A program made the translations under genes and the position numbers. A stretch of DNA of 33,807 nt from a virus, in the IMG/VR virus record IMGVR_UViG_3300008625_000041, positions 1 to 33,807 of that record; one strand, 5' to 3'. Shown piece after piece: positions 1 to 33,807 of this stretch (the first letter of the stretch is position 1; the number at the start of each line of letters is the position of its first letter). The notes below the pieces were generated by a model. That model saw only the letters and a list, made by a program, of their open reading frames with translations. It had not been told where the DNA came from and did no database searches.

Positions 1-3000
1 ATCAGCATCTAAAGTTATATTACTTCCACTAATAAGTCCATTACTTAAAATATTCCAACTACCAATATAACCTTCATTAGCTCTAATACTTCCACTAAGA
101 AATACATTTTCTGCTGATAATCCGAATCCTGGACTTGATTCATTGTGTACTGCAGTAGTACTTGCTAATCCACTTAAATCTCCAAACCTTGCTCTCCTTA
201 AAAATCCACCACTTCCAGATTCAATTACATCTATATAAGGTGTTTCAGTATCGGTTGGATCTGCATTTATATGTATAAATCCTGTTTGTGGGCGTCCGAA
301 ACTTATAATAACTTGTCCATCATCATATGATGCTGATACAGAAGAAGCTCCACCAAAATTACCTATTGAACCAGTTACACTTCCTTGTAATTCTCTTGTT
401 ACTGTAATCGCTTGTATAAACCCAGTACTATTTCCAGTTTGATCTGATGCAGAATACGCTGCATTAAGTCTCATAAACTCTGAACTAAATCCTGAATCCC
501 CTACTTTCTTAACAAATAACAATTCTCCTGGTTGAAATCCAGCAGCATTAGTTAATGGAATTGTTGTAGCATTAGCTGCAACACTTCCACTTATAGTTGT
601 TGCATTACTAACAAGTAATTGTCCACCAACTGCGTTTACAGTTTGTTTTTCAAATGTTGTAGTAGCAAGAGTACCACGAACAAAAACATTACTAAATTCT
701 GCAAATCCATCACTATCAATAGTCCATCCAGTTGCTTTTTTCGCATAATCTCTTGTTCTAATTGAACCAGTACTACTTAATATAATATTAGATGAACCTA
801 AAGTATTTGCTTCTATTCCCCAACCTGCTATATTACCAGCAGTACCACTTATATGTCCATCTGCTTTTACTTGAAAGTTTGAAGCACTTATAAATAATCC
901 AGAATCAGTTGATGAATTTTCATCAGCATTTCCTCTTATATAAAAAGTATCTCCTGATAATTTTTCTCTACCAATATTAAATCCACCAATCTTACCTGTT
1001 TGTGCTTCAATATTTCCTTTTACAACAACATCTCCACTTGAGGATAAATGAAAATTAGATGAACTAATTTCTATATTACCACCACTACCACTTACATATT
1101 GTTCTGTACTACCTAAGAAAAATGATTTTGCTTTTACTTCAAAAACACTTGGATTTGTTCTAAATTTAAGAGATCCCTCATCTCCACCAGCATGTAACTC
1201 TAAACCTAAACCATCATAATCTTCACTTGCACTTATAGCAGTTCCTACACTACCACTAAACATTAATATACCAGAAGGACCTTCTCCTGTAGTTGCCCGT
1301 TTAAATCCTTCATATGATTTGGTTCTAAAATATGCTGATGATTGCCCACTTAACTCAAATCCTTGCCCTTCACCAAGACTATTATTAATTGTTAAAGTTC
1401 CTGGTAAAATATTATCTGTTCCTGAAAATACTGTATTACTTCCATCAAACTGTTCAGCGTTTGCTGAAAATGTTTCCATTTGAGCTTGCTTACCATCTTT
1501 AGTAAAATATTCTACTTTAAACAATAACCGTTGGGGTCTTTGACTTAATGCTGGTGTATCAGTTGTTATTATTGCATTATTTGGATTAAATCCTGATTCT
1601 CTAGCCTGCCTTAAAGATATTGCACTAACATACCACTTACCTGAAGTAGCTATGAACTGTATAATTGGACGAGCTGTAGATTCTAATACAAAATTTTGAT
1701 AAACCATTTTTGGAAATGTAATATTAGCATCTACTCCTTCATCATCTGGATTTATAGAACCAATAAAATATCCCCACGGAGTAGATTTAAACTCACTACC
1801 TATCTTTTTAGGTTTAACTCCTGAACCAGATACATAAACTTTTAATTCTGCTTTATCTTGATCTACTAAACTTTCATCTATTCTTACTTGCTTTGATGCT
1901 TTTATAGGATATGCATTAAATGATAAACTATATTCTATATCTCTCATAACTAAAGGTCTATTTTCTCCAACTATATTACCTTTTCCAGCTACGTTTTTTG
2001 TTCTTGATGAATTTAACCAAAAAGCAACATTATCATTTTCACTATAGTTTGAACCAGAAATAACCACTGCATCATGTATATGACTTATAGTTGCTCTATT
2101 AAATCCACCAACTGGCCCACTACCTACTACTGCTCCTGAATAATATCCAGCATTTGTTCCTTGAGAACCAGTCCAATATGTATCTACTATTGAACGGGTC
2201 GGGAAATATCCTTTCATTAAATTTCCCTTCAAAGATAAATCATCTATTAGTTCTTCACGAGATTCTAAAATTCTTTCTGTTAATGGTATAAATTCTGTAT
2301 CATTTACCGTTCTATAATAAATTTTAGCTCTATACACATCTCCTGAAAGTGTTCTTAGATTAGAAAGTTTAAATGTAGATTTAGATATATAATTTATTTC
2401 ATTATAATCAAATTCTACAGTTTCATTAAAACTCATAGTATATGGTGATGAACCTAAATCAGGAATTTCTAATAACTTATATGCTAAACTATCTACAGAA
2501 TTATTAAATGTTAAAGGCCTTGATGATGGTATTACATCTGTACCTTTGATATCACTTATAGTAAATTCATATGGTAAGTTTTGAGATATTAATTTAGAAA
2601 CAGAATAATTATGTCGTTGTGCAAAGTCATATAATTCAAATCTATCAACTTTTATTTTTGCTCCTTCTAAATAATCTCCAACTTCTCTACTATCTGAAAT
2701 ACTATCTAAACTTATTTTATAATTTTGTACTTCAGGACTTGCTGCAAACACGGAAGAATCATTTCTACCAGAGTTAGTATTATCATAATTACCATCATTA
2801 TAGCTGCCGCCTCCGCCGCCGCCTCCACCTGATCCACCATTATTTGTTTGGGCTTCACTATGTTGTTGATCATCATATGCATCTTCTTCAGAAGTATTTG
2901 CATTTGCCTTTTGTGATTCTGATTCTGTATCTATACAAGTAATATTATAATATGCAGTATTACTACTCACACCTGGAGCACCAACTGTTAAACCAATTGC

Positions 3001-5853
3001 TTTAAAGTCTACATCATCAACAACAAAACTAGATCTATTTCCATTTCCAAGTACAGTAATCTCATCATAACTCTCATCGTGTAAACTCCAAGTATAAGAA
3101 GTTAATTTAATTCCAGTACTAGCAAAGTATGAACTGTTTATTCTTGTAGTTAAATTATGTGATCCAAATGAAAGAGAAGCAGTTGGTTCATTAACTGTTT
3201 CTAAATCATCAATCATTATATCAGTATCAGCCACTACTGGAACTTGTCCACTTACTACATCAACAAATAAAGAACTACTCATACTAGATTTACCATTTGA
3301 ATCTTTAACAACAGCACTTGCAGTATAAGCACCAGCTGCTTCATATGCATGTGTTAAAGAAATATGAGATGCATCCACTCCATTAAATTCTATCCCAGTA
3401 GGCACTCCAGCTTGAAAATAAACTAAATCACTCGTAGAATCTCCCCAAGCAACTGATATTTCATCAATATACTTCTCACTTTCAGTATTTGAACTTGCTG
3501 AAACTATTAAAGTAAACTCTTGACTTGCAGTAACGGCTGTTGAACCTGAAATAGATGTTATACGTGGTACTCCAGTAGCTACTGTTATTGGTTGTCCCTT
3601 AAATTCTTTTGTACCACCAGACCAATTAGCTACAATTCTGGGTTTAAAAGTTCCTTGGCTTGTATATGTAGCAGTTGTAGTTTGTCCTGAAGCGGACATT
3701 TCTACTTCACTAACTCCAGTAAATAATTTTTGGCTAGTTGGACTTCCCTCACCATCTTCAGTAAAAGTAACTGTAAGTGGTGCTGTTCCAGATGTTATAT
3801 TTGAAGTTACATGCGGTCTTGGTGTAACTACATTACTAACACTTTGTTTTGTAATTGTATTTGATTTTCTTCCTGCTGTATCAACTACATAATGTTCAAT
3901 ATCAAAATTACCTGAAGTATCATATGATGCTGAAACTGCAGAACCTGTTACTGATGTTGGGAATAATTGAAATCCATCCCAATAAATTGTTTTACCACTT
4001 GAATTTTTTGCTCCAACTCTAAATGAAGCATGTTTTGTTCCTGAATGTAAAAATCTACTATGTACACTAATTTTCGTCCAACCACTACTATCAACTTTAA
4101 TTGGATCTCCTACTACTATATTTTGATAAGCATCTCCTTCTTCACCTATTGTTTCATAGTTTGCATCTAATCCATATAATGACAAATACGCATACGCATC
4201 TCCTGAATTAGTTTTAGCATAACCACTAACTGTAAATCCATCCGATTGGGTTGCTGGTGCAAGTGCGGCAGTGCTGCTTCCTCTATAATGTCCAAAGTAA
4301 CTATCAGCTGCATTTGAAGCTTGTGCTATAGCGTTTGAACCACTATATGCTACTGAAGATTGTCTGGTTACACTTGTATTGCCTACAGAATAACCACTCC
4401 AAAATCCACTCAAAGCACTTCCAAATATATTATTAGGTGCATAATTTATAAATTGACTACCAGTTATTTGTGCATTTTCAAGATACCAATGAAATTTATT
4501 AAGACTTAAACCACTACCAATTGTTGCACTTGAAGTAACATTAAAATTTACACCTGTAGATACTAATGAATTTGATTGAGAAAAATCTGCTACTGCAGTA
4601 GTTGGAAAAACTTTTATAGTTTGACTAGTACTATTAGTTTGAGTATTATAATTATTCCCTACAGTATGTGTAACTGTATAGTCTCCACTTTCACTATATT
4701 CATGTATTACTCTTTTACCTGCTGAACCTGTAACTACTAAACTTCTACCATCTCCGAAATCATATTGAAATGTTGTATCACCTATATTATCATCAGCATT
4801 TGTAGCATCATCTGCACTAGCAGAATATATACTTCTATCTGTAAATCTAAATCTTGCTTTTGTAAAAAGTGGGTTTGTAGAAGTTTCTAAACTTCCAGTT
4901 AAATATTGTGTTTCTCCTGATAATGCTTCGTTTAAAGTACCATCTGATATAAACATACCAGCATTTGGTGTAGCAGGCGGTGATACCGTAACTTCAACTT
5001 GATCTTTAGCACCACCACCAAATGGTGAATTTCCAGTAGCTCTAACAACATATGTTCCAGCTTTAGTATATGTATGAGAGCCATTAGCAGTTTGTGGATT
5101 ATAACTATCAGTTGTAGAATCTCCCCAATCAAATTCTACATTACTTATAGGTCCTACAGCATCTGCTATTAAATTAACATTAAATTTATTATTTCTTAGA
5201 ATTCCAGTAGGTTTTGTATTATCAGTAAATCGAAGTTCTAAATCAGAATGTGCTATTAAATTTGGATTTAAAAATTGTTGTACTCCTGCAGGTATTCTTG
5301 CTCCAGAAAGACTTCCGCTTACTAAAACATTTACTTCTTTTTGTCCTGTTTTAGGTATTACTTCTTGTAATATTGTTTCAGATATTGATAACTTTGGTGC
5401 TCTTAAAAATAAAATCTTTTCATTATTCGGTGAAGATGGATCTATCATTATTTCCGTTTGATAACGAACATTATATACATCTTGAAATTCATCTGGAATA
5501 ACTAATCCATCATTCTGTTCTGGATCTGGATTTATTTCTCCAAGTAAAGTTAGAGTTGCTATTCCAGGATCAACATCTTCATATACTTCTATACTTAATC
5601 TTCTTGAAGTACCTTCTAAATAATTCCGTATTGGATTTATATATACTGTTTTACCACTTGAATCAATTAATTCAAATAATATATCTGTTTCTCTTTTTAA
5701 AGCAGGTGATCCATCAATTAATATAGATGATCTACCAGTAGGTATAATATCTGGAGAATCAAGGATTTTAAAATATTTATTTTCTGTATCCTCGACAAAT
5801 ACTTGAACTTGATCTAAGTTTTGTTTTTTAACTGTTTTCTTGAATAATGCCAT
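1..5853 (-). CDS. Giant tail fibre / receptor-binding adhesin with PKD domains (3' end beyond window)
   Basis: The frame is open from an ATG at 5853 to the window edge: 1951 codons with no stop, so the C-terminus is missing. The N-terminus starts MALFKKTVKK, followed by a beta-rich region. PKD/Ig-like modules follow, with signatures FDWGDS near residue 243, YDFGDG near 360, FTEDGEGS near 700 and VAWGDS near 803. A Gly/Ser run lies near 1005-1015. The last 450 residues are fibre-like repeats of the type GKIGGFNIG, IAGWGIEANTLG and GYIGSWNI, with many SGS motifs, as in marine phage tail fibre and tip-attachment proteins. I infer a host-recognition fibre or adhesin in the virion. No strong Shine-Dalgarno is visible before the ATG. 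The gene lies downstream of the Mre11-Rad50 fusion with an 84-base gap to the divergent small plus-strand gene. The virion role is an inference; PKD folds are also found in non-phage adhesins. Confidence 0.8.
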   Translation of the reverse strand, partial: MALFKKTVKKQNLDQVQVFVEDTENKYFKILDSPDIIPTGRSSILIDGSPALKRETDILFELIDSSGKTVYINPIRNYLEGTSRRLSIEVYEDVDPGIATLTLLGEINPDPEQNDGLVIPDEFQDVYNVRYQTEIMIDPSSPNNEKILFLRAPKLSISETILQEVIPKTGQKEVNVLVSGSLSGARIPAGVQQFLNPNLIAHSDLELRFTDNTKPTGILRNNKFNVNLIADAVGPISNVEFDWGDSTTDSYNPQTANGSHTYTKAGTYVVRATGNSPFGGGAKDQVEVTVSPPATPNAGMFISDGTLNEALSGETQYLTGSLETSTNPLFTKARFRFTDRSIYSASADDATNADDNIGDTTFQYDFGDGRSLVVTGSAGKRVIHEYSESGDYTVTHTVGNNYNTQTNSTSQTIKVFPTTAVADFSQSNSLVSTGVNFNVTSSATIGSGLSLNKFHWYLENAQITGSQFINYAPNNIFGSALSGFWSGYSVGNTSVTRQSSVAYSGSNAIAQASNAADSYFGHYRGSSTAALAPATQSDGFTVSGYAKTNSGDAYAYLSLYGLDANYETIGEEGDAYQNIVVGDPIKVDSSGWTKISVHSRFLHSGTKHASFRVGAKNSSGKTIYWDGFQLFPTSVTGSAVSASYDTSGNFDIEHYVVDTAGRKSNTITKQSVSNVVTPRPHVTSNITSGTAPLTVTFTEDGEGSPTSQKLFTGVSEVEMSASGQTTTATYTSQGTFKPRIVANWSGGTKEFKGQPITVATGVPRITSISGSTAVTASQEFTLIVSASSNTESEKYIDEISVAWGDSTSDLVYFQAGVPTGIEFNGVDASHISLTHAYEAAGAYTASAVVKDSNGKSSMSSSLFVDVVSGQVPVVADTDIMIDDLETVNEPTASLSFGSHNLTTRINSSYFASTGIKLTSYTWSLHDESYDEITVLGNGNRSSFVVDDVDFKAIGLTVGAPGVSSNTAYYNITCIDTESESQKANANTSEEDAYDDQQHSEAQTNNGGSGGGGGGGGSYNDGNYDNTNSGRNDSSVFAASPEVQNYKISLDSISDSREVGDYLEGAKIKVDRFELYDFAQRHNYSVSKLISQNLPYEFTISDIKGTDVIPSSRPLTFNNSVDSLAYKLLEIPDLGSSPYTMSFNETVEFDYNEINYISKSTFKLSNLRTLSGDVYRAKIYYRTVNDTEFIPLTERILESREELIDDLSLKGNLMKGYFPTRSIVDTYWTGSQGTNAGYYSGAVVGSGPVGGFNRATISHIHDAVVISGSNYSENDNVAFWLNSSRTKNVAGKGNIVGENRPLVMRDIEYSLSFNAYPIKASKQVRIDESLVDQDKAELKVYVSGSGVKPKKIGSEFKSTPWGYFIGSINPDDEGVDANITFPKMVYQNFVLESTARPIIQFIATSGKWYVSAISLRQARESGFNPNNAIITTDTPALSQRPQRLLFKVEYFTKDGKQAQMETFSANAEQFDGSNTVFSGTDNILPGTLTINNSLGEGQGFELSGQSSAYFRTKSYEGFKRATTGEGPSGILMFSGSVGTAISASEDYDGLGLELHAGGDEGSLKFRTNPSVFEVKAKSFFLGSTEQYVSGSGGNIEISSSNFHLSSSGDVVVKGNIEAQTGKIGGFNIGREKLSGDTFYIRGNADENSSTDSGLFISASNFQVKADGHISGTAGNIAGWGIEANTLGSSNIILSSTGSIRTRDYAKKATGWTIDSDGFAEFSNVFVRGTLATTTFEKQTVNAVGGQLLVSNATTISGSVAANATTIPLTNAAGFQPGELLFVKKVGDSGFSSEFMRLNAAYSASDQTGNSTGFIQAITVTRELQGSVTGSIGNFGGASSVSASYDDGQVIISFGRPQTGFIHINADPTDTETPYIDVIESGSGGFLRRARFGDLSGLASTTAVHNESSPGFGLSAENVFLSGSIRANEGYIGSWNILSNGLISGSNITLDAD
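2803..2838 (-). repeat. Poly-glycine codon run inside the fibre gene
   Basis: A GC-rich patch in an AT-rich gene encodes GGSGGGGGGGS (about residues 1005-1015) using GGC and GGA codons. It is flanked by acidic, polar low-complexity sequence (SEEDAYDDQQ before, NDGNYDNTNS after). This looks like a flexible hinge separating the N-terminal PKD half from the C-terminal fibre-like repeat half. Confidence 0.75.
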
Positions 5854-5879
5854 TTAAATAGACGTTCCATTTCATTTAT

Positions 5880-5889
5880 AATAAATATT
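5880..5889 (-). promoter_or_regulatory. Weak candidate phage promoter motif upstream of the fibre gene
   Basis: Reading towards the fibre gene, the motif is AATATTTATT, an 8/10 match to the TATATTTATA motif found upstream of other genes here. It lies 27 bases before the ATG at 5853. On the same strand a T4-type late box TATAAATA occurs further upstream at 5908-5915, so either element could serve this gene. Sequence pattern only. Confidence 0.22.
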
Positions 5890-5905
5890 AAAACTTTATT
5901 ATAAG

Positions 5906-5915
5906 TATATTTATA
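5906..5915 (+). promoter_or_regulatory. Candidate phage promoter motif TATATTTATA upstream of the RHH gene
   Basis: The motif TATATTTATA lies 22 bases before the ATG of the small plus-strand gene, the same spacing as before the minus-strand genes starting at 32138 and 33167. A perfect sigma70-type -10 hexamer TATAAT follows at 5921-5926, but no -35 is recognisable. If TATAAT were used, transcription would begin close to 5933 and the mRNA would be almost leaderless. Read on the minus strand, positions 5908-5915 give the T4 late box TATAAATA facing the fibre gene. Confidence 0.35.
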
Positions 5916-5936
5916 GTGTGTATAATGGGTGTATAA

Positions 5937-6113
5937 ATGAAAAAAAGATATAATTTTACGTTAGATGAGTCTGTAAAGACTGTTTTGGAAGATTTCGCTA
6001 AAGAAAATTTTACTACAATGTCTGCAGTATTAACTTCTTTAATTTTGAAATTACAATCAAAAAAGATTGTTTATGGTAATAAATTACCTTCTAAAAGGAT
6101 TTCCCAAAGTTAA
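5937..6113 (+). CDS. Small ribbon-helix-helix DNA-binding protein (58 aa)
   Basis: ATG to TAA, 58 codons. The protein begins MKKRYNFTLDESVKTVLEDF and continues AKENFTTMSAVLTSLILKLQ. This fits a ribbon-helix-helix (Arc/MetJ/CopG-type) fold: a short strand RYNFTL, helix A ESVKTVLEDFAKEN, a turn, and helix B TTMSAVLTSLILKLQ. RHH proteins dimerise and bind operators, so I infer a transcriptional repressor or modulator. It is one of only two plus-strand genes seen. It lies divergently from the giant fibre gene with an 84-base shared upstream region, where it could regulate both. Its last 23 bases overlap the 3' end of the convergent Mre11-Rad50 gene. There is no clear Shine-Dalgarno. The fold call rests on pattern recognition of a short sequence. 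Confidence 0.72.
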   Translation: MKKRYNFTLDESVKTVLEDFAKENFTTMSAVLTSLILKLQSKKIVYGNKLPSKRISQS

Positions 6114-9100
6114 TATTACTATATCCTTGTTCTTTCTTTATTTCTAATAACGTATCTACAGCATCTCTCATAGATTCTATATGTGATACAATAATAACAA
6201 ATTGAAATTGAGATTTTAAATATTGAAAAAAGCTATAAACAGAATTTAAATTTTCACTATCCATAGTTCCAAATCCCTCATCAATAGCAAGAAAGTTACC
6301 TCTTGGTAAATTACAAACATTAATCAACCCCACCCTAAGAGCTAATGATGATATAAATTTTTCCATTCCACTACTAAGTTCTAATGGCCAAACATTATTA
6401 TCGTCATATACAATATAGTTATTAATACTCTTACCATCCATTTTAAATATAATACCGAAATCAACAATCTGTGATAATATATTATTAACTTCTCCCTCAA
6501 TGGTTGGTAATGCATCTTGTATTAAATTATATGGAACTCCATCTCTACTTACTGCCTGTAAATAATAATGATACGCTCCTATCTTATCCTCTAATTCTTC
6601 CATTTTAGTAATATTATCAAACAAAGTTTTTATACGTGCTTCTAAAATAGCTATTGTTTTACCCCTATTATATTTTTTAGCAGTATGATCTTTTATCTTA
6701 GAATCTACTACTTGTATTTCTGATTCTGTTAACTCTATTTTAGATAAAATATCTCTATTATATTTTATAGATTTTTCTTGTCTTTCAAACTTAGTTATAT
6801 CTTTTAAAACATATTGTTTACTTTGTTTAACATTCTTACCCTTTTCAACAATAACATCTTTTTTATGTTTTACTGATTCTAATTTTGCTTCTTCTTCAAA
6901 TATACTTTTAGTAATACTATCATATTTAGATTGTATTTCAGTATACTCTTTTACTACTTTTCGTAAATCTCCAGCTTCTTTTATATACTGAGTTTGTAGA
7001 TGTTTATTATGAGTTATAGTATCTATTGCGTTTTTAGCATCTTTTACAAATGGATTAGTTAAACAGGCTTCACACGTCTCATTCCATTCCCAACTCTGTA
7101 ATTTATCAATAGCTTTTTGTTCAACATTTATTTGATTTTCTAATGTTAATAACAACTTTTCATAATTTTCTAAATCTCTTTTTTTATTACTAATTTCTTC
7201 AGCATCTAACTTTTTTATTTTTTTCTGTTTTAAAGTATCTAATAATTCTTTTGTATTAACTATAGATTTTTCTAACGAAATGTATTGATCTCTTAATACT
7301 ACTGTTTCATTTTTTAATATATCTAATTCTTCTTTTAATTTTTCAATATCTTTTACATCTTCTATTGGTTTTAATTTAGAAGTAAATTCTTTTTTAGATT
7401 CTTCAAACTTTTCTTTTTGTTCTTCATACTCATTTAACTTTTCATCAATTAACTTTAAATCGTTTTTATTAGATTTCAATTGACTTCTAGCATCAGTTAA
7501 TTCATCTTCATAATTAGATTGTTGAAAGTTTTTTAATAAAATAGATTCTTCTTTAACTCTTTCACTAGCTATTTGATATAATTTATCAAATACTCCAATC
7601 CCCATAAATTGTGCTAATAATTCTTTCTTTTCTTTTTGGGTTTTATCTATGAATACTCCTGATGAATTATTTTGAGTAGACAATGTAGTTAAAATAAAAT
7701 CATCATATGTTCCTAATACTCTACGAATATTATTATTTGTAGTTCTTCTTTGATCACCATTCATAGAAACCATTTGTTGTAACTCCGTATCCCAACGTTC
7801 AAAATTAACATCTACTTTAACATGCCCATTTAAAAGTCGTTTTCCTTTTCTTTCAATATAATAATCCGTTCCATCTATTTCTATATTAAGTTTACATCTA
7901 AAAGTTGATTTTTTATTATTCAAAATCATATCAGCTTTAAATGTTCTACTTGAAGTATCAAACAAGCAGAAAGATAAAGCATCTAATAAAGATGATTTAC
8001 CACTTGCATTTGGGGCAAAAATTCCTATTATACCATTTAATCTAGTAAAATCAACTACATTGTCTTTTCCATATGAAAACATATTTTCAAATTCAAATTT
8101 TTTAATTTTCCAATTAATATTTCTTTGAATATCTTCTTCTGGCAAAATTTGATTTAACTCATTATTTATTTCTTGTAATTGTATTTCAAGATTATCATCT
8201 ATAAAAAATCCACTTTTAATATAATCTAATATTAATTTATTTTGATAATCTACATTAGATACATCTCCTATACTAATCTTTTTACTTTCATCATCTAAAT
8301 TAATAACACTATCTACTTTATAAAGTTTACTCTCTGTTAATTTAGGGAATTTATCTTTGACAATAGAAAGCACTTTTTTTATTTGAGTTTCAGTTGTAGT
8401 TTTACAACGTAACCTCAATCTTCCTTTCTTTGGAAGATTATCCCAATCACTTGGTAAATTTCCATCAACTATATCAAGAGTAGCATACCCATAATCATTT
8501 GGTATTTCAATATGTTCAAACTTTCTATTCTTCACATCCCAAACAGATACCCCATGTCCATATAATGCTTCACCATAATTTTGTTGAACAAGACTACCAC
8601 AATATCTTACAATTGGTTTTTTATCAACTTTATTATATTTTTGTAGTGTTTGCATTTTGTGGATATCCCCAAGCAAAACCATATCATATCCATCCATACT
8701 TTCTAATTTAACTTTAGAAGGTAACTTAAACCCTAAATCTGTAGCTGATTGATCAACAGTACCATGATATAACAATATCTTAGTATCACCCTCTACATCT
8801 TCTGCTCTAATATAATCTTCCTCTTTATCCCAAACATCCCATACTACAAATGATACGTCTGCGAAATTATAAACACCACTATCTTTAAAATAATATAAAT
8901 TAGGATGATTAAGATTTTCTACAATCGGTGTAAGAACATCTAGTCTATGTGTATTATTTAAATTACAATCGTGATTACCTGCAATAATAATAGTAGGAAC
9001 AATATCAGAAAGATTCTTGAATAATCTTGATAATTGATCTACCAACTCTGGAGACATTTCTGTTTTAGAATGTGCTATATCACCGCCGATATAAACTACA

Positions 9101-9258
9101 CTATCTTCAGGATTCTTTTTTATTATTTTATATAATTTATTAAATGCTTCTTCAAATTCACCATGTCGGTGTAAATTTCTTATTTGAATGTCTGATATGT
9201 GATATATTCTTTTTACTGCATTTAAATTAGTTTTTATAATGTGCTTTTGATTTTTCAA
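6091..9258 (-). CDS. Single-chain Mre11-Rad50 (gp47-gp46 / SbcD-SbcC) fusion
   Basis: A 1055-aa protein joining two recombination and end-processing subunits that are normally separate. Residues about 15-335 are an Mre11-type phosphoesterase: HISDIQIRN (21-28), GGDIAHS (58-64), IIAGNHDCN (91-99), LLYHGT (162-167), LLGDIHK (195-201). Residues about 385-1055 are Rad50: Walker A FAPNASGKSS (414-423), a long coiled coil about 560-890 broken by a CxxC zinc hook C729/C732, signature LSSGMEK (961-967), Walker B LAIDEGFGTMD (990-1000) and switch His1026. In T4, gp46/gp47 process DNA ends for recombination-dependent replication. The start is TTG at 9258: an in-frame stop lies 13 bases upstream, AAGG sits 8 bases before the TTG, and no in-frame ATG precedes the nuclease motifs. 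The metal-binding DxH of motif I reads D-I-Q here. The start overlaps the primase 3' end by 32 bases. Confidence 0.93.
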   Translation of the reverse strand: MKNQKHIIKTNLNAVKRIYHISDIQIRNLHRHGEFEEAFNKLYKIIKKNPEDSVVYIGGDIAHSKTEMSPELVDQLSRLFKNLSDIVPTIIIAGNHDCNLNNTHRLDVLTPIVENLNHPNLYYFKDSGVYNFADVSFVVWDVWDKEEDYIRAEDVEGDTKILLYHGTVDQSATDLGFKLPSKVKLESMDGYDMVLLGDIHKMQTLQKYNKVDKKPIVRYCGSLVQQNYGEALYGHGVSVWDVKNRKFEHIEIPNDYGYATLDIVDGNLPSDWDNLPKKGRLRLRCKTTTETQIKKVLSIVKDKFPKLTESKLYKVDSVINLDDESKKISIGDVSNVDYQNKLILDYIKSGFFIDDNLEIQLQEINNELNQILPEEDIQRNINWKIKKFEFENMFSYGKDNVVDFTRLNGIIGIFAPNASGKSSLLDALSFCLFDTSSRTFKADMILNNKKSTFRCKLNIEIDGTDYYIERKGKRLLNGHVKVDVNFERWDTELQQMVSMNGDQRRTTNNNIRRVLGTYDDFILTTLSTQNNSSGVFIDKTQKEKKELLAQFMGIGVFDKLYQIASERVKEESILLKNFQQSNYEDELTDARSQLKSNKNDLKLIDEKLNEYEEQKEKFEESKKEFTSKLKPIEDVKDIEKLKEELDILKNETVVLRDQYISLEKSIVNTKELLDTLKQKKIKKLDAEEISNKKRDLENYEKLLLTLENQINVEQKAIDKLQSWEWNETCEACLTNPFVKDAKNAIDTITHNKHLQTQYIKEAGDLRKVVKEYTEIQSKYDSITKSIFEEEAKLESVKHKKDVIVEKGKNVKQSKQYVLKDITKFERQEKSIKYNRDILSKIELTESEIQVVDSKIKDHTAKKYNRGKTIAILEARIKTLFDNITKMEELEDKIGAYHYYLQAVSRDGVPYNLIQDALPTIEGEVNNILSQIVDFGIIFKMDGKSINNYIVYDDNNVWPLELSSGMEKFISSLALRVGLINVCNLPRGNFLAIDEGFGTMDSENLNSVYSFFQYLKSQFQFVIIVSHIESMRDAVDTLLEIKKEQGYSNINFGKSF

Positions 9259-10192
9259 ACGTTTTACCTTTTAACTTTGATTGAATAACGTCAGAAAATG
9301 TTAGTTCTTTTGTACTTTCTATTTTTTCTGACATTTTGTCATAACCCATCTCATTTGGATCCTTATCCTCTAAAGATACCATCCTAACCTGTATTCCATA
9401 GGATTTTAACAACTTACTAATTCGTAATGCATCTGGTTGTGCATCACTATCAAGTATAATATATACATCTTTTACTTTTTTCTTTAATAAAGTCATCATC
9501 AATTTTTTTGGAATTGTTTTGCCTAATAATGGAATAGCATTTCTTTTTACAGTCATAGCATCAAATACGCCTTCACATAATATTATTGGTTCATCCCAAT
9601 TGATAAATAATTCAAAACAAATTATATTTTTACTTATTGGTGGATTTTTATATTTCATACCACCACCATATATATCTCTCGCTATAAAATAATTTAACTT
9701 ACCGTGTTTATCATAAGATGGTATTATAATTCTATTACTATAAACTCCACTTTCACAGTAACCTATACCATACCTTACTATAATATCTTTACTAAATCCT
9801 CTCTCCTTTAAAAAATTATAGCATCTCTTTTCTATAGGTGTGCTGAAATCAATGTGATTTAATCGTTTAAATTCTTTAGGTAATGAAACTAACTTTTTTA
9901 CACCTTTTTCTGATTTTTTATTATAATAAAAATCGTCTTGCTCATCTAAATATTCTCTTAAATCATTCCAACTATTCTCACTTACACCTACAGCTTTAAA
10001 TAGTTGATAAAAATTATGACCACCTTGATTTGATACCCAACAATGCCATTTTTGATTTTTTATATTTATTTGTAATTTAGGTTTATAATGAGAAATAAAT
10101 GGAGACCAAAACATATACTCATTTTGTTTTCTTAATTTTGTATGCGTTGAACCTAATGCTTTTGACAAAATATTCAATATAATATTATTCAT
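9227..10192 (-). CDS. TOPRIM DNA primase (DnaG/gp61-like) with degenerate zinc-binding domain
   Basis: 321 aa. The N-terminal region (about 25-70) has the layout of a CHC2-type zinc-ribbon primase domain: FWSPFISHYKPKL, then WHCWVSNQGGHNF. Only one cysteine (in WHCWV) remains where CPxC...CxxC is expected. The core carries GIGYCESG and IIIPSYDKHGKLNYFIARD (about 140-170), then a TOPRIM fold with EGVFDAM (about 205) and IILDSDAQPDAL (about 245), the acidic residues that bind catalytic metal. Primases make RNA primers at the replication fork. The gene overlaps the nuclease gene upstream by 8 bases and the Mre11-Rad50 gene downstream by 32, indicating translational coupling of a replication/recombination trio. 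Family confidence is high; the loss of zinc ligands makes template recognition uncertain. Confidence 0.85.
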   Translation of the reverse strand: MNNIILNILSKALGSTHTKLRKQNEYMFWSPFISHYKPKLQINIKNQKWHCWVSNQGGHNFYQLFKAVGVSENSWNDLREYLDEQDDFYYNKKSEKGVKKLVSLPKEFKRLNHIDFSTPIEKRCYNFLKERGFSKDIIVRYGIGYCESGVYSNRIIIPSYDKHGKLNYFIARDIYGGGMKYKNPPISKNIICFELFINWDEPIILCEGVFDAMTVKRNAIPLLGKTIPKKLMMTLLKKKVKDVYIILDSDAQPDALRISKLLKSYGIQVRMVSLEDKDPNEMGYDKMSEKIESTKELTFSDVIQSKLKGKTFEKSKAHYKN

Positions 10193-10523
10193 CTAATAAC
10201 TTTAATAACTCCTCAAATTCTAAAACAGCATATGTTTTAGAACGATTTCTTTTAAAAATAACTAATGGTATATGTTTACCACTATTACCTTCAGCCTGAT
10301 CTAATGCTTCCCAAATATTAAGTTTTTCTTGATTCTTACATTCTACACTAAATGGAAATACTTTTCGAGCCGCTGGTGATAATAGTATATCTTCACCACT
10401 ATCTCCCATAGTAATAGATCGTACGTCATCCTGTTCTAATTTGGAATCGAATTTTTCTAGAATTAAATCACGGATTTTATTCTGTAACCGTTTACCTTTA
10501 TTTTTGGCACTTCTTGGTTTCAT
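10185..10523 (-). CDS. PD-(D/E)XK nuclease, Holliday-junction-resolvase-like
   Basis: 112 aa. A basic N-terminus (KPRSAKNKGKRLQNKIRDLI) precedes a compact restriction-endonuclease-like core: an N-terminal helix, GDSGEDILLS supplying the acidic metal ligand, FSVECKNQEKL supplying the E-x-K pair, then EALDQAEGN and PLVIFKRNRSKTYAVL. This matches small phage and archaeal Hjc-like resolvases and related nucleases. It probably cleaves branched recombination intermediates, in keeping with its neighbours. Its stop overlaps the primase start by 8 bases. It could equally be a VRR-NUC-type or other PD-(D/E)XK nuclease; substrate specificity cannot be read from sequence. Confidence 0.75.
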   Translation of the reverse strand: MKPRSAKNKGKRLQNKIRDLILEKFDSKLEQDDVRSITMGDSGEDILLSPAARKVFPFSVECKNQEKLNIWEALDQAEGNSGKHIPLVIFKRNRSKTYAVLEFEELLKLLDE

Positions 10524-10531
10524 AACATAAT

Positions 10532-10541
10532 ACTAAATATA
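10532..10541 (-). promoter_or_regulatory. Weak motif match upstream of the nuclease gene
   Basis: Sense-strand TATATTTAGT, an 8/10 match to the recurring TATATTTATA motif, only 9 bases before the ATG at 10523. The spacing differs from the stronger examples, and the 34-base gap is too short for a confident promoter call. Confidence 0.15.
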
Positions 10542-10557
10542 ACTTAATTTAAGCTAA

Positions 10558-10932
10558 TTAAAATTTATTTTTCCATTTTGGATATTCTTTAATAGCCCAT
10601 TTTTCAGCAATTTCCTCAAATTTATTATCATCGTGAAAATCTTTACCTTTATTCACAGCCACATCACCTGCTAATTGATATGCCTTTTCGTATTTCTTTT
10701 TACCCATTTTTTTAGCATCAAGAGCATGTTTTATTTCGTGTAAAACAGTAATAATAAGTTCCTTCACATTTGGATAACTTCTTCGTAAATTTATAGTATC
10801 TGTTATCCAATTATAATCTGCTTTATTAGTAGTTGCTCCAAATTTTATTTTAGACTTTAATTTATAATGTTTTACTATATCTGAAGCAATAAGTTGAAAA
10901 TCTGCTCTTTCTAATAATATTCTTTTAAACAT
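10558..10932 (-). CDS. HExxH zincin-type putative metallopeptidase
   Basis: 124 aa. The central helix VLHEIKHALD (about residues 63-72) has a perfect HExxH motif. A glutamate about 35 residues later in FEEIAEKWA is a candidate third zinc ligand, as in gluzincin-like or SprT/WLM-like small peptidases. The flanking DTINLRRSYPNVKELIITV and KYEKAYQLAGDVA segments look like an ordered small domain. The substrate is unknown: it could process a virion protein, act on a host protein, or be non-catalytic. It lies between the PD-(D/E)XK nuclease and a block of structural genes, and its start overlaps the end of the upstream structural gene by 8 bases. No signal peptide or membrane segment is seen, so it probably acts in the cytoplasm. 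Confidence 0.68.
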   Translation of the reverse strand: MFKRILLERADFQLIASDIVKHYKLKSKIKFGATTNKADYNWITDTINLRRSYPNVKELIITVLHEIKHALDAKKMGKKKYEKAYQLAGDVAVNKGKDFHDDNKFEEIAEKWAIKEYPKWKNKF

Positions 10933-11905
10933 CGAATCTTACCACAAAATTTAATAATAACTCATCATCATTTTTAATCGGATGTGCCAACTTACCAATA
11001 GCCATTAGTTCACTCTTATCATTATATAAACCAATAGAAGTAATATAAGGATTAAATAAACTACCTGTTGCTAAGTCAATAGATTCTGAAGCGGCTGTGT
11101 ATGAGCCTGATAAAGAACCTGTTCCATTAGTAGGATTATCTCCAGGTGGGAAAAATTTACTAACAAAAGCGGTAGGGAATCCACTTGGAATTGTATGCCT
11201 ACCCCCTCTATTTTTGGCTATACTAATATTAGTAGTACCATTAAACTCTCCACGATCAACCTTACAATTATATTCATATTCATAGTGTGTTTGAGTTGCT
11301 TTAAAATCAATTTCAAAACCATCACTTCCAGTACCTGAACCAACTACTGAATATGAACCTGTATCAGTTATAGTTATAATACCATGTGAATAAAAAACGT
11401 TACCTACAGAACCCGTAGTTCCTGCTGCAAATGATGCTGAATTTGTATTATCATAAATATTTCCATATCCATCATCTTTTAATGTAAATGTAGTTGCTCC
11501 ACCATTATCAGTAATTGTTATTGATCCTGGTTTTACTTCTTCTCCAAAATATTGTTGTGGTATTGTTAATACTTGAGCAGAACCATGTAAAGTCATTTTC
11601 TTATTTGCTACATTATTAATACCAAAAGAATTCCAGGGTTCATCTTTTTTAGAATAATATAACCGATTTATTGTAAACCAGCTTGGGATTGCATAATATG
11701 TTGCAAAAGGTGTATTATCAGCTGAAACAGATCCACTATAATAACTTGAAGAAGCGGCTGATGATGAACTAAACAAATGTGCGGAACTACTATTAGCGCT
11801 AAAACCAAAAACACCACTACCACTATCCATATCAGTTAATGAAAATGATTTATGGGTTTTAAACGATTCTACAGAAGTATCGCCGTCTTGAAAATTCTTA
11901 TACAT
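10925..11905 (-). CDS. Virion structural protein (GLYND C-terminal module)
   Basis: 326 aa, rich in Ser/Gly/Thr/Tyr with runs such as SSSSAASSSYYSGSVS. Central motifs are IPQQYFGEEVKPGSITI and LKDDGYGNIYD, and it ends ITSIGLYNDKSELMAIGKLA...FVVRFDV. The composition and motifs resemble virion or baseplate-associated proteins of marine T4-like phages. The C-terminal module is shared with the next gene upstream (11918-12943), suggesting a duplication. GGAG lies 7 bases before the ATG at 11905. No enzyme motif is visible. The exact position in the particle is unknown; baseplate or tail is inferred from the neighbours. Confidence 0.7.
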   Translation of the reverse strand: MYKNFQDGDTSVESFKTHKSFSLTDMDSGSGVFGFSANSSSAHLFSSSSAASSSYYSGSVSADNTPFATYYAIPSWFTINRLYYSKKDEPWNSFGINNVANKKMTLHGSAQVLTIPQQYFGEEVKPGSITITDNGGATTFTLKDDGYGNIYDNTNSASFAAGTTGSVGNVFYSHGIITITDTGSYSVVGSGTGSDGFEIDFKATQTHYEYEYNCKVDRGEFNGTTNISIAKNRGGRHTIPSGFPTAFVSKFFPPGDNPTNGTGSLSGSYTAASESIDLATGSLFNPYITSIGLYNDKSELMAIGKLAHPIKNDDELLLNFVVRFDV

Positions 11906-11917
11906 TAAAAAGCTCCG

Positions 11918-12943
11918 TTAGAAATCGAGCTTCACTTTTACAATAGCTTCCCTAGAAAATGATTTCAGTAAAGGTTTGGATAATTTTGCAACTGCTAATA
12001 ATTCATTAGAATCATTATACAAACCTACGGTTGTCATATAAACCTTAGGATCATTTTGCATAGATGATACTGTTAGCGAGCCATCAGATTGAGTAAAGAA
12101 TGTAGGGTTAGTACTAAAATTATATCTCTTATTAGTTAATCTACAGAAATAATGTGTAGTACTTAATTGCTCTTCCCGTCTAGCTACAAAATAAGAACTT
12201 GCAGAAACAGCATTGTATAATTTACCCGAATTATTATGAGCAACATTTGATGCAGTATTAGTAGCTAATGCAAGATATCCTTGATCAAGTTTTTGCCCAT
12301 TTAAAATCATAATACCCATATCAGGATAAAATAATCCATATGCACCATCAGTTGTTTCACTTGCAGCTGCTGTATCTGTTACAGCTGTACCAGATGCTAT
12401 TGAACCACTTACTATATTAAAAACTCTACCTCCCTGAGAAACCGTTGGGTCAGTAGTAGCACCACTATCATCAATCAATTTTACAGTTCCTGCACTGCTA
12501 CTTAAATGAAGTTCCCAATTACCTGGATCAACTTTTTCACGCATCCTAGCTCTAGCCATAGAAATAGCATAAATGTGTTTTATATCTTTAGAAGGTGTAA
12601 AAGTAAACTTAGAATCATTTGGTGCGAGTAGTAAATTTCTAAATTGAGAATAAACAGCTGCTGATGGTCTATCTGTGTATGAGCTTCCTAATATCCCAGC
12701 ACTTCCACTACCATCCATATGCCCAAATGCCATTGAGAATTGAATCTCTGCTTCACTATCAGAAGAAGGATCAGTTTTATAAACATCATAAAAATATTTT
12801 CCTGAACTTCCACTTTGTGTTGAAGAAGTGTGCATTGTTTGAAGCGTTCCAACACCACCTGACCATAAACCAGAACTAACAGTTTGGTTAATATCGGTTA
12901 CTATATCTTCATCTGTATTAAATACTGTATATATTTCAGCCAT
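11918..12943 (-). CDS. Virion structural protein, paralogue of the neighbour
   Basis: 341 aa, starting MAEIYTVFNTDEDIVTDINQ and ending TTVGLYNDSNELLAVAKLSK...VKVKLDF. The final about 40 residues align with the end of the 10925-11905 product (GLYND-x-x-ELxAxxKL), and both have a THYxxxxxxK segment before it. The middle contains YGLFYPDMGIMILNG. The protein is Ser/Ala/Thr-rich with no enzymatic motif. An AGGAG ribosome-binding site lies 7 bases before the start. I infer a baseplate- or tail-associated virion component made from the same late transcript as the preceding gene. Confidence 0.72.
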   Translation of the reverse strand: MAEIYTVFNTDEDIVTDINQTVSSGLWSGGVGTLQTMHTSSTQSGSSGKYFYDVYKTDPSSDSEAEIQFSMAFGHMDGSGSAGILGSSYTDRPSAAVYSQFRNLLLAPNDSKFTFTPSKDIKHIYAISMARARMREKVDPGNWELHLSSSAGTVKLIDDSGATTDPTVSQGGRVFNIVSGSIASGTAVTDTAAASETTDGAYGLFYPDMGIMILNGQKLDQGYLALATNTASNVAHNNSGKLYNAVSASSYFVARREEQLSTTHYFCRLTNKRYNFSTNPTFFTQSDGSLTVSSMQNDPKVYMTTVGLYNDSNELLAVAKLSKPLLKSFSREAIVKVKLDF

Positions 12944-12953
12944 TTTCTAACTC

Positions 12954-13586
12954 CTAACTATTTGCACTTACAGTTACACTAATTGTTTGAGATGCGCCAG
13001 AATCATTTCCAAAAATAGTCAACTGAGTTGTTATTGCTGATGTAGTTGTTTTAGATACTATATTAACAACTTTACCAACTACTGTAGTACTTCTCTTCCT
13101 ATCAGCATCACTAAGGAATACTGGAACAGTTCCGCCTCGTTGTTCAACTCCACCACCTGCAGATACAAACAAATCTGCTGCATCCGAATTATGTAATATA
13201 AATGTATATCCACCTTTTCCATCATTACCATTAGTTGTTGCTGGTGATATAATTTGTTGTTCATTTGCGGTTGTAAATGTTAATGCTGAACTTGCCAACT
13301 TAATAACAGGTAATTTAACTGTATTTTTTGGTAAAGTAACAAGTTTATATCTCATTATCTGATTCTCATCGGGAACAGCCTCAAGTAACGGCATGTTTTC
13401 TATAGCCGCTCCATATGAATTAGTTCCATCTGGATGGGAAACATCATAGAGACCATAATCAATTTCATCATCTCCCAATGCAAATTTTGTAATTTTAAAT
13501 TCATTGTTTCCACGAGCCAATAATTCTCTACCTTTTTTGGTTAGAATAGCATCTATCGTTTGCGTGGTATTATCTAAAAATCCCAT
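12954..13586 (-). CDS. Virion structural protein (LTKKGRELLARG family)
   Basis: 210 aa. The N-terminus MGFLDNTTQTIDAILTKKGR, followed by ELLARGNNEFKITKFALGDDEIDYGLYD, is a recognisable block in structural proteins of T4-like marine phages. The rest is a beta-rich, Thr/Ser-rich domain with PVFLSDADRKRS near residue 160 and a C-terminal Ig-like strand pattern. It is probably a tail or baseplate accessory protein; no precise role is known to me. A strong AGGAG lies 7 bases before the ATG, and an 81-base gap upstream carries a candidate promoter. Confidence 0.72.
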   Translation of the reverse strand: MGFLDNTTQTIDAILTKKGRELLARGNNEFKITKFALGDDEIDYGLYDVSHPDGTNSYGAAIENMPLLEAVPDENQIMRYKLVTLPKNTVKLPVIKLASSALTFTTANEQQIISPATTNGNDGKGGYTFILHNSDAADLFVSAGGGVEQRGGTVPVFLSDADRKRSTTVVGKVVNIVSKTTTSAITTQLTIFGNDSGASQTISVTVSANS

Positions 13587-13637
13587 TATTTACTCCTAAG
13601 TATATTTGGTTTTCGTATATAACTGCGTTTACTCTAC

Positions 13638-13647
13638 TATAAATATA
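13638..13647 (-). promoter_or_regulatory. Candidate phage promoter motif TATATTTATA
   Basis: A perfect sense-strand TATATTTATA lies 52 bases before the ATG at 13586, in one of the few real gaps in the structural operon. The same spacing (52) separates a 9/10 match from the gene starting at 25821. It may be a promoter for the 13586-to-10558 structural/replication block. Inferred from recurrence only. Confidence 0.4.
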
Positions 13648-13667
13648 ATAATAAAATATATTATTCA

Positions 13668-16600
13668 TTATTCTATTCTCAATTGAGATTTTCCAGGATC
13701 TTGAGATACTATTCTTGTTGGAGTCGTATCTGAAGTTTCTACTGGATCAAAGTTTCCTGCATAGCTATTTAACACAGTTGTAGCATTAGTCTGTTTACAT
13801 CCCTCAAACATCAAATTAGCTAATGCACTAAATTGATCGTATTTATTATCTATATTAGAACGAATTGCTGATGAAGAATAATATAAATTCAAAGATCGGC
13901 TTACTGAACTACTATAATAATACTTTGTTTCTAAATTATGTGGTGAAATAATCGAACCAGTTATTTCTGGTTGTAAAAATTCTTCAAACACATATTCAGG
14001 ACCACCTTTTGTAACTGAAGAAGTTATATATGTATTTCCCCAATATCCTTTTTGTGATCCTGTATAATTTAATTTATTTACTGTTGGTACATTGAATACT
14101 TCAGTAGATCCAGAAATAGTTCCTACAGTATCATTTATACTTCCAGTTAATTTTGTAGTAACTTCTGTTGCATATTCTGTTGCATCAATAGTTCCATCAA
14201 AATTTGGACTTTCAAAACTTAATTCTCTTGAAATAATTTCTTTTGAACGTTCAAGAATATTTTGTTTAACTGTTAATCCAAATTCAGGCCTTGTTCTAGC
14301 TGGTAAAATATCTTTTATTTGTTTAAATATAATCTGATCAAAATACTTTATCAATCTCATATAATCCCAAAAGTTATTTGGTGAACTATATTTTTGCCAA
14401 TATGCATTTCTTATTTCATGTAATCTTCTATATCTTGGTTTACTTAAATCTCTTGGATCTCCAACATATTGATGAAAATCTAAATCTGCTAAGGATCTAA
14501 TAATATCCTCATCTATTACATCTGTAGGTGAGAAGAATATTCCTACTTTCGGTGAATCTTTTGGAGCTGCATCCAATAAACTTTGTTCCGATCGTTTAGC
14601 ACTAAATCCTGGAATATATGGTTGTAATCCACCATCTTCAAGACTTGAACTAATAACTCTTATCTTAACATTACTTTCTTTCTTAGGACCAATATTTGGT
14701 ACTAACATCTTATCCTCATCTTCTACACTAGCATAAAAATTTCCACTAAAATTCTTAGCACTACCTGTAATTGTAGTTAATGAAGTATCTCCACTCTTAT
14801 CTTGTAATTGTGCATTTGCAGCCACACTCAAATCTTTATTATCATCAAATGATAATCTAAATACTAAATCAGTATATGAAGCAGAAGCATGATTTCCATT
14901 ATAAGCTTTTGGTGAAGTAACGTGGTTATCAAATGCCGACATTGTAAGTGGTGAATTCCAATATCTAAACTCCATCATAGAACCAGTTAAATATCCAGCT
15001 GCACCATTACCAATATTAACCTGACTAGCAGATGCCCAAGAATTATTCAAAGATTGAGAAACTGCATTAGCCCCATCCATAGACATAGAAGTTTCAGAAG
15101 CATGATATATCTTACTTCTTCCTGCATCATATTTTTTAGCTGCTAATCTATATGTTACGGCTTGAGATCCACTATCAGATGCTACATATGCACCACTACC
15201 AGATTCTCTTGAAACCATAACAGACCAAAATTCACCATCATATAATGGCATAGCACTTGTAGACATTGAAACATATCCACTTGATCCAGATAATTGAAAA
15301 TCAACATGCCCAACATTATCAGTTGTAGTAGAATCTTCTCTTAATTTAACTTCCCAATGTTTTGTAGATCCATTTACAGCTTCAACAAGAGTTTGACTTC
15401 CACTATTTACAGAATTAAATCTAAATTCAACTGTATCTGGTCTTCTTCCTGTACTTCCATCGTGTACCCAAGGTACTTGAACATATTGCCCCCCTCTAAA
15501 ATCTAAAGATTTAGTAAACTTTCTTTTTATATTAAATGATTTTACTTGACCAGGAAGAGCTGGACCCCCATATTCCCTAACATCTAAAATAGTAGCAGGG
15601 ATTCCAAACATATTAACTATTCCTCGTATAGATTTTAATGTACCTTTTGTTTTTAAGAAAAATGGAATATTATTAATCAATCTCCTATGTATTTTTCTAC
15701 CTAAATCTTTTTGAGGTTCAACTGAATATGTTGTGAAAGTAGAATCAGATCCAGATTGATATTGTCCATATTGATATCTTGGTAAATCTAATAAATCTGC
15801 TCCATTATACAAATCTAATCCAAAACTTTTCGCTACATCTTGAATTAAATCATTCGAATATCCTTTTTTATTTGAATCATATGTTTCATATATTTTTGGA
15901 ATATGATTAATATATGTCCATACTTCATCATACATTTCTCCAACCATATCTATAAATTTTAGAAAATCTTCATTGGAATTATCATGTACAATATATTTTG
16001 GTATTCTATTAACCAATCTATTTTCATTTAGATTATCAAAAACCGATGCACTATATGCCTGACCAGTTTCATCTACAACACTTCCATACCAAGATGAAAA
16101 ATCTGCATGAGATGAAGTTATTGGAGTATACGGATCACTAAATGTTCCACTTCCAGTTTTTGGCCATGATGCATTATGTCGTTCCGTTCCTAAAAATTCT
16201 GATCCACTTACAAGTGTTGAAACATCATTATACAAATATTTTTCATATGGTGTAAAATTTAATTTAACATCTCTAATCTGTCTATGTACCGAACTTAATT
16301 CTGTTCCTAAAGATCCAGTAGTAGAATTAGTAGCTAATGATGCGGATGTAGTTAATAACGATTCTATCTTTTCAAATTTATATTTTGCATTATCAAGTTT
16401 AGATACTGCTGAACCAAATACGGTAAAATTATCATATTTTTCAAAATCTATATTTAAATCTGCTGATTGTAAACTTGAACTTAATATATCTGTTCTAATT
16501 TGTTCTGATATATTTACATCGCTTGTTATTAAGTCAGATAAATTTTTGTATGTTGTTGATTTATTATCAAAAAATGAACCTTGTGCTTCTTCTAAATTAT

Positions 16601-17123
16601 ATTGTGGATCTAATAAGAAAGTTACATCTTCATCAATTTCATCTTCTGGTATTAAAAGTACATCTTCTTGAACTGAATCAATAATTTCTTCTACTATAGA
16701 AACATTTTGTGGAGAATCCTCTATAAGTGGTGAATATAATTTTAATAATTTCTTCTCTTCAGTTTCTTGTTGAGTATTGACAATTAAATAAAGATTTTTA
16801 TCTTCTGTATACAAATAGTGTGATAAATCATTTACATCAAAGTTATCAAATCCAACACTAAATGTTAATGGTTTTCTTGGATTAGTTCCCTCATAATCAC
16901 CATCTTGTGCCCCTAATGCTATACCAGCTTCTTTAAAACTTCCTTCTACAACTATAGTATCACGACTTTTAACCTCTATAATTTCAGATATAAATGGAGC
17001 ATATTGAGGTATTGTCTCAACTACTGCTCCTGATCCAGGATTATTTTTCTCCTGTTCAACAGCAGCTTCTCGTGCATCTCTAACAGCATCTCTTTCTGTA
17101 TAATTTGGATCTTGCCTAGCCAT
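13668..17123 (-). CDS. Baseplate wedge protein, gp7-like, with LamG-like insertion
   Basis: 1151 aa. The central region (about 380-510) has NEDFLKFIDMVGEMYDEVWT, RLINNIPFFLKTKGTLKSIR and VNMFGIPATIL, typical of the tail-protein-I/gp7-like wedge segment found in T4-like and P2-like baseplates. Residues about 535-760 look like a concanavalin/LamG sandwich: KSLDFRGGQYVQVPW, ALPLYDGEFWSV-type strands, MMEFRYWNSPLT and LVFRLSFDDN. This could bind a surface glycan. A further region (about 840-930) has FFSPTDVIDEDIIRSLADLD and FWDYMRLIKYFDQIIFKQIK, and the C-terminus is Ser/Tyr-rich. Its start overlaps the upstream gene's stop by one base (TAATG), so translation is coupled. The gp7 assignment rests on motif and context; T4 gp7 is of similar size. 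Confidence 0.72.
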   Translation of the reverse strand: MARQDPNYTERDAVRDAREAAVEQEKNNPGSGAVVETIPQYAPFISEIIEVKSRDTIVVEGSFKEAGIALGAQDGDYEGTNPRKPLTFSVGFDNFDVNDLSHYLYTEDKNLYLIVNTQQETEEKKLLKLYSPLIEDSPQNVSIVEEIIDSVQEDVLLIPEDEIDEDVTFLLDPQYNLEEAQGSFFDNKSTTYKNLSDLITSDVNISEQIRTDILSSSLQSADLNIDFEKYDNFTVFGSAVSKLDNAKYKFEKIESLLTTSASLATNSTTGSLGTELSSVHRQIRDVKLNFTPYEKYLYNDVSTLVSGSEFLGTERHNASWPKTGSGTFSDPYTPITSSHADFSSWYGSVVDETGQAYSASVFDNLNENRLVNRIPKYIVHDNSNEDFLKFIDMVGEMYDEVWTYINHIPKIYETYDSNKKGYSNDLIQDVAKSFGLDLYNGADLLDLPRYQYGQYQSGSDSTFTTYSVEPQKDLGRKIHRRLINNIPFFLKTKGTLKSIRGIVNMFGIPATILDVREYGGPALPGQVKSFNIKRKFTKSLDFRGGQYVQVPWVHDGSTGRRPDTVEFRFNSVNSGSQTLVEAVNGSTKHWEVKLREDSTTTDNVGHVDFQLSGSSGYVSMSTSAMPLYDGEFWSVMVSRESGSGAYVASDSGSQAVTYRLAAKKYDAGRSKIYHASETSMSMDGANAVSQSLNNSWASASQVNIGNGAAGYLTGSMMEFRYWNSPLTMSAFDNHVTSPKAYNGNHASASYTDLVFRLSFDDNKDLSVAANAQLQDKSGDTSLTTITGSAKNFSGNFYASVEDEDKMLVPNIGPKKESNVKIRVISSSLEDGGLQPYIPGFSAKRSEQSLLDAAPKDSPKVGIFFSPTDVIDEDIIRSLADLDFHQYVGDPRDLSKPRYRRLHEIRNAYWQKYSSPNNFWDYMRLIKYFDQIIFKQIKDILPARTRPEFGLTVKQNILERSKEIISRELSFESPNFDGTIDATEYATEVTTKLTGSINDTVGTISGSTEVFNVPTVNKLNYTGSQKGYWGNTYITSSVTKGGPEYVFEEFLQPEITGSIISPHNLETKYYYSSSVSRSLNLYYSSSAIRSNIDNKYDQFSALANLMFEGCKQTNATTVLNSYAGNFDPVETSDTTPTRIVSQDPGKSQLRIE

Positions 17124-18001
17124 TATAAATCGAACGCATCTCTTTCAGTTGAAGCCCCACGACCTCCAGGTGTTGTATCTTCTTTAGTTTCATCTTTAAG
17201 ACCTACATCTAAATTTGGATTTTCTTCACCATCTACTGTATCTGTTACAGTATTTGTTTGTGTAGTTGTTTTATTGGTATTATCTGTTACAGTAAGATTG
17301 GTTGTTTTATATGCTATAACAAATGCATTATCTACAATTAACTTACCACCTACCATAGCTGGAGAAAATCCCATATCTTCAGCAGTTAAAGTTGCTTTAA
17401 TTTGATAAGGATCAGAAGAATCTACTTTTACAGTTCCTTCTGAAGTATAATCATCTGTACTTTTTGGGGTATACTCATATGTTTCGGTATCAAAGTTTAT
17501 AAAATTAGATCCATATGAAGTTTGTTCTGTTACATCTATATTTTTTCTTTCTATCCTAACTTCTTTTTTAGTTGGGCTTACACCTGGTACATTATATGCC
17601 AGTTTTACTTCAGCTAAACGTTGAACGTCAGTTGCTTGTGGATCTGTTCCACTATAAACTCTACCATTAACTTCATGTACAGCCCCTGTCCATAATTCTC
17701 CATCAGTTGTAAAAAATCCATATGTGTTTGAACCAGCTTTTCTTCGAAGAAAATTTAATTTTACTTTATAAGATCCAGCTACATAACCCATAGTTCTGAG
17801 TATTCTTCCTGGATTAAAATTAAATAAGTCTCCTACTTTCAATTCTTCTACAGATAGTTCTTTAGTTTCTATTAACTCCCCATCTTGATCAAAAACTGTT
17901 ACTAATACAAAATCCCTTTCATCTGCTCCAAATGAAACAGGATGTGGTACACTATATGCGTATAATTGATTTTGATCATTTTGTGATAATTCAGTAGGCA
18001 T
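17123..18001 (-). CDS. Baseplate-associated structural protein, unassigned
   Basis: 292 aa. The first half is beta-rich (DFVLVTVFDQDGELIETKEL, LFNFNPGRILRTMGYVAGSY, VKLNFLRRKAGS). A long Thr/Asp/Asn-rich low-complexity tail (TDNTNKTTTQTNTVTDTVDG) ends near GGRGASTERDAFDL. It sits between the gp7-like gene and another unassigned gene and is linked to both by one-base TAATG stop/start overlaps. This favours co-translation and assembly into the same wedge, possibly in the position of T4 gp8 or an accessory wedge protein. I do not recognise a specific family. Confidence 0.6.
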   Translation of the reverse strand: MPTELSQNDQNQLYAYSVPHPVSFGADERDFVLVTVFDQDGELIETKELSVEELKVGDLFNFNPGRILRTMGYVAGSYKVKLNFLRRKAGSNTYGFFTTDGELWTGAVHEVNGRVYSGTDPQATDVQRLAEVKLAYNVPGVSPTKKEVRIERKNIDVTEQTSYGSNFINFDTETYEYTPKSTDDYTSEGTVKVDSSDPYQIKATLTAEDMGFSPAMVGGKLIVDNAFVIAYKTTNLTVTDNTNKTTTQTNTVTDTVDGEENPNLDVGLKDETKEDTTPGGRGASTERDAFDL

Positions 18002-19020
18002 TAGTCAACCTGTACTTTAATTGGACCCGATGTAATCTCTCCTGGGGTTTGAGAATCCGATATTTTACATGTAAAAACTCTTGTTGCATGATTTTTTCTA
18101 TATACAGCTGGAAAATATTCTACTACTTCTTTATCAGTAGGTCCATATCTATCACTTGGAAAAATTTCATTTCCATCAACAAACCATCTATATGTCATCC
18201 CAGTACCACCTACTGCATCTACTTTTATATATATTTTTTTCCAACCACTTGATAATTTCCCATTTTTCTTTCTTTTATATCTACCACTTCTATATGGTAA
18301 TTCAAGAACTCCAGTAACATTCTCTTTGGGAGTCGTAGCTACTGTATAAGGTAAATTTTTAACAAACCTCAATTTTTGATAACCAGCATCAACGGATGCA
18401 ATTGGATTTCCTTTTTGTTCCCAATCTGCACGAGAATATGGTTGAGTAGTATCTACAAAATTAAGCATATCCGCTAAATAAGTAGCCCATGCCGCTTCTT
18501 TTTCAGCGGTTTCTTGTACCACTTGTTCTAATGCTTTTAATTCTCGTTCTAACGCTTCTCTAATCCTAGCTAATTCATCTTCTCCACCTATATATTCAAC
18601 ACTTGTTTCAACTAAATATCTATGTGAATTTATAGTACCTTCTCCTGGAATACTTTCTCTTAATCTTTCATACTCCATAAATAATTCTTCTATACTTAAA
18701 CCTAACCCAGTTGAACTCGTTAACTCTTTAAAATCTTTATCTACAACATCATCAACTTTATTTGTTTCAGGAGTAGTTTTTTCTAAGTTTACTGGAACTA
18801 ATTGATCAGTTGAATCTACTCCATAAATACCTAAATCTGTATCAACAGATATTATTGTTCCATTCTTAGTTCTGAATACTTTACTACCATCTTCTCTTGA
18901 TCCAGTTAAAAATAAATCTTGATATTCACTTTCTAAACGTTTTAGACGTTTAGCTTGAAATGAATCGAGTTTTTCTTTGAACCTCGCATCAGATTTAACT
19001 TCATCATATGTTATTGGCAT
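18001..19020 (-). CDS. Structural protein with helical middle and Ig-like C-terminus
   Basis: 339 aa, starting MPITYDEVKSDARFKEKLDS. Residues about 120-185 are charged and helical (LARIREALERELKALEQVVQ), suggesting a short coiled coil. The last about 90 residues have an Ig/PKD-like strand pattern, TYRWFVDGNEIFPSD then RVFTCKISDS. No catalytic motif is seen. One-base overlaps with both neighbours place it in the baseplate operon. Probably a linker or decoration component of the wedge; I cannot assign a T4 equivalent. Confidence 0.6.
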   Translation of the reverse strand: MPITYDEVKSDARFKEKLDSFQAKRLKRLESEYQDLFLTGSREDGSKVFRTKNGTIISVDTDLGIYGVDSTDQLVPVNLEKTTPETNKVDDVVDKDFKELTSSTGLGLSIEELFMEYERLRESIPGEGTINSHRYLVETSVEYIGGEDELARIREALERELKALEQVVQETAEKEAAWATYLADMLNFVDTTQPYSRADWEQKGNPIASVDAGYQKLRFVKNLPYTVATTPKENVTGVLELPYRSGRYKRKKNGKLSSGWKKIYIKVDAVGGTGMTYRWFVDGNEIFPSDRYGPTDKEVVEYFPAVYRKNHATRVFTCKISDSQTPGEITSGPIKVQVD

Positions 19021-20147
19021 TATCTACTCACTTTAAATGTGTGATCTTCAAGAGATATAACATCATGTTCATTTGATGTACTCTGACTTACAGTTGATTT
19101 AAATTGAATATTATATATTCTTTCTGGTTGTAATCCATTTAACCACAAATTAAAATAGTTTCCAGTTGTATCACAACTTACTATTGAACCACTTCCAAAT
19201 GGAATTATTACTTCTTCTGTCTGTGCATCTTTTATAGAATAATAAGTACTACCACTTGGTAAATATTTTACACTTAATTGAGTTGGTGTAGTAGCATAAG
19301 TTTTTGCTGGATATTTAGCCCGTCCTACCACTCTTATTTTTGTTTTAGAATCTTGCTTATATTCACTCCTCAACCCTTTAACATAAAAAGCCATATCATC
19401 ATAATCAGAACCTGTTATTGGTTGTAAACTTCCTGTACTCCAAGAACTATCATCCCAAACTGCTTCTAACTTTGGTGAATAAATTGTATTTGTATCTCTT
19501 GAGAAAAAACTAAAATTTCCTAAATGGGTTGAACTACCTTCATCGCTTCCAGTATCCGCATTTTTCATACTACCACTTCTCTTTACTAAAAATCCTTCGT
19601 TTGGATATGTTGAGCCAGAATAAATCCAAGCATTCATTATATCTGTTACATTCATTCTCATATCAGTAGTTGTATAATCGTAAGATTGTGAAGCATCAAG
19701 TTTAAGAGGTGCGTCACTACCACTATACCAAGTAGCACCAGATCCCGATAAACTGCCTGACATCCAATATTGACCCGAACTCTCTCCTTGACTATATTTC
19801 CAACTAACTCCATTTGTTATTTGAGGATCAGAATCAAAGTCTCCTGTTCCCCCAGTCCAAGATTGACTTACAGGATGAGCATATAAAAGATCACTGGTTG
19901 TTAATTCTTCTGGATTTGCATCATACATATTTAAATAATACTCTGCTGTAGATGGTATAGTACCATTTATTACTGAAGAACTAATATAAGTTAAATCGAA
20001 TTTGACTAAAATTCGTGAAACATTTACAGAATCGCCAGTAGGACTCACATCTTTCCTAACTTCTAATATAGGATCCAACCCTGTATTCATAGATTGACTT
20101 GCTTGATATATTGTAGCATCTACGCTTGGATATTCAAAATAATGCAT
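19020..20147 (-). CDS. Virion protein with DNRLRE/CBM96-like domain
   Basis: 375 aa. Residues 1-240 follow the DNRLRE/CBM96 pattern: a start with DATIYQASQSMNTG, then SRILVKFDLTYIS, a WTGGTGDFDSD region, MNVTDIMNAWIYSGSTYPNE, GFLVKR, FSFFSRDTNTIYSPKLEAVW. This jelly-roll family includes carbohydrate-binding modules in secreted proteins, so I infer a surface-binding or baseplate-decorating role. The C-terminal about 120 residues look like a second beta domain (GLRSEYKQDSKTKIRVVGRA). It is separated by 3 bases from the gp6 C-terminal-half gene and overlaps the next gene by one base. The fold assignment is by pattern only. Confidence 0.65.
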   Translation of the reverse strand: MHYFEYPSVDATIYQASQSMNTGLDPILEVRKDVSPTGDSVNVSRILVKFDLTYISSSVINGTIPSTAEYYLNMYDANPEELTTSDLLYAHPVSQSWTGGTGDFDSDPQITNGVSWKYSQGESSGQYWMSGSLSGSGATWYSGSDAPLKLDASQSYDYTTTDMRMNVTDIMNAWIYSGSTYPNEGFLVKRSGSMKNADTGSDEGSSTHLGNFSFFSRDTNTIYSPKLEAVWDDSSWSTGSLQPITGSDYDDMAFYVKGLRSEYKQDSKTKIRVVGRAKYPAKTYATTPTQLSVKYLPSGSTYYSIKDAQTEEVIIPFGSGSIVSCDTTGNYFNLWLNGLQPERIYNIQFKSTVSQSTSNEHDVISLEDHTFKVSR

Positions 20148-20150
20148 TTA

Positions 20151-20732
20151 TTATCCCCCTATAGTTCCAACTACTTTACCCTGTATATCTGAATCTGCAT
20201 ATTTCAATTCAAATATACTTGGATCTAATGATGTATGATAAATTCCATTATAATATGCTTTATCCATATCATATACATTTCCAGAATATCCATCAGCAGT
20301 TCTGTATTTATTTGTAATAATTATTTGTGGTTTATCAGTAGGATTTGCACTAGATGCTATAGCATCTTCTGGAGTTACTACAACGGCAACTCCCTCAACT
20401 ACTGATAATTTGTATGATAGATCTGATATAACTATTGGTTGATTTATTTGCCATCTATCAATATTAAAAAATGATTTTACTTCATCTATACATCTAACTA
20501 AAACTTCATTTTTATTATATTGTGGTAATGTCATAATAGAAAATTTAACTCCAATGTTAATAACATACGCATTTTTAATATTAATAGCATCTGTTACCAT
20601 TCTATATTGCCCTAAATATGTTTGTAAATTTTCTTTAGTTGCTTGGTTAGGTGCAGTTAAATTTTTATTTCCATCATATGATAAAACATATAAATTTAAT
20701 GCTAATGGGTTTTTATTATCTTGACTTGCCAT
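20151..20732 (-). CDS. Baseplate wedge gp6-like, C-terminal half
   Basis: 193 aa. It has NPLALNLYVLSYDGNKNL, YLGQYRMVTDAINIKNAYVI, GVKFSIMTLPQYNKNEVLV, a FNIDRWQINQPIVISDL segment and LSVVEGVAVV. This is the C-terminal half of gp6/baseplate-J-type wedge proteins, which form the inner wedge ring. The preceding gene (20739-22208) supplies the N-terminal half, and together they total 682 aa, close to the roughly 660 aa of T4 gp6. The gene has its own ATG, with GGAGG 11 bases upstream inside the end of the preceding gene. The two products probably assemble as a heterodimeric equivalent of gp6. Confidence 0.75.
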   Translation of the reverse strand: MASQDNKNPLALNLYVLSYDGNKNLTAPNQATKENLQTYLGQYRMVTDAINIKNAYVINIGVKFSIMTLPQYNKNEVLVRCIDEVKSFFNIDRWQINQPIVISDLSYKLSVVEGVAVVVTPEDAIASSANPTDKPQIIITNKYRTADGYSGNVYDMDKAYYNGIYHTSLDPSIFELKYADSDIQGKVVGTIGG

Positions 20733-20738
20733 AATTTT

Positions 20739-22208
20739 TTAGCCTCCATAAGTCGTTTTTTGATCAGTACCACCTTGTGTTTCATCCCGTGAATCACTTG
20801 AGTCTGCTCCAGGAGTATCACTATTTTTTTCTGATATATCATTTAAATGATCATCTTGTACAACGTATACTTTTGCAACACTACCAAATCTAGAAGGCAT
20901 TGCTAATGATCTTACCATATAATCATTTTTAGTAACTGCTCTATTTTGTGATTGAAAATTAGCGGCTGCATTACTTTTTATTTCATTTAAAGTTTCTGCA
21001 TTTCTAGCTCCAATACCTGCTTCATTATTTATAGCTCTAATAGAATTTAATGTATCATTTACAGTAGCTGAATTTAAAGTACTTGAATTTGGTATTGATG
21101 TAGATTTACTTGTAATTCTTGATAATTGTTTAGAACCTACATTATCTGCTTGTGAAGCTCCATGTGCATAAGTAAATGTTAATGTTGTACCCGAAGGTGC
21201 TAATCCATAAGTACGAGTTTTTAAAAAATTAGTTGGATCAAAAGTATCATCTAATTTAGAAACTCCTGTAGAAAGAGATGATCCAACACTATCTGGATTT
21301 GGTATAATTTCTTCATCAGGATTATCTGAAACACCCGATCCAAATCTTATTTCCATTCTATTATCATCTCGTAAATATGTAACAAATCTTCTTGGTGTCC
21401 TAATAAGTTTCATTAAGTATGGTGTATCTCCAGCATAATCACTTAAATCTGGAGAATTTGTAGTATTATTTACACTTTCATCTAAAACTGTATCTTGTCC
21501 TAAAGACATTACTTCATACCACTTATTACCATCTGAATCGGTTACGGATATAATTTCATTAATATTGTCTTTTGATAATACACTAACTGTATATTGCTCT
21601 GCCGCTCCATATGTTAAATACTCTTTACTAACTTCTCCACTAACTGCATCTACAGTCTTTTTTAATAAAAATTTTGTTGGTGTACCATCTGCAGATTCTT
21701 GATATTTTTCAAAATAAGTAGGATCTATAGAACTTGAAACTTGAAAATTTATAGGTTCTGTAGTTCTAAATGTTGTAGAAGATTCTTCTGTAGAAAGTCT
21801 CATTCCACCTTCTATTGTAGGTGCATAAGACCAATTTGGTGTAACACTATCTGCAGAGCCTTGTGCTGGGACTGTACAATATACATTTACTTTACAAGAA
21901 GCAGGAACTCCTGTTTTTGGTTTATATCCTAGAGATTGTGCTATATCATATACCGTTTTAGTTTCTTCAGCATATGCTAAAATAGTTTCTTTAAAAGTAT
22001 TATCTACATAATACGAAAGAACATCTCCAACATAAGATGCCATCTCTACAAACATCATTCCAATAGAACTATCACTAAAATCTGTATAGGTAGTTGGGAA
22101 ATATGTTTTAGCGTGCTCTACAAGACTATTTCTAAATTGAGAAAAATCTTTATTTAGATATTTAACTTCTTTTTTTATATCTTTTTTTATATTTGTTGAA
22201 TCAGCCAT
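20739..22208 (-). CDS. gp6: Baseplate wedge gp6-like, N-terminal half
   Basis: 489 aa. Diagnostic segments are FSQFRNSLVEHAKTYFPTTY, FSDSSIGMMFVEMASYVGDV and LSYYVDNTFKETILAYAEET near the N-terminus, YDIAQSLGYKPKTG, then RRFVTYLRDDNRMEIRFGSG (about 275) and AAANFQSQNRAVTKNDYMVR (about 410). These match baseplate J/gp6 wedge proteins. It ends in a polar Asp/Ser/Thr/Gly tail (about 455-489) instead of continuing into the usual C-terminal domain, which is encoded by the next gene. It follows the gp25-like gene by 17 bases, the usual gp25-gp6 order in contractile tails. Confidence 0.85.
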   Translation of the reverse strand: MADSTNIKKDIKKEVKYLNKDFSQFRNSLVEHAKTYFPTTYTDFSDSSIGMMFVEMASYVGDVLSYYVDNTFKETILAYAEETKTVYDIAQSLGYKPKTGVPASCKVNVYCTVPAQGSADSVTPNWSYAPTIEGGMRLSTEESSTTFRTTEPINFQVSSSIDPTYFEKYQESADGTPTKFLLKKTVDAVSGEVSKEYLTYGAAEQYTVSVLSKDNINEIISVTDSDGNKWYEVMSLGQDTVLDESVNNTTNSPDLSDYAGDTPYLMKLIRTPRRFVTYLRDDNRMEIRFGSGVSDNPDEEIIPNPDSVGSSLSTGVSKLDDTFDPTNFLKTRTYGLAPSGTTLTFTYAHGASQADNVGSKQLSRITSKSTSIPNSSTLNSATVNDTLNSIRAINNEAGIGARNAETLNEIKSNAAANFQSQNRAVTKNDYMVRSLAMPSRFGSVAKVYVVQDDHLNDISEKNSDTPGADSSDSRDETQGGTDQKTTYGG

Positions 22209-22225
22209 AATTTATACTCCGTAAT

Positions 22226-22636
22226 CTAAGTTGGTATCTGTAATTCTAAAGCTAAAGGATCTGTAAAATCTGCTGAAAAATCTAACTTTACTGTTATTGC
22301 TCCATCTTTTGTATCTAAAGGTTCTACTACTATAGAAGCAATACTTACTCCAGGTAAATATGTTTCTACAGCTTCACGAATAGTTTCATCTACAGCAGCA
22401 TCTAAACTTGGATCTCCTATTTGATACTGAAATAATAATCTATTTAAATCTGTACCAAACTCTTGATCAGAATCTCTTTCACCTTTTTGTGTAAGTAAAA
22501 GATTTCTTATATTATTTTTAATAGTTTCACCGTAGTCCATAACTTGTTTAAAAGTTTTAGTATTTGTACCAAATGTTAATGGATACCCCATTCCAAACGG
22601 AATACCAAGTGCTGAATTTTTTACCACATTTGCCAT
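22226..22636 (-). CDS. gp25: Baseplate wedge gp25-like (GPW/gp25 family)
   Basis: 136 aa, the normal length for the family. The diagnostic block is IKNNIRNLLLTQKGERDSD then FGTDLNRLLFQ (about residues 39-70), followed by AVDETIREAVETYLPGVSIA. The family is also called the gp25-like lysozyme family, but in contractile tails it is a structural sheath initiator at the wedge core; no lysozyme active site is evident. A one-base overlap with the upstream gene and close spacing to gp6 fit the conserved wedge gene order. Confidence 0.92.
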   Translation of the reverse strand: MANVVKNSALGIPFGMGYPLTFGTNTKTFKQVMDYGETIKNNIRNLLLTQKGERDSDQEFGTDLNRLLFQYQIGDPSLDAAVDETIREAVETYLPGVSIASIVVEPLDTKDGAITVKLDFSADFTDPLALELQIPT

Positions 22637-23061
22637 TATTTATCCTTATTGATTACTTTCATCAAATCTGAATAGTCTCTCGTAAGTGCGTTAACAACTC
22701 CATCACCTACTTGTTCTGGAGTAACACCCTTTTCTGCTAAAGTTTGTGCAGCAACATTATTTCTTTTAACTTCAGGATTTACCATATCACCATATCCTAA
22801 TACCTCTGACATATCTGTAGAAGTATAGGGTTTACCACCCATTGTTGGATACTCATCAGTTTCTTTAAGCCCAACGGTTTCATTTAAAACTTTATTTAAT
22901 GCAGAGTTATTGGTATATTTAACTTCTTCTCGTTTTGTTGGTTTTGTTGCAACCATACGAGAAGGTTTTACCTGTTCCTTTATAAATATTTCATTAACTT
23001 GCTTTTTAACCTCTTCTACTACCATTTTTCTAATAATAGTTCTTAGTTGTTTTACTTTCAT
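22636..23061 (-). CDS. Conserved phage protein of unknown function, basic N-terminal helix
   Basis: 141 aa. It starts MKVKQLRTIIRKMVVEEVKK, an amphipathic basic helix, then NEIFIKEQ. The middle is Lys/Pro-rich, with EYPTMGGKPYTSTDMSEVLG near residue 75. I recognise no domain. An AGAGG-type ribosome-binding site precedes the ATG in the 23-base gap, and its stop overlaps the gp25 start (TAATG). Such small helical proteins next to gp25 are common in marine T4-like phages. It may be a baseplate assembly factor, which is inference from position only. Confidence 0.6.
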   Translation of the reverse strand: MKVKQLRTIIRKMVVEEVKKQVNEIFIKEQVKPSRMVATKPTKREEVKYTNNSALNKVLNETVGLKETDEYPTMGGKPYTSTDMSEVLGYGDMVNPEVKRNNVAAQTLAEKGVTPEQVGDGVVNALTRDYSDLMKVINKDK

Positions 23062-23084
23062 AACATTACCTCTTATTTATATCT

Positions 23085-24152
23085 TTAATTATTTGAGCTA
23101 GCACTTTTTCTCTTTTTATATTCGGCTACCTTTGCTGCCGCTTCTGCATATGGATTATCTCTAGGTTTATATGTTCCCGCTTTAATTGCGGCTGCTGCAT
23201 CTTTCGCTTCTTGTATTAACCGATCAGCCTCACCTGGATCCATATTACCGCTCTGAGTATAAGTTCCTTTTTCAGTTTTTACTCTAACAGTTACATACCC
23301 ACCACCTGCTTCAGCCTGTTTCTTTGCATATTCCGCATCAGCTATCGCTTTGTAATCAGCGAGTGTTTGAGCTTCTTTGGAATCATCAGTATTTACATTA
23401 TCTCCAACATTAGTTTTTGCCGTTTCAATTGGCAACTTCGAAAGTCCAGCGGCGAAGGAAGGGATAAATTCTGGCATTTTAAACAAGTTTGGATCTAATT
23501 TTTTTCCATCTGATGCCTGATCTTTTGCAGCATTAACTTCAGCCGCTCCCAAACGTTCTTGATATCTTGGCATAATCTCAATATATGGAGCATCCGCTAT
23601 ATATGGATCTTGCTGTGCCCACGGGTCTAATTTTGATAATATTTCTTGTCTATAATCATCATCACCCTTATTAATTTCATCTATTAATGCTTGCAGAGCT
23701 TCCCCATATAATTTTAAATCTTCTTTTATATATTTTTTCTGAGTACCTGCGACTGTTCTTATATACTCTAATTCATCTTTTTGTTTCTGAATGAATGCGG
23801 CTATTTTACCTGCTATTACTGCAGGTCCTGTAACGGGATTTGCTGTTTGAACTTTATCTTGTGCATCTAATGCAGCTTTAAGACCTTTAAGAAATTTTAC
23901 CATTTTATCATATATTGATTCCCCTTTTTTAGCTTTATCATATTTTTCTTTTTTCTCTGTCAAATCAACAAACTTTTCTCTAATCAATCTCATTTTTTCA
24001 CGATTTTCATCGGATTGATAAATAGCTTGTAAATTCTGCTCTCTTATATCAAGTTTTTTACGATATACATCAGAAGTTTCTTCATTGATTTCTTTCTGCA
24101 TTTTTTTACTAACTAATTTAATTAGATATACTATAGGATTTTTACTTGCCAT
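23085..24152 (-). CDS. Helical, Ala/Lys-rich baseplate-region protein, unassigned
   Basis: 355 aa. Residues about 15-150 are strongly helical and charged (KKMQKEINEETSDVYRKKLD, MRLIREKFVDLTEKKEKYDK), with a hydrophobic interruption VTGPAVIAGKIAAFIQ about residue 105. A central segment PYIEIMPRYQERLGAAEVNA and a C-terminal helix rich in Ala (LIQEAKDAAAAIKAG) follow. No enzyme motif or signal peptide is seen. It lies between the gp5-like spike gene (2-base gap) and the gp25 neighbour, the place where hub or tape-like proteins occur. Tail assembly or hub association is plausible but unproven. Confidence 0.55.
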   Translation of the reverse strand: MASKNPIVYLIKLVSKKMQKEINEETSDVYRKKLDIREQNLQAIYQSDENREKMRLIREKFVDLTEKKEKYDKAKKGESIYDKMVKFLKGLKAALDAQDKVQTANPVTGPAVIAGKIAAFIQKQKDELEYIRTVAGTQKKYIKEDLKLYGEALQALIDEINKGDDDYRQEILSKLDPWAQQDPYIADAPYIEIMPRYQERLGAAEVNAAKDQASDGKKLDPNLFKMPEFIPSFAAGLSKLPIETAKTNVGDNVNTDDSKEAQTLADYKAIADAEYAKKQAEAGGGYVTVRVKTEKGTYTQSGNMDPGEADRLIQEAKDAAAAIKAGTYKPRDNPYAEAAAKVAEYKKRKSASSNN

Positions 24153-24154
24153 AA

Positions 24155-25414
24155 TTAACTCGTATAATTTCTTTTAGATAATGTATCAGTTAAAAAAGGT
24201 AATACTAATACATCAATTTGTGTTTTTAATGATTCTGCTGCTAACTCAAGTTCTATAATTTTATCATTTGGATTCGGTGCAGTTATATCTCCTAATCTTG
24301 TAGCGAATTTTTTAATTGATACTAAAAGAGTTTTGAAAACTTCCATAAAAATATCACCTTTTATTAATGCTTGACTTGCAGTCCTATCTCCCAAATTTAT
24401 TATAGGCGCCTCAAGATTTATTCTTCTTCTAGCAGTCATATTTACATTTTGATTTGCAATTAAATGTACATCATTAAGTCTTGCATTCATAACAACATTA
24501 TCAGAATTTACAATAACTTGCGCTCCAGCAAATTCTGATCTATTTGCAAATATTCTTCCAGGCAATACTTTTGAAACTAATTCTACACTTAAATCAACCG
24601 TTTCATTTTCTGTTAAATAAATAGAACTTGCATCAGTATTAATATTCTGTTCAACGGTTGCTCCAGGATTATTTTCTAATTTTTGTAATACAGATAAATC
24701 TGTTTCATTATATAATTGTCCTGTAGAAATTTTTATATTAGATGAAAACGGAGAATTTTTTTGATCACTACTAAATCTAATTATATTTCCAAATCTACCT
24801 TGTAATAAAGTATCTCCAGGATTCATTTGTAAATTTTGAATTTTTAGAGGAATAAATATATTTTCTTCATCATAAATTTTTCTACCAACTCCTGGGGGTG
24901 GTGTTGTTGGATTTCCACCAGTTTCCTCTACTTCAGTATAATAATTTAATTTTTCTAATTGATCTTCTTTCTGTCCTAGCTTAGACATTCCATGATCTTT
25001 ATCATTTATATTTGGATTTTTAGATCTATTTACAACATCAATATAATATGGTTCATTTAAATAATTTACACATAATACAGTTTCTCCTTTTATTGGCATA
25101 GCTCTAGTAGAAGTATTCAATGGAAATCTCCAAGGAAGGCTTTCTGGATCTACATCTATTTCACTAATGAATTGTCGAGCTTTTACTGCACCATAATAAG
25201 AAAAATCAGGATCTCCGCTATCAGGTAATCTTGGTAAATCATCCTCTCTTGTTAATACTTGTAACACTTCAGCTGCTTCTATTTCATAGAATTCTTGATT
25301 TGCTAAATGTTTATATTGGGTTTGAAGTATATCACTTAAAGATTCTTCTGTAACAAAAGAAGCGTTTAAATTACTTATAGGTGATTCTTCAATATCTAAA
25401 TTTGAATATGCCAT
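24155..25414 (-). CDS. gp5: Baseplate hub/spike protein, gp5-like without lysozyme domain
   Basis: 419 aa. The N-terminal half (about 38-130) is OB-fold-like: EFYEIEAAEVLQVLT, FSYYGAVKAR, MPIKGETVLCVNYLNEPYYI. The section IPLKIQNLQMNPGDTLLQGR then FGNIIRFSS (about 188-215) resembles VgrG/gp5 strands. A beta-prism/needle segment follows (about 298-350): VIVNSDNVVMNARLNDVHLI, NVNMTARRRINLEAPIINLG, typical of membrane-puncturing spikes. T4 gp5 carries a lysozyme domain between OB fold and needle; none is seen here. The C-terminal helical about 70 residues may cap the trimer. It overlaps the upstream gene by one base. Confidence 0.82.
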   Translation of the reverse strand: MAYSNLDIEESPISNLNASFVTEESLSDILQTQYKHLANQEFYEIEAAEVLQVLTREDDLPRLPDSGDPDFSYYGAVKARQFISEIDVDPESLPWRFPLNTSTRAMPIKGETVLCVNYLNEPYYIDVVNRSKNPNINDKDHGMSKLGQKEDQLEKLNYYTEVEETGGNPTTPPPGVGRKIYDEENIFIPLKIQNLQMNPGDTLLQGRFGNIIRFSSDQKNSPFSSNIKISTGQLYNETDLSVLQKLENNPGATVEQNINTDASSIYLTENETVDLSVELVSKVLPGRIFANRSEFAGAQVIVNSDNVVMNARLNDVHLIANQNVNMTARRRINLEAPIINLGDRTASQALIKGDIFMEVFKTLLVSIKKFATRLGDITAPNPNDKIIELELAAESLKTQIDVLVLPFLTDTLSKRNYTS

Positions 25415-25821
25415 TAATTCTTTTCGATACTTGATCCTGAAGCTATTTCAATTTTTGTTTGAACATTATCTACTTCAGATTGTATTTCTCCTACTGCTTC
25501 ATTAATATTTCCTAATAACTGTTCTTTTTCTGCATCAGTTAATCCAAATTCATCATCTGATCCAGCTTTTGATTCTGCTGATATAATACGTTGTACAATT
25601 GCAGCCATCTTAACAAGTTGATCATCATTCTTTACATTGATTTCTAAATACTCTTTTAACATAGGAACTATCTGAACTGCAGTATCTCCATCCTTAATAA
25701 AGGTTACAAGTTCCTTTGTTAAGATATCTAACTGCTTCCTATTCTTTTCAGTATTGTCGTATATGTCTCGAAACAAATCGGATAATGATTTTCCACCGAA
25801 TATTTCATAATCGTTTGCCAT
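25414..25821 (-). CDS. Conserved phage protein, helical, first gene of the baseplate operon
   Basis: 135 aa, starting MANDYEIFGGKSLSDLFRDI. It is predominantly helical: DNTEKNRKQLDILTKELVTF, IVPMLKEYLEINVKNDDQLV, then MAAIVQRIISAE and a C-terminal coiled-coil-like INEAVGEIQSEVDNVQTKIE. I recognise the general type from marine T4-like phages next to gp5 but know no function. It is the first gene after a 141-base divergent intergenic region, so its upstream motif probably starts the baseplate transcript. It overlaps the gp5-like gene by one base (TAATG). Confidence 0.65.
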   Translation of the reverse strand: MANDYEIFGGKSLSDLFRDIYDNTEKNRKQLDILTKELVTFIKDGDTAVQIVPMLKEYLEINVKNDDQLVKMAAIVQRIISAESKAGSDDEFGLTDAEKEQLLGNINEAVGEIQSEVDNVQTKIEIASGSSIEKN

Positions 25822-25872
25822 TTTTATTCCTTTATAATAAGTATTTGAAAGTCTAATAACCTCTAATATATA

Positions 25873-25882
25873 AATAAATATA
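25873..25882 (-). promoter_or_regulatory. Candidate phage promoter motif for the baseplate operon
   Basis: Sense-strand TATATTTATT (9/10 match to TATATTTATA) lies 52 bases before the ATG at 25821, the same spacing as the perfect copy upstream of 13586. It is the only upstream gap for the whole 25821-to-13668 block. The surrounding sequence is extremely AT-rich, so a chance match is possible. Confidence 0.35.
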
Positions 25883-25889
25883 AAAAAAT

Positions 25890-25917
25890 TTTACATTTAA
25901 TCAAATATAGTTATAAA
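25890..25917 (+). promoter_or_regulatory. Sigma70-like promoter for the plus-strand membrane-protein gene
   Basis: TTTACA (25890-25895), a 16-base spacer, then TATAAA (25912-25917) is a good sigma70-type promoter. The same bases extend to TATAAATA (25912-25919), which is also the T4 late consensus, so early and late use cannot be separated by sequence. The predicted start near 25924 would leave a leader of about 40 bases. Confidence 0.45.
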
Positions 25918-25940
25918 TAGGGTATAAATGAACCCTATTT
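25915..25940 (+). other. Perfect 9-bp inverted repeat in the leader region
   Basis: AAATAGGGT pairs with ACCCTATTT around an 8-base loop (ATAAATGA), followed by TTG. It overlaps the promoter's downstream end, so it could be an operator for a dimeric repressor (for example an RHH protein), an mRNA 5' hairpin, or a weak terminator. The loop contains an ATG opening a 10-codon frame, MNPIFVTNWR, whose TGA at 25958 overlaps the ATG at 25957. Confidence 0.5.
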
Positions 25941-25962
25941 TTGTAACTAACTGGAGATGAAC

Positions 25963-26184
25963 ATGAAGGAAGCAATAACAATGGTTAAAGGATGGATTGA
26001 CGATGTTGCACATCTGATGATGTCCTTTGTCGCTATTGGTGCTATTTCTGAAGTAATATTTGGAAGTGGTGTCTTTGGTGTCAATGTTATTAGTAACCTA
26101 ACATCAATTATAAACAAATTCGGCGAGTCGGGTTTCGCTGGGCTTGTCGCCTTGTTGGTGTTGGTGGGTTTATTTCGTAAGTAG
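25963..26184 (+). CDS. Small two-helix membrane protein
   Basis: 73 aa from the ATG at 25963. I chose this start because GGAG at 25953-25956 is 6 bases before it, whereas the alternative ATG at 25957 abuts the GGAG directly. The protein starts MKEAITMVKGWIDDVAHLMM. Two hydrophobic segments (about residues 15-36 and 56-71, GLVALLVLVGLF) are joined by a glycine-containing loop; the C-terminus is RK. It could be a holin or another inner-membrane phage protein, but nothing identifies which. It is a monocistronic plus-strand unit with its own promoter and terminator, unlike the surrounding minus-strand operons, and its second half is clearly richer in G and C. Confidence 0.78.
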   Translation: MKEAITMVKGWIDDVAHLMMSFVAIGAISEVIFGSGVFGVNVISNLTSIINKFGESGFAGLVALLVLVGLFRK

Positions 26185-26225
26185 GAGCGAAATAGTACAA
26201 TAGTATTCCTACACTATTGGACACG

Positions 26226-26256
26226 AAAAAAGGGAAGTGAAAACTTCCCTTTTTTT
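26226..26256. terminator. Bidirectional rho-independent terminator
   Basis: A 13-bp stem with core GGGAAGT/ACTTCCC closes on a GAAA tetraloop, flanked by six A's and seven T's. It reads as an intrinsic terminator in both directions. On the plus strand it ends the small membrane-protein transcript; on the minus strand it ends the tRNA/gp55 transcript. It therefore insulates the two units. Confidence 0.93.
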
Positions 26257-26263
26257 ATTTTTG

Positions 26264-26334
26264 AGCGGGTGGACGGAATCGAACCGACAGCATCAGCTTG
26301 GAAGGCTGAGGTATTACCATTATACGACACTCGC
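26264..26334 (-). tRNA. tRNA-Gly (TCC)
   Basis: A 71-nt cloverleaf with anticodon loop CTTCCAA (anticodon at 26300-26302), anticodon stem TCAGC/GCTGA and a TTCGATT T-loop. The acceptor stem GCGAGTG/CACCCGC has an A-C mismatch and the T-stem GTCGG/CCGTC has a T-T mismatch. CCA is not encoded. It decodes GGA, used frequently in the Gly-rich virion genes of this window. Confidence 0.9.
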
Positions 26335-26336
26335 AG

Positions 26337-26407
26337 AGCCGATGGAGAGAATCGAACTCCCGTCGCGGACTTACAAAGACCGAGCTAAACCACTCAGCTA
26401 CATCGGC
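26337..26407 (-). tRNA. tRNA-Thr (TGT)
   Basis: A 71-nt cloverleaf with perfect acceptor stem GCCGATG/CATCGGC, anticodon loop TTTGTAA (anticodon at 26373-26375), T-arm GGGAG-TTCGATT-CTCTC. The anticodon stem CGGTC/GTCCG has one mismatch. CCA is not encoded. It decodes ACA. Only 2 bases separate it from tRNA-Gly. Confidence 0.92.
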
Positions 26408-26415
26408 AAGTTAAG

Positions 26416-26489
26416 TGGAGCTGACTGGATTCGAACCAGCGACTTCTTCCGTGCAAGGGAAGCACTCTCCCAGACTGAGTTACAGCCCC
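26416..26489 (-). tRNA. tRNA-Ala (TGC)
   Basis: A 74-nt cloverleaf with acceptor stem GGGGCTG/CAGCTCC. This contains the G3-U70 wobble pair that specifies alanine charging, agreeing with anticodon TGC (26453-26455) in loop CTTGCAC. The anticodon stem CTTCC/GGAAG and T-arm CTGG-TTCGAAT-CCAG are intact. CCA is not encoded. It decodes GCA. Confidence 0.95.
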
Positions 26490-26507
26490 GTACTTTATGT
26501 CAATAGT

Positions 26508-26624
26508 TTATTTGGGTGCAGGTGAAAAAATTTTCTTAGCACCACGCATAACTGCGACAAGAAAATTGCTTTGTTCTTTAGCAACTTTTTTTCTACTTGT
26601 AGTTTTTCTTTTTGCTTTTGGCAT
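26508..26624 (-). CDS. Small basic protein (38 aa)
   Basis: ATG to TAA, 38 aa: a very basic N-terminus MPKAKRKTTSRKKVAKEQSN, then FLVAVMRGAKKIFSPAPK. AGGAG lies 6 bases before the ATG, just beyond the stop of the gp55-like gene. Nucleic-acid binding is suggested only by charge. The antisense plus-strand frame (26497-26763) is longer but has no ribosome-binding site and runs through the gp55-like gene. A TATAAATA box on the minus strand (26643-26650) overlaps the gp55 stop codon, 19 bases before this ATG. Confidence 0.72.
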   Translation of the reverse strand: MPKAKRKTTSRKKVAKEQSNFLVAVMRGAKKIFSPAPK

Positions 26625-26645
26625 TTTAGCTCCTATTATTTTTAT

Positions 26646-27353
26646 TTATACATCTAATAAAGATCCAGTAAATTTCGTATTTATTTGTCCATCTATACGA
26701 AATTCTTCTCTCAAACTGTTTAAATATTTTTTAATCTCTGTTACAACTCTTGTTATATGTTGAGTATTCGATCTAGTCATTTCTCTTATCTGAAGATATA
26801 AATATTTCTTATTAAAATTCTCAATATTCTCTCTATTTTGCATTAGATATAACAAAGAGTACGCTACATCCATATCCTTTTTTCTATGAAAAATAGAAGA
26901 TATATTATTCTCTAAAAACTCACAAAATTGTGCTGTGAATTCTGTAACACCCTCTGTCTGATCTTCTTTATCTTTTTCATGACCAATATTTCTTTCAAAA
27001 TCAGCCGTAGCTATTTCTTTATGGGATTTCATTTTTTTATAGTTATTATTATTATGCAAAATTAAATAATTTTTTGCTACAATACTAAAATATGAAAATG
27101 CCTTCCCTTTTTCCTGAACATATTTGTGCATATTCAAAACTAAATTAGATACTACTTCATGCTTAACATCTTCAGTTGGTACATCAAAATAATAAAATTT
27201 AAATGTATGAATTATATTTTCAACTAACTTTTCTATAGGCACTCTAATTCGTTCATTATAGATTGTATTTCTTACTCTTGGATCTGTTTCTTTATTAAAC
27301 TCTACAATTGCATCTTCTGTAACTTGTCCAAAGTAAATCTTTCCTCTTGCCAT
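26646..27353 (-). CDS. gp55: Late-transcription sigma factor, gp55-like
   Basis: 235 aa. It starts MARGKIYFGQVTEDAIVEFN and carries a sigma-region-2-like helical segment: EDVKHEVVSNLVLNMHKYVQ, then GKAFSYFSIVAKNYLILHNN (about 65-105), which contacts the -10-like element and core polymerase. The C-terminal half (QIREMTRSNTQHITRVVTEI) is helical and basic. In T4, gp55 redirects host RNA polymerase to late TATAAATA promoters together with the gp45 clamp and gp33. No gp33 or gp45 is recognisable in this window. It is followed by a 38-aa basic gene and the tRNA cluster, and preceded by a small membrane-protein gene 3 bases away. Confidence 0.82.
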   Translation of the reverse strand: MARGKIYFGQVTEDAIVEFNKETDPRVRNTIYNERIRVPIEKLVENIIHTFKFYYFDVPTEDVKHEVVSNLVLNMHKYVQEKGKAFSYFSIVAKNYLILHNNNNYKKMKSHKEIATADFERNIGHEKDKEDQTEGVTEFTAQFCEFLENNISSIFHRKKDMDVAYSLLYLMQNRENIENFNKKYLYLQIREMTRSNTQHITRVVTEIKKYLNSLREEFRIDGQINTKFTGSLLDV

Positions 27354-27356
27354 ATT

Positions 27357-27617
27357 TTATTCCTCCTCAGTAATGAATTCATCTAATTCATTTACTGTTT
27401 CTTTTATTGTATCAAATATTGTTCCTACTTCATCATCAGCTTCGAAGTGTCCTGTAGAATCTATTTCTTCCAATCTTTCATTTACATTAATAATCTTTTC
27501 TCCAACATTACCAACATAATCTTCTAATAATTCTGTCTTTCTCATTAGATTCCAAATTATATAACCTTCAACTAAAAACGCTATAACAAAAATCCCTAAT
27601 AATATTTCTACTAACAT
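27357..27617 (-). CDS. Single-pass membrane protein with acidic C-terminal tail
   Basis: 86 aa. An N-terminal hydrophobic helix (LVEILLGIFVIAFLVEGYII, residues 2-21) is followed by a helical, acidic tail with EIDSTGHFEADDEVGTIFDT, then IKETVNELDEFITEEE. This GHFEADDEVG segment looks familiar from T4-like marine phages, but I know no function. It is probably inner-membrane anchored with its tail in the cytoplasm. It overlaps the HD-domain gene by one base and precedes gp55 by 3 bases, so it is co-expressed with the sigma factor. Confidence 0.65.
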   Translation of the reverse strand: MLVEILLGIFVIAFLVEGYIIWNLMRKTELLEDYVGNVGEKIINVNERLEEIDSTGHFEADDEVGTIFDTIKETVNELDEFITEEE

Positions 27618-28420
27618 TATGCATCTCCAAATAGTTCGTTAAACAAATCTTTAGATTTTTTATTCAAATTTTCTTCTTTAACTTCTTCAGGTTTTTCTTT
27701 AGAATCACTATCATCAGTTTTCAAATTACCTAACAAATTTTGATATTTTTCCTGATGTTTCTTTTCACTTACTTCAACTCCATGCTTCCACATATCATAT
27801 TCAATATGAGTCGCCATGCTATCTGCTTGATGTAGTATGTAAGCTATATTAGATTTTAAAGACCACTCTGGATTCCAACTTATATAATAAGATTTATTAG
27901 CTTCCTCATATAAACCATCAGTTAATCTTAACCCAATATACTCATTCTCACTCATTGGAATTTGAAAATGTCCAAGTAAAAATATTGCTCTATCTGTAAC
28001 TGTCATATATTGTAACTCACCATTGTGTGTGAATATCTCACCACGATTTTTTCTATGCCACTCTGAATCTTGTGGAACATAATAATCTTTATCCAAATCA
28101 CCAACTTTACCTAAGTCATGATGCATAGCAGCAAATATCAATTCCTCATCTGTAAAGTTTATCTTTGCGTTATTATTTACCCATACTTCTTTTAATTGAA
28201 GTGCACAATCTATAACATGAAGAACGTGTTCTACATAACCACCAACGTGAGCATTATGAAAATGTTCTTTACCACTTGCTGGCGCCATACACATTCTTTC
28301 TTCAAAGTAATCATACATCGTATTGAGTTTTTCTAACCGTTCACCCTCAAATGTATTTGTAATTAATTCTCTGAGTTTGTTCCAATTCTCTTGGATTTGT
28401 TCTGGAGTTAATTGTTTCAT
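27617..28420 (-). CDS. HD-domain phosphohydrolase
   Basis: 267 aa. The HD metal-binding set is complete: YVEHVLHVID (His65 and His68), MHHDLGKVGD (His101-Asp102) and LHQADSM (Asp200). Family members hydrolyse phosphate esters in nucleotides or cyclic dinucleotides. Residues 217-267 are a polar Lys/Glu-rich tail ending SKDLFNELFGDA, which could be an interaction motif. Substrate is unknown: dNTP hydrolysis, nucleotide salvage and signalling nucleotide breakdown are all possible. It overlaps the glycosyltransferase-like gene by one base, so it may supply or remove nucleotides for the neighbouring DNA-modification candidates, though this is inference. Confidence 0.78.
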   Translation of the reverse strand: MKQLTPEQIQENWNKLRELITNTFEGERLEKLNTMYDYFEERMCMAPASGKEHFHNAHVGGYVEHVLHVIDCALQLKEVWVNNNAKINFTDEELIFAAMHHDLGKVGDLDKDYYVPQDSEWHRKNRGEIFTHNGELQYMTVTDRAIFLLGHFQIPMSENEYIGLRLTDGLYEEANKSYYISWNPEWSLKSNIAYILHQADSMATHIEYDMWKHGVEVSEKKHQEKYQNLLGNLKTDDSDSKEKPEEVKEENLNKKSKDLFNELFGDA

Positions 28421-29757
28421 TATTTTACCTCATATCTATCTTTTGTTAATTTAATTGTTGGTTCATTTCGTAATCTATTTCTATATCCACTAAAAGATAT
28501 TCTAACTCCCCAACCTAAATATTCCATAATTTCTTTTTTACTTACAGACCTTTTTTTGTGAATAAAATCTATAACTTTCTTGTAACCTTCCGTATCACTT
28601 TTTAAAGTGGGAAGTTTTTTTATTGTATCATTTATCATATTGTTGAATGGAATAATTGCCTTTTCCCATTTACAATCTTCAAATCTTTTTAGTGATTTAT
28701 CCGACCACTCATTTCTTAAATCTGGCGTATCTAATAAATTTTCTACTTTAAGTATAAAATCATCTCCATCTTTATAATAACACCCAGCGCTATCAGCTAA
28801 CTCGTGATAATAATCATCATCGGAAAATAAATAAGGTACTCCAACACTCATACCATCTGTAGCAGATATAGCCCATCCACTATACTTTTGTTTAGCACAT
28901 ACACCTAAGTAACAAGAAGATAGTTTAGAAAAATATCCAACACGATCGTATTTATCTATTGTTATATATTCCCGTTCTTTTGATTCTGCTAACGGCACCC
29001 ATACCTCAAAATCTTTTCTTTTCTCCCATAACTTATCCATTTGTTCTAAAAACCAAGGATAGTTTTTATATGTATGTGGACGATGATTATATACAATTAT
29101 TTTTTTATCTGTAGTTTGTTTTTCATACTTTGGTATTTCCCAACCAAGATATTGTGGTTCAAGTATCTCATCTAATCTTTTTACTACGTCATTATTAAAA
29201 TGTTTCTTAGCATTTTTTAAAATTAAATTTTTCTGTCCTTGTGTATTAATACCACATCTAACCATTTCTAATAACCCTAAAAAATTTACATCCATCATAG
29301 TCATATTATAATTTGTAATTTCAGGAAATTCTGTCCAGTGAGTATATCCAATAAAACGTGGTTCTATATTAGTATTATTTATAATTGTATTTTTTAACTG
29401 TAATGTATGTTCTGGTAGATGAGAATAAACTATATCGTAATCTGTTTTTTTCCATTGTAATTGTTTAATTATATTAGAATAATCAAAGTGTACTCTCATA
29501 GCATTTGGATATGATGGTAAAGTTAAATTTAATTGAGTAGTATTTTCAAAATTAAGACTTGATATTTCGTGTGGTGAAAATATTGTCCAATGAATATCAT
29601 TACGAATCTTATTTAACTCTCTAATTATATTACCTAATACAACAACATAAGAATCTTTTTCTAAATCTTGCTGAAAGGTAATATTTGGATATACAAGAAT
29701 TTTATATTTATATTCTTTATCTAAAAATTTATCTTCTGTAAAATTTAATATATCCAT
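28420..29757 (-). CDS. GT-B glycosyltransferase-like protein with C-terminal winged-helix-like domain
   Basis: 445 aa. The layout is that of a GT-B transferase: an N-terminal Rossmann half (YKILVYPNITFQQDLEKDSY, DYDIVYSHLPEHTLQ, FIGYTHWTEFPE), then a second half with KKIIVYNHRPHTYKNYPWFL (about 218-238), YDRVGYFSKLSSCYLGVC and SGWAISATDGMSVGVPYLFS (about 294-315). The last resembles the donor-binding EAMACGxP motif of GT1/GT4 enzymes. Residues about 400-445 (SVSKKEIMEYLGWGVRISFS) have helix-turn-helix character. A glycosyltransferase carrying a DNA-binding-like tail and overlapping the Mom-like gene suggests DNA as acceptor. Alternatives are modification of a virion protein or host glycan. 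Donor sugar unknown. Confidence 0.65.
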   Translation of the reverse strand: MDILNFTEDKFLDKEYKYKILVYPNITFQQDLEKDSYVVVLGNIIRELNKIRNDIHWTIFSPHEISSLNFENTTQLNLTLPSYPNAMRVHFDYSNIIKQLQWKKTDYDIVYSHLPEHTLQLKNTIINNTNIEPRFIGYTHWTEFPEITNYNMTMMDVNFLGLLEMVRCGINTQGQKNLILKNAKKHFNNDVVKRLDEILEPQYLGWEIPKYEKQTTDKKIIVYNHRPHTYKNYPWFLEQMDKLWEKRKDFEVWVPLAESKEREYITIDKYDRVGYFSKLSSCYLGVCAKQKYSGWAISATDGMSVGVPYLFSDDDYYHELADSAGCYYKDGDDFILKVENLLDTPDLRNEWSDKSLKRFEDCKWEKAIIPFNNMINDTIKKLPTLKSDTEGYKKVIDFIHKKRSVSKKEIMEYLGWGVRISFSGYRNRLRNEPTIKLTKDRYEVK

Positions 29758-30386
29758 TATATATTTTTTAAAACTCTTTTTTTAATTTTATTATTAAGTG
29801 GTAACACATAAATATGTTTAGCAGGTAATTCTTCTGTCCATATATTTTCATCACCTTTTTTTATTCGTTGTCTAATATTCTCAAACTTCGGACTTTTTTT
29901 AGTTAACATTCTTGCATGATAAACTTTACCATCAGCAACCAATGCTCTACTTTCACTTGTCATTCCTAAATGTATAAAGTTTGTTGCTTTATAAATAACT
30001 CCATCATGTCCTTGTTTTGTATCTGCATATGATAATATAAGTTTATAATCTGTATTTTGTTTTAACCATCTTATTGCTTTACCTATGAAATAACTTTCTG
30101 TATTAGTTGGTGTACCATCTATACAACATAATCTATTTAATTCTATAACAGATTTTGGTTCATCTGGCATATAACTTTCTGCCACTCCTGCCATAGCAGG
30201 TATACCAAACATCATACTACCAATCATTTTAGGAATACCAAACTTTCCTTTTGGTGTAAAAAGACCAAAACAAAAACTAATATGTAATCCACGAATACTG
30301 TGAGAATAGTGATATTTTCTAATAAAATCCTCAACTGCATTGGTAGGAACTTTTTCAACAAAATAATCTGTAACCTTATCTTCCAA
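29757..30386 (-). CDS. Mom-like DNA-modification acyltransferase (GNAT-like)
   Basis: 209 aa. The pattern matches the phage Mu Mom family: FIRKYHYSHSIRG (21-33), VIELNRLCCIDG (80-91), NTESYFIGKAIRWLK (95-109), LILSYADTKQGHDGVIYKAT then NFIHLG (116-141). Mu Mom converts adenine in DNA to N6-carbamoylmethyl adenine, protecting phage DNA from restriction. Proteins of this group are compact GNAT-like enzymes without a classical acetyl-CoA loop. The called start is TTG at 30386 inside the end of the DruA-like gene (11-base overlap); the next in-frame Met is at residue 54, inside the conserved region, so an upstream non-ATG start is needed. It overlaps the glycosyltransferase gene by one base. Confidence 0.75.
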   Translation of the reverse strand: MEDKVTDYFVEKVPTNAVEDFIRKYHYSHSIRGLHISFCFGLFTPKGKFGIPKMIGSMMFGIPAMAGVAESYMPDEPKSVIELNRLCCIDGTPTNTESYFIGKAIRWLKQNTDYKLILSYADTKQGHDGVIYKATNFIHLGMTSESRALVADGKVYHARMLTKKSPKFENIRQRIKKGDENIWTEELPAKHIYVLPLNNKIKKRVLKNI

Positions 30387-31575
30387 CTTCTTTTAAATAC
30401 TTCTCTTTAGTTTCTTCCCAAGTTAATCCAATAATATCTCCATAAAATAAAATACCATCTTTTATTCTATTAGAATCTAATAACTTTTCATATCTTTTAC
30501 AAGCCTTTTTTGTCCACCATTCCATTACTCCATCAATATCTTTTTCTACTCTTGGTTTTAATTTTAATTCTTCTTTTGAAATTTCATTTCTTAAAAACTC
30601 TCTACTATTTTCATAAAAAGTTGAATAAAAAACTCCACGCTTAAACCCATGTTCATATTTAGAAGTTGATATCCCTAATTCTCTGAATATCAATGACATA
30701 ATTCTTTGTTTAATACCTGTTACGGGACCGCTTTCTCCACCTTTACTTGTAATATGTTTTTCATATTTATCTGCTCTATTTTCTTTATACCACTCATGCC
30801 ACTTCTTAAAATAATCATCATCTGGTTTCAAAGAAATTCTTCCCTTTGATTCTCCAAGAGTTTTCCAATATGGAATACCATTATACATCGAATGTATACC
30901 ATATAATGATGTAGTAGTCATACCCACTAATTTTTCACCATATAACTCTTCCCACTTCTCTCTAAATATTTTAGTAGATAATAGAGCTGCTATTAACTTA
31001 CCACCTAAAAAATTATAACCTAATGGTTGTGTAGAACAAATCGTAGTTGCTATAGCAGAATGTTTTAATCTACCATCCTCAAGTTTATTTTGTTTACTCC
31101 AACCAATCCAAGAATCTCTTGCTGTAATTGATATAACATCTGAACCTAAACATACCATTCCTAATATTTTATTACTTGTTTCATCACTTATAATAAATTT
31201 TATATTTCTTCCAGGATTTGCAGTAAACTCCATTGTATGTACAAGCCGCCTAACTAAACTCCAATATTCATTTTGTTTAGAATTTCCTTGTTCTATACAA
31301 ATTATTTTTGGTTTAATAGATCGTATCTCTTCTAAAGTTTTCTCTCTATCCAATATATTAGTAGGCTTCCATAACTTAGGTTTTAATGTATGAATTTTAC
31401 TTGCTTTTTGACGTATTTCATAATCGTTATGATTAAATTCTTTCCATTTTTTATATAATGTAGATTCCTCTACTGTCATTTCCTTTAAAGAATTCATATG
31501 ATCTATGAAATCTTTTTTTTCTTTATCATATATAAATTTATCTGGATCGTCAAAAAATTGTTCGAATAATTCCAT
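30376..31575 (-). CDS. DruA-like (DUF4338-type) protein
   Basis: 399 aa. The core (about 105-245) reads LVRRLVHTMEFTANPGRNIK, FIISDETSNKILGMVCLGSD, ISITARDSWIGWSKQNK, ICSTQPLGYNFLGGKLIAAL, then LVGMTTTSLYGIHSMYNGIP and WKTLGESKGR. The RDSWIGW, LGxNFLGGKLIA and YWKTLGESKGR blocks match the DUF4338/DruA pattern, known from the Druantia defence system. The N-terminal 95 residues and about 150 C-terminal residues (KRGVFYSTFYENSREFLRNE) are additional. The C-terminal core block resembles the Mom YKATNFIHLG block, hinting at a shared GNAT-like fold. It is immediately upstream of and overlapping the Mom-like gene, so a DNA modification or protection role is likelier than host defence here. Confidence 0.72.
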   Translation of the reverse strand: MELFEQFFDDPDKFIYDKEKKDFIDHMNSLKEMTVEESTLYKKWKEFNHNDYEIRQKASKIHTLKPKLWKPTNILDREKTLEEIRSIKPKIICIEQGNSKQNEYWSLVRRLVHTMEFTANPGRNIKFIISDETSNKILGMVCLGSDVISITARDSWIGWSKQNKLEDGRLKHSAIATTICSTQPLGYNFLGGKLIAALLSTKIFREKWEELYGEKLVGMTTTSLYGIHSMYNGIPYWKTLGESKGRISLKPDDDYFKKWHEWYKENRADKYEKHITSKGGESGPVTGIKQRIMSLIFRELGISTSKYEHGFKRGVFYSTFYENSREFLRNEISKEELKLKPRVEKDIDGVMEWWTKKACKRYEKLLDSNRIKDGILFYGDIIGLTWEETKEKYLKEVGR

Positions 31576-31595
31576 TATAACCTATTTTAAAAATT

Positions 31596-32138
31596 CTAAG
31601 GCTGGTTGCTTTTCATATTCCAATCTGCTACACCATTATCACTTAACTTATAAATTTCAGCATCAGTAAACTTATATGGTGCCTTACCTGGAGATTCTAA
31701 AACATCTATACGATTTACCCATCGTTTGTGCATAGTATCTCTAACTTGATAAACTCCATCCTTCTCACCTCTTGTTCCCTTCAAGAGCACAAAATCGCCA
31801 TAGTCAAGAAATCCACCAAATCTCTTCAAAAGATTTCTACTCACCGCTATAAATTTATATTCGGATGCTCTTTGCACCCTTATTCGCGTTCCATCCGCCA
31901 GAATGTTCGGTGTAGAATCAGTTTGACGAGTTACTGGATGATACATTGTTACATCAACCTCAATACCTACGGATTCATATTCATTTAATCTAATCTGTAA
32001 AGCATTTGCTGTTTGTGTCAACTCTTCTAACTTATTAGTCCAAATGTCTTTTTCTTTTTCAATGAACCGTATACTTACTATAGCACTTATTAATACAACC
32101 AAAATTGTATAACACAAAATCAGTTTTCTAGTTTTCAT
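31596..32138 (-). CDS. Membrane-anchored 3D/RlpA-like double-psi beta-barrel protein
   Basis: 180 aa. A basic start and hydrophobic helix (KTRKLILCYTILVVLISAIV, residues 2-21) form a signal anchor, then a helical stretch (about 28-55). A double-psi barrel follows (about 60-150): VDVTMYHPVTRQTDSTPN, ADGTRIRVQ, FIAVSRNLLKRFGGFLDYGD, YQVRDTMHKRWVNRIDVLE. The last fits the 3D-domain pattern, with two of three signature aspartates (D134 and D145) present and the first replaced by Ser (IAVS). Such domains occur in murein-acting proteins, so this may help remodel peptidoglycan in lysis. It is probably periplasmic, facing outward from the inner membrane. Confidence 0.7.
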   Translation of the reverse strand: MKTRKLILCYTILVVLISAIVSIRFIEKEKDIWTNKLEELTQTANALQIRLNEYESVGIEVDVTMYHPVTRQTDSTPNILADGTRIRVQRASEYKFIAVSRNLLKRFGGFLDYGDFVLLKGTRGEKDGVYQVRDTMHKRWVNRIDVLESPGKAPYKFTDAEIYKLSDNGVADWNMKSNQP

Positions 32139-32158
32139 AATAATCCCTATTGTTAGTT

Positions 32159-32168
32159 AATAAATATA
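32159..32168 (-). promoter_or_regulatory. Candidate phage promoter motif upstream of the 3D/RlpA-like gene
   Basis: Sense-strand TATATTTATT (9/10 match to TATATTTATA) lies 21 bases before the ATG at 32138, identical spacing to the perfect copy upstream of 33167. It sits in a 78-base intergenic gap and may start transcription of the 31596-to-26508 operon. Confidence 0.35.
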
Positions 32169-32216
32169 ACCTTAATTCTTATAACTTACATAATTTATTA
32201 TTAAATATCAAGTCAT

Positions 32217-32771
32217 TTATATCCAATATTTTTCTTGATCTGTATACCAACTAGCTATGGTATATCTATTATGTTTATAAACTTTTCTAACTCCATGCGC
32301 ATATTTAATATCAGATGGGAAAATAATTAATGTCCCTTTTTGTGGTATTATATCACCAAACTTCTGAAAATAAAATTGTCCACCTTCAAAATCATCATTT
32401 AAAAATATTATAGATGAATGTGTTCTAAATGGAGTATCATTTGGTTCTCCTGATGGATAAAATGCATTATCAGCATGTAATCCCAATTTATCTCCAGGTT
32501 TCCACCTAACTATCTGTAAAGTATCTCTTTTAACATTTGTATTATAATATTTTTTTATTCTTTTATATGTTCTATTTGAAACATAATCTAATACTTTCCG
32601 TAATTCTACTGATTTAATACTATGATACCACATAACCCTATAACGAAAACTTTCTGCTTGTGGTACTTCTTCTGGATTCTGTAAAACTATATCGTAATTA
32701 TTCTCATAATACTCTATTAAAAATGAGCATAACTCATTTGATATAAAACCTGGAAATGATAGAAAGCTCAC
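32217..32771 (-). CDS. 2-oxoglutarate/Fe(II) dioxygenase, prolyl-4-hydroxylase-like
   Basis: 184 aa. The double-stranded beta-helix signature is complete: LGLHADNAF with the HxD pair H99/D101, YAHGVRKV with the distal His159, and RYTIASWYT whose Arg169 would bind the 2-oxoglutarate carboxylate. WKPGDKLGLHAD, SSIIFLNDDFEGGQFYFQ and PQKGTLIIFPSD are typical P4H strands. Marine phage enzymes of this kind are of unknown substrate; prolyl, lysyl or nucleobase hydroxylation are all possible. The start is a GTG (32769-32771) directly abutting the TAA of the upstream small protein, so translation is probably reinitiated from it and the two products may be partners. Confidence 0.88.
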   Translation of the reverse strand: MSFLSFPGFISNELCSFLIEYYENNYDIVLQNPEEVPQAESFRYRVMWYHSIKSVELRKVLDYVSNRTYKRIKKYYNTNVKRDTLQIVRWKPGDKLGLHADNAFYPSGEPNDTPFRTHSSIIFLNDDFEGGQFYFQKFGDIIPQKGTLIIFPSDIKYAHGVRKVYKHNRYTIASWYTDQEKYWI

Positions 32772-33167
32772 TTACCCTGGTAAAGGACCTCCAGGAAAAT
32801 CAAAAAATGAACAAGTTAATGGATCATCATCTCCACCTACAGAAGCTGGAGCCCACCCCCATCCATCAGATTCACTACTTGAATACGAACTTGTTCCGAT
32901 ATATTCCCATTGTTGTTCTAACTCAGATCCACTAAATGCCAAAAGGCCCCAATGATTATAGGTACAAAACTGTAAATTTACTTCAGATCCTGTTAATGCT
33001 GTTTCTGACCAATAATAGGCTGAACAAGAAGATGTAGCTTCAGTTAAAAATATGTGTTCTCTTGGATCCAAATTTATTGAGCCAGAAAGCGCATTTATTC
33101 TTGCTTGTTTAGCATAAGTTGGTTTAAAATGTACTATACCAAAATATCTGTGTCCTCTAATTGCCAT
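32772..33167 (-). CDS. Small Ser/Gly/Trp-rich protein ending in a Pro-Gly tail
   Basis: 131 aa, starting MAIRGHRYFGIVHFKPTYAK. There are YYWSETALTGSEVN, YNHWGLLAFSGSELEQQWEY and a SSYSSSESDGWGWAP run, and the C-terminus is DFPGGPLPG. The TGSE and FSGSE turns resemble those in this phage's virion proteins, so a structural role is plausible; I recognise no family. AAGGA lies about 6 bases before the ATG. Its TAA directly precedes the GTG start of the P4H-like gene, so the two are co-translated. The Pro-Gly tail is of the xPG type that prolyl hydroxylases of other systems modify, which makes the pair interesting but does not prove a substrate relation. Confidence 0.6.
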   Translation of the reverse strand: MAIRGHRYFGIVHFKPTYAKQARINALSGSINLDPREHIFLTEATSSCSAYYWSETALTGSEVNLQFCTYNHWGLLAFSGSELEQQWEYIGTSSYSSSESDGWGWAPASVGGDDDPLTCSFFDFPGGPLPG

Positions 33168-33187
33168 AACTATTCCTTAATATTAAC

Positions 33188-33217
33188 TATAAATATACTG
33201 TTACACTTATAAATATA
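33188..33217 (-). promoter_or_regulatory. Tandem TATATTTATA motifs, candidate phage promoter
   Basis: Two perfect sense-strand copies of TATATTTATA at 33188-33197 and 33208-33217, exactly 20 bases apart, lie 21 and 41 bases before the ATG at 33167. The distal copy is flanked by CACT and AGTG, a short inverted repeat. This is the clearest example of the recurring upstream motif of this window. Confidence 0.42.
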
Positions 33218-33231
33218 GTGATTCAAATTTT

Positions 33232-33807
33232 TCAAAGTAAATGAGCCTCTCCTTCAATATTTCCTGCTCTTGTAACCTCTATTAATTCTACTTTAGAATG
33301 ATACTCAACCATATTATTAGCCCCAACATAACTGAAAGAACTGCGTATTCCATCTTTAATGTCATATAATATCCTATGTAATTTACCTTTGTATGGAATA
33401 ACTTTATGATTTCCTTCAACATTTTTATCATCTCCTCTTGATTTTTTAGAGTCCAAAGATGCTGAACCTCTATACTTCTTATATAGCTGTTCATTAGGCC
33501 ACTTACCTACTTTTTCAATTTCTCCTGGAGTTTCTTTTGTACCAGATAGCAGGGAACCCAACATAATCGAATCAGCCCCACAAGCAAGTCCTTTACACAC
33601 ATCACCAATAGTGCGAACACCACCATCAGCAATAATGGGAGTATCAAAAGTATCAGCAACGGCAACACAATCAATGAGAGCAGACACCTGAGGGATTCCC
33701 ACACCCGTTCTGATTCTCGTTTCACATAACGATCCATTTCCAATTCCGACTCTAATCGCGTCTGCTCCTTTTTCACATAAGTATTCACACGCTTCTCCTG
33801 TCGCAAC
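33232..33807 (-). CDS. IMP dehydrogenase / GMP reductase family protein (5' end beyond window)
   Basis: The frame is open from the window edge to TGA at 33232: the last 191 residues of a TIM-barrel enzyme. It starts VATGEACEYLCEKGADAIRV, then the catalytic-cysteine loop GIGNGSLCETRIRTGVGIPQ, the phosphate-binding IIADGGVRTIGDV, ACGADSIMLGSLLSGTKETP and the terminal VIPYKGKLHRILYDIKDGIR region. IMPDH makes XMP for GTP synthesis; GMP reductase does the reverse reaction. The terminal SYVGANN segment is closer to GMP reductases, but the subfamily is not settled. The enzyme would alter guanine/adenine nucleotide balance during infection. A 64-base gap carrying promoter-like motifs separates it from the next gene. 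Confidence 0.88.
   Translation of the reverse strand, partial: VATGEACEYLCEKGADAIRVGIGNGSLCETRIRTGVGIPQVSALIDCVAVADTFDTPIIADGGVRTIGDVCKGLACGADSIMLGSLLSGTKETPGEIEKVGKWPNEQLYKKYRGSASLDSKKSRGDDKNVEGNHKVIPYKGKLHRILYDIKDGIRSSFSYVGANNMVEYHSKVELIEVTRAGNIEGEAHLL

What the first reader, a model, noticed from the sequence alone, without database searches (positions are those of the whole stretch)
28420..31575. Overlapping glycosyltransferase, Mom-like and DruA-like genes: candidate DNA hypermodification module
Three genes overlap end to start (1 and 11 bases): a GT-B-like transferase with a DNA-binding-like tail, a protein with the Mom family pattern, and a DUF4338/DruA-like protein. Mom is known to modify adenine in DNA. 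A glycosyltransferase beside it suggests either a further-decorated base or parallel modifications. The HD phosphohydrolase overlaps the same operon and a purine enzyme lies in the neighbouring unit. I know of no characterised pathway that combines these parts.
Basis: partly seen in the sequence, partly recalled or inferred. Interest (0 to 1): 0.82.

Follow-up and report, generated by a model that had tools for sequence, protein, structure and literature searches.

The report
Phage DNA-modification locus with swap slot
In uncultured aquatic phages, genes that probably decorate the phage's DNA (Mom, a Mom-shaped DruA-like protein and a glycosyltransferase) sit together by the replication genes, and one position just before the glycosyltransferase carries a different gene, often a DNA-cutting or DNA-modifying one, even between almost identical phages; here that gene is Mom.

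Summary
The three genes lie at the stated coordinates with 11-nt and 1-nt overlaps, and the HD gene overlaps the glycosyltransferase (GT) by 1 nt. Mom is a true Mom (137 bits, cutoff 27), and the residue matching Mu Mom S124 is kept. The 399-aa protein is DruA/DUF4338; its predicted structure is a GNAT fold whose best PDB match is Mu Mom (Z 10.1). GT is GT-B/GT4-like with a conserved winged-helix-like tail. Linkage recurs: 57 of 64 loci from a GT-only scan with at least 3 kb upstream also carry Mom, and 65 of 78 carry DruA. The usual order is Mom-Mom-X-GT-PolB-clamp-DruA-loader, and 7 of 10 GT clusters (60% identity) have both. The GT family is absent from 50,697 phage records.

X, bounded by the DruA (or Mom) stop and the GT start codon, is replaced by unrelated genes (GmrSD/HNH-like, ParB/REase-like, HATPase, adenine methylase) while flanks stay 93-99.9% identical.

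My reading: a replication-linked DNA-modification locus with exchangeable conflict cargo. DNA as GT's substrate and the chemistry are inferred; no modified base has been shown.

The parts
30376..31575 (-). DruA-like (DUF4338) protein, 399 aa, GNAT fold; left border of the variable slot
   Evidence: PF14236 95.2 bits; PADLOC DruA 7.6e-25; AlphaFold2 pLDDT 90.9; VIA best hit Mu Mom 8bv8 Z 10.1
29757..30386 (-). Mom-family DNA modification protein, 209 aa (TTG start, 11-nt overlap with DruA); occupant of the variable slot
   Evidence: PF25680 137.1 bits; profile hit to Mu Mom 8bv8 E=2.5e-23; Mu H58, Y59, S124, S146, D149, Y159 conserved
30093..30095 (-). codon of Mom Ser98, equivalent of Mu Mom Ser124 (mutated in the structure titled 'inactive mutant S124A')
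   Evidence: alignment with Mu Mom from NC_000929
28420..29757 (-). GT-B/GT4-like glycosyltransferase, 445 aa; its start codon is the right border of the slot (1-nt overlap with Mom)
   Evidence: model pLDDT 87.3; VIA Z 28.4 to 7qsg over 339 residues
28423..28596 (-). C-terminal winged-helix-like tail of the glycosyltransferase (residues 388-445)
   Evidence: 3 helices plus 2 strands in the model; conserved; in 58 of 152 GT proteins and in no non-GT ORF of the fetched loci
27617..28420 (-). HD phosphohydrolase-like protein, 1-nt overlap with GT; kept beside GT across the window lineage
   Evidence: PHROG 28876 E=4.7e-8, Pfam HD weak; synteny
27357..27617 (-). small membrane-anchor-like protein, syntenic part of the same operon
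   Evidence: synteny in relatives; function unknown
26646..27353 (-). unknown protein at the end of the operon; lies directly upstream of DNA polymerase B in relative G021 (L305)
   Evidence: synteny
29758..30375 (-). variable slot between the DruA stop and the GT start; holds Mom here and unrelated genes in relatives

Best explanation
This is the window's version of a DNA-modification locus found in a broad lineage of uncultured aquatic T4-like phages and normally built into the replication module (Mom-Mom-X-GT-PolB-clamp-DruA-clamp loader). Proposed mechanism: Mom puts its carbamoylmethyl-type group on adenine N6 of phage DNA (established for Mu Mom; inferred here from homology and conserved residues). 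The DruA-like protein, a second GNAT/Mom-fold protein, makes or recognises another mark (inferred). GT, held on DNA by its winged-helix-like tail in this lineage, adds sugar to phage DNA (inferred). The gene immediately before GT and coupled to it (X) is exchangeable cargo: among those with a recognisable domain, mostly DNA-attacking proteins (GmrSD/HNH-like, ParB/REase-like, HATPase types) and sometimes extra modification enzymes (Mom as here, adenine methylase, further glycosyltransferases). Cargo would be swapped by recombination through the conserved flanking genes, letting the phage change the weapon used against rival or host DNA while its own marks protect it. Shown: the linkage, predicted folds, the slot and the swapping. 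Inferred: catalysis, DNA as GT's substrate, and the conflict role.
For: Mom is a true family member with Mu S124 and D149 kept. DruA is a GNAT fold closest to Mu Mom (Z 10.1, next 8.7), and PolB-clamp-[DruA]-loader alternates with PolB-clamp-[Mom]-loader. Linkage in a GT-only scan: 57/64 loci with Mom, 65/78 with DruA, 70/78 with PolB; all 14 long GT records carry at least two Moms; 7 of 10 GT clusters have both, in several different gene orders. Mom scan: independent DruA-GT-Mom-Mom in L171, L180, L181. Slot swapping: L026/L027 are 99.9% identical over 7,954 bp starting 3 nt before the GT ATG, yet the slot genes are unrelated; L253/L297 have flanks 98.8% and 97.4% identical with unrelated X. 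The same cargo families lie before GT in both contexts. Cargo annotations.
Against: No modified base has been measured in any of these phages. The GT core's solved relatives are lipid, thiol, polysaccharide and protein glycosyltransferases. The wHTH-like tail is missing from the PolB-linked GTs (58 of 152 have it). No hydroxymethylated acceptor pathway is evident: no thymidylate-synthase family member was found in 3 of 14 long GT records, and the one read looks like a dUMP-type enzyme. DruA and Mom show no sequence-profile similarity. Some GT phages lack Mom (G013, G002). Many cargo proteins have no Pfam match, so the conflict-cargo label rests on the minority with clear domains.
Confidence: 0.55

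Rival explanations
1. Homing hotspot: the position before GT is an insertion site for free-standing homing endonucleases and other selfish genes, as common in T4-like phages; the modification genes are bystanders and the turnover reflects gene drive rather than weaponry.
For: Many cargo proteins carry HNH-type domains and some have GIY-YIG-like N-termini (by eye); empty sites exist, with DruA directly next to GT (L018, L044, L046, L066, L075); boundaries are abrupt.
Against: Cargo also includes Mom, an adenine methylase with a companion protein, HATPase proteins and extra glycosyltransferases, which are not homing enzymes; most cargo is tightly coupled to GT (usually -13 to +10 nt); the same cargo families precede GT in two different gene contexts.
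Confidence: 0.2
2. GT is not a DNA enzyme: it glycosylates a virion protein or the host surface, and Mom is unrelated cargo beside it.
For: Closest solved relatives are GT4 enzymes for small molecules, lipids, polysaccharide and protein; cyanophage GT clusters have been read as O-antigen modification (PMC7824862).
Against: A conserved wHTH-like tail on this branch and a diverged one on a distant branch; GT overlaps or abuts PolB in the common layout; it keeps company with Mom and DruA through several rearrangements.
Confidence: 0.2
3. The DruA-like protein is not a modification enzyme but a DNA-reading, regulatory or counter-defence protein (for example a decoy against host Druantia-type systems). 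This can be true alongside the best explanation.
For: The invariant N188 seems to fall where Mom has its essential serine (by eye); phage DruA is shared by cyanophages and pelagiphages with no Mom next to it; DUF4338 GNAT domains occur as putative effectors fused to DndF (PMC10853773).
Against: GNAT fold closest to Mom, with many invariant residues over a deep family; a replication-module position that Mom occupies in other phages.
Confidence: 0.3

Closest known systems
Phage Mu Mom (N6-adenine carbamoylmethylation)
   Same: Same family: over the Pfam cutoff, profile hit to 8bv8, conserved S124, D149, H58, Y59
   Different: Lies in a replication-linked or swap-slot context with GT and DruA; elsewhere in the lineage Mom occurs as tandem pairs about 41-51% identical; Mu has one mom gene controlled by com
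Mom coupled to REase domains in jumbo phages (PMC7824862)
   Same: Mom next to DNA-attacking proteins, proposed to protect self and attack rival DNA
   Different: Here the nuclease is a separate, exchangeable gene coupled to a glycosyltransferase, with DruA and PolB in the set
DruA of Druantia type I / DUF4338; DruA-like proteins of Synechococcus phages (PMC12774648)
   Same: Same Pfam and PADLOC family; predicted GNAT fold
   Different: No Druantia helicase (DruE) gene recognised nearby; sits in the phage replication module beside Mom and GT
T4 alpha- and beta-glucosyltransferases (DNA hmC glucosylation)
   Same: GT-B-type glycosyltransferase in a T4-like phage; proposed DNA substrate
   Different: GT4-like core plus wHTH-like tail; no hmC pathway found
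GmrSD/BrxU family type IV restriction enzymes
   Same: Several slot genes carry the GmrSD_N domain and a C-terminal HNH-like region
   Different: Encoded by a phage, in an exchange slot next to its own glycosyltransferase

Membership tests
Mom family (PF25680) | HMM score above curated cutoff | tested here: met
   137.1 bits against 27.1
Mom family (PF25680) | Conserved catalytic-site residues of Mu Mom (S124, D149 and others) | tested here: met
   S98=S124, D122=D149, H26=H58, Y27=Y59
Mom family (PF25680) | Carbamoylmethylation of adenine N6 in DNA | not testable with these tools
   needs LC-MS of DNA
DruA/DUF4338 (PF14236) | HMM score above curated cutoff | tested here: met
   95.2 bits against 27; PADLOC 7.6e-25
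DruA/DUF4338 (PF14236) | GNAT fold | tested here: met
   predicted model; top Foldseek and VIA hits mostly GNATs, best VIA hit Mu Mom Z 10.1
Druantia defence system | DruE helicase and partner genes in the same operon | tested here: not met
   neighbouring ORFs 26646-33702 give no such gene; only a 33.8-kb fragment was available
GT-B / GT4 glycosyltransferases | two-domain GT-B fold | tested here: met
   Z 28.4 to 7qsg, 339 residues
GT-B / GT4 glycosyltransferases | Pfam Glycos_transf_1 score above cutoff; E-x7-E motif | tested here: not met
   22.1 bits against 26.4; second acidic position is invariant D301, the first position is variable (by eye)
T4-type DNA glucosyltransferases | acts on hydroxymethylated DNA bases | not testable with these tools
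   no TS-family enzyme found in 3 of 14 long GT records; activity unknown
Mom / GNAT superfamily relation of DruA | sequence-profile homology to Mom | tested here: inconclusive
   hhalign finds none, structure best hit is Mom
Restriction-modification / conflict cassette | nuclease or modification genes at one exchangeable site | tested here: met
   sharp cassette borders with unrelated occupants; activity untested and many occupants lack a known domain

The most novel reading that the evidence does not exclude
Mom and GT act in series in the PolB-linked phages: Mom adds a carboxamide to adenine N6 (the same -CH2-CO-NH2 end as an asparagine side chain) and GT glycosylates that amide, giving a sugar-bearing adenine not yet described. 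The exchangeable neighbour is a nuclease that destroys rival DNA lacking (or bearing other) marks, so GT plus cargo is a phage-borne restriction system built on glycosylation with a replaceable warhead.
Probability: 0.13. Interest if true: 0.92.

Novelty: new variant of a known kind. Interest (0 to 1): 0.7.

Why it matters
It points to a DNA-modification and phage-conflict locus in a lineage whose glycosyltransferase is absent from 50,697 deposited phage records, makes two long-standing unknowns testable (what DruA/DUF4338 does, and whether phages build multi-step adenine modifications), and shows a single-gene swap site that can be mined for new nucleases and modification enzymes.

Tried and rejected
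Sequence-level homology of DruA and Mom: hhalign found nothing; only structure suggests it. TAGT (PF20691) and adenylosuccinate synthetase/PurZ (PF00709, for a 2-aminoadenine pathway) were absent from 26 related records, so the IMPDH and HD genes are not evidence for a Z-genome pathway; HD has no sequence match in the PDB. Window GT and a PolB-type GT: no match in INPHARED phages. GT in bacterial genomes: one marine MAG contig of the same layout (L306, probably phage) and two remote hits. wHTH tail in other proteins: none. T4 alpha/beta-GT do not appear among the structural hits shown; that does not exclude a relation. Literature: no paper in the library combines 'Mom-like', glycosyltransferase and phage, or Mom and DUF4338. 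The promoter/terminator scan was no better than shuffles. One family search failed on wrong coordinates, and one script stopped after its main output.

Full report
What is there. On the minus strand the window carries, 5' to 3', a DruA-like gene (31575-30376), Mom (30386-29757), a glycosyltransferase (29757-28420), an HD-domain gene (28420-27617), a small membrane-anchor-like gene and an unknown 235-aa gene. The window is a fragment of a myovirus: baseplate-wedge, SbcC-like, primase and RusA-like genes follow.

Identities. Mom scores 137 bits (cutoff 27), and its family profile finds phage Mu Mom 8bv8 at E=2.5e-23. Aligned with Mu Mom from the Mu genome, the window protein keeps H58, Y59, E108, R111, E123, S124, S146, D149 and Y159; S124 is the residue mutated in the structure titled 'inactive mutant S124A'. 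The 399-aa protein is DUF4338/DruA. Its AlphaFold2 model (pLDDT 90.9) is a GNAT fold; among the 1000 chains re-aligned, Mu Mom ranks first (Z 10.1, 176 residues, 3.8 A), ahead of other GNATs at 8.7. Profile-profile comparison finds no sequence homology, so the kinship rests on structure only. That DUF4338 is a GNAT domain was already noted for DndF (PMC10853773), and DruA-like proteins in Synechococcus phages were reported in PMC12774648. GT is a GT-B/GT4-like enzyme (model pLDDT 87; Z 28.4 to 7qsg over 339 residues) with a C-terminal winged-helix-like tail more conserved than the core.

Linkage. Three separate scans of 2.9 million viral contigs were used: DruA, Mom and GT. In the GT scan, which selected on neither Mom nor DruA, 57 of 64 loci with more than 3 kb upstream also hold Mom, 65 of 78 hold DruA and 70 of 78 hold DNA polymerase B. 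The usual order is Mom-Mom-X-GT-PolB-clamp-DruA-clamp loader. All 14 long records tested (126-253 kb) have at least two Mom genes. For comparison, the window Mom finds matches in only 285 of 50,697 phage records (a conservative single-query search). These loci are related, so raw counts overstate independence; grouped at 60% GT identity there are 10 clusters, 7 with Mom, 8 with DruA and 7 with both. Proximity survives rearrangement: GT-DruA-PolB, GT-PolB-clamp-DruA, DruA-GT-HD, DruA-GT-Mom-Mom and Mom-HD-Mom-GT-DruA all occur. In L305 the window's genes lie on one contig with the replication genes: DruA-GT-HD-...-PolB-clamp-Mom-loader. The position between clamp and loader is held by DruA in many phages and by Mom in others.

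The slot. In the window lineage DruA and GT are constant, but what lies between them is not. Occupants include GmrSD_N/HNH proteins (L020, L023; below cutoff in L036 and L087), an adenine methylase (L024, L026), HATPase proteins (L029, L068), a ParB-like protein (L048, weak), a TET-associated glycosyltransferase (L049), a second GT4 (L035), Mom, and several families with no Pfam match, among them ParB/REase-like and GIY-YIG-like proteins recognised only by eye and by clustering; in the PolB-linked context a PLOD-type glycosyltransferase also occurs there (L232). Some near relatives have no occupant. Pairs of contigs show recent exchange: L026 and L027 are 99.9% identical over 7,954 bp beginning 3 nt before the GT start codon, with unrelated genes before it; L068/L070 and L030/L023 show both borders, at the DruA stop and the GT start. 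The same happens in the PolB-linked context between the Mom stop and the GT start: L253/L297 have flanks 98.8% and 97.4% identical and unrelated X genes; 83 such pairs were found and the 14 best examined. The same cargo families precede GT in both contexts, so cargo follows GT rather than DruA. Window Mom is one such cargo gene; a sister contig carries another Mom at its edge (L304).

Interpretation. I read the locus as replication-linked DNA modification (Mom shown by homology; DruA and GT inferred) with exchangeable conflict cargo. PMC7824862 proposed a related idea for jumbo phages, in which Mom fused to nuclease domains protects self while the nuclease attacks host or rival DNA. Which base GT would decorate is open. 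A classical hydroxymethyl route is not evident, since no thymidylate-synthase family member was found in 3 of 14 long GT records and the one read has the Asn typical of dUMP enzymes (the Asn rule is from general knowledge). Glycosylation of Mom's amide is possible but unproved, and GT exists without Mom in some long records (G013).

Limits. IMG/VR contigs are fragments; ORF calls are mechanical; no expression or chemistry is available. Many slot proteins have no recognised domain, so the 'conflict cargo' label rests on a minority. The homing-endonuclease rival is not excluded for the nuclease-type cargo.

Noticed in passing
26263-26489 (minus): Three tRNA genes (Gly-tcc, Thr-tgt, Ala-tgc); the plus-strand ORF at 26237-26506 is the usual antisense artefact of tRNA genes.
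   Followed up: yes
L021 2437-3090, L046 7761-8423, L023/L024/L026/L027 about 70-aa ORFs after GT: A second small variable position between GT and HD holds a 70-75 aa protein or a 217-220 aa protein of unknown function in relatives.
   Followed up: no
L045 8001-9335: One contig carries the GT (50% identical) between the primase and SbcC-like genes, away from DruA and HD, suggesting the gene can move or be duplicated.
   Followed up: no
L092, L119, L232 and other loci: Mom genes occur as tandem, diverged pairs (about 41-51% identical) in most PolB-linked loci; why two copies are kept is unknown.
   Followed up: partly
L306 (TMED198 MAG contig): A contig binned as a marine bacterium has DruA-720 aa-GT-small ORF-HD and is probably a misbinned phage.
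   Followed up: no
32217-32771 and 33232-33807: 2OG-Fe(II) oxygenase gene and an IMPDH-type fragment running off the window end; IMPDH-like genes occur near the locus in a few relatives (L019, L038, L126).
   Followed up: partly
L003 4767-5888 (Synechococcus phage S-SCSM2R): A DruA-like gene is annotated in GenBank as 'methylcarbamoylase mom', in line with the structural similarity found here.
   Followed up: no
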